In this document: positions 1 through 47,600 of the stretch, one piece after another | Layout: the number at the start of each line of letters is the position of its first letter | Numbering within the stretch: position 1 is the first letter of the stretch | IMG/VR virus record: IMGVR_UViG_3300031673_000092 | Coordinates: 1 to 47,600 of that record | From: a virus | Strand: one strand, 5' to 3' | Length of the DNA stretch: 47,600 nucleotides | Program-made: the position numbers and the translations under genes | The notes under the pieces: model-generated | What the model was told of the DNA's origin: nothing | Databases searched by the model: none | Seen by the model: only the letters and a program-made list of their open reading frames with translations

Positions 1-142
1 CATCCACTGGTTATCAGTTCAAGGGCGTAACTCATTATATGCTTGTTGAGTACCCCAAGCCGCCGGAGAAGGGGGAGTGATGGCCGACGACGTGACGCTG
101 CGAGAGTGCGCCGTGGCAATGCTCACGCGCTGGATGCCAGTG
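1..142. repeat. terminal direct repeat, left copy (genome circular)
   Basis: These 142 bases match 47459-47600 with one difference (A at 16, C at 47474). Overlap of the two ends is what a circular, or circularly permuted and terminally redundant, phage genome gives on assembly; the unit length is then 47,458 bp. The mismatch changes Gln to Pro in the gene that crosses the junction, so it is either a population variant or a sequencing error. Confidence 0.95.
3..80 (+). CDS. 3' end of small hypothetical protein (full copy at 47299-47538)
   Basis: This is the last 25 codons of the gene that is complete at the other end of the window; reading frame and stop codon are the same. It carries Gln where the right-hand copy has Pro. 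Its stop overlaps the start codon of the next gene (GTGATG), which indicates translational coupling. No function is recognised. Confidence 0.8.
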   Translation, partial: STGYQFKGVTHYMLVEYPKPPEKGE

Positions 143-289
143 ATCGAGGCAGTAACGGCATGGCACGAGCAACGGGGCAGGGCGATCCTGGAAGACCCAG
201 AAGTGACTGATGATGAAGTACTAGCCTGGGAGTGCGTTATCCTGAGACGCGTCGGTGCCGCGCTGGCGGGGGAGGGGGAGAATGCCTAA
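80..289 (+). CDS. small hypothetical early protein
   Basis: A 69-residue acidic, mostly helical protein (begins MADDVTLREC). The ATG at 80 overlaps the upstream stop by one base; a GTG one codon earlier is also possible, but the ATG sits better after GGGGGAG. It overlaps the next gene by 8 bases, so it lies in a tightly packed early operon. I see no motif that gives a function. The first 63 bases are repeated at 47538-47600. Confidence 0.7.
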   Translation: MADDVTLRECAVAMLTRWMPVIEAVTAWHEQRGRAILEDPEVTDDEVLAWECVILRRVGAALAGEGENA

Positions 290-935
290 GTACGCGCCGT
301 TGACGAAAGAGGAGTGCGCGAGCCTCGCTAAATCCGCACAGGAGATGATAGATAGAGGAGGCGAAAACCTGCACCTATTGCCCCCCACCTGTCTGCTGCG
401 TATGGAGGCCACCGTCTCCGCGCGTGAGGTTGAGATCGACGTCCTACAACGTGCCTTGGCTTGCGCCGAGGATGAGGCGAGCTATGAGACCCACCGCAAA
501 CAGGTTGCGGTAGCTGAGGTCGAACGTCTGCAGGTGGAGAAGGACCAAATGAGAGCGGTGTACGAGGCGGCGTGGCGGTATCAGCGACTGTGGCAATTGA
601 TCCTTGTTGGTAAAGCGCCGCAGGGGACATACAGGCGTGCAATGGAAGCTCGTACTGACTTGGTGCAGGCCGCCGCCGCGCTACAAGCGGCACAGCCCAA
701 ATCAGTCAAGGCCAATGACGTTGCGCTCGTGAAAACTGCCACAGGCTGGATTGGACATTTGTCTGAGAATGGCGTCAAGACGCTATGCGGCTATAACGTA
801 AAGCGCGTGGTTCTGGACACATTCGATCCCGCCAATGCTGCTTTCCTGCCGATGCTGGCGAACGCCGACTTAAAAGACCTGTGCTCAGCGTGCTGCAAAG
901 CCGCCCTGCGCGCCGCGAAGGAGGCCGCTGAATGA
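282..935 (+). CDS. hypothetical protein, coiled-coil with C-terminal cysteines
   Basis: 217 residues. I chose the ATG at 282, preceded by GGAGGGGGAG, over an upstream in-frame start inside the previous gene. Residues about 45-135 are rich in Glu, Ala and Arg heptads and look like a long coiled coil. The C-terminal part holds a Cys near residue 173 and a CSACC cluster near 205, which could bind a metal. It sits in the early operon between a small hypothetical protein and a vWA protein and overlaps the latter by 4 bases (ATGA). No family is recognised. Confidence 0.7.
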   Translation: MPKYAPLTKEECASLAKSAQEMIDRGGENLHLLPPTCLLRMEATVSAREVEIDVLQRALACAEDEASYETHRKQVAVAEVERLQVEKDQMRAVYEAAWRYQRLWQLILVGKAPQGTYRRAMEARTDLVQAAAALQAAQPKSVKANDVALVKTATGWIGHLSENGVKTLCGYNVKRVVLDTFDPANAAFLPMLANADLKDLCSACCKAALRAAKEAAE

Positions 936-1498
936 ATCATACTAACGCAATAGTCCCCGGCAGCCTCTCGGCGGTCGCGGGCAGCGAGGGTATGTCTCTC
1001 GCCGAATCATTTGTCAGTGCCGATGCTGTGATCCTCGTGGACTGCAGCGCCTCAATGGACATGCCCGACTCGCGGGGCGGGCGGCGGCGATTCGACGTAG
1101 CACTCGAGGAGCTGGCGGCGCTGCAGGCGCATATGCCGGGCAAAATCGCCGTAATCGCCTTTTCCTCCTCAGTGCAATTCGTGCCTGGCGGTAAACCGCC
1201 GTTTTTGTGCGAGAGCACCGACCTGGCAAGCGCACTGCGGTTTGCCAAGATGGCAGACGTTGACGGAATGCGGTTTGTCATAATTTCCGATGGGGTGCCT
1301 GACGACGCCCAGGAGGCGCTCGCGATCGCGGCGACGTTCCATGCCCGCATCGATACCGTTTTTGTAGGGCCCGAGACGCATCCCACAGGACGCGCCTTTC
1401 TGCAGCAGCTCGCTACCGCGAAAGGCGGCCAGTCCGTTACCGCGGATAGGGCCCAAGAGCTGGCGGCGATAACTGAGCAATTGCTGCTGGCGGATTGA
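932..1498 (+). CDS. von Willebrand factor A domain protein
   Basis: 188 residues. Residues about 30-180 form a vWA/Rossmann fold: strand AVILVD leading into the metal-ion-dependent adhesion site D37-C-S39-A-S41, and a later strand FVIISDG that supplies the usual distal Asp. vWA domains bind protein partners through a bound divalent metal. There is no signal peptide or membrane segment, so it should act in the cytoplasm. It is the last gene before a 200-bp structured gap, and the ParB-methylase gene follows. In other systems small vWA proteins pair with AAA ATPases or kinases; no partner is evident here, so its role is unknown. Confidence 0.85.
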   Translation: MNHTNAIVPGSLSAVAGSEGMSLAESFVSADAVILVDCSASMDMPDSRGGRRRFDVALEELAALQAHMPGKIAVIAFSSSVQFVPGGKPPFLCESTDLASALRFAKMADVDGMRFVIISDGVPDDAQEALAIAATFHARIDTVFVGPETHPTGRAFLQQLATAKGGQSVTADRAQELAAITEQLLLAD

Positions 1499-1571
1499 CA
1501 TGAATGGCGCTAGGTGGTATCATCAATGCGTCCTGGCGGACTCAAAGAGCGGCGCATTTTTGTTGCGCAGC

Positions 1572-1577
1572 TATACT
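1572..1577 (+). promoter_or_regulatory. possible -10 element (TATACT) before a structured RNA region
   Basis: TATACT lies 6 bp before the long inverted repeat that starts at 1583, so a transcript would begin almost exactly at the stem. There is no convincing -35 hexamer 16-18 bp upstream and no TGn extension, so this is weak. Confidence 0.3.
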
Positions 1578-1582
1578 TGCCG

Positions 1583-1675
1583 GCAACCGCCCGGCCATGC
1601 TTCCCAAACGACAAGTGCGCGCAAGCGCCGCTGTCGAGTTCCGTCAGGACTAGGGATGCGTGGCCGGGCGGTTGC
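1583..1675 (+). ncRNA. candidate structured RNA (long-stem hairpin) upstream of ParB-methylase gene
   Basis: A perfect 15-bp inverted repeat (GCAACCGCCCGGCCA at 1583-1597, its complement at 1661-1675) closes a 63-nt interior. On the inner side pairing continues as a U-G wobble, two more pairs, one mismatch and four more pairs. The interior has a GC-rich sub-hairpin near 1618-1630. The 201-bp gap 1499-1699 holds no convincing gene: a 67-codon frame there is Arg/Ser-rich and has no ribosome site. It may be a free small RNA or a leader regulating the gene at 1700. It matches no riboswitch or ribozyme consensus I know. Confidence 0.5.
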
Positions 1676-1699
1676 GTTCCCGGTTAGTGAGGGGAAGCA

Positions 1700-2992
1700 G
1701 TGAGTATTAATGCACAATCCCAAGTAGAGATACGGCGAGTAGACGAACTGGTCTGGCGGGAAGACTTATACCCACGCATCGAACCGGATCCGGCAACGAT
1801 CCAACGATATGCACAGGATATAGAGTATTGCCCGCCGATAGAGATCAACCAGCACAATGAGATCATTGACGGCTACCATCGCTGGACGGCGCACCGCAAG
1901 GTCGAAGCTGAAACCATCGCCGTGACTATCACACAGACGGCCTCTGATTTAGAGTTGCTGGCGCTGGCCTGCGAGCACAATTCGAAGCATGGTTTACAAC
2001 TGAGTGGCCGCGACAAGAAGATGATGGCGATACGCCTCTATGCCGATGGGACCGGCAAAACAGAAGAAGAGATAACCCGCCTGCTGAGTATCTCTCGAAG
2101 TACCGTAATGGCATTTCTCAGTCGTACCAAGAAGGAACGCAAGGAGGAGCGGGACCGGCGCATATGGGAGATGTGGCTAGCGTGCTACACGGAAGAAGAG
2201 ATTGCGGCGGCGGTAAGATGCAGCCAAGATACCGTAAACCTGGTACTCAAGGAATTACGAGAAAGTCCAGAGCTGGACAAATTCGTAATTCTTGCCGAGT
2301 ACAAAGAACCCGATTGGACGCCGCCGCTCTACAACGTCTGGAAGGTACAGAACAAGAGCAACAAGGTCGTGCACTTTGGCAACTCCGAGGCCACATGGGT
2401 AGATCAACTTCTCTATCTCTATACAGAGCCGTTTGACAGTGTGGTGGATCCATTCGCCGGTGGTGGCTCTACCATCGACGTGTGCAAGAAGCGCCTCCGG
2501 CGTTACTGGGTCAGCGACCGTTTGCCGATTGTGGAACGGCGAGACATCCGTGAGGCCGACATCCTGGCGGGCCCGCCGCCGCTACACAAGCGCTGGGGCG
2601 ATGTGTCGTTGCTCTACTTGGATCCGCCATACTGGAAGCAAGCGGAGGGAAAGTACAGCAACGACCAGGAAGACCTCGCCAACATGCCGTTGGACCGGTT
2701 CTATGATGTGTTGGTGGACTTTGTCCTAGCCTGTGCGGCCAAGATGCGCGCCGGGGCCCGCATTGCGTTACTTATGCAGCCGACACAGTGGAACGCGCCA
2801 GAACGCGAAGTAGTAGACCACGTGTTTGATCTGTGCCGGATATTAACCGGCAGCCATTTGGCATTAGAAATGCGCATCAGCTGTCCGTATGAATCGCAGC
2901 AGTACAACGCACAGCAGGTAGAGTGGGCGAAAGCCAACAGGCGGTTGCTGGTACTCTCGCGCGAGATCATTGTCTGGCGGGTGACGAAATGA
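1700..2992 (+). CDS. ParB-like N-terminal domain fused to DNA methyltransferase
   Basis: 430 residues, GTG start behind GAGGGGAAG. Residues 8-100 are a ParB/Srx-type domain with the hallmark DGYHR at about 57-61. Residues about 110-210 hold two helix-turn-helix-like segments. Residues about 225-420 are an amino-methyltransferase: AdoMet motif I DPFAGGGST (about 249-257) and catalytic DPPYW (about 308-312), so it should make N6-adenine or N4-cytosine. No restriction partner is adjacent, which fits an orphan phage methylase that protects DNA or tunes transcription. It overlaps the next gene by 4 bases. The specificity cannot be read from sequence. Confidence 0.9.
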   Translation: MSINAQSQVEIRRVDELVWREDLYPRIEPDPATIQRYAQDIEYCPPIEINQHNEIIDGYHRWTAHRKVEAETIAVTITQTASDLELLALACEHNSKHGLQLSGRDKKMMAIRLYADGTGKTEEEITRLLSISRSTVMAFLSRTKKERKEERDRRIWEMWLACYTEEEIAAAVRCSQDTVNLVLKELRESPELDKFVILAEYKEPDWTPPLYNVWKVQNKSNKVVHFGNSEATWVDQLLYLYTEPFDSVVDPFAGGGSTIDVCKKRLRRYWVSDRLPIVERRDIREADILAGPPPLHKRWGDVSLLYLDPPYWKQAEGKYSNDQEDLANMPLDRFYDVLVDFVLACAAKMRAGARIALLMQPTQWNAPEREVVDHVFDLCRILTGSHLALEMRISCPYESQQYNAQQVEWAKANRRLLVLSREIIVWRVTK

Positions 2993-3393
2993 GCCGTGAA
3001 GAGCGTTATGGCACTAGAGACCTAGCTTACTCGAAATGGCACCGCAGGCAGGCCCGGCTTTTACCCTACATTGACTTGGACGCTATCGAGTACTGTCAAA
3101 TGTGCAAACAGCCCATCGCGCTGATTGAGTTGGCATTGGATGTAGGCCAAAAATACAAGGCAACAACAATCACGGCAAAGCTGGCCAACATGGCGGGCTT
3201 ACCGGCCTACCTCGTTTTCTATAAGAAAGATGGCAGAGATGAAATTATAGGTTTCAGAGTATCGCTGGTTGCGCCGCAAAGGGGGGCTGAACAGATAATG
3301 ACACTAGAGGAATATGTTGAGTTTCTATGTGTCATCCGTGATGGTCATCCGTGCTATAAGTGGAATGATGCGCGCCAGAAATCAAGCACATGA
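2989..3393 (+). CDS. conserved phage protein, possible small nuclease-like fold
   Basis: 134 residues; ATG at 2989 overlaps the previous stop (ATGA). The pattern YSKWHRR near the start, then IDLDAIEYCxxC, LIELALD, a Lys about 11 residues later, and AYLVFYK, is one I associate with a recurrent phage family next to replication genes. The D-(x)n-E-(x)n-K order followed by a hydrophobic strand is compatible with a PD-(D/E)XK-type nuclease core, but spacing is not diagnostic, so this is only an inference. It is translationally coupled to the ATPase gene downstream. Confidence 0.65.
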   Translation: MSREERYGTRDLAYSKWHRRQARLLPYIDLDAIEYCQMCKQPIALIELALDVGQKYKATTITAKLANMAGLPAYLVFYKKDGRDEIIGFRVSLVAPQRGAEQIMTLEEYVEFLCVIRDGHPCYKWNDARQKSST

Positions 3394-4454
3394 CCAGCAT
3401 CCTCACCTGGCCCATTTACACGTTAGCCGATGCCTACACGCCGCGTCCGCCGCTGCAATTCTGCGTCGATGGCATATTCATGCAGCCCAGCGTGAATGTG
3501 GTCTATGGCGCGCCGGGGTCGCTCAAAAGCATGCTTATGGCCGACGCCTGCGTGTGCGTTGCATTGGGGGAGATTTGGCTCCCCAGCCTACTGGACACCT
3601 CGCAGGGTATCCTCACGACGCAGACCACCGGGTTATGGATTGACTTCGATAACGGGAAACGCCGCACCGATGAACGGTTTGACGCCATCGGCAAAGCCTA
3701 CGGTGCGGATCAGGCAACAGCGCTGTTCTACGTCTCGATGCCAACACCATGGCTTGACCTGACGCGCATGGAGATGGTTTCGGATCTGATCACCATGGTT
3801 CGGGGTGTGAACGCGGGCTTTGTGGTGATCGACAACCTCGGGGTGGTCAGTGGCGACCGCGACGAGAATACGACCGAGATGATCCAGGTGATGGGTAATC
3901 TTCGGTTGATCGCCGAACGCACCAACGCCTCGATCACGGTCATTCACCATCAACGCAAGATGCAAGGCAAGTCGGACGGTCGGCGCCAGGGCGACGCGCT
4001 GCGGGGCCATTCTAGCATCGAGGCTAGCCTAGACCTCGCGCTGCAAGTTGAGCGCGAAGTGAATTCAGATGTGATCTCCGTGCGGGCAACCAAGGCGCGT
4101 GGCGCGGATGTGCGGCCGTTCGGCGCCATGTTCACCTACGACCAGGTGCCTGGAACGAAAGAACTCGCGCGTGTACGATTCTGGGGTACCGAACCGGTCG
4201 AGGACGCCAGTGACGCCGCCATCGAGGATGAGATCATAGACGCCATCAATGACGCAGCCGCCGGCTACCTGACGCAGACAGAGATCGTCAAGGCGGTTCA
4301 GGCGGCAATTGAGGGCGTAGGACGTGGCCGCATCCGGTCGGTCTTGGCCAAGATGGAGGCACGCGGCGAGGTAAAGAGCGCGCCGAGCAAAGGCCGAACT
4401 CGTGCACTTCATTACACGATCCCACAACCAGCACAACACGGGATGCCGTTCTGA
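3390..4454 (+). CDS. RecA-fold ATPase, RepA/DnaB-type replicative helicase
   Basis: 354 residues. Walker A GAPGSLKS lies at about 40-47 and Walker B FVVIDNLG at about 144-151, followed by a sensor-like ITVIHH strand; this is the KaiC/RepA (AAA_25) layout. Residues about 270-345 look like a winged helix (LTQTEIVKAVQAA), suited to DNA binding. The gene sits immediately before a large DNA dyad and a prim-pol/zinc-finger primase gene, so the likely job is unwinding at the phage origin. A plasmid RepA-like hexameric helicase is the closest known model; a pure ATPase loader is the alternative. Confidence 0.85.
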   Translation: MTSILTWPIYTLADAYTPRPPLQFCVDGIFMQPSVNVVYGAPGSLKSMLMADACVCVALGEIWLPSLLDTSQGILTTQTTGLWIDFDNGKRRTDERFDAIGKAYGADQATALFYVSMPTPWLDLTRMEMVSDLITMVRGVNAGFVVIDNLGVVSGDRDENTTEMIQVMGNLRLIAERTNASITVIHHQRKMQGKSDGRRQGDALRGHSSIEASLDLALQVEREVNSDVISVRATKARGADVRPFGAMFTYDQVPGTKELARVRFWGTEPVEDASDAAIEDEIIDAINDAAAGYLTQTEIVKAVQAAIEGVGRGRIRSVLAKMEARGEVKSAPSKGRTRALHYTIPQPAQHGMPF

Positions 4455-4488
4455 TGGCGCATCGTTGTCACGTCGCCGGTACAGTCAT

Positions 4489-4533
4489 AGTTCACAGTTC
4501 ACTGTCTTCTATAAAGACAGTGAACTTTGAACT
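4489..4533. other. 45-bp near-perfect dyad with AGTTCAC iterons: candidate replication origin
   Basis: Two tandem AGTTCAC units (4489-4502) plus TGTCTT are mirrored across a 5-nt loop (CTATA, 4509-4513) by AAGACAGTGAACT and TTGAACT (4514-4533). The 20-bp arms agree at 19 positions. No T-run follows, so it does not look like a terminator. It lies between the helicase-type ATPase and primase genes. Downstream (4562-4587) AAAACTTTG occurs twice in direct order and AACTGTG once. Origin or autoregulatory operator are the two best readings. Confidence 0.6.
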
Positions 4534-4561
4534 CTGTAATGACCTCACCGTCGGACGCTGA

Positions 4562-4587
4562 AAAACTTTGTAAAACTTTGAACTGTG
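4562..4587 (+). repeat. direct AAAACTTTG repeats next to the dyad
   Basis: AAAACTTTG at 4562-4570 recurs at 4572-4580 and is followed by AACTGTG. The same AACTTTG core is at 4523-4529 inside the dyad. The short direct repeats in AT-richer sequence resemble replication iterons and an unwinding region. They end 17 bp before the primase start codon, so they could also be operator sites. Confidence 0.45.
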
Positions 4588-4604
4588 TCGTTTTGGGAGG
4601 CGCC

Positions 4605-5489
4605 ATGGACACACTACAAGTTGCCCTCTCCTGGTTGGAAAACGGATGGACGATTCTACCGATTGCCTATCGGTCGAAGCGGCCCGACTTTCGCGCGCTG
4701 AGAGACACCGGCTATGTGGACGCCGAAGGACGGCCAGTGTGGGATCCACTGAAAGAGTCGCCCCCCAGCATCGAGGCGGTCAAGGCGTGGTTTTCGCGGC
4801 CCTGCAACCTCGGGGTCATTACTGGCTGGCGCAACCTGGTAGTGGTGGATTTTGACCACCGGGAGGCCTACGATGCCTGGATTGTGTGGTGCCGGGCGGA
4901 GGGGGGAATTGCCGCCGACATCGCGGCCAGGACCTATCGCGTGGTCTCCGCGCGGGGGATGCACATGTATCTGATTGTCGAAGAGTCGATCGAGTCGTGG
5001 AGTATCCCTGGAATGCTGGACGTCAAGGGGCAGTGGGGCTATGTGCTGGCGCCTCCTAGCACTCATCCCTCGGGGCACATCTACGCCGGTCTCGGCGTGG
5101 CCATTGAGCGGGTGCCTAGATTGCGCGATGTGCTGCCATTTGACCCTGCCGCTGAGGTCGAGGCCAAGACTATAGTACCCGTCGCGTACACCGATGCATG
5201 GGAGGCCGCAGATCGCGCCGTGGAATGTGGCGGCCAAGGATCGGTTGCCGCGATCAAGGCGGCACTGTCTCCTGAGAACATTGTGTCCCCTGTCAGCCAA
5301 GATCGGCACGGGTCGTGGGCCAGGTGTCCATTCCACTCTGACTGGAACCCATCGCTGCGTCTCTACTCCGACGGTCATTGGCATTGTTTCCAATGTGATG
5401 CGCACGGAGGGGATGCCATCGATCTGTACGCCGCGATGAATAATCTCACCAATCGGGAGGCGATATCCATGCTGAGGACGGTCTCATAG
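4605..5489 (+). CDS. prim-pol primase with C-terminal zinc finger
   Basis: 294 residues. The ATG at 4605 follows GGGAGG; an upstream in-frame GTG would put the repeat region inside the protein and has no ribosome site. Residues 5-200 form a bifunctional primase/polymerase (AEP) domain: LEN-GW-ILPI-KRP start, catalytic DFDH at about 83-86 and RGMHMYLIV at about 117-125. Residues about 225-290 are a CHC2-type zinc finger, CPFH then CFQC, as in DnaG N-termini. This order (AEP plus zinc finger) fits a phage replicative primase working with the upstream helicase-type ATPase. The stop overlaps the next start by one base. Confidence 0.9.
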   Translation: MDTLQVALSWLENGWTILPIAYRSKRPDFRALRDTGYVDAEGRPVWDPLKESPPSIEAVKAWFSRPCNLGVITGWRNLVVVDFDHREAYDAWIVWCRAEGGIAADIAARTYRVVSARGMHMYLIVEESIESWSIPGMLDVKGQWGYVLAPPSTHPSGHIYAGLGVAIERVPRLRDVLPFDPAAEVEAKTIVPVAYTDAWEAADRAVECGGQGSVAAIKAALSPENIVSPVSQDRHGSWARCPFHSDWNPSLRLYSDGHWHCFQCDAHGGDAIDLYAAMNNLTNREAISMLRTVS

Positions 5490-5788
5490 TGATCTCTCAT
5501 GATCCCTATCGTGCGCTCGCGGCGGCCATCGTCTGGCGGGCCGTTCAGGATACGTTTTGCGCCCGCAAGATCCCGCGTGGCGCGCCGGTATGCTGGGGCC
5601 AGTGGTCATGTGCCGAATGCCAAAAGGGGGCGATGGCATGGCTGCTGAGTAATGACGGCCTACGGATGATCGATAATGCCGGCCTGGAGGCGCCGCGGGT
5701 CAAGGCGCGGCTTTCTGAGTTTGTTGCCGCCGGACTCCGCCTCCAGTCACATCGCGGAACTAATCCAATATGGGTGACGACGCGATGA
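5489..5788 (+). CDS. hypothetical protein in replication operon
   Basis: 99 residues; GTG start overlapping the primase stop (TAGTG). It has a Cys cluster (CWGQWSCAEC at about 35-44), a possible metal site, and no membrane segment. It is coupled to the HTH gene downstream by an ATGA overlap. I do not recognise a family; its position suggests an accessory role in replication or early control. Confidence 0.65.
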   Translation: MISHDPYRALAAAIVWRAVQDTFCARKIPRGAPVCWGQWSCAECQKGAMAWLLSNDGLRMIDNAGLEAPRVKARLSEFVAAGLRLQSHRGTNPIWVTTR

Positions 5789-6015
5789 AACGTGCCGTTC
5801 GCCTCCTGCAGATCATTCAACTTCTTAACGAGCGCGCCTACACGACGCGGGAGCTAGCCGAGCGTTGCAAGGTGGCCGAGCGGACGATCCAACAGGACTT
5901 GGCCGATTTGCGCGAGGATCCGCTCTATTTGCAGTTGCGGCAGGAGGTGCGGTACGAGTACAGATTGCTGGGCGCGGGGAATGGATGTAATATGACAACG
6001 GGAAAGGAGGGGTGA
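5785..6015 (+). CDS. small helix-turn-helix regulator (DeoR/WYL-type HTH)
   Basis: 76 residues. The ATG at 5785 overlaps the previous stop; an upstream ATG at 5770 would overlap more. Residues 3-58 match the HTH_11/DeoR winged helix: LLQIIQLLNERAYTTRELAERCKVAERTIQQDLADLREDP in two halves, with recognition helix AERTIQQDL. No ligand or WYL domain follows. It is the second-to-last gene before the early terminator and the late genes start just beyond, so it is a candidate switch from early to late transcription; that role is inferred from position only. Confidence 0.8.
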   Translation: MKRAVRLLQIIQLLNERAYTTRELAERCKVAERTIQQDLADLREDPLYLQLRQEVRYEYRLLGAGNGCNMTTGKEG

Positions 6016-6018
6016 AGA

Positions 6019-6285
6019 ATGGAGCGTCGTCAATTTCTACGGGGGTTGGTGGCTGTTGTAGTAGTGCCGTTGCTGGCGAAGATCGTACCCGCATCTGTCT
6101 GTGGTAATAGCCGTGTGTTGCGTTTCTCATCTGGTCATACGCTCGATAGTCTAAGGCAGAATCTGTCACTCGGCCCCCTTGGTATCAGCGCTGAGAAGCT
6201 GAAAGAAGCATATGACGCGGCGGTGTGGGCTAGCGTGTCCCAAGAGGCCAAACCTGCGCCTCCCACGAACGAAACCTGCGCCTGA
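6019..6285 (+). CDS. small exported protein with Tat-like signal
   Basis: 88 residues. The N-terminus reads MERRQFLRGLVAVVVV-PLL: a twin-arginine motif (RRxFLR) followed by a hydrophobic stretch to about residue 26 and small residues, so Tat export or signal anchoring is likely. The mature part is short and has a leucine/alanine helix but no known domain. The ribosome site GGAAAGGAGG is strong. It is the last gene before the terminator at 6315. It could act on the envelope or be an exclusion factor; no function is proven. Confidence 0.7.
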   Translation: MERRQFLRGLVAVVVVPLLAKIVPASVCGNSRVLRFSSGHTLDSLRQNLSLGPLGISAEKLKEAYDAAVWASVSQEAKPAPPTNETCA

Positions 6286-6314
6286 AACGCACGATTCCCG
6301 CACCCCCCCGTGAT

Positions 6315-6344
6315 AAGCTCCGGTCGAAAGGCCGGAGCTTTTTT
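6315..6344 (+). terminator. rho-independent terminator ending the early operon
   Basis: AAGCTCCGG pairs with CCGGAGCTT (9 bp) around an 8-nt loop and runs straight into TTTTTT. It lies between the Tat-signal gene and the holin gene and separates early from late transcription. Confidence 0.9.
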
Positions 6345-6364
6345 CATGTCCCGGAGGTGTGGTC

Positions 6365-6787
6365 ATGCGACTTGATTCTGCTTGGCATTGGATCGTGACG
6401 GCAGCCTCTACGATTGCACTCACGATTGCAGCTTTCCTCGGAGGTTGGACGCCAGCGATGTCTGCACTTGTGACCGTGATAATGCTCGATATCCTGAGTG
6501 GCCTGGCGCGGGCGTTCGTCCAGAGGCAGCTATCGTCCAGCGTGAGCTGGAATGGTATGGTTAAAAAGTGCTTGATCTTGGTCATCGTCGCTCTTGCTTG
6601 GCGCCTGGATATCGTCATCGGCGCGGGGTCACTACTGAGAGACGCGACGGTGATCTTTTTCGTCGTGAGTGAGGCACTGTCAGTACTGGAAAATACTGTC
6701 GCCGCCGGGCTGCCTGTGCCGCAATTCCTCCGAGACGCACTCAAGCAGCTCAATGAGAAAAAGGCGACGCCGGGTGGAAGTGGGTAG
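6365..6787 (+). CDS. phage holin (Phage_holin_4-type)
   Basis: 140 residues; ATG at 6365 after CCGGAGGTG. Three hydrophobic segments (about 9-27, 32-50, 65-110) and the family pattern DILSGLARAF, GMVKK, VVSEALSVLENTVAAGLPVP match the toxin-secretion/lysis holin family. It would form the membrane lesion that lets the muralytic enzymes at 30454-32255 reach the wall. It is placed at the head of the late genes, 24 kb from the lysins. A short hydrophilic tail (KQLNEKK) is typical. Confidence 0.85.
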   Translation: MRLDSAWHWIVTAASTIALTIAAFLGGWTPAMSALVTVIMLDILSGLARAFVQRQLSSSVSWNGMVKKCLILVIVALAWRLDIVIGAGSLLRDATVIFFVVSEALSVLENTVAAGLPVPQFLRDALKQLNEKKATPGGSG

Positions 6788-6789
6788 TC

Positions 6790-7335
6790 ATGGGGCTGTC
6801 GGCCAAACGGCGGGTGTTCGTGGAACACTACTTGTGCTCTTGGAACGCGACACGGGCGGCCAAGGAGGCAGGTTATTCCGAGCGCACGGCGCACGTTCAA
6901 GGGTGCCGACTGTTAAGCAATGCTAATGTCCAGGAACACATCAAGGCACGGCTTGCTGCAAAAGTCATGGGTACCGATGAGGTGCTTTCCCGTCTCGCGG
7001 AACAGGCGCGGGCCGAGTATGCGGACTACCTTCATGAGAATGGCGTACTCGATCTTGAGAAGATGCTGAAGGATGGCAAGGGCCATCTGATCAAAGGCAC
7101 CAAGTGGGATAGCAAGGGGAATCTGGTAGTCGAGTTTTACGACGCGCAGACCGCGCTCGTGCAAATCGGGCGGGCGCATGGCATGTTCACTGACAAGCAG
7201 GAGCATAAGCTGACGCTCGGTTTTGACCTTGATGATTGGAAGCGCCAACGTGAGGCGCGGCGCCAGGACCTGGATGATGCGCTGGATGAGGTAGACGAGT
7301 CAGACGATGGCGCGCCTGAAGACACCGAAGGCTGA
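6790..7335 (+). CDS. terS: terminase small subunit
   Basis: 181 residues. The N-terminus (LSAKRRVFVEHYL, NATRAAKEAGYSERTA, then QGCRLLSNANVQEHI) is the Terminase_2 DNA-binding HTH that recognises the packaging site. The middle part has short strands and the C-terminus is an acidic tail (DEVDESDDG). It overlaps the large-subunit gene by 29 bases and sits directly upstream of it, the usual pairing. Confidence 0.95.
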   Translation: MGLSAKRRVFVEHYLCSWNATRAAKEAGYSERTAHVQGCRLLSNANVQEHIKARLAAKVMGTDEVLSRLAEQARAEYADYLHENGVLDLEKMLKDGKGHLIKGTKWDSKGNLVVEFYDAQTALVQIGRAHGMFTDKQEHKLTLGFDLDDWKRQREARRQDLDDALDEVDESDDGAPEDTEG

Positions 7336-8749
7336 TTTCTTGGAGTTCATCGACCTGCCACTGGCTGCCAACGTGCCGGACGCCCGTTGGGAGCCGTTCC
7401 AGATTGGCTTCCTTAACAACTGCACGCGCTGGGGCATCGACGTTAAAGGCCGGCAGATTGCATGGTCATTCACAGCAGCACTCGACGCGGTGATCGACGG
7501 CATCCTGGAGCCGGACACGGTCCATGTGTTCGTCTCGATTAACCAGGATGAGGCGAAGGAAAAGATCCGCTACGCCCGGGCGATCATCGACGCCATCGAC
7601 CCGCCGGTGCGGCCCGAGCTGATCCGCGACTCGCAGACGGAGCTGGAGTTCGCCAACGCCTCACGGCTGATCAGCCACCCGTGCCGGCCACCGCGGGGTA
7701 AACCTCGGGCGCGCATCTACCTTGATGAGATGGCGCACTATCCGGAGGGCATGGACCGCGAGATCTACCGGGCAGCACTGCCGGCGACGGTCAAGGGTGA
7801 CGGCTATATCCGCATCGGATCCAGCCCTCTTGGCGCCCGGGGGCTCTTCTGGGAGATCGCCGCCGAGAGCCTGCGGCGCTATCCGGGCTATGCTGGCCAC
7901 CGGCGCTACATCCCGTGGTGGCAGGTGCGGGCGCTATGCCGCGATGTGCGGGTCGCGGCGCAGATCGCCCCGGCGATGCCCACGGCGGAGCGCGTTTACC
8001 AACTCGGCACGCTGGCGCTGATCGATATCTTCGAGAACATGTTCCTTGAGGATTTCTGCCAGGAGTACGAGTGCGCCTGGGTCGACGAGGCGACGGCCTG
8101 GATCAGTTGGGATCTCATCAAGCGGAACCAGGCCGCCGAGCATCTCTGGTGGCACGCGCGCAGTACTGCCGAGGCGGCGGCGATGGTGCCGGAGATTCTG
8201 GCTGCGATCAGAGCGCGGCGCTGCGAGGCGGCCTTTGCCGGTGGCATCGATGTGGGGCGCAAGCACGACCTGACCGAGTTCATGGTGATAGGCAAGGGCA
8301 CGACGGACCAGTTGCCCCTGCGATTCAGCGTCAGTCTGAACCGCGTGCCCTACGACGAGCAGCAGAACTGCTTTCAGGACCTTATCAGCCGGCTGCCGTT
8401 CACCCAGGTGCTGATTGACCAAAACGGCATCGGGGCGCAGCTCGCGGAGAACCTGGGCCGGCTGACAGGCACGGCCAAAGGCGTCGATTTTACCAACGCG
8501 AGCAAGGAGGTCTGGGCGGTCGAGGCGCGGGTGCAATTCGAGCGGGGCAATGTGCCAATTCCGATGGACCGCGACCTGGCCTACCAGATTCACTCGATCA
8601 AGAAGAAGATCACGGCGGCCAAACACAATGTCTTCGATACGGAAGGCAACGAAAAGCATCACGCCGACAAGTTCTGGGCATTGGCGCTGGCGCTGAGCGC
8701 GGCAGGGGCCAGTAGGGGCAGATGGGTAGCCAGGAGTTATCAGGGATAG
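7307..8749 (+). CDS. terL: terminase large subunit
   Basis: 480 residues: N-terminal ATPase and C-terminal RNase H-like nuclease. The ATPase loop reads KGRQIAWS (K at about 46) instead of GxxxxGKS; other terminases, including lambda gpA, also carry the Lys at the start of the loop. Walker B IYLDEM is at about 137-142. Nuclease motifs are GGIDVG (about 312), VLIDQNGIG and HHADKFWALALAL (about 451). The start ATG lies inside terS; no better start exists. The nuclease half places it in the Terminase_6/gp28-like group. The packaging mode is not decided by sequence. Confidence 0.95.
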   Translation: MARLKTPKADFLEFIDLPLAANVPDARWEPFQIGFLNNCTRWGIDVKGRQIAWSFTAALDAVIDGILEPDTVHVFVSINQDEAKEKIRYARAIIDAIDPPVRPELIRDSQTELEFANASRLISHPCRPPRGKPRARIYLDEMAHYPEGMDREIYRAALPATVKGDGYIRIGSSPLGARGLFWEIAAESLRRYPGYAGHRRYIPWWQVRALCRDVRVAAQIAPAMPTAERVYQLGTLALIDIFENMFLEDFCQEYECAWVDEATAWISWDLIKRNQAAEHLWWHARSTAEAAAMVPEILAAIRARRCEAAFAGGIDVGRKHDLTEFMVIGKGTTDQLPLRFSVSLNRVPYDEQQNCFQDLISRLPFTQVLIDQNGIGAQLAENLGRLTGTAKGVDFTNASKEVWAVEARVQFERGNVPIPMDRDLAYQIHSIKKKITAAKHNVFDTEGNEKHHADKFWALALALSAAGASRGRWVARSYQG

Positions 8750-8754
8750 TGGCT

Positions 8755-9393
8755 ATGGAACACCGTATCTGTAAGAAGTGTGGCGTTGAGCAGCCGATTG
8801 AGGCGTTCTCTGTACAGCGCACTCACAGAAGCGGACGTACGTATATCGGGCGTCGTTATACGTGCAGATCGTGTGCTAACAAGCGGTTCTATGCCCGGCG
8901 CAAAGAACGTGCTTTGCAGTCTCCACTGACAGTGCCGGAGGAACGTCGGTGCACAGGTTGTGGTGAGGTTAAGCCAGCGGCTGAGTTCTACAGTCACTCC
9001 CGCGATGGATTGTACGCTCGCTGTAAGACCTGTTGTAGGGAATTCTATCAGGAACACCGTGACGTCATAACCGCTCGGGTGCTTCGATGGCAACGCGAGC
9101 ATCCCGAGCAGTACGCTGCCAAACAGGCACGGGGCAGACAGAGGTGGGAGAACACGCGGCGGACGCGCAAGACAGAGGCAGGTGGCAGTTACACACAGTC
9201 CGAGTGGGATGTGCTTTGCGAGGTGCATGGGCACAAATGTGCGCGGTGTGGAGAGGATAAGCCGCTGACTGTGGATCACGTGGTACCGATAAGTCTTGGC
9301 GGAACCAGCGATATCACGAATCTACAACCGCTTTGCCAGAGCTGCAATTCGAGCAAGGCGAATCGTATCGAGGATTACCGCCATGCCTACTGA
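8755..9393 (+). CDS. HNH endonuclease with zinc ribbons
   Basis: 212 residues from ATG 8755 (GTG 8749 or ATG 8722 inside terL are alternatives; none has a good ribosome site). Three Cys pairs form ribbons: CKKCG with CRSC, CTGCG with CKTC, and CARCG near the end. The HNH core at about 172-205 reads DHVVPISLGG, NLQPLCQSCNSSK. It is inserted between terL and portal genes, where packaging-linked or homing HNH nucleases commonly lie; many such HNH proteins assist terminase cleavage. It overlaps the portal start by 11 bases. Confidence 0.9.
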   Translation: MEHRICKKCGVEQPIEAFSVQRTHRSGRTYIGRRYTCRSCANKRFYARRKERALQSPLTVPEERRCTGCGEVKPAAEFYSHSRDGLYARCKTCCREFYQEHRDVITARVLRWQREHPEQYAAKQARGRQRWENTRRTRKTEAGGSYTQSEWDVLCEVHGHKCARCGEDKPLTVDHVVPISLGGTSDITNLQPLCQSCNSSKANRIEDYRHAY

Positions 9394-10720
9394 CCTTGAG
9401 CGTGCCTACAAGAACCTGGCCGGTAAAGGCCCTAAGTATGACTTACTCTGGAGATATTTCGATGGCGATCATCCGCTGATCTATTCCACCGAGCGGCTAC
9501 GCGAGGTGTTCAAGGACATCCGCGTGCGCTTCGTCGAAAATTGGTGTGCGGTAGTCATCGATGCCACCATGGACCGGATCAACCTCAGCGGCTTTCGTGT
9601 GGCGAATAGTGACGAGCTTACCGATGTGCTCAATGCGGCGTTCATGGCCACGGAACTCGACCTCGATTCGGACGATGCCCACTTGGCGGCGCTGGTGTGC
9701 GGCGAGGCGTTCATCATTATCTGGCAGAGTGAGGCCGGCGAGCTGGAGGCATTCTACAACGACCCGCGGCAGTGCCATATCGAGTATGAGGCCGACAACC
9801 CACGTCAGAAGCGCTGGGCGGCCAAGTGGTGGATTGACGCTGATGATAAGTTCCGCCTGACGCTCTACTATCCCGACCGCCTCGAGTACTACGTCAGCAA
9901 GGGCAAGGCAGAGAACGTTGAGAGCGTCAGCGCATTCGTGCCCGCGGAGACGCCCACAGCGCCCAATCCGTTCGGTGTGATTCCAGTGTTCCACCTCCGT
10001 CGCGACCGGCGTAAGGTGCAGAGCGAGTTGGCCAGCGCCATCACGCTGCAGGATGCGATCAACAAACTGTTGAGTGACATGATGGTTGGCGCAGAGTACG
10101 GCGCCTTTCGACAGCGCTACGTCATCTCCCAGGCGGATACGAACACGCTCAAAAACGCGCCGAATGAAATCTGGCAGATTCCCGCGGGCGATGGTGCAGG
10201 GCAGCAGACCAGTGTGGGCGAGTTCGGGCAGACGGATCTGACCTACTATCTGACGGCCATTGACAAGCTGGCGACGGCTATCGCCATCATCACCAGGACG
10301 CCCAAGCACTATCTATACGCGCAGGGGGGTGACCCGAGCGGTGACGCCTTGATCGCGATGGAGGCGCCGCTCAATAGAAAGTGCGACCGCTACATCGAGC
10401 GGTTCACCGCTACCTGGCGCAAGATCGGCGCCTTCATCCTCCAGCTCCAGGGCTACACCGTGGCCGAGGCGGATATCACGCCGCAATTCGACAAGCCGGA
10501 GACGGTACAGCCGCGGGCTGAGGCAGACATCCGGCAGGTGGGCGTGAACAGCGGCATTCCGCTGGTGACGATGCTGCGCGAGGAAGGCAAGGACGCCGCT
10601 TGGATCGAACAGATGCAGAAGGACGCCCAGGAGGCGCGCAAGCAACAGCAGGCGACGCTGGCGGCGGCGATGGTCCAGGCGCAGCGGCAGTTCGATCAGG
10701 GGGGCGCCGATGCCGATTGA
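9383..10720 (+). CDS. portal protein (SPP1 gp6-like)
   Basis: 445 residues; ATG at 9383 after GAGG, inside the end of the HNH gene, is preferred over upstream in-frame starts. Family traits of Phage_prot_Gp6: N-terminal YKNLAGKG, LLWRYFDGDHPL, a beta wing, and the stem region with AITRTPKHYLYAQGGDPSGDAL, followed by an acidic/Gln-rich helical C-terminus. It forms the dodecameric ring at the capsid vertex and binds terminase. Next come a short conserved gene and the minor head protein. Confidence 0.92.
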   Translation: MPTDLERAYKNLAGKGPKYDLLWRYFDGDHPLIYSTERLREVFKDIRVRFVENWCAVVIDATMDRINLSGFRVANSDELTDVLNAAFMATELDLDSDDAHLAALVCGEAFIIIWQSEAGELEAFYNDPRQCHIEYEADNPRQKRWAAKWWIDADDKFRLTLYYPDRLEYYVSKGKAENVESVSAFVPAETPTAPNPFGVIPVFHLRRDRRKVQSELASAITLQDAINKLLSDMMVGAEYGAFRQRYVISQADTNTLKNAPNEIWQIPAGDGAGQQTSVGEFGQTDLTYYLTAIDKLATAIAIITRTPKHYLYAQGGDPSGDALIAMEAPLNRKCDRYIERFTATWRKIGAFILQLQGYTVAEADITPQFDKPETVQPRAEADIRQVGVNSGIPLVTMLREEGKDAAWIEQMQKDAQEARKQQQATLAAAMVQAQRQFDQGGADAD

Positions 10721-10880
10721 GGCGTGTTCACTGGACGGCAAACCGGGCTACCGCTGGGGCAAGGCGGGTACGTGCTACACTTACACGCCCGGCAACACCC
10801 GGTCGCGGGCGCAGGCGCGGTTGAAGGCCGAGATGCAGGCACGGGCCATAGAAGCGAATCGGGGACGCGATCGTGGCTGA
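10710..10880 (+). CDS. short conserved phage protein between portal and head genes
   Basis: 56 residues, starting at ATG 10710 inside the portal 3' end and overlapping the next GTG start by 8 bases. The sequence pattern (CSLDGKPGYRWGKAGTCYTY, then a basic SRAQARLKAEMQARA helix) is one I associate with many unrelated phages at this place. The compact Cys-Gly-Trp part followed by a helix suggests a small DNA- or protein-binding role in packaging or head assembly. The function is unknown. Confidence 0.75.
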   Translation: MPIEACSLDGKPGYRWGKAGTCYTYTPGNTRSRAQARLKAEMQARAIEANRGRDRG

Positions 10881-11889
10881 GCCGCTGGTCATTCAGGTGA
10901 TGCGGGAATTCAAGACGGCACTGCTGGCCCACGAGGCATCGCAGGTAAACCGCATGGTGCGCGCCTGGATGCGCCTCGACCGGTCGCTGGCATTCGACAT
11001 TGCGGCCTTGGCGGACGAGATCGCCCGGCTGCAGGCGGCGGGGGAGATCATCACCGAGGCGCGGCTCTATTCCATGGCGCGCTACCAATCGCTGCTGGCG
11101 CAGATCCGGGTCGAAGTACAGGGCTACGAGCGGCGTGCTACCGAGATCATCATTCGCGGCCAGGAGCGCATGGCGCGCGCCGGCCTGCGCGATGCGCAGG
11201 GGCTCATCACGGCGGGGTATCACACCTTTGGGATGCGGGCCAGCTTTATGCGCCTACCGGTGCGCGCCGTTGAGTATCTGGTTGGCATCACGGCGGATGG
11301 AGCCCCGCTCTTCGGGGTATTGCAGCAACGGGCCCTGACGCCCGCCGCCGTCGAGGGGTTGACCAATACCCTGATCGATGCCGTGACGCGCGGGTGGAAC
11401 CCGCGCAAGACGGCACAGGTGATGCGGGATGGGTTGACGCAAGGTCTGCAGAAGGCGCTAGTCATTGCGAGGGACCAGCAGCTCCGAGCTTATCGTGCAG
11501 CGAGTGACCAACAGTACCGTGAGAGCGGCGTGGTGAGCGGCAAGCGCCGCGTGGCGGCCAAGGACGGGCGGACCTGTCTGGCTTGCCTGGCGATGGACGG
11601 CGAGTACATCCCGGTGGGCATGGAGATGTACGATCACCCATGCGGCCGGTGCACTGCCTTACCGATCATCGAGGGCCTGCCGCCGCTGACTTGGCAACAA
11701 GGGCCGGAGTGGTTCGAGACGCTCTCGGCGGAGAGGCAACAGGCAATGATGGGGCCGGGGCGGTACGAGGCATGGCGAGATGGCGCCTTTCAGTTTCGGG
11801 AGCTGGCGACGCCGACCTATGACCCGACCTGGGGCCGGGGGTTAGCGGTGACGCCGCTGTCCAGGCTGGCTCCAGCAGCAGTTTCCTGA
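10873..11889 (+). CDS. minor head protein (SPP1 gp7 / Mu F-like)
   Basis: 338 residues; GTG start overlapping the upstream stop. The N-terminal two thirds are helical; the C-terminal part (about 200-290) matches the phage Mu gpF/SPP1 gp7 region: IARDQQLRAYRAASDQQY, then KDGRTCLACLAMDGEYIPVG and HPCGRCTALPI, whose four cysteines likely bind zinc. Such proteins bind the portal and sit inside the capsid, helping DNA ejection. It follows the portal gene, as in SPP1-type phages. Confidence 0.88.
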   Translation: MAEPLVIQVMREFKTALLAHEASQVNRMVRAWMRLDRSLAFDIAALADEIARLQAAGEIITEARLYSMARYQSLLAQIRVEVQGYERRATEIIIRGQERMARAGLRDAQGLITAGYHTFGMRASFMRLPVRAVEYLVGITADGAPLFGVLQQRALTPAAVEGLTNTLIDAVTRGWNPRKTAQVMRDGLTQGLQKALVIARDQQLRAYRAASDQQYRESGVVSGKRRVAAKDGRTCLACLAMDGEYIPVGMEMYDHPCGRCTALPIIEGLPPLTWQQGPEWFETLSAERQQAMMGPGRYEAWRDGAFQFRELATPTYDPTWGRGLAVTPLSRLAPAAVS

Positions 11890-11898
11890 GTGATCGTT

Positions 11899-11936
11899 CG
11901 GGCGAGATGCCCGTAGCATAGAGCGGCGAGATGCCG
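11899..11936 (+). other. twin hairpins with identical GAGAT loops before scaffold gene
   Basis: CGGGC-GAGAT-GCCCG (11899-11913) is followed 10 nt later by CGGC-GAGAT-GCCG (11924-11936). The second ends just before the ribosome site TGAGGAG of the next gene. Repeated stem-loops with the same pentaloop suggest a protein-binding site or mRNA-processing signal that sets scaffold and capsid levels. Confidence 0.45.
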
Positions 11937-11951
11937 TGAGGAGCAAAAATC

Positions 11952-12590
11952 ATGTGGCGGATGCAGTGGGATCGATGGCGATATGCCCCGGACGGTGGGG
12001 GCGCTGGGGGAACGAACGCGGGCACGGGCGGGACGCCCCCTGCGGGGACGAATCCTCCGGCCAACCCGCCGGCAGGGGATAACGCGGGCAGCGGCACGCC
12101 TCCAACGCCTCGCACCTGGGACGTGGTGATTGCGGCACTCCCCGAGGTGGATCGGGCGCTGTACGAGCAGCATACGACGGGGCTGCGCAACACCGTCCAG
12201 GCGACGCGCGCGGAGCGGGATGCTCTGCAGGGGCAGCTTGGCGAGTTGACCAAGGCCGTCGGGAAGAATGATCCTGAAGCGGCCAAGGCGCTGCTGGCGC
12301 AGATGACGGCCGAGATCGAGATCTCCAAGCGCCGAGCGGACTTTCTCGAGGGGGGGATGCGGCCGGAGATCGGCTGCACCAATCCAGGGGCGGCGTTCGC
12401 CATCGCGCAATCGCAGGGCCTCTTCGATGGCCGTGGCAATCCCAACTGGGAGGCGATCAAGGCGGCCGTGCCGGAGCTGTTCCGCAAGGGGCCGCCACCG
12501 GGCAACGCCGGAGCGGGGACGGGCAATCCCCCGGCCGGTAAAACAGGGATGAACGAATGGATCCGCCAGGCGGCGGGTCGTACCACCTGA
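11952..12590 (+). CDS. capsid scaffold protein (predicted)
   Basis: 212 residues. An N-terminal Gly/Pro/Thr/Asn-rich disordered stretch (about 16-56) is followed by WDVVIAALPEVDRALYEQH, a coiled coil (ATRAERDALQGQLGELTKAV, about 82-115), a region NPGAAFAIAQSQGLFDGRGNPNWEAIK, and a disordered tail ending MNEWIRQAAGR. Length, composition and place directly before the major capsid gene match scaffolds. No protease domain is seen, so whether the scaffold is cleaved is open. Confidence 0.8.
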   Translation: MWRMQWDRWRYAPDGGGAGGTNAGTGGTPPAGTNPPANPPAGDNAGSGTPPTPRTWDVVIAALPEVDRALYEQHTTGLRNTVQATRAERDALQGQLGELTKAVGKNDPEAAKALLAQMTAEIEISKRRADFLEGGMRPEIGCTNPGAAFAIAQSQGLFDGRGNPNWEAIKAAVPELFRKGPPPGNAGAGTGNPPAGKTGMNEWIRQAAGRTT

Positions 12591-12625
12591 TCGCCGGGCA
12601 CTGATCCCGGCAAGGAGCAAGTGAG

Positions 12626-13597
12626 ATGGGGTTTAACAATGTGATTTCGCGGACGGATGCTGCGGCACTGATCCCGGAGGACGTGTCTAATGTCCTCCTG
12701 GCGGAGATCGAGGGCAGCAACCCGATCCTGCAACTTGCGCAGCGGCTGCCGAACATACCCCGCGCGCAGCAGCGTATGCCGGTATTGGCAAGCCTTGCGC
12801 ACGCCTACTTTGTCGATGGCGACACTGGCCTCAAGAAAACCACTGAGTTGACTTGGAAAAACAAGTACATCGACGCGGCAGAGATCGCGGCCATCGTGCC
12901 AATTCCCATGTCAGTGCTCGATGATGTCGATTATGACATCTGGGGCCAGGTGCGTCCGGAGTTGGTCAAGGCGTTCAACAAGGTGATCGTTCAGGCCGCG
13001 CTGTACGGCGCCAACATCCCTGCGACGTGGACTACCAACCTGGGCGCTGCGGGCATCGTGCTGGGATCGACGAATGCCGGCCATACCATCTCGGCAGCGG
13101 CCTACACTGATATGTATGAGGCCATTCTGGGTGAGACGGCAGCGGGCGTTGCCGGCCAGATGATGTTGATCGAGGCAGATGGCTTCATGGCCAACGGTCA
13201 CGTGGCGCATGTCTCGATGCGCGGCAAACTGCGCAACGTGCGCGACGCGGAGGGACAGCCGATCTTCACCCGCTCGATGCAGGATCGCACCCGTTACGAG
13301 TTGGACGGCGCGCCGGTGTTCTTCCCGCTGGACGGCTCTATCGTTGCCGCCAGCGGCCTGGATATCGGCGGCGACTGGCAGCAGCTTCTGTGGGCGATGC
13401 GCCAGGACATGACCTACACCATCGCCACTGAGGGCGTCATCCAGGATGCGAATGGCAACATCGTCTATAACCTGTTCCAGCAGGACATGGTGGCGCTGCG
13501 GGCCGTCATGCGGCTGGGCGTGGCATTGCCGAACCCTATCAATCGCATGAACGAAAACGACGCGACGCGGTACCCGTTCAGCGTGCTGACCGCCTAA
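12626..13597 (+). CDS. major capsid protein (HK97 fold)
   Basis: 323 residues, ribosome site AAGGAGCAAGTGAG. It has the Phage_capsid layout: N-arm (about 1-45), then VLASLAHAYFVDGDTGLKKTTELTWKNKYIDAAEIAAIVPIP for the extended strands, PELVKAFNKVIVQAALYG for the spine helix, an A-domain middle and ALRAVMRLGVALPNP near the end. A long delta-domain is absent; scaffolding should come from the upstream gene. This is the main shell subunit. Confidence 0.93.
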   Translation: MGFNNVISRTDAAALIPEDVSNVLLAEIEGSNPILQLAQRLPNIPRAQQRMPVLASLAHAYFVDGDTGLKKTTELTWKNKYIDAAEIAAIVPIPMSVLDDVDYDIWGQVRPELVKAFNKVIVQAALYGANIPATWTTNLGAAGIVLGSTNAGHTISAAAYTDMYEAILGETAAGVAGQMMLIEADGFMANGHVAHVSMRGKLRNVRDAEGQPIFTRSMQDRTRYELDGAPVFFPLDGSIVAASGLDIGGDWQQLLWAMRQDMTYTIATEGVIQDANGNIVYNLFQQDMVALRAVMRLGVALPNPINRMNENDATRYPFSVLTA

Positions 13598-13641
13598 TAA
13601 CCTCCGCCCACCTCCGGGTGCGGCGGGAAAGGAGACTTCCG

Positions 13642-14592
13642 ATGGGACTGTTCCCGAAAGATCAAGTTCCGGAGCTGGTCGGGCTGCCTCTTGGGCCTTA
13701 CAGCAACGTGTACTTTGTCGATCCGGCCAATGGCAACGACAACAACAAGGGCACGTCGCGTAAAACGCCCATGAAGACGATCCCGGCCGCCTACGCCAAG
13801 TGCGTGTCTGGGCAGAATGACGTGGTGGCGCTCATCGCTGGGCTGTCCGGCAGTACGCTGACGGCATCCCTGGTGTGGGACAAGCACTACACGCACCTGA
13901 TCGGCCTGTGCGCACCCATTCGGGCGGGCCAGCGGGCGCGAATCTTTGCGGCTGCTGCCCTGGCAACCACGCCATTCATCACGATCGCGGGCACCGGCTG
14001 CATCTTCAAGGACCTGTACATCTTCAACGGCGCGGCTGTGGCCACGGCGCTGGGGAACGTGCTGGTCACTGGTGGACGCTGCTACTTTGAGAATGTCCAC
14101 TTTGCCGGCGGCGGGCACGCAACCAATGCTGTCGATGGGTGCTACAGCCTTGGCATTGGCGGGGAAGGCGAGAACCTGTTCAGAAATTGCACCATCGGCC
14201 TGACCACCATTGGCGCGGCTACCGGTGTTCGTGCGCTTGCATTGACCGGTGGGTATCCGCCTAGAGTCGTTTTCGAGGACTGTCTGTTCCAACTGAACGC
14301 CAGCAGTGCGGACGCGATGATGGTAGAAGCCGACGACGGCGGGTGGGGTATTGACTATCACCTGTACCGCAACTGTGTGTTCTTCAACACTGGCGCGACT
14401 GCCATCAACACGGCTTTCGAGATCGATACCGTTTCCGTGACCCAGCAGTTCATCATGCTGATCAACTGTTGGCGCAACGCCGGCGTCGATGACTGGGAGG
14501 ATCAGGCCAAGGCGTGCGTCTGGGTCGGTGGGAGCCCTGACATGGGCACTGCCTCGAGCCAGGGCGATATGATCGTGGCAACGGCGACCTAG
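13642..14592 (+). CDS. beta-helix virion protein, probable capsid decoration or fibre
   Basis: 316 residues; ATG 13642 after AAAGGAGA is chosen over an upstream start. From about residue 25 it reads YFVDPANGNDNNKGTSRKTPMKTI, the usual opening of right-handed parallel beta-helix (pectate-lyase-like) proteins, and then repeats short strand-Asn/Gly-turn units (GTGCIFKDLYIFNG, GGRCYFENVHFAGGG, VVFEDCLFQLN). It has no lyase catalytic residues that I can identify. It follows the major capsid gene, so it probably decorates the shell or forms a surface appendage. Confidence 0.75.
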   Translation: MGLFPKDQVPELVGLPLGPYSNVYFVDPANGNDNNKGTSRKTPMKTIPAAYAKCVSGQNDVVALIAGLSGSTLTASLVWDKHYTHLIGLCAPIRAGQRARIFAAAALATTPFITIAGTGCIFKDLYIFNGAAVATALGNVLVTGGRCYFENVHFAGGGHATNAVDGCYSLGIGGEGENLFRNCTIGLTTIGAATGVRALALTGGYPPRVVFEDCLFQLNASSADAMMVEADDGGWGIDYHLYRNCVFFNTGATAINTAFEIDTVSVTQQFIMLINCWRNAGVDDWEDQAKACVWVGGSPDMGTASSQGDMIVATAT

Positions 14593-14634
14593 GTATTCGC
14601 CAGTAACGCCATCTAAAACTGAGTCAATCTGTGG

Positions 14635-14661
14635 TAGGGGCCGGTTAGGTGACCGGCCCTA
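14635..14661 (+). terminator. stem-loop between capsid-decoration genes (possible attenuator)
   Basis: GGGCCGGT pairs with ACCGGCCC (8 bp, plus an outer TA/TA after a one-base bulge) around TAGGTG. No T-run follows, so it may slow ribonucleases or partly terminate rather than stop transcription. It lies just upstream of the ribosome site of the gene at 14682. Confidence 0.4.
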
Positions 14662-14681
14662 GAATCAGTGAGGTAACGAAA

Positions 14682-15083
14682 ATGAGCGTTGAGTTTAACA
14701 CTGAGGTCGGCAAGGGCCGAATGGTCGTGGACTACACCGGCGAAGCAGCTATCGGCGCTCAGGGGTCGCTCCTGAATCCCGAGGGCGTGGACCTGCTCGT
14801 CACCACGAGCTACTTCTACCTGGTAACACCCGCCACTCTCGCTGCTACGCTGAACGTGGGCTTTGGGGCTACTGGGGCAGATGCCACCGACCTTCACGGC
14901 GCCTTCCCCCTAGATGGCGGTGCGGGGACTGCTTGGATGGGTCTGCATCCGGCGGTCACGCAGGACGCCGCGCTGACGGCGGGTATTTGGGCGGCTGCTG
15001 AATATCTGACGTTCACCACGGCTGCTCAATCGGCCCTGCCTTGCGTTGGGAAGCTGTATCTCGATTACATCCGCTTGCCGTAA
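14682..15083 (+). CDS. small virion protein, probable head decoration
   Basis: 133 residues; ATG 14682 behind GAGG is preferred to an in-frame GTG in the upstream hairpin. It is nearly all beta and Ala/Gly/Thr rich (TLAATLNVGFGATGADATDLHGAFPLD), without signal or membrane segments. The NVGFGATGAD pattern occurs in small head or fibre proteins of phages in the same gene position. A trimeric decoration protein is the likely role. Confidence 0.6.
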   Translation: MSVEFNTEVGKGRMVVDYTGEAAIGAQGSLLNPEGVDLLVTTSYFYLVTPATLAATLNVGFGATGADATDLHGAFPLDGGAGTAWMGLHPAVTQDAALTAGIWAAAEYLTFTTAAQSALPCVGKLYLDYIRLP

Positions 15084-15098
15084 GCGAAGGAGAGTGTC

Positions 15099-15539
15099 AT
15101 GGCGGCGACGGCGGAGGAGATCGCGCGATTGCGGCGCATGGTGGCGGAACCGACAGAAACCATCTACGACGATGACACGCTGGCCGAGTACATCGAGCGG
15201 TATCCGCTACTCGACGAGCGTGGCCAAGCGCCGTACACGTGGGATGCGTCGACCACGCCCCCGACCCAGGAGGATAACGATACCTGGGTGCCGACCTACG
15301 ATCTTCACGCCGCCGCCGCCGATGTCTGGGAGGAGAAGGCGGCGGCTTTCACCGGCAAGAGTGACTTTGCCGCGGATGGCGCCACCTACCACCTCTCGCA
15401 GCAATATGACCAGATGATGGCGCGAGTGCGGCACCATCGCGCGCGGCGCAGCTCGAGCACCTCCAGGCTGGTAAAGTGGCCGGAGGAAGCTCTCGATGAT
15501 CGTTTCCCGTGGATCGCCAACCTGCCGGAGGATGACTGA
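15099..15539 (+). CDS. head-tail connector (gp6/adaptor-like)
   Basis: 146 residues. The opening MAATAEEIARLRRMVAEPTETIYDDDTLAEYIERYP and the helix DLHAAAADVWEEKAAAF with a Ser/Arg tail are typical of the helical adaptor that docks on the portal after packaging. The place between capsid and neck genes agrees. A basic patch RHHRARR could contact DNA. Confidence 0.75.
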   Translation: MAATAEEIARLRRMVAEPTETIYDDDTLAEYIERYPLLDERGQAPYTWDASTTPPTQEDNDTWVPTYDLHAAAADVWEEKAAAFTGKSDFAADGATYHLSQQYDQMMARVRHHRARRSSSTSRLVKWPEEALDDRFPWIANLPEDD

Positions 15540-15557
15540 GGGTGAGAGGAAAGTAAC

Positions 15558-16484
15558 ATGGCCAAGTTCTACTCGACCATTTTCGGCAACAAGAAGAAGG
15601 GCTACGAGATTCTGGCCGACGGCTCAGGAGCTGAGGTCGTGACCGCCAACCAGGGCGCGGCGGGGGCGACGGCGTGGCCCATGCAGGAGCGCCCGACCCG
15701 TGCTACCGCGGTGTTGCACCGTGATGCCATCACGGCGGCAGACAAGGTGCTTGATCTGGCGAATACCGACCTGACCACCGCTGACAACGGTGTCGATACC
15801 GGCTCGCTGGTCAAGAGCACCACTTACAAGATCACGGCCATCCCCGGCAACCGCTGGGGACCGTGCAAAGTCGCGACAACGATCAACAGTCAGGCCACGG
15901 CGGCCTATGCCACCGATACGGGATCTATCCGGCTGACGATCCCCCAGCGCGCCGGTGCGGAATGGTACAACTTGTTCTTGAGCGTGGACGCCGCACCCTA
16001 CTGGGTAGCGCGACTGACGGAGGCCCAGCGGGCGGCGGGCGACTTTGAGGTTACGGCGGTCGGCACCGTCACGGCGGGCGGCGGCAACCCGGCGGGCACC
16101 GTGGACATCAACGTGCCTGGTACTGGCACCGCGCAGACGAGCAATGTCATGTTCACGCAGAACAACGCCTATCGCCCCGACAATGGCGGCATCACGGCCA
16201 TCGACTGCACCGGGCGCAGGCTCCTGCATGTCTCGGTCAAGTTGGCGCTGACCGACCTGCGCAGTGCGCCCACCTTGAGCCTGCTTCCGTGCTACCAGAA
16301 CCCCCTCGTGACAGCGGACTGGCACATGGGCGAGCGGCTGCCATTGGCGCTGCTCAACGACCTGGGCCAGCCGTTGGAGCGAGTGTACGCGCTGGACGTG
16401 TCGGGCGTCACGGCGCTGAAAATCCTGGTGGGCGAGATCAGCGGCCAGGGCGCGGCGGCGAGCGTCCACGTACAGGCGGTGTAG
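15558..16484 (+). CDS. hypothetical beta-rich virion protein
   Basis: 308 residues, strong ribosome site (GAGAGGAAAG). Predicted all-beta with Ig-like stretches (about 75-185: TTYKITAIPGNRWGPCKV through FEVTAVGTVTAGGG) and a second beta domain to the end. There is no membrane segment. Placed between connector and LamG-type genes, it may be a capsid, neck or tail-side appendage. No family is assigned. Confidence 0.65.
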   Translation: MAKFYSTIFGNKKKGYEILADGSGAEVVTANQGAAGATAWPMQERPTRATAVLHRDAITAADKVLDLANTDLTTADNGVDTGSLVKSTTYKITAIPGNRWGPCKVATTINSQATAAYATDTGSIRLTIPQRAGAEWYNLFLSVDAAPYWVARLTEAQRAAGDFEVTAVGTVTAGGGNPAGTVDINVPGTGTAQTSNVMFTQNNAYRPDNGGITAIDCTGRRLLHVSVKLALTDLRSAPTLSLLPCYQNPLVTADWHMGERLPLALLNDLGQPLERVYALDVSGVTALKILVGEISGQGAAASVHVQAV

Positions 16485-16485
16485 G

Positions 16486-17271
16486 ATGGTACTCATCCCT
16501 CGATCGCCTGTCCTGACCCCACCACGTCTGCTAGCACCACGGCTGTTCGCGCCGGGCAAACGCGACGACTACCTCTGGCGCATCCGGTCAGTGCGGCCCG
16601 GCAACCTGATTGGCCTGTGGGCGCTGGACGAGCTGAACGGCGGCATCGCCCACGACCTGAGCGGGCGCGGCCACAATGGCACCGTCATCGGCGCGGACCC
16701 CGCAAAGCAGGGTATCGGCGATGGGCGCACCTGCATGTGGTTCGACGGCTCGACGGACTATGTGAACATCTATTCTGCTGCCTTGGCCGCTACGTTCAAC
16801 GGTGCCCAAGGCAGCCTGGGTACCTGGGGCAAAACCAGCCCGGGTGTCTGGACGGACGGGGCTGCCCATGGTTTGGCGCGGCTAGCGGCGGATGCGTCGG
16901 CCAACACGCTCCAAATTAGCAAGGAGATAACGAACAATATAATCCGGGTGGCCTATGTCGCCGGAAATGTCTCCATGACGTGGACCAGCCTCCTTGCTAC
17001 GTCAGGTTTCTTTAATATCTTTCTGACCTGGGATGCGGTGGCTAATAAGGCGTGCGCCTATCTGAACGGTGTGCAATTGGGTGCGACGAAGACGGGTTTG
17101 GGAACGTGGGCCGGGGCGCTGTCGAACATACGTTGTACACTCGGGGCGACATCAACTGTGCCTACTGGCGTATTTGCTGGTTGGCTTGGCCCTACGGCCC
17201 TCTGGACCTGCGCCCTTTCGCATGAGGAAATCGAGTACCTGGGGCCGAGAGCCCTGGGGCTGGCGGCGTGA
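16486..17271 (+). CDS. LamG/concanavalin-like domain virion protein
   Basis: 261 residues. After a Pro/Arg-rich lead (about 1-40), residues 41-255 follow the laminin-G/concanavalin sandwich pattern: GLWALDELNGGIAHDLSGRGHNG, CMWFDGSTDYVNI, FFNIFLTWDAVANKACAYLNG, and LGPTALWTCALSHEEI near the end. Such domains bind carbohydrate. In a virion this would let the capsid or neck stick to host or environmental glycans. It overlaps no neighbour and starts 2 bases after the upstream stop. Confidence 0.8.
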   Translation: MVLIPRSPVLTPPRLLAPRLFAPGKRDDYLWRIRSVRPGNLIGLWALDELNGGIAHDLSGRGHNGTVIGADPAKQGIGDGRTCMWFDGSTDYVNIYSAALAATFNGAQGSLGTWGKTSPGVWTDGAAHGLARLAADASANTLQISKEITNNIIRVAYVAGNVSMTWTSLLATSGFFNIFLTWDAVANKACAYLNGVQLGATKTGLGTWAGALSNIRCTLGATSTVPTGVFAGWLGPTALWTCALSHEEIEYLGPRALGLAA

Positions 17272-17281
17272 GGTGGCTCTA

Positions 17282-17704
17282 ATGTACGCAGCAGTAGAAA
17301 ATCTCGGACTGAATACCGACCAACGGGCGGTGTTGGAGGCCGCGTTGCGGGCGATGGGCTGCCAGAATGACCCGCGGCCCATCAACAACAACCACTGGCG
17401 CAGGCGCACGGACGGCAACGCGGCGCTATATCATGGCGACTTCCAGGAGAGTGAGTGGAACATCGCGGCGCTCAAGGCCAAGCTCGGCGCCATCTTTGGC
17501 GTGGACCCGACCAACATCGGGGACGCGACGCAGGCTGTGTCCTACTCACCGGGCGGCACGTCGCTGGCGATCACGTTCTCACGTGGGGCCACGAGCTATC
17601 TGCGACTGCTGCTACTCGGGGGGCGCGGGGCCACACAGGCCCAGGGGGAAGTGGAGACGTTGGGGTACTTGAGGGCCAATGCCGTGGCGTGGGGGGAGGA
17701 GTGA
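17282..17704 (+). CDS. hypothetical neck-region protein
   Basis: 140 residues; ATG 17282 behind GAGGTGG, not the far upstream in-frame start. It begins with helices (LNTDQRAVLEAALRAMG), then NNNHWRRRTDGNAALYHGDF, and ends in strands and a helix (YLRLLLLGGRGATQAQGEVETLGYL). It sits between LamG and head-tail stopper genes. No known family is recognised. Confidence 0.6.
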   Translation: MYAAVENLGLNTDQRAVLEAALRAMGCQNDPRPINNNHWRRRTDGNAALYHGDFQESEWNIAALKAKLGAIFGVDPTNIGDATQAVSYSPGGTSLAITFSRGATSYLRLLLLGGRGATQAQGEVETLGYLRANAVAWGEE

Positions 17705-17752
17705 ACTATGTCGCGGTGCTGGCGGAGTTGAGGGCCGGGGCGAGGGAGACTG

Positions 17753-18100
17753 ATGCTATCGGCGACTGACCTGACGACCATGCGCGCGGCACAAGCCGCA
17801 GCCTTGCCCGACACGTGCATTCGCACACGGGTGACGTTGGTATCCGATAGCGCTGGAGGATACACCGAGATGCCGACGACGTTTTCCTATGTCTGTCGGG
17901 TGGCGCCGACGTCGGGGCGTGAGTTGGAGATCGCCGCGCGGGTAACGAGCGAGCGCACGCTGACGGTGACGCTGCCTCACGATGCGAACGTGCTGGCGAG
18001 CGACCGACTGGCGATCGGTGACCGCACGTTGCAGATAGTGGCGGCGTTGGAGGGCGGGGCGTGGCAGACGGCGCTGCGGGTGCTAGTGGTGGAGGCGTGA
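17753..18100 (+). CDS. head-tail stopper/joining protein
   Basis: 115 residues. Short beta-barrel type: DTCIRTRVTLVSDSAGGYTE, then FSYVCRVAPTSGREL, RTLTVTLPHDANVLASDRLAIGDRTLQIVAALEG. This is the common pattern of the SPP1 gp16/HK97 gp7-like stopper that closes the portal channel. Its stop overlaps the start of the tail-completion gene, fitting the standard gene order. Confidence 0.8.
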   Translation: MLSATDLTTMRAAQAAALPDTCIRTRVTLVSDSAGGYTEMPTTFSYVCRVAPTSGRELEIAARVTSERTLTVTLPHDANVLASDRLAIGDRTLQIVAALEGGAWQTALRVLVVEA

Positions 18101-18513
18101 TGGCTGGCGAAACCGAGATTATCTTGGAGTATACCCACTTCGGTGAGATCGGCCAGGGGATGGCTCGTGATATTGATCGTGTGTGTGAGGCGAATGCTCT
18201 CGACATTCAAGCGCGAGCACAGATGGCCATCCAGAACCCGCCGAAGAGCGGGCGCACCTACAAGCATGGCAACGTGCTACATCAAGCCTCGGCGCCGGGC
18301 CAGGCACCGGCCACGGATACGGCCAATCTCGTGATGAGCGCCTACACCAAGAAGCTCAGCGACTCGGACTATGAGACGGGGTTCACGGCGGAGTACGCGG
18401 CATCTCTTGAGTTCGGCACGGCCAGGATTCTGCCGCGACCCTTTTTGCGCCCCGCGGTCGAGGCGGTGCGGGCGCGATTCGTGGCCGCCATCAAGCGGAT
18501 TGTGGAGAGATAA
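18100..18513 (+). CDS. tail-completion protein (HK97 gp10-like)
   Basis: 137 residues; ATG 18100 overlaps the previous stop. Family hallmarks: helix ARDIDRVCEANALDIQARAQ, then PPKSGRTYKHGNVLHQASAPGQAPATDTANLVMSA, YAASLEFGTARILPRPFLRPAVEA and a basic end. HK97 gp10-type proteins link tail tube and neck. Start and stop overlap neighbours by one base each. Confidence 0.88.
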   Translation: MAGETEIILEYTHFGEIGQGMARDIDRVCEANALDIQARAQMAIQNPPKSGRTYKHGNVLHQASAPGQAPATDTANLVMSAYTKKLSDSDYETGFTAEYAASLEFGTARILPRPFLRPAVEAVRARFVAAIKRIVER

Positions 18514-19208
18514 TGGCTGACCCGACCGAGGCGCTGGAGAAGGCGCTGTACGCCAAACTGGGCGGTGATGCCCCACTCGCGGCCTTGCTGCCGGGGGCCG
18601 TGCATCTGGTAACGGTGACAGCCACGGGCGGCACGTTTACACTCACTTTCAATGGCGCCACCACGGCGGCCATCGCCTATAACGCGACAGCGGCCACGGT
18701 ACAGACACGACTTATCGCCCTGGCGACGGTGGGCATGGGTAACGTGGCGGTGACGGGCAGCGCCGGGGGGCCCTGGACGGTGACGTTTGCGCCGGGCATG
18801 GCACTGGCCTTGACGGGCAGCGGGACGCTGCTCACCGGCGAAGGGGCGGCGCTGGTCATTGCACAATGGGCGTCAGTGCATAACGCCATCGCACCGACGA
18901 ACACGGCCTATCCGTTCACCGTGTTTCAGAAGGTCGCCGCGACGCCACGCAACGCCCTGGGGCAGCGCGCCTACTGGGAGTATCTCTACCAGTTCCGCTG
19001 CCTCGCCGAGGGCCTGAGCAAGGCGGTGATCTTGCAGGCGCTGGCCAGGATCGACGCGCTGATCGAGCGGCAGACGCCCACCGTCGCCAGCGCCACGATA
19101 CGGGGCATCCTCCGCGAGGGTGACCTGCCCGATCTGCCGACGGTCGAGGCGGGGACGGTGTACCAGCAAGTCGGGGCGACGTGGCGGATCACGGTGCAGG
19201 AGGCATAG
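18513..19208 (+). CDS. tail terminator with inserted beta-sandwich domain
   Basis: 231 residues. The ends match the tail terminator (DUF3168-like): ALEKALYAKLGGDAPLAALLPG at 7-28, and AYPFTVFQKVA through YQFRCLAEG, LARIDALIE and a final RITVQEA strand. Between them (about 30-115) is an extra Thr/Ala-rich beta domain of the type GTFTLTFNGATTAAIAYNAT, VAVTGSAGGPWTVTF, seen elsewhere in phage tail and capsid proteins as a surface module. The terminator caps the tail tube. The insertion makes this copy about 85 residues longer than usual. Confidence 0.75.
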   Translation: MADPTEALEKALYAKLGGDAPLAALLPGAVHLVTVTATGGTFTLTFNGATTAAIAYNATAATVQTRLIALATVGMGNVAVTGSAGGPWTVTFAPGMALALTGSGTLLTGEGAALVIAQWASVHNAIAPTNTAYPFTVFQKVAATPRNALGQRAYWEYLYQFRCLAEGLSKAVILQALARIDALIERQTPTVASATIRGILREGDLPDLPTVEAGTVYQQVGATWRITVQEA

Positions 19209-19931
19209 ATGACCACTTTCTATCACGGCACAAGCGCACGGTTCTACTACCATACCCTGGATATGAGCCCGTATGCCGAGCAGGTCGAGCAGCAGCTCTC
19301 GCGCGAACTGGCTGAGGCGCGGCTTATGGGAGGCAAGTCGGTTACCCGGCTAGCTGGCTATCGTGACGTCAGGATCACGCTCACTGGTGGCCCGCTGAGC
19401 ACGTCCGTAGGCGCGAACGACGCCTACGTCTGGGCGCGCCTCCAGGAGGACACCGAACGGGTGTGGGCGTTCATACCAGCGGGCGACGTGCTCGGGAGAA
19501 CGGCATACTGTGGCCAGGCGCACGGTGAGAATCAGCAGCGTGTGGCGGGCGACGACATCATGCGCCTGCCGGTGGCGATGGTGGCCACGGACAGGGTTGA
19601 CCGCTGTGCCATTCTGCGGGCACTGGCTGCTGGGGGGACGTCGCCGGGTGCGACGTTCAATTCGGGCATCGCGGGCGGCTCGGCAGCGGGCGGCGGGGCA
19701 TACCTGATTTGCACGGCGATCTCAGGCGGCACTCCCTCATTGACGGTGACCTTTCAACACAGCATCAACGGGACGGATTGGGAGACGTTGATGGCAATGA
19801 CGGCACGTTCGACAGTGGGTAGTGAAGTCAAGATAGCTACCGGTGCGGTGCGGCAATATCTTCGCGTTATCTGGACGCTGACGGGAAGCACCCCGGCAGC
19901 AACATGGTTCGCCGCATTTGGGCGGCGGTAA
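19209..19931 (+). CDS. major tail protein paralogue 1, with C-terminal extension
   Basis: 240 residues. The first half shares the pattern of the next gene: FYHGTSARFYYHTLDMSPYAEQVEQQ, RELAEARLMGGKSVTRLAGYRDVRITLTGG. The C-terminal part (about 140-240) is a Gly/Ser linker followed by a beta domain (LTVTFQHSINGTDWETL, YLRVIWTLTGSTPAATWFAAFGRR) of the kind that decorates tails. Position after the terminator and before the chaperone suits a tail-tube protein. Which of the two paralogues forms the tube is not settled. Confidence 0.7.
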   Translation: MTTFYHGTSARFYYHTLDMSPYAEQVEQQLSRELAEARLMGGKSVTRLAGYRDVRITLTGGPLSTSVGANDAYVWARLQEDTERVWAFIPAGDVLGRTAYCGQAHGENQQRVAGDDIMRLPVAMVATDRVDRCAILRALAAGGTSPGATFNSGIAGGSAAGGGAYLICTAISGGTPSLTVTFQHSINGTDWETLMAMTARSTVGSEVKIATGAVRQYLRVIWTLTGSTPAATWFAAFGRR

Positions 19932-19940
19932 AGGAGCAAG

Positions 19941-20327
19941 ATGGCAACGTTTCAGCATGGACTCAGCGCAACACTGAGCCTCCCTACGGCGATTGAGGGT
20001 GTGCTGGAGAGCGCCGGTATGGATCTGGCACGCGAGTTAGCCGAGGCGCGCCCCATGGGCGGCACCTCGGTGATCCGGTTGCCGGGCTTGCGCAGCTGCA
20101 CGTTCACGGCGGAAGGGCTTTTCGACGAGACCATCGACGCGCTGCTCTTCGCGGCCTGGGATGGCGTTGCCGCGGTCGAGGCGACCTTCAGTCCCGACGG
20201 TGGCACAACCACCTACGTGGTGAACACGTTCGTGACGGGCTACAACCATCGCGCGGCGTCCAACGCGATGTCACGGATCACCGTGAACCTGTCCAGCACT
20301 GGCGACGTGGAGCGGAATCCGGCGTAG
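19941..20327 (+). CDS. major tail protein paralogue 2
   Basis: 128 residues. It reads FQHGLSATLSLPTAIEGVLESAGMDLARELAEARPMGGTSVIRLPGLRSCTFTAEG; the LARELAEARPMGGTSV segment is nearly the same as in the gene just upstream, showing duplication. It is all beta with one helix, like short tail-tube subunits, and its size suits the tube. The ribosome site AAAGGAGC is strong. The likely reading is that this is the tube subunit and the longer paralogue a decorated or minor subunit. Confidence 0.7.
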   Translation: MATFQHGLSATLSLPTAIEGVLESAGMDLARELAEARPMGGTSVIRLPGLRSCTFTAEGLFDETIDALLFAAWDGVAAVEATFSPDGGTTTYVVNTFVTGYNHRAASNAMSRITVNLSSTGDVERNPA

Positions 20328-20328
20328 G

Positions 20329-20541
20329 CTAGGGGGTCTTGGGACTGTTCGGATCTCGTGGCGTGAGCTGATGAAGGCGTTCCATGAGTTTCTTGTGTTG
20401 GTCCTCGGCCTGGAAGAACCGCGCGAAGACGGCGGCCAGGCAAGCCAAGCCAATGATGCCGACGCCGGTGGTGGCTTGGGTAAGAAACACGAACCCGAGG
20501 ATGCTGCCGAGAAACGCCAAAAGGAAGAGGAAGCTGGCCAT
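20329..20541 (-). CDS. small two-helix membrane protein on opposite strand (moron)
   Basis: 70 residues on the strand opposite to all neighbours. The ATG at 20541 has an excellent ribosome site (AAAGGAG, spaced 7). Residues 2-22 and 25-43 are membrane segments; the tail (FQAEDQHKKLMERLHQLTPRDP) is charged and cytosolic or external. It has its own extended -10 promoter. A gene reversed within tail genes with its own promoter is the mark of a moron that may be expressed in the lysogen, for example in superinfection exclusion. No family is recognised. Confidence 0.75.
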   Translation of the reverse strand: MASFLFLLAFLGSILGFVFLTQATTGVGIIGLACLAAVFARFFQAEDQHKKLMERLHQLTPRDPNSPKTP

Positions 20542-20571
20542 CACAACGCTCCTTTCACATATTCTGACAGC

Positions 20572-20580
20572 AGTATAGCA
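20572..20580 (-). promoter_or_regulatory. extended -10 promoter of the reverse membrane-protein gene
   Basis: Read leftward the sequence is TGCTATACT: TG, one base, then TATACT, an extended -10. It ends 31 bp before the start codon. No -35 match is seen, which extended -10 promoters do not need. It overlaps the leader of the rightward tail-chaperone gene. Confidence 0.6.
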
Positions 20581-20597
20581 CAGAAACGGGGAATCGG

Positions 20598-20990
20598 ATG
20601 CCCAAACGACTGACGATTGACGCCCTGTTGGCGTTACCCGACGCCGAACAGATCACCGAGGACATTTTGGTGCGCGACTTTGGCGTGGTGACGGTGCATG
20701 CGCTATCAATGGATGTGCACCGTGACATGCGCGTTGAGGCCCTCCGGAGCGGCACGTGGGATTGGCCACGCTGGGATGCACTGGCGATGGTCAATGGTAT
20801 GATCGAACCCCAAGTCACGTATGACCAAGCCGTCAAACTGCGCAAGAAGGCTGTGGGAGTGGCGCAGGACATTCTCGACGGCATCTGGCGAGTGTCGGGC
20901 CTTACCGAGCGGGGGGAGATCAGGGCCAAGGCGGTAGATGACGCCGAGATCAGCTTTCGCGAAGGACAGTCTGAAGTTCAAGACACATGA
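20598..20990 (+). CDS. tail assembly chaperone, G part
   Basis: 130 residues, ATG after ACGGGGA. Mostly helical: RLTIDALLALPDAEQITEDILV, a beta segment DFGVVTVHALS and VRALRSG-type helices. It lies between the tail-tube and tape-measure genes, the place of lambda G/T-like chaperones that coat the tape measure during tail assembly. A second frame, open from 20938 to 21165, carries the T part and is probably reached by ribosomal frameshifting. Confidence 0.85.
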   Translation: MPKRLTIDALLALPDAEQITEDILVRDFGVVTVHALSMDVHRDMRVEALRSGTWDWPRWDALAMVNGMIEPQVTYDQAVKLRKKAVGVAQDILDGIWRVSGLTERGEIRAKAVDDAEISFREGQSEVQDT

Positions 20991-21165
20991 ACTAGCTGAA
21001 CGGCTGGGGGGCATGACGGTGGCCGAGTTGCGGCGCCGGATGCCAATGCATGAGCTGATTGACTGGGTTGGCTATGACCGCTACAGGGCGGCCTTGGAAG
21101 ACCAGGCGCGGGAACGGGCCAAGATGCAGAGTGGGGCGAAGGGAAAGCCCAGGGGGCGGCGATAG
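20938..21165 (+). CDS. tail assembly chaperone, T part (frameshift extension)
   Basis: This frame is +1 relative to the G frame and is closed by a TAG just before 20938, so the shift must occur between 20938 and 20990. The best site is TTT-C at 20955-20958: tRNA-Phe on UUU can move +1 onto UUC with full pairing, giving EISF-AKDSLKFK. The product ends HELAERLGGMTVAELRRRMPMHELIDW, typical of the T domain, with a basic tail. A free start at ATG 20938 is less likely. Confidence 0.75.
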   Translation: MTPRSAFAKDSLKFKTHELAERLGGMTVAELRRRMPMHELIDWVGYDRYRAALEDQARERAKMQSGAKGKPRGRR

Positions 21166-23109
21166 ATGCCAGCAGGTGACGCGGCGGCGCAACTCACGGC
21201 ACGCACACGAGCGGACAATACCGGCCTGACGCGCGGTATGCAGGAGGCTGACCGTATCATGCAGCAGGGCGCGCGGGAGATGCAGAGAACAGCGTCTACT
21301 GCGGGCGCTGGCATAGGCGAAAGCATGGGGCGTGGTCTGGCTAGTGCCCTAGGCGTCTCCTTGAGCATAGCCGGGGTTATTGGGCTGGCCAAGGGGGCCA
21401 TCGAGCTGGGGCAATATGGTGCTCAGGTTGACCGCCTGCGGACCTCATTCGAGGGCCTTGCGGGGGCGGACGCTACTCCCATGCTTCAGCGGTTGCGCCA
21501 GGCATCTCAGGGCACTGTCGATGACATGAATCTCATGCTCTCGGCCAACAAGGCGATGATGCTGGGGGTAACTCAAAATGCCGATGAGATGGCGCGCCTT
21601 GTAGAGGTGGCCGCCGTGCGCGGGCGGGCTATGGGGCTCTCGACGCAGCAGGCGTTCAACGACATTGTAACCGGCATCGGGCGCATGTCGCCGCTCATTC
21701 TCGATAACCTGGGCATCCTCACGGGCGGGCAGCGGGGGATGGAGGACTATGCCAAGAGTATTGGCAAGACAGCTGAGGCGCTGACAGACCTGGAGAAGCG
21801 CCAATATCTGGTGAATAAGGTGCTGGCCGATGCACGAACTCCAACGGAGGATGCTGCCTCGGGATTCGAGGCGTTGGATGCGCAGGCGAAGAATTTAAAG
21901 GCATCCTGGGCTGTTGGAGTGGGCGACATATTCGGGCCTGCCGCACGGGCTATGGCTGACTTCACGGCCAGTGCATTGCAATCTCAGGAGGTATTGGCGC
22001 CGTATACGGCGGCGCTGGCTGATCTAAAACAGATTTTGCCTGCCGCTGAATACCAGGCTCTGCGAGGTGATGTATATGATCTAAGCATGGCCTGGGATGA
22101 TGGGAAGTTGAGCCTGGACGAGTATAAGGCCGGATTGGATGAGCTGATTCCGGGCCTTGGCGATGCATCGGTAGCTATGCAGCTTGCCGAAACTGTGACG
22201 CTCCGTAAGGAGCAGGCAGACATGCGGGCAGCATCGGCGGCTTGGGAACACGCCACTGCGGAACGGGAACTGGCCAACGCCATCGTCGCGCGAGGTTACG
22301 CTGCGGCTATGGACCCCTGGCTCGTGCGGCGCGCCCAAGACCCTCGGGCTGGAGCGGGCGTGTCTGTCACGGAACAAATCCAGAAAGATGAGGAGGCTCT
22401 ACGCAAGCGAGAGCAGGCAAACGAGGCGGCAGCACGCAAAGCGTCCGGCGCTGCATCCAGCGCCGCGTCGAAGGCCCAAAGGGAGGCTGAGCAACATGCT
22501 CGCGAATACCGCTCCCTGATCGAATCCGTTCTGCAACCCACGCAGGTGACGGGTGCGGACGTCTCGGCCACCGAGCACGGCGCCTATCAGGAAAAGTGGG
22601 ACGAGGAGATGCGGCGGCTGAGGGCGCAAAAGGATGTGCCCTATTACCAAGTTGCGGAAACCGAGCGCAAGTTCTACAGCGGCCAACTGCTCGACCAGGT
22701 AAACTGGGATGCGGTTATTGCCGATGTTGCACGCAAGCAGCAGGAGGGGGCTGGTCGGGAGAATCTGATCAACGAGGCGATGCGCCGGGTGGAGGAAGCG
22801 GGTATTGCCGCCAACTATGCCGATGTTGCCGCCGCGCTAGGGATCCGCGACGATACGGCGATAGGCATGGGGGCCGCTGAGGCGTTTGAGACGGGCGCCA
22901 AGGGCATCGACGTGGCCGCCGGTATCACCGAGCAATTCATTGAGCAGATGAAGGAGCAGCGGGTGGCGTATGTCGAGGCTGGCGCCGAGGCAATGCGGGC
23001 ATTCCTCGAGGGCTCCGATCAGGCCATCACGCCCGATGCGGGGAAAAAGTTTGCCCGACGTATTGTGCCATTTATTTATGATGAGTTCCAGGCACAGGGG
23101 TTGCTGTAG
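21166..23109 (+). CDS. tape measure protein
   Basis: 647 residues, mostly helical. N-terminus: ARTRADNTGLTRGMQEADRIMQQGAREMQRTAS (coiled coil), a Gly/Ala-rich hydrophobic stretch LGVSLSIAGVIGLAKGAIELG (about 63-85), then the TMP core RTSFEGLAGADATPMLQRLRQASQGTVDDMNLMLSANKA. A second coiled coil is at about 400-445. Tape measures span the tail lumen and set tail length; at about 1.5 angstrom per residue this predicts a tail of about 97 nm. The gene follows the frameshifted chaperone, the canonical order. Confidence 0.92.
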   Translation: MPAGDAAAQLTARTRADNTGLTRGMQEADRIMQQGAREMQRTASTAGAGIGESMGRGLASALGVSLSIAGVIGLAKGAIELGQYGAQVDRLRTSFEGLAGADATPMLQRLRQASQGTVDDMNLMLSANKAMMLGVTQNADEMARLVEVAAVRGRAMGLSTQQAFNDIVTGIGRMSPLILDNLGILTGGQRGMEDYAKSIGKTAEALTDLEKRQYLVNKVLADARTPTEDAASGFEALDAQAKNLKASWAVGVGDIFGPAARAMADFTASALQSQEVLAPYTAALADLKQILPAAEYQALRGDVYDLSMAWDDGKLSLDEYKAGLDELIPGLGDASVAMQLAETVTLRKEQADMRAASAAWEHATAERELANAIVARGYAAAMDPWLVRRAQDPRAGAGVSVTEQIQKDEEALRKREQANEAAARKASGAASSAASKAQREAEQHAREYRSLIESVLQPTQVTGADVSATEHGAYQEKWDEEMRRLRAQKDVPYYQVAETERKFYSGQLLDQVNWDAVIADVARKQQEGAGRENLINEAMRRVEEAGIAANYADVAAALGIRDDTAIGMGAAEAFETGAKGIDVAAGITEQFIEQMKEQRVAYVEAGAEAMRAFLEGSDQAITPDAGKKFARRIVPFIYDEFQAQGLL

Positions 23110-23111
23110 CG

Positions 23112-23465
23112 ATGCCGCATAAGGTTGGAGTCTCGGGCTCTGAGTACACCTTGCCGGTGATGCCTGAAGCGGAGACCTATCAAGTTGGGCCGGTGCAGCT
23201 CGCTGGCCTGGCGCGGGCGCTGGATGGCACCGCGCTCACTCATTATGTCGCTGCCAAGAGACGCTGGGTGGGTCACTGGCCGGGACTCACGGCTGCCCAG
23301 CGCAACAGCATTATGACGGAGTTGGAGCGACAGGCGCACCTGTCGTGGTACCCATGGGAGGCGGACACGACGCAGTACACCGTGCGGGTGTTGAGTGCCT
23401 TTTGGGTGCCAATGCCCGATGCGCCGGCCTATTTCAATGTCCACTTCGAGTTGGAGCAGGTTTAG
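23112..23465 (+). CDS. distal-tail protein or tail-tip accessory
   Basis: 117 residues. Contains SLSGSEYTLPVMPEAETYQV-like strands, a central PGLTAAQRNSIMTELERQAHLSWYPW helix and final strands VRVLSAFWVPMPDAPAYFNVHFELEQV. The length and place between tape measure and baseplate hub suit a distal-tail or small hub subunit; it could also bridge them. The family is not certain. Confidence 0.6.
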   Translation: MPHKVGVSGSEYTLPVMPEAETYQVGPVQLAGLARALDGTALTHYVAAKRRWVGHWPGLTAAQRNSIMTELERQAHLSWYPWEADTTQYTVRVLSAFWVPMPDAPAYFNVHFELEQV

Positions 23466-24971
23466 ATGGCGCAATCGTTGGCCGGCCTCCACCTGAACAC
23501 GACCTGGAACGCGGCGGGTGCCCGGCCCACAGTGTTGCTCGAGGTGTGCTGGGACGGCGTCAACTGGACGCCCGAATCATCCCGACTGCTGGCATTTGGC
23601 ATTGGTCAGAGTTTCTATGGTGCACGGGGGCTTCCATTCCTCGGGGAGAACCGCGGCGGCACGATGGACGTGGTGCTGGCCAACCACGACGGCCGCTACT
23701 CGCGGCGCAACACGGCCGGAGAGCTGTACGCCTATATCGCCGGTGGCTTGCGCGGGTTCCCTATTCGCCTGAGCGTAGGCTACTACTATGGTGCCACGCC
23801 GGAGCGCCTGCGGCAGTTTACGGGCTACATCGAGTACCCCGGCGAGAGCGAGTCGCTGGCGCAGAACCGTGTCAGCTTGTCATGTCTGGATAATTCCTTC
23901 CCCCTCCAGGAAGCGCCGCTCAAGACCGAGATGCACGCCGGTTATCGCTCCGACCAGGTGATCGAGGCGTTTCTGACCGAGGCGGGGATCGTCTCGGGGT
24001 ATAGTCTCGACCATGGCATGAGCGTCATCCCTTGGGCCTGGGCCGATGCCGAGGATGCCTGGAGCCAGTGCCAGATCGTGGCACGCTCTGAGGGCGGTGT
24101 ATTCTACGCTAGTAAGGAAGGCATCCTGCGCTTCGAGCGCTTCACGCATTGGCTGGAGGATCCCGATTCGACTGTCAGCCAGGTCTCGTTGGCACGCAAT
24201 CGAGTGACGTTCCTCTCGGGGCAGCAATCGTGGCGGGACTGCTTCTCCGGCGTGCGGGCCGAGTGGGTACCGCGATCGGAAGGGCCGGAGATGGCACTGT
24301 ACGAGGCGCACGAGGCTATCGCGGTGCGCCCCGGTCAGACGGTGGCCCATGAGGCGCGTTTTCGCTACCCGGCATCGAGCGCCATAGTGCCCACGGCAGA
24401 GGCGGGGGACTACCAGGCCGTCTCGGCGGGGATGCGCGATCTGAGCGCCAACCTGACGGTAAGCGTGACGGTGTACGGCTCGATGGCCGAGGTAGAGTTT
24501 CAGAACGGGTCTAGCAGCCAGACCATCTACGTGCTGGACTTTCGTATCCGCGGCATCCCCCTGCTGGCCGAGGAGGCGCAGACCATCCAGGAGGATAGCG
24601 TTCTGGGTCTGGTCGAGGACAAGGTCTTTGACCTGAGCACCAATGACTTTGTCCAATCCGCCCACCAGGCCAGCCTGCAGGCCAGCTTCCTACGTGACGT
24701 GTTGCAGCGTCCCCGAGACATTCTAACGTGGTCAGGCCCCTGCGCGCCATGGTTGGAGTTGGGGGATCGAGTGGACGTGACCTCGGCGCCCCAAGGCATC
24801 ATTGATCTGGAGTGCTATATCGTCGGAATGCGGCAGACCTGGGCCGAGAAGGCGTTGTACACCATGACGCTGGAGTTACTACCGGTCACTGACTTGTACG
24901 CGGTGGACTCGTACTTCACGCTGGGCGTCTCCAACTGGGCCAACTCGGGCTCGGATTATCTGTTCTACTGA
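23466..24971 (+). CDS. baseplate hub / tail-tip protein
   Basis: 501 residues. The layout matches gp27/gpD-like tail hubs: start ARPTVLLEVCWDGVNWT, GTMDVVLANHDGRYSRRN, RLSVGYYYGA...FTGYIEYPGESESLAQNRVSLSCLD (first barrel), helical linker QVIEAFLTEAGI, then LGLVEDKVFDLSTNDF and a second barrel LELGDRVDVTSAPQGIIDLECYIVGMRQTW. It would form the ring at the tip of the tail that holds the fibre. Confidence 0.82.
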   Translation: MAQSLAGLHLNTTWNAAGARPTVLLEVCWDGVNWTPESSRLLAFGIGQSFYGARGLPFLGENRGGTMDVVLANHDGRYSRRNTAGELYAYIAGGLRGFPIRLSVGYYYGATPERLRQFTGYIEYPGESESLAQNRVSLSCLDNSFPLQEAPLKTEMHAGYRSDQVIEAFLTEAGIVSGYSLDHGMSVIPWAWADAEDAWSQCQIVARSEGGVFYASKEGILRFERFTHWLEDPDSTVSQVSLARNRVTFLSGQQSWRDCFSGVRAEWVPRSEGPEMALYEAHEAIAVRPGQTVAHEARFRYPASSAIVPTAEAGDYQAVSAGMRDLSANLTVSVTVYGSMAEVEFQNGSSSQTIYVLDFRIRGIPLLAEEAQTIQEDSVLGLVEDKVFDLSTNDFVQSAHQASLQASFLRDVLQRPRDILTWSGPCAPWLELGDRVDVTSAPQGIIDLECYIVGMRQTWAEKALYTMTLELLPVTDLYAVDSYFTLGVSNWANSGSDYLFY

Positions 24972-24983
24972 GGATCCACAGCC

Positions 24984-26375
24984 ATGATACCGCGATTCCC
25001 CAACATTCCCGAGGTCGAGGCGGGCCAGATCCTCGGCGCGACCTACCTCAACGCCCTGGCGCGGGGGGGTGAGCACCTGTTAGGGATCAGTCAGGCGAGT
25101 TATGGCCTGCCGCACGCGACGGCGACGCTCTCGCGGCTAGAAAACTCCTATGGCGACATGGCGACGTACTGGATGTACCACGTCACGGATGCGGTGGGAT
25201 ACGCCATCATCGGTGGCAACACCTCGGCGGGCAAGACCTGGTACATCCACCTTGATTATTATGGTAATGATAGTGCCTGGCATACGGTGGGCAGTTGGTC
25301 CAGCACCACCAGCCCCAGTGTCCAGAGCGGCACGCTAGACCTCTCAGGTGAAGCGCAGATCACTATCGGCAAAATCTATAAGTGGCGCTGGCAGGGTAAG
25401 ACCAGCGACGCGACCTACTATACTACGTTGCAGGTGACGACGCTGTGCACGCGGCCTACCCTGGCCGGCTGGACGGCGCCGCCGACAATCTCCGCGGGGG
25501 CTAGCAATCACGCCAGTCTCAACATTTATCGCGGCGACCTGGTGGCGCTCAATGCGCAGATGGTGGCGCCGACCAACTGCCTGTCATACTGCGAGGATGG
25601 CAAGACCCACACCGCCCCTCAGGGCGACTGGGAGCCCTATACACGCTACGCCTACCGTTACCGACCCAATGGGCTAACGGTCGGCATCTGGGGCAAGATC
25701 GGCTACTCGTCATGGGCCTGGCGGGTACGCTTCATGGACTCAGCTTTCCGTGTAGCGACGATCTACACCTCCTCGAATGTGGATACTACACCGGATTATG
25801 TCTACGAGTCAGCGAACATTGATCTGACCAGTGGCGCGGCAGCAGATGCCCTGGCGGCGGCGGAGATCACGCTCACCTTCGGCATTGGCTACATGGTGAC
25901 TATTGAAGCAAAGCGCAACTCCGATGACCATGCCCTTTACCTGCGGCGGGGCCTCTGTCTGCGCACGTCGAATGGTGTGGCGGGGGGGGCGTGGGCCAAC
26001 AACAAACTGTGGGCGCACCTCGATCAGGATGTGGGGCCAACGCAACTCAACAAGGTCAGAGCTGATCTGCTGGAGTTATACACGGGTGGCGCCGAAGAGT
26101 TGTGGGGGGAGAACCACGCCGCGCGCTATATCGCCGACGAGGAGCGCCCGGTGTCGGGCGTACATCTCAAACGCTACCTGAATTATCGCTGTGTAGAGGG
26201 CGAGACGCCGAAGGCGCTCTATGGCGAGGACTTTGGCAGCGATTACTCTCTGCCGACCGGCGACGGCTGGCTGGGATTCGACCTGTCGAGCGTAAGGCTG
26301 CCGTTTGGCGGGGCCTATTACGTGGTGAACGTCGGGGCGGCGTTCGAGGCGGATAGTATCTATGGCGAAGCGTAA
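24984..26375 (+). CDS. tail protein, beta-rich with carbohydrate-binding-like domains
   Basis: 463 residues. A helical start (PNIPEVEAGQILGATYLNALARGGEHLLG) common in tail-tip proteins is followed by aromatic-rich beta domains (TWYIHLDYYGNDSAWHTVGSW, YTRYAYRYRPNGLTVGIWG) and a C-terminal domain LNKVRADLLELYTGGAEELWGENH. Aromatic surfaces suggest binding of cell-surface glycans. It overlaps the fibre gene by 14 bases. Confidence 0.65.
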   Translation: MIPRFPNIPEVEAGQILGATYLNALARGGEHLLGISQASYGLPHATATLSRLENSYGDMATYWMYHVTDAVGYAIIGGNTSAGKTWYIHLDYYGNDSAWHTVGSWSSTTSPSVQSGTLDLSGEAQITIGKIYKWRWQGKTSDATYYTTLQVTTLCTRPTLAGWTAPPTISAGASNHASLNIYRGDLVALNAQMVAPTNCLSYCEDGKTHTAPQGDWEPYTRYAYRYRPNGLTVGIWGKIGYSSWAWRVRFMDSAFRVATIYTSSNVDTTPDYVYESANIDLTSGAAADALAAAEITLTFGIGYMVTIEAKRNSDDHALYLRRGLCLRTSNGVAGGAWANNKLWAHLDQDVGPTQLNKVRADLLELYTGGAEELWGENHAARYIADEERPVSGVHLKRYLNYRCVEGETPKALYGEDFGSDYSLPTGDGWLGFDLSSVRLPFGGAYYVVNVGAAFEADSIYGEA

Positions 26376-29300
26376 GCGCAGTGCGGATATCAACCAACCT
26401 GTAACCGTCACGGTTACTGGGCCTGGTGGCGGGGGTGCGGGCGGGGGCGCCGGCACATTGCCCGGCACGATCACGGGCACCACCGGCAACGCGATCATCG
26501 GCGACCGACACTACCACCAAGCGCTGCTTGCGCACGCGGCGCTGCTGGGCATCGGCGCCGCTGACCACCACAATCCTATCACCATTGGCAACACCGGCCT
26601 CTCCCTCAGCAATCAGCAGGTGTCGCTGGCTCTGGCAGCCACATCAGGGCTCCAGATCAGCACTGGCCTGATGCTGGCGGATGCGGTGGCGGGTGCTGGG
26701 CTGGCCATCGCGAGCAAGGTGTTGGCGGTCAGTCTGGCAACCAACTCGGGCCTGGAGCTGGCGGGTAGCCCGAGCAAACTAGCACTCAAGACACCTTCAA
26801 CCCTCAGCGTGTCTAGCAGCAACACCGTTACCGATGCACTGGGCCACACCCACGCCATCACGTCTAGCAGCAACCCTGGCGCGGCAGCCGCGATCCTGGC
26901 GAGCGACGCCAGCGGCTATCTGCGATTGCTGCGCCTCGGTCTGGGTACAGCGCCAGGTTATCCGCTGCATGTTGTCGGTGCGGCCCGGATTGATGGCGAC
27001 CTGACCTTTGTCGGCGCACAGAAGATCGACACCACAGCGGATAGTTTGACCCTTATGCCTGCCGCGGACCTTGACCTGACACCAGGTGGCACCGCGCGGG
27101 TGCGGGTCACGAGCGGCGTGCGGTTGCAGAGCGACAACTACGTCTCGCAGCTCACCGGCTGGGGCATCAGCTATAGCGGGGCTGGCGACTTCCGCTATCT
27201 GTACGCCGACGAACTGCACGCCAAGGCATTCATCGCCGACCTGGAGCAGGCCCTCGCTGGTGGGCAGATCATCTGCAAGAGTGTGGCGCCGCTGGGGGCG
27301 GACTTTACCATCCCCGCACCTGGGGCAGCAGCGGCACTATACGTCGAGGAGTTCAAGGGATTCGCCGCCATGCGCGTCTTTGTGGATGGCGACATCGTGC
27401 GCATCCGTCAGTTCCAGCGACAGCAGGCGACCACCACCACGTACTCGGAGAATACCACAATCCCTGCATACACGGCCACATGGCATTCCGGCACTGTCGT
27501 GGTGGCAGACGGGGTAACGCTCACCATCGCTGCCGCAGCCCTGTTGGGTGTGCAGATCCACTATGCGCTCTCGATTACCAACACCTGGGGCACGGTCGTC
27601 TATCATTCGCGCGACGACGCGACCAAGGTGCAACGATTCACCTTCACCCGTTCCACTGGGGCCAATGCAGGGTATGGTGCGGAGGGCAGTGTCGTCGGAC
27701 AGGGCACGCTGGTGTTGGACTACGGTGTTTCTGGCAACGGCTTTTACGAGGTCAACGCCATCGACGGCTCGATGGCGGAGAACAGCCCCTATGCGCAGGT
27801 TGTCACCTGGACAGGACATCCTGCGACTGGCTTGATGTTGCGGACGCGCTTCGGCAACCTGCGAGGCGTCTTCAACACTGCTGGTGAGTTTGGGATGTTC
27901 GCTGGGGATGGCGTGGCCGATGCCAGCCAGTTCCTGCGGATCAGCAACGTTGCCATCGAGGGCCACAACCTGCCGATCAAACTCTACGACGGCGCGAACG
28001 TCACGGTGGCGCTGACGCCTGGCGCAAGCCCAAGCATCGCCCTGGGCAGCCCGATCCCGACCGGCTGGCTCTCGCAAAATGGCTGGTGGGCTGGGCGTCA
28101 CACCGATGGCATTTATCGTCAGTATGTGGGGAAGGTCTCGGGCGGGGCATTGGTCGCCGGTCAAAGCTGGGATGGTACCACTCTCCTGGTCAAGGGCCAG
28201 GTCGTCATCCAGGCGGGCTCTAGCGGGATCGCCAGTCTATCCGACGCCGGTGCCCTGGCTACTGCGAACACGGCGGACTTTGCCACTCAGGTAAGTGGTG
28301 CTCAGAAACCTGCCAACAACGCGACGGTCGGGGCCACGTGGGGGACTACCCTCTACAGCGTTCCTCCCAGGTTCGGCGACGCGCCGGCTGCGGCGGGGCT
28401 CTATCTGACGGCAGGCTACGTGGGCTACTGGGACGGGGCGTCCGCCTGGCCCGTGCACATCAAAAACGACGGCACGTTCCAGTTTGCCCCTGACGCCAAC
28501 AACTACATCCAGTACGCGGCCTCCCTCCTCACGATCAAGAGCAAGGTCATCATCAAGGGCGATTCGTACTTTGACGGGGTGGCCACTATCGCGGCGGCAG
28601 GCGGCATCTTCCAGGGCACGGGCACCTTTGCAGCACCAACCACGGGGCTCAAGATCTACAACAGCAGCGGCATTGGGCTCTGGGAGTTGTGGGGCGCGAC
28701 GGTCAAACAGGTTTATGCGGCAACGGATGGAAGCCTGCGGGCGGGAGCGGGGAAAATAAGACTGTCGGCTACTGGCCTTGGTATGGACAGTACCACATAT
28801 TATGAATACAACGCGGCTGTCAACTGGGAATACTTGGGCGCTAAGATAGCAACAGTGTATGGACTGACTGCCGACGGATATAACTCGATTGTTGTGGAAG
28901 GCACTACGGTTGGTGTCAACGCCGGGAGGGCGCTGATCATCGGGGATGCTCAAGTTGCCATCAGGGTAAACGGCATTGATCGCATCGTGGTGGATTATGT
29001 TCTAACCACCACCAGACTCATCCTAACCGCAAGCCAAACCAACATTTCTGGTGGCCTCAACGTCGGCACGGCAACGGGGGCTGGGGCGGGGGAGGTAAAG
29101 ACGAGCGGCAGCGTGCTTGTCAAGGTTGCATCAGCATTAGCACCTTTTGCCGTCACCGATGCAGCCTTAGGTGACCGTTCGCCCACGGCGAATACTGCGG
29201 CATTCATCCAGGCTGGTGGTGGTCCAGTCCTAGAACTAGCCGGTACAGGTGCGAGCTATGCATATCCCGTTCTCACCATCAAGAGCAACCGTGTATCGAG

Positions 29301-29562
29301 CACCGATTACTCCTTCATAAAATGCATCGGGGACGACGATGGCACCCCATTCTATCCGTTTGAGGTGCGGGGAGATGGCGTGATAGCGGCCACCGGCACC
29401 ATCGGGACGGCTGGCAACATGGAAGTCGGCGCGGCGGCCGCATACCGCCTCGGTGATGCCTTGACCGACGGCTCCTGGCGTATCATTCGCAGCGGCAACG
29501 ATCTGGTGATTCAGCGAAGGGTATCGGGCGATTGGGTGACAAAGAGCACCATCGCAGCATAG
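26362..29562 (+). CDS. long tail fibre / receptor-binding protein
   Basis: 1066 residues. A Gly-rich flexible N-terminus (GGGGAGGGAG), then collagen-free beta repeats (LAATSGLQISTGLMLADAVAG, LSNQQVSLALAATSG type), a central Ser/Thr-rich beta section and GWLSQNGWWAGRHTDGIYRQYVG. It ends in a beta domain (LTDGSWRIIRSGNDLVIQRRVSGDWVTKSTIA) as in fibre tips. It contains repeated ATG/VSG motifs typical of trimeric fibres. This is the largest gene and the main host-range candidate. Confidence 0.85.
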   Translation: MAKRKRSADINQPVTVTVTGPGGGGAGGGAGTLPGTITGTTGNAIIGDRHYHQALLAHAALLGIGAADHHNPITIGNTGLSLSNQQVSLALAATSGLQISTGLMLADAVAGAGLAIASKVLAVSLATNSGLELAGSPSKLALKTPSTLSVSSSNTVTDALGHTHAITSSSNPGAAAAILASDASGYLRLLRLGLGTAPGYPLHVVGAARIDGDLTFVGAQKIDTTADSLTLMPAADLDLTPGGTARVRVTSGVRLQSDNYVSQLTGWGISYSGAGDFRYLYADELHAKAFIADLEQALAGGQIICKSVAPLGADFTIPAPGAAAALYVEEFKGFAAMRVFVDGDIVRIRQFQRQQATTTTYSENTTIPAYTATWHSGTVVVADGVTLTIAAAALLGVQIHYALSITNTWGTVVYHSRDDATKVQRFTFTRSTGANAGYGAEGSVVGQGTLVLDYGVSGNGFYEVNAIDGSMAENSPYAQVVTWTGHPATGLMLRTRFGNLRGVFNTAGEFGMFAGDGVADASQFLRISNVAIEGHNLPIKLYDGANVTVALTPGASPSIALGSPIPTGWLSQNGWWAGRHTDGIYRQYVGKVSGGALVAGQSWDGTTLLVKGQVVIQAGSSGIASLSDAGALATANTADFATQVSGAQKPANNATVGATWGTTLYSVPPRFGDAPAAAGLYLTAGYVGYWDGASAWPVHIKNDGTFQFAPDANNYIQYAASLLTIKSKVIIKGDSYFDGVATIAAAGGIFQGTGTFAAPTTGLKIYNSSGIGLWELWGATVKQVYAATDGSLRAGAGKIRLSATGLGMDSTTYYEYNAAVNWEYLGAKIATVYGLTADGYNSIVVEGTTVGVNAGRALIIGDAQVAIRVNGIDRIVVDYVLTTTRLILTASQTNISGGLNVGTATGAGAGEVKTSGSVLVKVASALAPFAVTDAALGDRSPTANTAAFIQAGGGPVLELAGTGASYAYPVLTIKSNRVSSTDYSFIKCIGDDDGTPFYPFEVRGDGVIAATGTIGTAGNMEVGAAAAYRLGDALTDGSWRIIRSGNDLVIQRRVSGDWVTKSTIAA

Positions 29563-29574
29563 GAGAAGAAACAC

Positions 29575-30000
29575 ATGTCTATACTGAAAGTGAATCAGAT
29601 CGAGCCGGTCTCTGGGGAAACGCTCACGGTCGCAGCGAACCTCACTGTGACGGGCACGGGCCAGTCGCAAATCTCCCGCACGCGCACGAATGATGGAACC
29701 TGGAGTGTGGTGGCAAGCGGTTCGGTAACCATCGACGTCACTATCCCGGAAGCAGGGTTCGTGATGTTGCTCTCGGTCGGTGGGTATGGCTCCGGTGCCA
29801 GTGGTAACGTGATCGGGCTTTATCACATTGCCGGCAATGGCAATGCCGCAGCAAATACTACCATCCGCATCATTGATGCTGTCGCTACTGCTGGCACGAT
29901 TACCTGTGCCTGGCAAGCTGCGGGTGTGCTGCGAGTGACGATCACGAATACCCACGAGACGCAAACCAAAAGTGGATCCTGGCGATCAGTGTTGTCATAG
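29575..30000 (+). CDS. tail-fibre accessory protein
   Basis: 141 residues, beta-rich. MSILKVNQIEPVSGETLTVAANLTVTG is a stock opening of phage fibre-tip or fibre-associated proteins; the rest is a Gly/Thr-rich beta domain ending THETQTKSGSWRSVLS. It directly follows the fibre gene with a strong ribosome site (AGGAGAAG), so it is probably a detachable receptor-binding tip or chaperone. Confidence 0.7.
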   Translation: MSILKVNQIEPVSGETLTVAANLTVTGTGQSQISRTRTNDGTWSVVASGSVTIDVTIPEAGFVMLLSVGGYGSGASGNVIGLYHIAGNGNAAANTTIRIIDAVATAGTITCAWQAAGVLRVTITNTHETQTKSGSWRSVLS

Positions 30001-30015
30001 GCATAGGAGGGAGAC

Positions 30016-30282
30016 ATGGATCACATACTGAGTCAAGCCCGGCAGCGGGCGGTGATCGCCATTGCATTACAGAAGCAGCAGATCGTCAATGAGGCAAACA
30101 AGGCCATCGCGGAACTGGACGAGGCCATGATCGACCTGGTGGCGCTCTACACCATGGGCGCCGGCCTGGAGGGGGAGTGGACCTTCGCCAATGACGATAC
30201 CGGCGCGGTGGTGCTGAGGAAGATAGAGCCGCCCGCTCCGGAACCGGTCAAGGAGCCAGATGGAAACGAAACCATGCCCTAG
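30016..30282 (+). CDS. small helical protein of lysis-proximal region
   Basis: 88 residues. Residues 3-50 are one long amphipathic helix rich in Ala, Gln and Glu (ARQRAVIAIALQKQQIVNEANKAIAELDEAMIDLVA), then a short beta hairpin and a Pro/Glu-rich tail. There is no membrane segment long enough for a spanin. It overlaps the zinc-ribbon gene by 23 bases. The function is unknown. Confidence 0.6.
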   Translation: MDHILSQARQRAVIAIALQKQQIVNEANKAIAELDEAMIDLVALYTMGAGLEGEWTFANDDTGAVVLRKIEPPAPEPVKEPDGNETMP

Positions 30283-30457
30283 TTGTGGCAAGCTCATGAT
30301 CCGCTGCTACGCCAACTACATACTGTGCACCTACCCGCCACAGCATCCCTATGATTGGTGGTGCGGCTGCGGACACTCTGAGGCGGGCGGCGTTGAGAGA
30401 TGCGAGCTGCCCAAAAACACCCTGATGAGGCAGTGGGAGGCGGCAAACGCGCCATGA
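30260..30457 (+). CDS. small zinc-ribbon protein
   Basis: 65 residues with a CPSCG pair near the start and CGCG (about 34-37) in the middle, spaced as a zinc ribbon or treble clef. Between them are ILCTYPPQHPYDWWCGCG aromatic residues. It is basic at the end (LMRQWEAANAP). Start ATG 30260 follows AAGGAG. It is coupled (ATGA) to the M23 gene. It may be a regulator or a lysis-associated factor; no evidence decides. Confidence 0.65.
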   Translation: METKPCPSCGKLMIRCYANYILCTYPPQHPYDWWCGCGHSEAGGVERCELPKNTLMRQWEAANAP

Positions 30458-31119
30458 TCCTCCATTGGCCCCTCGCGCCCGAGCACCGACGAATCACGCA
30501 GGGGTTCGGGGCCAACCCGGCGGATTATACCGCCTACGGCCTGGCCGGTCACGAGGGCATCGATCTGTCGTGCCCTATCGGCACGCCGGTTATGGCAGCT
30601 CACCGGGGACAGGTGATCAGCATGTGGGCACCGGCGAGTTATGGCCGATACGTCGAGCTAGTAGGCGGTGACGTGATGACACTCTACGGCCACCTGTCAC
30701 GGATACTCCGCGCAGGCGAGATCCTTGAGGCGGGGAAGATCATTGGCTACAGCGGTAACACTGGGGGCACAAGCACCGGGGCACATCTGCATCTAGGCGC
30801 CTATCCACTACCGCGAGATTGGGGCAGCGGCTATAAAGGTGCGGTTGACCCGCTACCACTACTACAGGAAGGAGATCGAGTTATGGAAAAGGCGAGAGCC
30901 GAGGCGACAGCGGTGCGATTCGAGATCGAGGAGATCGTACGTCTGCAGGAGAGCGCCAAGCGCCGTCGCGATAATGCCGCCATCGAGCAGATAACGGCTG
31001 GACGCGAGGAGCACCTGGCCGACATGCGGCTGGCGGCACTGGTCAACACGAAAAACGGCAGGGCCTATCGTTTGGAGGGCGCACTGGGGGGGACTCTCCC
31101 GACGGACTGGGAGGGGTAA
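30454..31119 (+). CDS. M23 zinc metallopeptidase endolysin
   Basis: 221 residues; ATG 30454 overlaps the previous stop; the ribosome site GGAGG is 13 bases upstream. The LytM/M23 fold holds H33-EGI-D37 (HxxxD) and HLH at about 111-113, the zinc ligands. The substrate is the peptide cross-link of peptidoglycan. No signal peptide is present, so export depends on the holin at 6365. The region after 145 is a basic/Glu-rich helical coil without a known wall-binding repeat. It overlaps the next gene by one base. Confidence 0.88.
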   Translation: MILHWPLAPEHRRITQGFGANPADYTAYGLAGHEGIDLSCPIGTPVMAAHRGQVISMWAPASYGRYVELVGGDVMTLYGHLSRILRAGEILEAGKIIGYSGNTGGTSTGAHLHLGAYPLPRDWGSGYKGAVDPLPLLQEGDRVMEKARAEATAVRFEIEEIVRLQESAKRRRDNAAIEQITAGREEHLADMRLAALVNTKNGRAYRLEGALGGTLPTDWEG

Positions 31120-32255
31120 TGACCCTTATCACAACCCATACCCAGCGTTACGATGCCTGGCAGAACACTTGGTGTCGCGACATAGGTTCGGTCTGGGCCA
31201 AGATCGTCACCCCGCCGGAGGGTAGCCCGATCTTCCAGGATGTGGCCATGCTCTGTGTCCGCTTCCACGAGCACGAGTCCTGGCAGTGGGATACCTACAT
31301 CCGCCACGGCTACGAGGGTGGGCGGCGGCACATTCGCGACCTCGCGCCGCGGTTCCGCAGGGTCGTGCATCCCCACAAGGTCCTCGAAACGAGCAACGAA
31401 CCGCTCTGCGCGAACGGGGAGCAGCTCGCCCTGCTGAATGCGTACTGGCTCGGTTGCCTTGACGAGGCGGATGCCCAAGGAATCAAAATTGCTATTGGGC
31501 AGATACCCGAGGGGAACCCCGCTGCTGATGAGGGGCTCTCCGGAGACGCCGCCCGCAGAAGTGAACGCTGGAAGCTGGAGCAGATGGCGCCAGCCGTCAA
31601 AACGGCGGCCCAATGCGGCCAGTACCTGGGTTGGCATGCGTACTTTCACCCGCGCGTGGAGGGACCTACCGGTCGTTGGCACGCCTTGGGGCGGATCCGC
31701 TGGACGATTGAGCAGTTTCTTGATATGGGCGTCTTGCCGAGCCTTCAGGTCATCGTCAGCGAGTTCAGCATCGATGGCCTGATCCTGCAGAAGATCGAAG
31801 GTTGGCAGGCGCTGAGCACGCCAGACGCCTATCGTGCCGAGTTGGTCGAGGCCGAAGCCTACGCGCGGACCATCCCACAGATTAGGGCCCTATGCCTGTT
31901 CACGGTGGGATGGGAAAAGCCGTGGCAGACCTACGACCATGACGAGGAGTTCCTGCGAACGCTGATTCAGCCGATCAAGGAGTTAGGGCCCATGACGACG
32001 CAACCCCCGCAGCCCGCCGCCTTCTCTCCCGAGTGGCTGGCTGAGGCGCGCAAGCACAAGATCAGGTACAATCCAGATTCGGCGCTTTCTCCTGCTATTT
32101 CGGGTGCGGGCCAATGGCCGCTGGCGGACGAGTGGATCAAGGATGGCGTGACATATCAGTGGGGCCTCGACGTGCCGCGCCTGATGTGGCATATGTGGTC
32201 GTGGACGGCGAGCGGGGGCGTGAAACGGGTGCTATCGGAACCGGTGAAAACCTGA
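31119..32255 (+). CDS. clan GH-A-type glycosidase, probable second lysin
   Basis: 378 residues. A TIM-barrel-like pattern has SNEP at about residues 92-95 (Glu94 would be the acid/base) and VIVSEFS at about 213-219 (Glu215 as nucleophile), plus GWHAYFHPR between them; this matches clan GH-A. After residue about 290 a separate C-terminal domain (PAAFSPEWLAEARKHKIRYN) follows, perhaps for wall binding. Coupled to the M23 gene, it suggests a two-enzyme lysis set (peptide plus glycan bonds). A tail or host-derived glycosidase is the alternative. Confidence 0.7.
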   Translation: MTLITTHTQRYDAWQNTWCRDIGSVWAKIVTPPEGSPIFQDVAMLCVRFHEHESWQWDTYIRHGYEGGRRHIRDLAPRFRRVVHPHKVLETSNEPLCANGEQLALLNAYWLGCLDEADAQGIKIAIGQIPEGNPAADEGLSGDAARRSERWKLEQMAPAVKTAAQCGQYLGWHAYFHPRVEGPTGRWHALGRIRWTIEQFLDMGVLPSLQVIVSEFSIDGLILQKIEGWQALSTPDAYRAELVEAEAYARTIPQIRALCLFTVGWEKPWQTYDHDEEFLRTLIQPIKELGPMTTQPPQPAAFSPEWLAEARKHKIRYNPDSALSPAISGAGQWPLADEWIKDGVTYQWGLDVPRLMWHMWSWTASGGVKRVLSEPVKT

Positions 32256-32264
32256 CTACTATCA

Positions 32265-32291
32265 CCCCGCGGGTTCCTCCTGCCCGCGGGG
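32265..32291 (+). terminator. strong hairpin ending the late operon (bidirectional candidate)
   Basis: CCCCGCGGG pairs with CCCGCGGGG (9 bp) around a 9-nt loop, followed by pyrimidine-rich TCTCTCCTCC rather than a clean T-run. It lies where the rightward late operon meets the leftward small-gene operon ending at 32354, so it may stop both. Confidence 0.65.
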
Positions 32292-32353
32292 GTCTCTCCT
32301 CCTGTGGGGCGCGTTCCTGGGGTCTGGGCAACTCCGGGGGCGCGCCCTCCTCT

Positions 32354-32686
32354 CTACCGCGCCATGACCTCGGCGGCCCATCTCTCCAGGTAATCGCGCG
32401 CCACAGCACTCACCGTCGTGCCCGCCGTGGCGGCAGCCACGTGGTAGCGGCGGCGCTCCTCCACGGTCACGAGGATACAGAGGTGACGGTCGCGGATGGC
32501 GCGCACCGAGTTGCCCTGGTTCTCCACCGATTCGGCCCAGTCCGCGATCTCGGCAACCTCAGCGGTGCAAACCCACTCCCAGTGCTCGTCCCCCTCTGGC
32601 CAGTCGTATAGGATCGTCTCGCTGTGAGCGTCTAGCTCCGGCGTAGTGTTCACCCGGGCTTTGGCCTCGTCGTATGTGTGCGGCAT
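32354..32686 (-). CDS. hypothetical protein with ribbon-helix-helix-like C-terminus
   Basis: 110 residues, last gene of the leftward small operon. The C-terminal half (EERRRYHVAAATAGTTVSAVARDYLERWAAE) has the short strand and two helices typical of ribbon-helix-helix DNA-binding proteins; the N-terminal half is acidic (YDWPEGDEHWEWVCTAEVAEIADWAE). It may be an operon autoregulator. The gene is preceded by a hairpin/ribosome-site cassette shared with its neighbours. The family is not certain. Confidence 0.6.
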   Translation of the reverse strand: MPHTYDEAKARVNTTPELDAHSETILYDWPEGDEHWEWVCTAEVAEIADWAESVENQGNSVRAIRDRHLCILVTVEERRRYHVAAATAGTTVSAVARDYLERWAAEVMAR

Positions 32687-32699
32687 GGTGTTCCTCTCT

Positions 32700-32720
32700 G
32701 CCCGCCATTGTCCGGCGGGC
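32700..32720 (-). repeat. hairpin/RBS cassette, copy 1
   Basis: Stem GCCCGCC/GGCGGGC, followed on the minus strand by AGAGAGGA and a start codon (that of 32686). Two similar cassettes precede the other small genes (33085-33103, 33341-33360). The shared part is about 40 bp, from before the hairpin to the ribosome site. Confidence 0.75.
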
Positions 32721-32731
32721 GGGGTGTGTAG

Positions 32732-33070
32732 TTAGCAAATCGCGTTGAGCACGTCCGCCACGATGTCGCCAGGCACCCCCTCGCGCTCCAGAATGGCAGC
32801 GATGTCGCTCGGATTGGTGTACCCCTGCGCTCTCAGGGCCTCGATGCGCTCGCGCCATGCGAGCACGCCAATCAGATCATCGGTGGCCTGTGCCTCCGCG
32901 ACCAGGCCAGGGTCAGGGCACTCGGTCACATGCCCATCGCCCGTGGGCGCCCACGACCAGCCGTGTGACTGGTAACGCCGATAGGCACCGCACCGGTCGC
33001 ACCACTCCTCGCCGTCCAACACGCGCCGTAGCTCGCTCCCGCAGGTATGGCAGTGTCCACAGAGTCGCAT
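32732..33070 (-). CDS. hypothetical zinc-ribbon protein
   Basis: 112 residues. The start CGHCHTCG and CDRCG (about 24-27) make a ribbon; the rest is acidic/helical (VAEAQATDDLIGVLAWRERIEALRAQG), ending with an UBA/HTH-like three-helix part (YTNPSDIAAILEREGVPGDIVADVLNAIC). Zinc plus a small helical domain could bind RNA or protein. It is encoded third in a four-gene operon with its own promoter near the likely attP. Confidence 0.6.
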   Translation of the reverse strand: MRLCGHCHTCGSELRRVLDGEEWCDRCGAYRRYQSHGWSWAPTGDGHVTECPDPGLVAEAQATDDLIGVLAWRERIEALRAQGYTNPSDIAAILEREGVPGDIVADVLNAIC

Positions 33071-33084
33071 GGTGTTCCTCTCTA

Positions 33085-33103
33085 CCCGCCTTAGCCCGGC
33101 GGG
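33085..33103 (-). repeat. hairpin/RBS cassette, copy 2
   Basis: Stem CCCGCC/GGCGGG with a loop TTAGCCC on the plus strand. It lies in the 45-bp gap between the stop of the gene at 33116 and the start at 33070 and matches copies 1 and 3, including the downstream AGAGAGGAACA on the minus strand. Confidence 0.75.
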
Positions 33104-33115
33104 CGGGGCCTAGAG

Positions 33116-33325
33116 CTACTCGCCGAGCCCATCCAGCGCCTTAGCGGCGCGCACACGGTCGTCCCAGTCCTCCGGCGAGTTGACCACGAACGGTATGCCC
33201 GTGCGTGTGTCCACGACATCGAGAGCATAGCTACTGCCCTCATATCGCCGCGTGCCGGTCACATGACAGCGGGGATCCTCCCGCTCGATCCGGCGCGCCA
33301 GGCGCTGTGCCTCTCTATGGTTCAT
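33116..33325 (-). CDS. hypothetical small protein
   Basis: 69 residues from ATG 33325 (ribosome site AGAGAGGA; an ORF start 8 codons earlier lies in the repeat). It reads MNHREAQRLARRIEREDPRCHVTGTRRY, then SYALDVVDTRTGIPFVVNSPEDWDDRVRAAKAL: a short alpha-beta protein, probably single-domain. No known function. Confidence 0.6.
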   Translation of the reverse strand: MNHREAQRLARRIEREDPRCHVTGTRRYEGSSYALDVVDTRTGIPFVVNSPEDWDDRVRAAKALDGLGE

Positions 33326-33340
33326 TGTGTGATCCTCTCT

Positions 33341-33360
33341 GCCCGCCATGCCCGGCGGGC
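33341..33360 (-). repeat. hairpin/RBS cassette, copy 3
   Basis: Stem GCCCGCC/GGCGGGC around a 6-nt loop, plus-strand GGGG after it. It matches copies 1 and 2 and sits between the stop of the gene at 33378 and the start at 33325. Confidence 0.75.
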
Positions 33361-33377
33361 GGGGCGTGTGGGGGAAA

Positions 33378-33770
33378 CTAGTCGCTCATCCGATCGTAGC
33401 AGTCGGGGCAGGATGTGCCGCGGCTGGCGCTCATCACGAGGTTGCGGGCCACGGTGTGGCCGCAGTTGCAGCGCACCATCTCGACCTCGACGGTGCGCCA
33501 GGGAGAGACCTCCGTGTGCTCGGCATTCATACCAGCCAGGCGGCGGGCCGCCAGGGCCATGCGGATGCAGTGCGCGACCGCGTACTCGGGCGGGGCGAAC
33601 CGACCGTAGCGGACACCGTAGTCGTCGCAGTCGGTGTCAGGCATTGGCTCGACGCCCATCGTAGCGCACGCGTCCTCGTACTCCGGCCGGCTCATGGCCC
33701 GGGGCATCTGCGATAGCTGATTGCGCGCGGCTGACCAGGCTAGCTCCTCGGCGGTGAACTCGGCGATCAT
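33378..33770 (-). CDS. hypothetical protein with C-terminal zinc ribbon, first gene of leftward operon
   Basis: 130 residues. The N-terminus is helical (ELAWSAARNQLSQMPRAMSRPEYEDAC), the middle has APPEYAVAHCIRMALAARRLAG, and the end holds CNCG and CPDC (about 103-106 and 124-127), a zinc ribbon. It is the promoter-proximal gene: the promoter at 33815-33843 lies just upstream and the phage attP beyond. In a prophage these four genes would sit at one end, so they may be expressed in the lysogen. No function assigned. Confidence 0.6.
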   Translation of the reverse strand: MIAEFTAEELAWSAARNQLSQMPRAMSRPEYEDACATMGVEPMPDTDCDDYGVRYGRFAPPEYAVAHCIRMALAARRLAGMNAEHTEVSPWRTVEVEMVRCNCGHTVARNLVMSASRGTSCPDCYDRMSD

Positions 33771-33814
33771 TTCGTGTCCTCCTGCATCCCCGAACCGTTC
33801 TCAACTCTGCTACC

Positions 33815-33843
33815 ATGATAGCATACTCATATCGGTATGTCAA
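33815..33843 (-). promoter_or_regulatory. consensus-like promoter for the leftward four-gene operon
   Basis: On the minus strand TTGACA (33843-33838), a 17-bp spacer and TATCAT (33820-33815). An inverted CATAC/GTATG pair (plus-strand 33822-33826 and 33835-33839) lies in the spacer and could be an operator. The transcript would start about 40 bp before the first gene's start codon. Confidence 0.8.
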
Positions 33844-33890
33844 TGGGGCATAGGTTAACATCCGTAAATATTCCGTGAAGATCGGGCGGG

Positions 33891-33944
33891 GTTTTGGTCA
33901 GAATGGGGCGCGCACGAACGTATGGGCACTATTCTGACCCAAAC
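33891..33944. other. candidate attP of the serine integrase
   Basis: The left half starts GTTTTGGTCAGAAT and the right half, read inversely, GTTTGGGTCAGAAT (13 of 14 match). The two 26-bp flanks agree at 20 positions about a central AA (33917-33918) embedded in ACG-AA-CGT. The integrase stop (33929-33931) lies inside. Length, dyad and a non-palindromic dinucleotide core match large-serine-integrase attP sites, here at the 3' end of int. Confidence 0.7.
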
Positions 33945-35542
33945 GGCGCGATCAGCGGATCGGGGAGCGCCTGCAGGTGGACCTCGGCGCGATCGGGGTA
34001 TAGGACCGTCCGCGCCACGAGCTGGGCCAGGACGCGGCGCTGGGCCGCCGTGTCCGCCTCGACCAGGGTAGCGACCAAACTGGCGGCGTCGCGCAGCGCT
34101 TCGGCCAGCCGGACCCGGGCAGCGGGGATATCGCGCAGCGCCGCCTCCGCCGTCCGCAGGCGCGCGGTCTCGGCGTCGATCTGGCCGGTGAGCGCCTGGA
34201 CTTGGGCGTCCAGCTCGCGTAGCAGGGCCTCCGAGATGGCGACTTGGTGCATGGTGAGGGCCTGAGCCGCCTGGGTGCGCTGCGCCGTGAGGGCCTCGAG
34301 GCGCGCGGCCATGGCGCCTGTCTCGTGGCGCAGAGTTATTTCGCGCTCGGATAGCAGCGCGAGGGCGCGCGCCCGCAGCGCCGTCGCCTCGGGGGCGGTC
34401 TCAGCCAGGTGCATCGCCACGGCGCTGACCACTTGCCGGTCAAGGGTGGGCGCGTCGAGGATGGGCAGCGCGCAGTGCATGTCGCCGCGGTTGCGCGTGC
34501 CACAGACGTATCGGTGGTAGATATAGGTGCGGCCAGTGGCACGATAGACGCTATAGCGCAGGCGGCCAATGACTGCGGCGCCGCAAAGTCCACAGCGTAA
34601 AGTCCGCAGCGCAAAGTGGCCGGCGTTGCGACCGCGGTAGTCCCTGGGCGCATGGTCGAGTTGCGCTTGGACCGTGTGCCAGACGTCATCTGGCACCCAT
34701 CGCGGCCAGGCGTCCTCGATGCGGATCACGGTGTCGCCACGCTGCTCCTTGCCGGTGCGCCGATCCATCTGGCGACGGCCATAGAGTAGCACGCCGTGGT
34801 ATGCCTCGTTGGCCAGGATGCGATGGACGGTACGGTAGTGCCACCCGGCCTTGGGGGGGGCCTTGGGGCGCCCGCGACCACTGACGGGGTTGCGGCGCCA
34901 CTCGAGCATCCCCGGCGTGGGGACCCCCTGACGCTGGAGCCACCGGGCGATGGCATAGGGGCTGTCGCCGGCGATGGCGTGCTCGAATATCTGCCGGGCA
35001 TAGGGCCACCACTCAGGGTCCGGCTCGAGACGATGTGCCGCAGTCTGCCGCAACCCGAACGGTGCCCGTCCGTTGGGGATGCGGTGGCCCACGGCGGCCA
35101 GAAAGCGCATTTTGTCGCGTACCGTCTCGGAGATGTAATCCGAGTAGTACTGCGCCATGACGCCCTGCAGCCCCCTCATAGCCTGGCGCTGGCTATAGCG
35201 GCTGTACTGCGGCTCGGCCTCGTAGATCAGATCGACGCCATGATCGGCCAGGTAGTGCTCGAAGTTGTGGCGGTCACGCTCGTTGCGGTGGCCGCGCTCT
35301 AACTCTAGGATGTAGACGACATCGAGTGCTCCGGCGGTGACGTCCCGCAGACAACGTTGGACATCAGGCCGATCCATGGAGTGGCCGGAATAGCCATCGT
35401 CGCGGTAGACGGCGGCGATGTGCCAGTCGTGGCGACCAGCCCCCGCGCGCAGGCGATGTTCCTGCTCCTCGAGTGAGACGCCGGTGGCGGCCTGGTGCGC
35501 GGTCGAGACGCGCAAGTAGAGGCCGGCGCGAAGTGGGGGCAT
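33929..35542 (-). CDS. int: large serine recombinase integrase
   Basis: 537 residues. The resolvase domain (about 1-150) opens LYLRVSTAHQ with catalytic Ser13, and has DGYSGHSMDRPDVQRCL and ARG-rich YSQRQAMRG helices. A recombinase domain follows (GRAPFGLRQT, IFEHAIAGDSPYAIARWLQRQGVPTP). The zinc-ribbon domain reads CGLCGAAVIG with C-x(n)-C later (YVCGTRNRGDMHCALP). A coiled coil (about 390-470) controls direction of integration. Excision would need a directionality factor, none of which I can identify. The gene starts 9 bp after the surface-protein stop, so both are in one leftward operon. Confidence 0.93.
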   Translation of the reverse strand: MPPLRAGLYLRVSTAHQAATGVSLEEQEHRLRAGAGRHDWHIAAVYRDDGYSGHSMDRPDVQRCLRDVTAGALDVVYILELERGHRNERDRHNFEHYLADHGVDLIYEAEPQYSRYSQRQAMRGLQGVMAQYYSDYISETVRDKMRFLAAVGHRIPNGRAPFGLRQTAAHRLEPDPEWWPYARQIFEHAIAGDSPYAIARWLQRQGVPTPGMLEWRRNPVSGRGRPKAPPKAGWHYRTVHRILANEAYHGVLLYGRRQMDRRTGKEQRGDTVIRIEDAWPRWVPDDVWHTVQAQLDHAPRDYRGRNAGHFALRTLRCGLCGAAVIGRLRYSVYRATGRTYIYHRYVCGTRNRGDMHCALPILDAPTLDRQVVSAVAMHLAETAPEATALRARALALLSEREITLRHETGAMAARLEALTAQRTQAAQALTMHQVAISEALLRELDAQVQALTGQIDAETARLRTAEAALRDIPAARVRLAEALRDAASLVATLVEADTAAQRRVLAQLVARTVLYPDRAEVHLQALPDPLIAPFGSE

Positions 35543-35551
35543 GGCAGGGTC

Positions 35552-36370
35552 TCAGAGTTTGATAAAGTGTGGCTCGGCCTCAACGATGGTCGGGCCTATC
35601 TTATTCGGGTCAACACCATCCCACTTCACAATGGCCACTGTCCAATCGGCATAGATCCTCGCCTCAGCCCCAAAACGTGGTCTGTCATATACACCTTCCC
35701 AATCTCGAAAGTGCCCCCACAGGTCGCGGTTGGTCGAGGCGCTAAAACCCTTGGTCGGGGCGTGGATGCCGCGATGTTCCCCCATGTTGGCAGCATCTCG
35801 GCTGATAATCTGGACCTGGAAGTATTCGTCCTCTTGTAACTGGCCGTCCCACGTCCATTCAAAGGTGGTATCACTTCTCTGCATATAGTTGTCATAGCCA
35901 TGATCAGGGCGCATCAGCACAGGAGAGTTGTAGCTCCGTGCTACTGGCACAGGAGTCGGCGGAGATATCGGATTGGTCTCTATGACCACTGTGACTTGCG
36001 GCATCACCATATCCACTGACTGCGGCGTGGCACTGGGTGTGGATGTTGGCGGCACGGGCGTCGCCATGGCCGTAGCAGTAGCTATGGCCGCAGCGGTCGA
36101 AGTTGCCGTTGCTGTCGCCGTGGCCGTTGGGGGGGGCGTCGGGGAGGCAGTTGAAGTAGCTGTTGCCGTTGCGGGCAACGGGGTCGCCGTAGGCTGAACG
36201 GTCGCCCCGACGCGCACAACTACAGCGGTCTCTGGCGGAGTGATCGTCCTTGGCCGGCCCACGCCCGGGATCTTGGCGATAATGCTGCACAGCAGTACAA
36301 CCGCGCAGATCCCCAGGACGACTAGCAAACGTAGTCCGCGACGCTTCTTCTTTGGGGCTTCTTTTGCCAT
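35552..36370 (-). CDS. membrane-anchored surface protein with Thr/Pro stalk
   Basis: 272 residues; ATG 36370 after GGAGG. A Lys-rich cytosolic start (KEAPKKKRRG) precedes one membrane helix (LRLLVVLGICAVVLLCSIIA). The next 80 residues are a Thr/Ala/Pro stalk (ATATATSTASPTPPPTATAT), a signature I associate with Chloroflexota surface proteins. The C-terminal external domain reads FEWTWDGQLQEDEYFQVQII, then GFSASTNRDLWGHFRDWEGVY. It is encoded between repressor and integrase, so it should be made in the lysogen; superinfection exclusion or altered adhesion are the likely uses. Confidence 0.75.
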   Translation of the reverse strand: MAKEAPKKKRRGLRLLVVLGICAVVLLCSIIAKIPGVGRPRTITPPETAVVVRVGATVQPTATPLPATATATSTASPTPPPTATATATATSTAAAIATATAMATPVPPTSTPSATPQSVDMVMPQVTVVIETNPISPPTPVPVARSYNSPVLMRPDHGYDNYMQRSDTTFEWTWDGQLQEDEYFQVQIISRDAANMGEHRGIHAPTKGFSASTNRDLWGHFRDWEGVYDRPRFGAEARIYADWTVAIVKWDGVDPNKIGPTIVEAEPHFIKL

Positions 36371-36414
36371 GATGCCTCCATGTGGTTGGCGGGAACCCGC
36401 CACCCCCACGACGT

Positions 36415-36467
36415 TATCCCAAGTAGAGACGCCCATATCCCACAAAGACCTATACTAAACTGGGATA
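36415..36467. promoter_or_regulatory. three TATCCCA sites, two as an inverted pair
   Basis: TATCCCA occurs at 36415-36421 and 36436-36442 and inverted (TGGGATA) at 36461-36467. The last two flank an 18-bp spacer. They lie between the start of the surface-protein gene and two rightward promoters, so they look like operators for a dimeric regulator. Confidence 0.5.
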
Positions 36468-36475
36468 GCAAGCTA

Positions 36476-36505
36476 TTGACTAGAACGCATGTCCTATGTT
36501 ATAGT
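36476..36505 (+). promoter_or_regulatory. rightward promoter 1 pointing at the repressor 3' end
   Basis: TTGACT (36476-36481), 18-bp spacer, TATAGT (36500-36505). It would start RNA near 36512, 100 bp before the small ORF at 36612. Confidence 0.6.
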
Positions 36506-36529
36506 GTCAGTGAGCTGGCGTGAAAACGC

Positions 36530-36558
36530 TTGACAGCGAGCAACAACTACGTTACAAT
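36530..36558 (+). promoter_or_regulatory. rightward promoter 2 pointing at the repressor 3' end
   Basis: TTGACA (36530-36535), 17-bp spacer, TACAAT (36553-36558). It is closer to consensus than promoter 1. Transcripts would cross the small ORF at 36612 and run antisense into the repressor gene. Confidence 0.75.
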
Positions 36559-36611
36559 TCTTAGGGGATGTTTACCTTCCTCCCAAGCATCCCGCCTCAA
36601 TGGAGAGACCA

Positions 36612-36752
36612 ATGGATCAGACCACCTTACTGGAGAAACTCCGGTTCATTCCTCAGGACCAACTGATCGCCCTTGAGCTTCTCGTTGACGCGCTTCTAGC
36701 TGATCCACCAACGATTCCACAACCTGACGATGAGCAGGCAATAGCTGACTGA
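36612..36752 (+). CDS. 46-residue ORF converging on the repressor gene
   Basis: ATG at 36612 behind GGAGAG, 54 bp after a strong promoter. The protein (MDQTTLLEKLRFIPQDQLIA, then a helix LELLVDALLADPP) is an amphipathic helix with a short acidic tail. It resembles small DUF2281-like regulatory proteins only loosely. It overlaps the 3' end of the repressor gene (36646-36752) on the other strand, so its transcript is antisense to the repressor. Whether protein, RNA or both matters is unknown. Confidence 0.5.
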   Translation: MDQTTLLEKLRFIPQDQLIALELLVDALLADPPTIPQPDDEQAIAD

Positions 36753-37017
36753 TCTTGCGCGCCAGCCTCTCGCTGGCGTCATTCTTCAGCTCCCCATCCT
36801 GCGGCAACCAGCCGAGCAACCGATGCATGACCTGCGGGTCTGCATGTAGGACCCGGGCCAGCTGCAATACCCGCTCCGGCTCTGGCGTAGACTGCCCGAT
36901 GCACCATGCCCGGGCTGTGTTCGGATTGACATCTACTAGATGCGCCAAGCTAGTGTAGTTCAGGTCCTCCTGCTTCAATTGCTCTTTCAGCCACGTCGAA
37001 AACCGCGTCCCAGTCAT
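36646..37017 (-). CDS. HTH (XRE-family) lysogeny repressor
   Basis: 123 residues from ATG 37017, which follows a G/A-rich ribosome site; a longer upstream frame would cover the operator region. The HTH (about 15-55) reads EDLNYTSLAHLVDVNPNTARAWCIGQSTPEPERVLQLARVL in two parts. The C-terminal helix LLPAHRQVVESLVDQLEARQREA could dimerise. There is no peptidase-type C-terminal domain, so induction may not use RecA self-cleavage. It is divergent from the Cro-like gene, and it heads the leftward arm that also carries surface protein and int. Confidence 0.82.
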   Translation of the reverse strand: MTGTRFSTWLKEQLKQEDLNYTSLAHLVDVNPNTARAWCIGQSTPEPERVLQLARVLHADPQVMHRLLGWLPQDGELKNDASERLARKISQLLPAHRQVVESLVDQLEARQREAQGRSVGPEE

Positions 37018-37068
37018 AGATCTCCCCCCTCCCCCTTCCTCCCCCGATATCGTCCTGTCGTCGGGCCT

Positions 37069-37077
37069 ATGATAGCA
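37069..37077 (-). promoter_or_regulatory. extended -10 promoter for the repressor
   Basis: On the minus strand TGC-TATCAT gives an extended -10 (TG, one base, TATCAT). It ends 52 bp before the repressor start. A -35 candidate TTGTCG is 19 bp upstream, weak but next to an operator-like site. Confidence 0.6.
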
Positions 37078-37105
37078 CACTTTTACCCCAATTCGACAAA
37101 ACCAC

Positions 37106-37134
37106 TTGACAAGATTGTCGTCGGTCTGTATAAT
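37106..37134 (+). promoter_or_regulatory. consensus early rightward promoter (PR-like)
   Basis: TTGACA (37106-37111), 17-bp spacer, TATAAT (37129-37134): a perfect sigma-70 promoter. It is 24 bp before the Cro-like start and overlaps two operator sites. It should drive the whole early run that crosses the circle junction. Confidence 0.93.
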
Positions 37135-37157
37135 GGCTTTATAGAGGAGAGACGACA

Positions 37158-37415
37158 ATGCCTGATGATACAGATAGGATTCGCGCAACCATCGCTGCCC
37201 AGGGCCGTCGGCTCGATTGGGTGGCGAGTCAGATGGGCATCTCCCCGAGCTATCTCACGCGCTTGCTGGATGGCGAGCGCCGCTGGACGTCAAGGCTCCG
37301 TGCGAGAATTACTGCCGTCCTGGGCGTGCCCGAGGGCGTGCTTTTTTTTGCTCCGGATTATCGGCGGACTGACGATGCTGAATCGTCGGAATGCATAACG
37401 CAGGAGGCCCCATGA
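37158..37415 (+). CDS. Cro-like XRE-family HTH protein
   Basis: 85 residues. The HTH at about 8-45 reads IRATIAAQGRRLDWVASQMG, ISPSYLTRLLDGERRW, then ITAVLGVPEGVLFF. It is the first gene after the consensus early promoter and faces the repressor. It would shut repressor synthesis or its own promoter. The C-terminal tail is acidic and short. Confidence 0.85.
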   Translation: MPDDTDRIRATIAAQGRRLDWVASQMGISPSYLTRLLDGERRWTSRLRARITAVLGVPEGVLFFAPDYRRTDDAESSECITQEAP

Positions 37416-37639
37416 CCACCCCTCAATTCCCTCATGACATCGACCATGCCGCGACCGCGCTGATCTACGCCGTCACGGGCCTCGACCTGGACGCCATCGA
37501 GGAACAACTTCGCCTGACGCCGGCCAGGGCCGCGATGAGCGCGGCGTCAGTGGCCGCCGATGAGGAGGTAGCCGCCATCGAGGCGCAGATCGGGGCGCTG
37601 GAGGCGCGGCGGGCGCAGTTGCGAGGGAGGGCGGCGTGA
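37412..37639 (+). CDS. small coiled-coil early protein
   Basis: 75 residues; ATG 37412 overlaps the cro stop and has a strong AGGAGG. The C-terminal half is an Ala/Glu/Arg heptad coil (ASVAADEEVAAIEAQIGALE, then ARRAQLRGRAA). No known function; it is coupled to the next gene by a GTGA overlap. Confidence 0.6.
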   Translation: MTTPQFPHDIDHAATALIYAVTGLDLDAIEEQLRLTPARAAMSAASVAADEEVAAIEAQIGALEARRAQLRGRAA

Positions 37640-38010
37640 TCCTCCCTACCCTCGCGCTGCTGGCCGCCCTCACCATGTCACCACACGAGTTCATGGTGCG
37701 ACAGGTGGCAACGGCCATGGGCGTCGATCCGGACTATGCCGCCTGCATCGTGGCGCGGGAGAGCGAGTGGGATGCGAGCGCGGTGGGCGACCTGCATCTC
37801 GGAGAACCCAGCGTCGGGCTGTGGCAGTGGCGAATAGAATCGTGGCGCCACGTGCGGGCCAGGATGGGACTCAGCATCGAGGATCGGCGCCACGATCCGG
37901 TGGCATCGACGGCGGCGGCGATCTGGTGGATACGGCAGGGCTACGCGGACTGGTGGAGCGCAAGCAATGCCTGCGTGCCAGGAGGGACCATTGATGATCA
38001 CGGTGAATGA
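37636..38010 (+). CDS. secreted lysozyme-like / transglycosylase protein (early)
   Basis: 124 residues, GTG start. A hydrophobic start (ILPTLALLAALTMS) could be a signal or anchor. Then IVARESEWDASAVGDLHLGEPSVGLWQW matches the goose-type/SLT lysozyme helix with catalytic Glu near residue 42, followed by AAAIWWIRQGYADWWS. It ends quickly, so the fold may be compact or trimmed. It lies in the early operon rather than the lysis cassette, so a role in local wall opening or exclusion is possible. It overlaps the HNH gene. Confidence 0.65.
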   Translation: MILPTLALLAALTMSPHEFMVRQVATAMGVDPDYAACIVARESEWDASAVGDLHLGEPSVGLWQWRIESWRHVRARMGLSIEDRRHDPVASTAAAIWWIRQGYADWWSASNACVPGGTIDDHGE

Positions 38011-38440
38011 GTCTCTACAGAGGAGGTTCTGGCAGTACACAGCCCGGCAAGGCCTAAACGACTGCTGGCCCTGGATTGGGATGCGGTGCAAAGGCTACGG
38101 GAAGATCAAGCATCGAGGGAAGCTAGTAACAGCATCAAGAGCATCATGGACGCTTCACCACGGTCAGATTCCCGATGGGCTATGGGTACTTCACCACTGT
38201 GACAATCCCGAGTGCGTGAATCCGGCGCACCTCTTCCTTGGAACCGCACTGGATAACAGCCGCGACTGCCGCGAAAAGGGGCGCTTCCGAGCGGGGCAAC
38301 CAAGGGCACTGACGGATATCGAGGTCATAGAAATCAGGGGCTCGGCAGATTCGGTCAGGGAGTTAGCATGCCGTTATGGGCCAACCAAGACCGCGATCTG
38401 GAAGATCAAACGCCGGATTACGTACAAGGATGTTGAATAG
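37994..38440 (+). CDS. HNH homing-type endonuclease
   Basis: 148 residues; ATG 37994 inside the previous gene's end. It has a DNA-binding start (FWQYTARQGLNDCWPWIGMR, KGYGKIKHRGKLVTASRASW), the HNH_3 core LHHCDNPECVNPAHLFLGTALDNSRDC and a C-terminal HTH-like helix pair (ALTDIEVIEIRGSADSVREL, YGPTKTAIWKIKRR). This is the free-standing homing nuclease layout. It would cut phage DNA lacking this gene. Confidence 0.85.
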   Translation: MITVNESLQRRFWQYTARQGLNDCWPWIGMRCKGYGKIKHRGKLVTASRASWTLHHGQIPDGLWVLHHCDNPECVNPAHLFLGTALDNSRDCREKGRFRAGQPRALTDIEVIEIRGSADSVRELACRYGPTKTAIWKIKRRITYKDVE

Positions 38441-38495
38441 GCCGACTGGTGGACGGCGGCAAAGTTGTGCGAGTTGCGCAAGGGGGGACTTTGAG

Positions 38496-38840
38496 ATGAA
38501 CGAGGCAACACCGAGACCATGGTATCGCGGCAAGGGCGCCGACGCATCGTACATCCTCAGCGTTGGCGATGGCCAACTGCCAAACAAGCGCGTTGCCGAG
38601 CTTTACTACGGCTGCACGTCGCGTGAGGAGCGCAACGCCAACGGCGACCTGATCGTGTGCGCCGTCAACAGCCACGACGCGCTGGTCGAGGCGCTGCGGA
38701 GGGCTCGCGAGTTGCTCGCGAGGGGGCGTGGCGCCGGGGTCTCTCGGGAATACCGTGAGCACCTGGCGTTGGCCGCCGAGAATACGCTGATCGAGACACT
38801 AGATGCGCTCGAGGGGAATCTCGCCAAGGCAAAGGAGTGA
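38496..38840 (+). CDS. conserved phage early protein
   Basis: 114 residues; ATG 38496 after AAGGGGGG is chosen over an upstream in-frame start. The pattern RNANGDLIVCAVNSHDALVEALRRARELL is a recurrent phage signature, preceded by strands that contain AELYYGCTSREERN. The function is unknown. It lies in the early operon before a small membrane protein. Confidence 0.65.
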   Translation: MNEATPRPWYRGKGADASYILSVGDGQLPNKRVAELYYGCTSREERNANGDLIVCAVNSHDALVEALRRARELLARGRGAGVSREYREHLALAAENTLIETLDALEGNLAKAKE

Positions 38841-38844
38841 TCCC

Positions 38845-39066
38845 ATGCACATGCACACTACCCCTGATCGTCACATCTACGCCAGCCATTGGCAGTTCGT
38901 CCGCAGCTACAGGCCGCGACGCACGGCACTCGGGTACCTGGCGGCCGTCGTAACGCTGGCCGTGACCGCGCTGGTCGTGTGGCTGATCGTCACGGATCCG
39001 GTCGCGTTGCTGACGACGGTGGCAATCGTGGCGCTGTGGCTGATGGTCATGGGGGCGCGCCGATGA
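38845..39066 (+). CDS. small two-helix membrane protein (early)
   Basis: 73 residues; ATG 38845 after AAAGGAGTG. A His-rich start (MHMHTTPDRHIYASHW) is followed by two membrane helices (about 32-50: LGYLAAVVTLAVTALVVWLI; about 52-70: DPVALLTTVAIVALWLMVMG) and an Arg end. It overlaps the next gene by 4 bases. It may modify the host membrane. Confidence 0.65.
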   Translation: MHMHTTPDRHIYASHWQFVRSYRPRRTALGYLAAVVTLAVTALVVWLIVTDPVALLTTVAIVALWLMVMGARR

Positions 39067-39236
39067 AGGCCCGCCTGCGATGTGCCTGGTGCGGCAAAGA
39101 CCTCGGCGAGACCGAAACCTACGATGGCAGCGACTCACACGGCATCTGCAAAAAGTGTGCGGCAAAGATGATGGCACAGGCAGGGCTGTCGGTTGAGGAC
39201 GAGGACACGGACAAGGAGGAAGGCCATGGAGCATGA
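39063..39236 (+). CDS. small zinc-ribbon protein (early)
   Basis: 57 residues. CAWCG (about 7-11) and CKKC (about 29-32) form a ribbon; the tail is acidic (EDEDTDKEEGHG). It is coupled to the flanking genes by ATGA-type overlap and by the next start at 39226. It may regulate transcription or bind a host protein. Confidence 0.65.
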   Translation: MKARLRCAWCGKDLGETETYDGSDSHGICKKCAAKMMAQAGLSVEDEDTDKEEGHGA

Positions 39237-39429
39237 CGAGCTGTATAACGAGAGTGATGCGCTGAAACGGCGCGTGCGAGTGCTGGAGGCCACGATCGCG
39301 GGGCAAAAGGAGGCAATCCTGTGGCTGCTGCGGCGCGAGCTGGAAGGCATGGACGGTCTGCCGAACATGACCGGGGCGCCAGCACTTCTCTTCGAGGCCG
39401 TGCGCGTGTTCATGATCGATGACGAGTAG
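39226..39429 (+). CDS. small coiled-coil early protein
   Basis: 67 residues; ATG 39226 after AAGGAGGAAGG. Leucine heptads (DALKRRVRVLEATIAGQKEA, ILWLLRRELEG) form a coiled coil, with a short C-terminal part VRVFMIDDE. No known function. Confidence 0.6.
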   Translation: MEHDELYNESDALKRRVRVLEATIAGQKEAILWLLRRELEGMDGLPNMTGAPALLFEAVRVFMIDDE

Positions 39430-39545
39430 CAGTCGCGGCAGCAGAGGCAGAACGCCGCAAAACGCGAAAGGAGGAGCCCCGGAAGCAACGCCTTACAGAA
39501 GCCGAAAACTGACGGACTTGAACGAACAGACGAAAGGACTCCGAA

Positions 39546-40262
39546 ATGACAGACACACAGAGCCCGACCCGCACCGATGACCCCTATGAGGCCGCGAGCA
39601 ACGCGGTCATTCGTCCCCGCGACTACTATGGGCAGCTGCACATCGACACTTGGTTCTGTATCCTGGTCAAGGGTACTGGCAAGGTCTTGTTTGACCCGAC
39701 GCAGCACAATGCCGACCAGCGATGCACCGCAGTTGACATGAGTATGATCCCACTACCCGAGATGAACATTACGTTCAAGTTGGAGCGGGGACTGATCGCC
39801 GAGTCGCGGGAGTGGGCCGGCGTGGTGCTGCCGTCGATCAAGGCGGCAGGCGTCGCCAGCGTGCGCGAGGCAAACGGCAAGTTCGCCAAGCTGCAACAGG
39901 CGGGCACGGGCCGCAAGTACCGTACCCCTGCTGGCGAAGAGCGGGAAGCGACGACTTTCAAGGTGCTGGCGATCTACGAGTCCGAGGCCGCCTGCCGCGA
40001 TGCGTACTACGCCGAGACCGGCAAGGCCCCTGACGCTGATGGCAGCGAGCCAATCCCCGGTTTTGAGGAGGCGCCGGCAAAGCCCGCAGCCAATAGCAAC
40101 GCCGCGAAACAGTTCATCACGGTCTTTGCGAAGCAGAAGAAGTACGACATCGAGGCGACACGTGCCATATGCCGCCAACAGCCGATCATCACATCCGCCA
40201 TCGACGTGGACTCGGAAGAGTTCACGGCCATCGTGGCAGAGGCGATGGCGGCGGCAGCGTGA
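39546..40262 (+). CDS. protein of recombination module, possibly ssDNA-binding
   Basis: 238 residues behind GGAC-type ribosome site in a 116-bp leader (39430-39545) that holds no other feature. It has a beta-rich core (YYGQLHIDTWFCILVKGTGKVLFD, NITFKLERGLIAES), a KYRTPAGEEREATTFKVLAIY strand pair, a Pro/Ala linker and a helical end. It leads the recombination gene group, which suggests a single-strand binding or recombination mediator role, but no OB-fold signature is definite. Confidence 0.55.
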   Translation: MTDTQSPTRTDDPYEAASNAVIRPRDYYGQLHIDTWFCILVKGTGKVLFDPTQHNADQRCTAVDMSMIPLPEMNITFKLERGLIAESREWAGVVLPSIKAAGVASVREANGKFAKLQQAGTGRKYRTPAGEEREATTFKVLAIYESEAACRDAYYAETGKAPDADGSEPIPGFEEAPAKPAANSNAAKQFITVFAKQKKYDIEATRAICRQQPIITSAIDVDSEEFTAIVAEAMAAAA

Positions 40263-40273
40263 GGTACAAGACC

Positions 40274-40492
40274 ATGATGCACACAAAACCCGTAATCCTT
40301 TGGCACCCGACGCCCGACGACCCGTTTGACGACGTCATGCCCGAAGCGGCCGAGGCGCCCCCTCGAGGATACGAGACGGTCGAGGAAGATGCTGACGTCG
40401 TTGACCGCTACGAGGCGCAGCAGTTCATCCTGAGCATTTTCCAGTTTTACGACACCGCCTGGCCCGTCGAGCGTGAACCGCTCGCAGCGTAG
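40274..40492 (+). CDS. small acidic protein
   Basis: 72 residues from ATG 40274 (a second ATG follows at once); GAGG precedes it. Acidic/Pro-rich (HPTPDDPFDDVMPEAAEAPP, EEDADVVDRYEAQQ), with a helix FILSIFQFYD. It overlaps the upstream leader of the nuclease gene, ending 29 bp before it. No function known. Confidence 0.55.
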   Translation: MMHTKPVILWHPTPDDPFDDVMPEAAEAPPRGYETVEEDADVVDRYEAQQFILSIFQFYDTAWPVEREPLAA

Positions 40493-40520
40493 CTTCTATC
40501 CTCTGCAGGAGGTCCCCGGC

Positions 40521-41243
40521 ATGAGCGTCACGGCGGCAATCATTGACTCCCGAGAGCCCGAGTGGGTGCAAAAACTCGCCTTTGGGGGCGCCGTGACCGC
40601 CGCCTCGATGCTCGAGGCCGGGGACCTGTTGCTGACCTGTGATGACGGTACCCTCTTGGTCATTGAGCGCAAGACGCCCTCGGATCTGCTCAACTCGATC
40701 CGCGATGATCGGCTATGGACGCAACTCGCGGGCATCCGCGCAGTCAGCCGATGGTCATATCTGATAATCACTGGCGAGCTGTTGCGATCACAGAGCGGCC
40801 AAGTGGTCATCAATCGCGGTGAAACCGGTTGGGCCTGGACCGCAATCCAGGGCGCGTTGCTACAGGTGCAGGAGATGGGCGTGTTCGTGGCGTACTGCGC
40901 AGGAGATGATGACTATGAGGCTGCGGTCGTGCGGCTATCGGCGCGCAGTCACCGGCAGGAGATGCTAATACCCCCCGCGCGTGACCCCCGAGCCCTGAGC
41001 GATACTGAACGGATTCTGACGGCCCTGCCCGGGGTTGGTTTGGAGCGCGTGCAGGCGTTGACGGAGTATGCTGGCAGCGCGGCGTGGGCCATCCAGTATC
41101 TCACCGATCTAGAGATTAACGACAAAGTGCCCGGAATCGGCAACGGCGTCAAGGCGACGGTTCGCCGCAGCCTCGGGCTCAAAGAGAACCAAAGCATGGC
41201 CGTGATCGTGAGTGAGAGCGGCCACCTGGCAGAGAAAGAGTAG
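40521..41243 (+). CDS. XPF/ERCC4-type structure-specific nuclease
   Basis: 240 residues; ATG 40521 after AGGAGG. The nuclease domain (1-150) has the ERCC4 motifs: DSRE at 9-12, then ERKTPSDL with E49-R50-K51. A helix-hairpin-helix pair follows (ILTALPGVGLERVQALTEYA, VPGIGNGVKATVRRSLG, about 160-225). This is the XPF/Mus81 family layout, which cuts branched DNA. Placed before RecT and Cas4-like genes, it probably trims recombination intermediates or blocks. Confidence 0.88.
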   Translation: MSVTAAIIDSREPEWVQKLAFGGAVTAASMLEAGDLLLTCDDGTLLVIERKTPSDLLNSIRDDRLWTQLAGIRAVSRWSYLIITGELLRSQSGQVVINRGETGWAWTAIQGALLQVQEMGVFVAYCAGDDDYEAAVVRLSARSHRQEMLIPPARDPRALSDTERILTALPGVGLERVQALTEYAGSAAWAIQYLTDLEINDKVPGIGNGVKATVRRSLGLKENQSMAVIVSESGHLAEKE

Positions 41244-41250
41244 GTAGGAA

Positions 41251-42078
41251 ATGGGAACACAGGAGGATCGAGCACTGACGGTTGTGAATCGCCCGCAACT
41301 CACACTCTCCATTTGGGAGATGATCGAGCGCATTGCGCCCGCGATGTACCTGGCGCGACTGTTTGGCGTCAGCAGTAAAGAGCAAGCCATGGCGGTCATG
41401 CTCAAAGGGTTTGAGATGGGCATGGGGCTCGCCGCCAGCTTTGAGTACATTCACATTGTCGAGGGGAAGCCATCACTTTCGCCTCGGGGGGCATTGGCGA
41501 TGATCCATAGCTCCCCATTGAATGCCGGGATCAAGATCGAGAACCTGACGGATGGCAACGGCAAGCCGAGCGGTTGCCGAGTGTGGATGAAACGTGCCGA
41601 TACTGGGTTTGAGCACACCATCACTTGGACAATAGAGGATGCCGAGCGCGCCAATCTCATTACCAAAGCAGGCACAACGCGTGCAGATGGCACGGTGAGA
41701 GGCATTGGGAACTGGGAGAAATGGCCTGCCAATCTGTGCCGGTGGCGGGCAGTTGGTTTTTGCGCCGACGTGGTATTCCCTGAGGTGGGTGGCGGCATGA
41801 AGCGCGCGGATGAGTACGGCGCCGATCTGACACCCGATGGCGACGTGATCGAGGGCTCCTGGCGGGTTGCCCCTGAGCTGCAACTGCCGCCTACGAGTGG
41901 GGCGCCGGTGGTTGCCGAGACGCCCGTTGCGCCCCCGCAGGTCAAGGGCCCTACGCTCGATGACCTCATGCAGCAGTATAGCGCCGAGGCCATCATCGTG
42001 GCGAATGAGGGCAAAATCCCCGGTACGGATGCGGAGTTGGCCGCCGTGGCCGAGAAACTGGCGGTGCAAAATGGGTGA
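41251..42078 (+). CDS. recT: RecT-family single-strand annealing protein
   Basis: 275 residues. Family pattern: IWEMIERIAPAMYLARLFGV, SKEQAMAVMLKGFEMGMGL, AASFEYIHIVEGKPSLSPRGALAMIHSS, then CRVWMKRADTGFEHTITWTIEDAERANL and NLCRWRAVGFCADVVFPEVGGGMKRADEYG. RecT proteins anneal single strands made by a partner exonuclease, here probably the RecB-like nuclease at 42516. The C-terminal part is a Pro/Ala linker and a short helix. Confidence 0.9.
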   Translation: MGTQEDRALTVVNRPQLTLSIWEMIERIAPAMYLARLFGVSSKEQAMAVMLKGFEMGMGLAASFEYIHIVEGKPSLSPRGALAMIHSSPLNAGIKIENLTDGNGKPSGCRVWMKRADTGFEHTITWTIEDAERANLITKAGTTRADGTVRGIGNWEKWPANLCRWRAVGFCADVVFPEVGGGMKRADEYGADLTPDGDVIEGSWRVAPELQLPPTSGAPVVAETPVAPPQVKGPTLDDLMQQYSAEAIIVANEGKIPGTDAELAAVAEKLAVQNG

Positions 42079-42523
42079 GGATAAGGTGATCATCATCAGT
42101 AAGGCGAGCCCCATCGGCCCTGATCAGGGCATACCCGACACGTGCATTGAGATCATCGGCACGCTGCCTGACATGGCCGATCTGGAGAAGGCCGGATGGT
42201 ACTACGATCAGCAGGCACAGGAAATCGAGGAGGCGCTGTACAGATCATTACCGGGCGGCACGTATGACCGATTGGTCGGGCGCCTGCTGGCCCGTAAGGC
42301 CACCCACTTTCGTGTTCCGCATTTCAATAACGATGGAGAGAAGACGGCTACCGAACTAAGCCGGAATCTCATTATTGCCGCACCCGAATTGTTAGCCGCC
42401 TGTGAGGCGGCGATGGCCTTTCTGGAGGATATCTGGCAGGAAGGCGTCACCAATCCCTCCCTCGGGGATCAGTTGAAGGCCGCTATCGCCAAAGCGCGCG
42501 GTCAGGATGTGATCAATGGCTGA
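42071..42523 (+). CDS. hypothetical protein between RecT and nuclease genes
   Basis: 150 residues; ATG 42071 inside the RecT end. N-terminal strands (IIIISKASPIGPDQGI, CIEIIGTLPDMADLEKAGWYYD), helices, and an end APELLAACEAAMAFLEDIW...LKAAIAKARGQ common in phage accessory proteins. It overlaps the nuclease gene by 8 bases. Its role in recombination is only suggested by place. Confidence 0.6.
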   Translation: MGEDKVIIISKASPIGPDQGIPDTCIEIIGTLPDMADLEKAGWYYDQQAQEIEEALYRSLPGGTYDRLVGRLLARKATHFRVPHFNNDGEKTATELSRNLIIAAPELLAACEAAMAFLEDIWQEGVTNPSLGDQLKAAIAKARGQDVING

Positions 42524-43295
42524 CATCACCCACCTGTCGTACTCCAGCCTCAACCACTATTTGCTGTGTGGGCACTCATGGCGGCTCCACTACATCGAGA
42601 AAGTGCCCGTGCCCACGGCCCCGGCGCTGATCGTGGGCAGCGCGTTCCATGACATGGCGGAAAGTTACATCAAGAGTGGCGAAAGCCTGGAGGCGTTGTG
42701 GAAACAGGCTTTCGACAGGCAGCTTGAACGTAACCCCGAAATTGGGGGTGCCACGACCATCGACCCTGAGGCTTCGGCCTTGGCCATGTTTGAGGACGGC
42801 CTGCGGATGGTGCGCGCCCAGCCCGTCCAGGCGCTCTTGGCTGAGATCCGTGCGAACTTTGACCCCGAGCAGGGTGCCATCGAGAAGCGCGTTGAGTTGC
42901 GGGTGCCGGGGGTACCGATCCCCATCGTTGGCTACATCGACATTATCACCCGCGATGGGATACCTGGCGACTTCAAGACGTCCGCCAAGATGTGGTCGGA
43001 TGGCAAGGCCGACGGCGATCTGCAACCGCTGTTCTACCTCGCGGCGCTCAACCAGGAGGGGATTCATCCTGCAGAGGGCGCGTTCTGGTACTACATTTTT
43101 ACCAAGACCGCGCGGCCAGATGCCAAGATGCTCCCGGTCAAGCACAAGCCCACTGAGTTTTTCTGGTTGTTCGCGCTGATTGCCGCTGCCTGGCGCGGGA
43201 TCGAGGCGCAGGTTTATCCTATGAACCCTACGGGGTGGAAGTGCGACAAACGCTACTGCGACTATTTCCCCATGTGTCGAGGCAAGTACGCCTAA
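42516..43295 (+). CDS. RecB/Cas4-like PD-(D/E)XK exonuclease with Fe-S cysteines
   Basis: 259 residues. Helical start LSYSSLNHYLLCGHSWR with a first Cys (C18-type), GSAFHDMAESY (about 42-52), GYIDIITRD (Asp about 142), GDFKTS (Asp152, Lys154), then QPLFYLAAL (QxxxY motif), and C-terminal CDKRYCDYFPMC. One N-terminal and three C-terminal cysteines are those that bind the 4Fe-4S cluster in Cas4/AddB. This fits a RecT-partner exonuclease. It stands next to a RAMP-like gene, and Cas4-type proteins also serve in CRISPR systems, though here no spacers exist. Confidence 0.87.
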   Translation: MADITHLSYSSLNHYLLCGHSWRLHYIEKVPVPTAPALIVGSAFHDMAESYIKSGESLEALWKQAFDRQLERNPEIGGATTIDPEASALAMFEDGLRMVRAQPVQALLAEIRANFDPEQGAIEKRVELRVPGVPIPIVGYIDIITRDGIPGDFKTSAKMWSDGKADGDLQPLFYLAALNQEGIHPAEGAFWYYIFTKTARPDAKMLPVKHKPTEFFWLFALIAAAWRGIEAQVYPMNPTGWKCDKRYCDYFPMCRGKYA

Positions 43296-43321
43296 GGTAT
43301 GGCAACAACGAGGAGACTCGC

Positions 43322-43915
43322 ATGGACAAGTATCACGTTACCCTGACCTTCACAGAACCACTGCTGGGCACGGCGCCTCTCAACAAGGAATTGTACGGCG
43401 ACTACATCGCTACCAAGGCCCCCGAAGGCAGCGTTACCAGTGACGAGCTGGAGAGTGTCGAGGAATTGACAGAGAAAGGCACCACCGGCTTTCACCGCAT
43501 CGATGATGGCTCTCCGATCCTCTATGACTACATGCTCAAAGGATTCTTCAAAGACGCCTGCGGCATGTTGGCGCGGGCATCTGAGTCGAGCAGCTCTAAG
43601 GTGCGCGCTTACAGGAAGATCATTGATGGCCTGGTGTTCGTGACGCCGCGGCGAATCCCCATCAGTATGAATGGGGGCGCCATTGCCATCTTGGAACGTC
43701 CTCTACGTGCGCAGACCGCTCAAGGCGAGCGCGTCGCTCTGGCCCGTTCCGAGATGATCCCGGAGGGGGCAAGCATCGCGTTTAATCTGCTGATCCTCGG
43801 ACAGGTAACGGAAACCCTGCTGCGTGAGTGGCTGGAGTACGGCGCGCTCCGTGGTCTCGGTCAGTGGCGAAATGGGAGTTATGGCCGGTTCGCCTATGAG
43901 TTGAGCCGAGTATAG
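43322..43915 (+). CDS. RAMP-like (Cas7/Csm3-resembling) phage protein
   Basis: 197 residues; ATG 43322 behind AGGAG. It opens YHVTLTFTEPLLGTAP (strand, Gly turn). Residues about 65-80, PILYDYMLKGFFKDAC, resemble the RAMP PIPGSSLKGxLR segment, and 178-190, GLGQWRNGSYGRF, resemble the C-terminal Gly-rich GGxRSRGYGR loop of Csm3/Cmr4-type proteins. I recall homologues in unrelated phages but know no function. It closes the recombination operon and is followed at once by a GC-periodic tract. The RAMP link is inference from motif order. Confidence 0.7.
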   Translation: MDKYHVTLTFTEPLLGTAPLNKELYGDYIATKAPEGSVTSDELESVEELTEKGTTGFHRIDDGSPILYDYMLKGFFKDACGMLARASESSSSKVRAYRKIIDGLVFVTPRRIPISMNGGAIAILERPLRAQTAQGERVALARSEMIPEGASIAFNLLILGQVTETLLREWLEYGALRGLGQWRNGSYGRFAYELSRV

Positions 43916-44130
43916 CAAGGCAGGGCACTAGCACGTATGGCAAGGCTGCTGCACAGCCCCGCAAGGCAGGGCAGGGCAAAAGCAGCGCACAGAAGCGCGT
44001 TGCCGCGCGGGGTTGTGCCAAGCGCAGCACAGCAAGAGCGCGGCGAAGCCTGGTAGCGCGCGGCGCGGCAAGAGCAACGCACCGCCAAGCACAGCAAAAG
44101 CGAGGCCCAGCGACGCGAGGCGCGGAGCAG
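43916..44130 (+). repeat. five-base-periodic GC tract after the RAMP-like gene
   Basis: No gene is supported here. From the stop codon on, GC recurs about every five bases: GCAAG-GCAGG-GCACT, later GCAAG-GCAGG-GCAGG-GCAAA, then a degenerating run with AGCAC and GCGCG units to about 44130. The G-rich strand is the coding strand. Leftward open frames over it are Ala/Arg/Leu-rich artefacts of the periodicity. Confidence 0.75.
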
Positions 44131-44149
44131 ATGTACGAATAGGCCATTC

Positions 44150-44204
44150 CCGCCCGCGACGCGCTGCAACCGCGGATCGGGGCAGTCCCTGATTAGGCGG
44201 GCGG
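44150..44204 (+). ncRNA. GC-rich stem-loop after the periodic tract
   Basis: CCGCCCGC (44150-44157) pairs with GCGGGCGG (44197-44204), 8 bp, closing 39 nt with an internal CCGCGG. With the next hairpin it makes a structured 115-nt region. Confidence 0.45.
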
Positions 44205-44212
44205 TGACGGCG

Positions 44213-44265
44213 CCGAGAGCCGGTCGGTTTCTAATCTAAAAGATGCGGGGCTGGCCGGCTCTCGG
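44213..44265 (+). ncRNA. 11-bp perfect hairpin before gene at 44286
   Basis: CCGAGAGCCGG (44213-44223) is exactly complementary to CCGGCTCTCGG (44255-44265) around a 31-nt AT-richer loop. No T-run follows; ribosome site GAGGGAG is 8 nt beyond. It could be an RNA processing or translational control element. Confidence 0.6.
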
Positions 44266-44285
44266 TTCTCATAGAGGGAGACACC

Positions 44286-44525
44286 ATGCAAGGCCAACAG
44301 ATTAAAGTCGGCGACCTGATTTTCAAGACCGTTAGCATTAGTCGGCAGCGAGAGAAAGGCGTCCCCATGGCGTTGCGTGTGACCGGGGTGGAGGGCTTTG
44401 GGGAGGGCGCGACGGTAATCGGCGACGTCGAGCGACAAGGGGATTCACCATACCCCGCGGGCCTGCGGGGATTCATCGGCATTGCGATGATGTTCGATGG
44501 GCATGAGGGGGAGGGCCAAACATGA
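44286..44525 (+). CDS. small hypothetical protein
   Basis: 79 residues, ribosome site GAGGGAG. Beta-rich: MQGQQIKVGDLIFKTVSISR, then ALRVTGVEGFGEGATVIGDVE. No cysteines or membrane segments. ATGA overlap with the next gene. Function unknown. Confidence 0.6.
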   Translation: MQGQQIKVGDLIFKTVSISRQREKGVPMALRVTGVEGFGEGATVIGDVERQGDSPYPAGLRGFIGIAMMFDGHEGEGQT

Positions 44526-45124
44526 CACAGGAAGCGTCGCTCAAGGACGTTGCTCTGAGCCTCGCAAGGGCTCTAGGTGCGGACTGGTCCCTCGCGGAAT
44601 CAGGAGAACTGCAGGATCGTGCCCGGTGCTATCGCGCCATACTCCACCACGTGCATGGGGATCGCGCGCTATACCTGCAGGTCCACGACGACAAGGGAAG
44701 AATGCAAGTATTTGGGGTTGTCGTAAGGCCCGCCGATAGCCCAAGGCTGGAGGGCTCCACCAGCACGCCGACAATCACCCTCTCTATGAGCCGCCCGGCG
44801 GCAACCCTCGCGCGAGACATCACGCGGCGCGTCCTCGGAAACCTGCAACTGGCTGTGGAACAGTGTCGGCAGGAGACCGAGGAGAGGCAGAGGGGCGCCG
44901 CGCGCGTTGCCGCCCGTGTGGAGCAAATCCGGGCCATTCTGCCAGCTACGCAGGCCGGGGGCGACACCACGCACGGGACGACGCTCTATGCGCAGGGGCC
45001 GGACGGCACGCACCTGACGTTCTGCCTGTCGCCCTACTCGGATAGTGTGGAGATTTCCTCCAACTACTTGCCATTCGGTGCGGTTATCGCGCTGTGTGAG
45101 TGGTTACGTGATGGCGAATCGTGA
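44522..45124 (+). CDS. hypothetical phage protein
   Basis: 200 residues. N-terminal helix-strand part (EASLKDVALSLARALG, YLQVHDDKGRMQVFGVV), then ITLSMSRPAATLARDITRRVL, a motif (SxxRPAxxIAxDIxRR) seen in several phage early proteins, followed by a coiled coil QCRQETEERQRGAARVAARVEQ and a small C-terminal alpha-beta part ending ALCEWLRD. No function known. Confidence 0.6.
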   Translation: MTQEASLKDVALSLARALGADWSLAESGELQDRARCYRAILHHVHGDRALYLQVHDDKGRMQVFGVVVRPADSPRLEGSTSTPTITLSMSRPAATLARDITRRVLGNLQLAVEQCRQETEERQRGAARVAARVEQIRAILPATQAGGDTTHGTTLYAQGPDGTHLTFCLSPYSDSVEISSNYLPFGAVIALCEWLRDGES

Positions 45125-45179
45125 GGAGGGAAAACGGTGCCAGCCCTCGAGGAGGCTTCTCATGTGACCAACTAACCCC

Positions 45180-45198
45180 GGGCGCCCGGGTGGCGCCC
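45180..45198 (+). other. hairpin 1 in structured intergenic region
   Basis: GGGCGCC pairs with GGCGCCC (7 bp) around CGGGT. It lies in the 142-bp gene-free stretch 45125-45266. Confidence 0.5.
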
Positions 45199-45208
45199 AT
45201 CGTAACCA

Positions 45209-45238
45209 GGGGCCTCTCGGCTCCCCCTGGGAGGCCCC
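45209..45238 (+). terminator. hairpin 2 in structured intergenic region (possible attenuator)
   Basis: GGGGCCTC pairs with GAGGCCCC (8 bp) around 14 nt; CGATCTGTG follows, so there is no T-run. With hairpin 1 it makes a tandem structured leader of the gene at 45267. Confidence 0.45.
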
Positions 45239-45266
45239 GATCTGTGAATGGCAGCAAGGAGGCATC

Positions 45267-45476
45267 ATGCCCGACATCTTTCAGCGCATCAAGCAGTTAC
45301 TCGGCTACGAAGACCAAGTGCGGCGCTTCCCCAGTCGGGGCGGCATCCGTGCCACCATTGGCAAGCGGCGCCGATACAAGAGCGGCGCCAAATACCGCGG
45401 CAAGCGGCTGAACAAAGCGCGTGAGTGCGCCCGGCGGCGGAAGCAGAGCGAGTCGGGCATGATCAAGGTAGGGTAA
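45267..45476 (+). CDS. small basic protein
   Basis: 69 residues after AAGGAGGC. Very basic C-terminal part (GKRRRYKSGAKYRGKRLNKA, RECARRRKQSES) suits nucleic-acid or ribosome binding. It is close to the next start (2 bases after the stop). No family recognised. Confidence 0.65.
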   Translation: MPDIFQRIKQLLGYEDQVRRFPSRGGIRATIGKRRRYKSGAKYRGKRLNKARECARRRKQSESGMIKVG

Positions 45477-45477
45477 C

Positions 45478-45813
45478 ATGAGCGATGTCGAGCAGCTTGG
45501 GCTATTTGACCATCCCCTCCAGCGGCGCGAGGAGGTGAAACGGGGCCAGGAGAGGCGCGACCAGCAGATGCGCGAGCACCACGAGCACGCCCACCGCTAC
45601 AGCCTGGAACGCGCCTGCCCGGCCTATGGCTTGGTGATCTGCCCCGAGTGCGATGGCGACGAGAGGCGGAGCTGCTGGAAGTCGCGGCCATGCCCCCATT
45701 GCGCCGGCCACTGGTGGCTGTGGGCGGATGGGCGGCAACTGACGCATGGGCAGTTCTGGCACGTGTTGCAGTTGGAAGAGCCCGATGTGGTCTGGGATCG
45801 TGCCCTGCTATGA
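45478..45813 (+). CDS. hypothetical protein with zinc-finger motif
   Basis: 111 residues. Opening VEQLGLFDHPLQRREEVKRG and a His-rich helix, then ICPECDGDERRSCWKSRPCPHCAGHWW: CPEC and CPHC pairs make a zinc ribbon. It overlaps the next gene (ATGA). QLGLFD-type openings occur in DNA-processing proteins, but no function is proven. Confidence 0.65.
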   Translation: MSDVEQLGLFDHPLQRREEVKRGQERRDQQMREHHEHAHRYSLERACPAYGLVICPECDGDERRSCWKSRPCPHCAGHWWLWADGRQLTHGQFWHVLQLEEPDVVWDRALL

Positions 45814-46631
45814 GATCATCAATCACCATCGAAAACGGCACCCTGGTTTACCGCACGCCCTACAACCCTGGCCTCGTGGCGGCGCTTAAGGCCGCAGTGC
45901 CGGCCAGCGACCGCAAGTGGGATCCGGCGCGTAAAGTGTGGTTGGTTGCCCCCGCTCATGGCGCGGTCTTGGCCGCGATCGCGGAGCAGTATCTCGGCGT
46001 GGTGCTGACAGTGCCCAGTGGCGCCTCGACCGTCGCGCGCCCCGAGACGCGGGTGTTGGACGTGCGATACATTGGGGCCACGAAAAACCGTGGCGATGGC
46101 AGCCGGACGGCGTTTGGGTGGATTGGCGGGGAGTGGGGTGTGATCTTTCCTGAGGAAATACTCAAGGCGTGGTTCAACATCGAGACCCGTCCCGATGAGG
46201 AACCGACGCTGTACGGCGTCTTGGCCCTGAAACAGTCCGCTACCCCGCTGGAGATCAGGCAGGCGTACCGGCGGCTCTCCCTCCAGTGGCATCCTGATCG
46301 GTGCCACGAGTCGGACGCGCATGAGCAATTCATCAAGATCAAACATGCCCACGATATGTTGGCCGATCCCAATATGCGTGCGCGCTACAATGCGGGACTC
46401 GCGCTGACCGCGACAATGAGCGTCGGTCAAGGCAACCGTTCACTCTATGCCCCAAACGGCTACCGCTCGCCGCTGCGGTGTGGTCTGATCATGGCCACTG
46501 GCGTTGAGACGTTGGGGCGTTTCATTGTCGGTGAGATTCACGTCTGGTCAGATATCACTGACGCACTTGGGCATATTCTCGTAACCTCGTGGACCATGGG
46601 CGCGGATGCGCCCGAGGAAAACTGGAGCTGA
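45810..46631 (+). CDS. HARP-like domain fused to DnaJ (J) domain
   Basis: 273 residues; ATG 45810 overlaps the previous stop. Residues about 1-65 (LVYRTPYNPGLVAALKAAVP, DRKWDPARKVWLV) match the HARP repeat of SMARCAL1-type annealing helicases. Residues about 135-198 are a J domain with HPD at about 160-162 (TLYGVLALKQSATPLEIRQA, WHPDRCHESDAHEQFIKIKH). A C-terminal beta part follows. It may recruit host DnaK to forked or single-strand DNA; that is inference. Confidence 0.8.
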   Translation: MRSSITIENGTLVYRTPYNPGLVAALKAAVPASDRKWDPARKVWLVAPAHGAVLAAIAEQYLGVVLTVPSGASTVARPETRVLDVRYIGATKNRGDGSRTAFGWIGGEWGVIFPEEILKAWFNIETRPDEEPTLYGVLALKQSATPLEIRQAYRRLSLQWHPDRCHESDAHEQFIKIKHAHDMLADPNMRARYNAGLALTATMSVGQGNRSLYAPNGYRSPLRCGLIMATGVETLGRFIVGEIHVWSDITDALGHILVTSWTMGADAPEENWS

Positions 46632-46633
46632 CA

Positions 46634-47299
46634 ATGACCGAACATATCACCTTCCTCAATGACATCGAGGCCCATGCCGCCAACGAGGGGCGGTTGCGCC
46701 TGATCGTCAGGCCGGTGAGGCCGCAGCCACCAGAGGACTTTGAGGGACCGTACCAGGACAGCAACGGTGTTTGGATCATCTGCGATAATCGCCCGCCTGA
46801 CATTCTGAATACCTATAAGCTGCATGGTTCCCTCGGCGTGCCCGGCGACGTGCTGCTGGGCAAGGAGGCGTTCTCGTTCCTCTGGCCCGAGAACTGCGAT
46901 GATGGGCGCATCTATGACGAGGAACACCGGGAGTTGGGCCGCCCGATACGTGATGACGAATGCGCCGTCGAGTACCGTGCCAACACAAGAAACACCCGTC
47001 CTGGCGATTGGCCCGATGACGAGCCTGACGGCCCGCGTTGGCGTCCCGCCTCTCGTATGCCCCGCTGGGCCGTCCGCTGGCGGCGCGTGGTTGAGAGGCA
47101 TGGCATCATGCGAATATGGGAGATTAGCGAGGAAGAGGCACTCTCCACGGGGGTTAGACCACGTAACGGCTTGTCATGGCAGCAGGTGGGATTCACGCCC
47201 AGTGAGGCATTCAGAAACTACTGGGACTGCCGCTGGCCGAAGTACCCGTTTGCGGCCAACCCGTGGGCCTGGTTCGCGTGGGTGCGCAAGGAGGAGTGA
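46634..47299 (+). CDS. conserved phage protein with PUA/ASCH-like pattern
   Basis: 221 residues; ATG 46634 (an upstream GTG is in-frame but lies inside the previous gene). VPGDVLLGKEAFSFLWPENC, CAVEYRAN, RWRPASRMPRWAVRWRRVVERHGIMRIWEISEEEALSTGV and an NPWAWFAWV end are the stock pattern of a frequent phage family with ASCH-like fold, probably RNA or nucleotide binding. It overlaps the final gene by one base. Confidence 0.75.
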   Translation: MTEHITFLNDIEAHAANEGRLRLIVRPVRPQPPEDFEGPYQDSNGVWIICDNRPPDILNTYKLHGSLGVPGDVLLGKEAFSFLWPENCDDGRIYDEEHRELGRPIRDDECAVEYRANTRNTRPGDWPDDEPDGPRWRPASRMPRWAVRWRRVVERHGIMRIWEISEEEALSTGVRPRNGLSWQQVGFTPSEAFRNYWDCRWPKYPFAANPWAWFAWVRKEE

Positions 47300-47538
47300 T
47301 GGTTATCTGGCATCCCGTTAACGAGACGCGATTCGTGAAGGATGGCGATTGGTGCTTTGCGAATATCGTCGGCGGGCAGAATGATTATGAGGAATGGGTG
47401 TCTTGCATCATGATCGCTCAAGTATTCTTCACCATTGATGGCCCAGACTGGACAGACCCATCCACTGGTTATCCGTTCAAGGGCGTAACTCATTATATGC
47501 TTGTTGAGTACCCCAAGCCGCCGGAGAAGGGGGAGTGA
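47299..47538 (+). CDS. hypothetical protein crossing the circle junction
   Basis: 79 residues; ATG 47299 overlaps the previous stop. Aromatic-rich (WHPVNETRFVKDGDWCFANI, EEWVSCIMIAQVFFTIDGPDW). No membrane segment or signal. The same 3' end is at 3-80 in this window, with Gln for Pro at one codon. Function unknown. Confidence 0.7.
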   Translation: MVIWHPVNETRFVKDGDWCFANIVGGQNDYEEWVSCIMIAQVFFTIDGPDWTDPSTGYPFKGVTHYMLVEYPKPPEKGE

Positions 47539-47600
47539 TGGCCGACGACGTGACGCTGCGAGAGTGCGCCGTGGCAATGCTCACGCGCTGGATGCCAGTG
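47459..47600. repeat. terminal direct repeat, right copy
   Basis: Matches 1-142 except C at 47474 where the left copy has A. See the left copy for what this means for genome form. Confidence 0.95.
47538..47600 (+). CDS. 5' part of the small hypothetical gene complete at 80-289
   Basis: First 21 codons, identical to those at 80-142, cut by the window edge. The gene continues across the circle junction. Confidence 0.7.
   Translation, partial: MADDVTLRECAVAMLTRWMPV

Follow-up and report, generated by a model that had tools for sequence, protein, structure and literature searches.

A punctuated five-nucleotide array beside a RAMP-like phage gene points to a probable VIPR-type RNA-guided system

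We found, in a 47,600-nt stretch of viral DNA (the window; positions 1 to 47,600 of IMG/VR record IMGVR_UViG_3300031673_000092), a small RAMP-like gene followed directly by a punctuated array of 5-nt units. Judged from sequence and by analogy, the pair very probably represents a phage RNA-guided DNA-binding system of the VIPR type, consisting of the RAMP gene and its guide array. A literature search for such a system returned one paper, a 2026 preprint that describes VIPR (Viral Interference Programmable Repeat) with experiments (PMC13142463; doi 10.64898/2026.04.26.720920). According to the preprint, VIPR combines a RAMP protein with vrRNAs built of 5-nt GGY/NN repeats, which pair with DNA in a gapped manner; seven types are described, the systems include SUSP1 and P. 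fulva type II, and other types are mentioned as having related consensus sequences and arrays that are staggered and overlap (PMC13142463). The features of the window are listed in Table 1.

Table 1. Features of the RAMP gene and array locus in the window
Feature	Position	Strand	Evidence
P0001 (197 aa), a Vipr-like RAMP gene; glycine-rich C-terminal loop RGLGQWRNGSYGRF	43322..43915	+	family alignment, AlphaFold, Foldseek, profile comparison, PHROG
vrRNA-like array of about 40 five-nt units, GC(R)NN/N	43915..44124	+	autocorrelation z 6.5; unit parse score 65 (codon-shuffled loci, 16 or less)
Array segment with 6-nt punctuation units GCAAAA (43976), GCAAGA (44032), GCAAGA (44068) and GCAAAA (44094)	43976..44099	+	unit parse; family-wide composition of 6-nt units
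Strong hairpin, stem about 20 bp, between the array and the next gene	44211..44266	+	RNA fold of 44119-44300, z -4.25

The initial annotation had noticed that GC recurs about every five bases at 43916-44130 and had proposed autocorrelation against shuffled sequence as a check. The rhythm proved to be real: 27 GC-GC pairs at distance 5 were counted, against 10.0 expected from dinucleotide shuffles (z 6.5; equalled in 0 of 2000), with additional autocorrelation peaks at 10, 20, 26 and 31. Nearby intergenic DNA had been said to be free of the pattern, and among all 215-nt windows across the 47.6 kb the top one, with 28 pairs, lies here, while the runner-up reaches only 11. The array starts on the last base of the RAMP-like gene, the G of its TAG stop codon, and its 5-nt period is incompatible with any conserved reading frame. 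The drift in phase noted towards the end of the tract arises because the 6-nt units (GCAAAA, GCAAGA) each insert one extra base, and the same units account for the peaks at 26 and 31. Tandem Repeats Finder missed the tract, as three of the bases in each unit vary. The predicted RNA fold of the tract itself was nothing unusual (z -0.3). The hairpin, about 85 nt 3′ of the array end, is a candidate transcript end. Intrinsic-terminator-like hairpins with a T run are present at the array end in several relatives (L010, L022, L178 and L206); when the 130-nt stretches 3′ of 43 arrays were folded, 10 gave a z below -2, with no common structure by eye.

A Pfam search with the window protein gave no match. 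An alignment of 29 relatives (A1) served as input for an AlphaFold model of P0001 (pLDDT 84.6), for which the best solved structures in Foldseek were type VII Cas7 (E 4e-10) and, next, Csm3-like RAMPs. By sequence, the family profile matched Csm4 (E 0.003) and type VII Cas7 (E 0.008), and weak matches of Cas7 and Csm4 models were found in PADLOC and NCBIfam. The SUSP1 Vipr, which we took to be ALH47069.1 (L157:28474-29061) from its size, position and weak similarity, matched the family profile with an E value of 7e-4 over 173 columns, that is, over its whole length, at an hhalign probability of only 26%; G-x-G-x-W-R ... GRF recurs in both as a C-terminal motif. phrog_4652 includes SUSP1 Vipr (1.4e-96) and is the sole PHROG matched, weakly (E 0.0097), by the window protein; the window family is a distant branch. 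Taken together, the model and the profiles identify P0001 as a RAMP/Cas7-fold protein and mark it, remotely but consistently, as a homologue of SUSP1 Vipr.

A search of the viral collection with the window protein gave 35 relatives, 9 came from bacterial assemblies, and a family profile search of the viral collection gave 156 related stretches, of which 80 were kept. The window and most family loci are IMG/VR virus records, 9 being in bacterial assemblies. In most relatives, the tract lies immediately 3′ or immediately 5′ of the RAMP gene. With a strong array defined by a strict score of 25 (the maximum in codon-shuffled loci was 16) and a cut-off of 300 nt from the gene, 69 of 91 non-redundant loci carry one, 45 downstream, 28 upstream and 4 on both sides; homologues in other phages thus do have such tracts beside them, as the initial annotation had stated. 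The remaining 22 loci lack a strong array at this distance when counted strictly; in a few of them, an array overlaps the gene end. Contigs of 39 family phages (1.58 Mb in total) were also covered, with positions compared by hand, and there all strong arrays lie beside the RAMP gene, at no more than about 0.7 kb. The arrays are long and continuous, with a median of 467 nt. Gene and array stay together in diverse phages while the array sequences turn over.

Some loci depart from this arrangement. In L020, L024, L025 and L034-L036, no array is present on either side of the family gene within the stretch examined, and their guides may be located elsewhere or lost. An Atopobiaceae assembly (L166:11380-12070) holds a second array of 686 nt, about 4.7 kb 3′ of the Vipr-like gene and with no adjoining family gene, which may be a guide locus in its own right or the partner of another gene. 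When the P0001 profile was searched near canonical arrays (see below), only two weak matches were obtained (E about 0.1), L049:3-422 and L077:6393-7085, each about 10 nt from GCNNN-pattern arrays; these are perhaps divergent Vipr genes.

The unit had been described as a uniform GCNNN. Across the family GC does recur every five bases, but purines are favoured at position 3 and the tract is punctuated by 6-nt units. In 5,936 five-nt units, position 1 is G at a frequency of 0.94 and position 2 is C at 0.73; position 3 is A at 0.46 and G at 0.28; position 4 is near uniform; and position 5 is A at 0.35, G at 0.27, T at 0.21 and C at 0.17. The 1,228 six-nt units of the family are mostly GCAANG and are usually separated by 4-7 five-nt units (one every 26-36 bases). 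In orthologous arrays, changes at positions 1-3 are almost all transitions (60 of 65), while those at positions 4-5 are frequently transversions (20 of 50). A blind scan of the viral collection for GCNNN runs revealed canonical GGCNN-form arrays in 98 of 120 loci. In these, 95% of units have G at position 5, positions 3-4 are variable (GGC-NN), and because of this the family arrays read as the canonical frame with its first G relaxed; the base before GC is G in 27% of family units versus 95% in canonical-type arrays.

The window family shares with VIPR the features that define it broadly: a small phage RAMP with a G-loop, apparently homologous to Vipr; an array in the intergenic DNA flanking the gene, on either side, whose 5-nt units combine fixed with variable bases; and an occurrence mainly in phages and proviruses. 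It differs from the SUSP1 type in several respects. The family unit is GC(R)NN/N rather than GGYNN, the first G of GGY not being conserved; a 6-nt GCAANG unit follows every 4-7 units; the arrays are continuous, whereas the SUSP1 type has separate vrRNAs of about 100 nt with a conserved tail; and a search of the family loci for an accessory gene (vap) or any other conserved neighbour found none, whereas in the SUSP1 type vap lies beside vipr. The GGY/NN consensus and vap, which mark VIPR type II, are thus both missing from the family, and its form may already be among the seven types of the preprint. With CRISPR type VII and the Cas7 (Csm3) of type III the likeness lies in the protein fold and, by analogy, in one subunit for each short fixed length of RNA. 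In contrast to class 1 CRISPR-Cas, the family loci show no CRISPR repeats (the array is one of 5-nt units, not of repeats and spacers), no conserved cas genes or operon, and a period of 5 nt versus 6 nt.

Could the tract instead act as DNA, as a site of phage recombination or packaging, for example for the loading of a RecT-like annealing protein? RecT-like protomers cover about 5 nt, and directly upstream of the RAMP gene in the window (40473-43295) are genes for an ERCC4-domain nuclease with HhH, a RecT-like annealing protein and a PD-(D/E)XK exonuclease. Across the family, however, these genes are not conserved neighbours: the RAMP gene alone is present in 92 of 92 loci, the next being SSB in 16, and RAMP-adjoining arrays without any annealing protein are the usual case within the stretches examined. 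The array, moreover, can precede or follow the RAMP gene, and its sequence is variable. We therefore regard this explanation, which in its recombination form the initial annotation had listed as an option and which finds no support in the company that the tract keeps, as very improbable. Still less probable is a functionless repeat, whether selfish or born of slippage. Duplicated words do occur inside the arrays of L002, L004 and L189, but the scaffold positions are conserved while the variable positions change, phase and 6-nt punctuation are kept in distant phages, and the location is strictly beside one gene. The suggestion that the tract is a target written or copied by the system gains no support either, since no copying enzyme is conserved beside it. 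Among the roles proposed for the tract, the sequence evidence points to that of an RNA to which the adjacent RAMP-like protein would bind.

How a VIPR-type array of this kind would be read was approached through target searches. Nine reading rules applied to 3.46 Mb of DNA gave no excess over shuffled arrays, except for two strong step-5 matches, which we took, uninspected, for unmasked array sequence because the step-5 rule spaces bases like the array itself. The decoded L166 array, compared with 140 relatives of its host, gave chance-level results. In scans of the viral collection with five decoded words, three words had no match at all, two of them read at positions 4-5, a frame that we consider less likely. 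One 9-unit word, from L004, was read at positions 3-4 with a single skipped base and matched in 8 contigs, always in the same homologous tail-protein gene (L318:5833-5858 and homologues L319-L325; a gapped 18-of-18 match in a gene for a J-like tail protein). Every skipped base falls on a codon third position, with positions 3-4 on codon positions 1-2, as the preprint reports for type II (PMC13142463). These contigs being homologous, the matches count as one event, about one chance match is expected per scan by our estimate, and one third of chance matches would fall in this codon phase.

A variant of the same system, which we consider rather unlikely, is a triplet code in which all three variable bases are read against a contiguous target with no skip, the first G of GGY having become variable. 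Neighbour statistics at positions 3-4 and 4-5 resemble those of a genome, and the base at position 5 is tied to that at position 3 in the following unit, across two fixed bases (z 9.1 for all units; 3.5 for strict units). The same statistics, however, failed to recover the known 1-nt skip in canonical arrays, our positive control, so that the test lacks power. Read as contiguous triplets, a word common to the related arrays of L195, L198, L200, L204 and L205 has two exact 18-nt matches in the viral collection. Each is located 40-50 nt upstream of a phage gene, one of unknown function (L316:2371-2388) and one capsid-like (L317:9085-9102). One of the two matched records is numbered next to the records of the L195 group. 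About one chance match of this 18-mer is expected by our estimate of the collection size, and second words of the same arrays did not match the candidate target contigs. The eight L004-word matches, for their part, ignore position 5 and therefore favour a skip. Distinctly unlikely, in our estimation, is the extended form of the triplet reading, in which the array is a continuous text of unskipped three-base words with GCAANG standing between guides of 4-7 units; were it true, a single intergenic transcript would hold a dozen or more programmable guides. Candidate targets thus exist under both a gapped and a contiguous reading, but their matches are near chance, none convincingly above it, and no second word matches the same contigs.

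For the preferred reading, a VIPR-type system, we infer transcription, RNA binding, DNA targeting and action against rivals by analogy from the VIPR preprint. The array would be transcribed on the same strand as the RAMP gene, and Vipr subunits would line up on its RNA, one to each 5-nt unit, and hold it at the fixed positions. The variable bases of successive units (positions 3-4, perhaps 5) would then pair with the double-stranded DNA of a competitor, at about three target bases per unit, and this pairing would block transcription of the competitor. The GCAANG units are probably the border between one guide and the next, and one array would yield many short, possibly overlapping guides.

In summary, our analysis would extend a newly reported guide system, related to CRISPR, to a large family of phages, represented by the 156 related stretches in the viral collection. 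Their arrays are longer, bear punctuation and, so far, show no tail. Should the punctuation mark the limits of guides, each locus would encode many of them, and one small protein with one RNA would suffice for a direct test of the reading rule.
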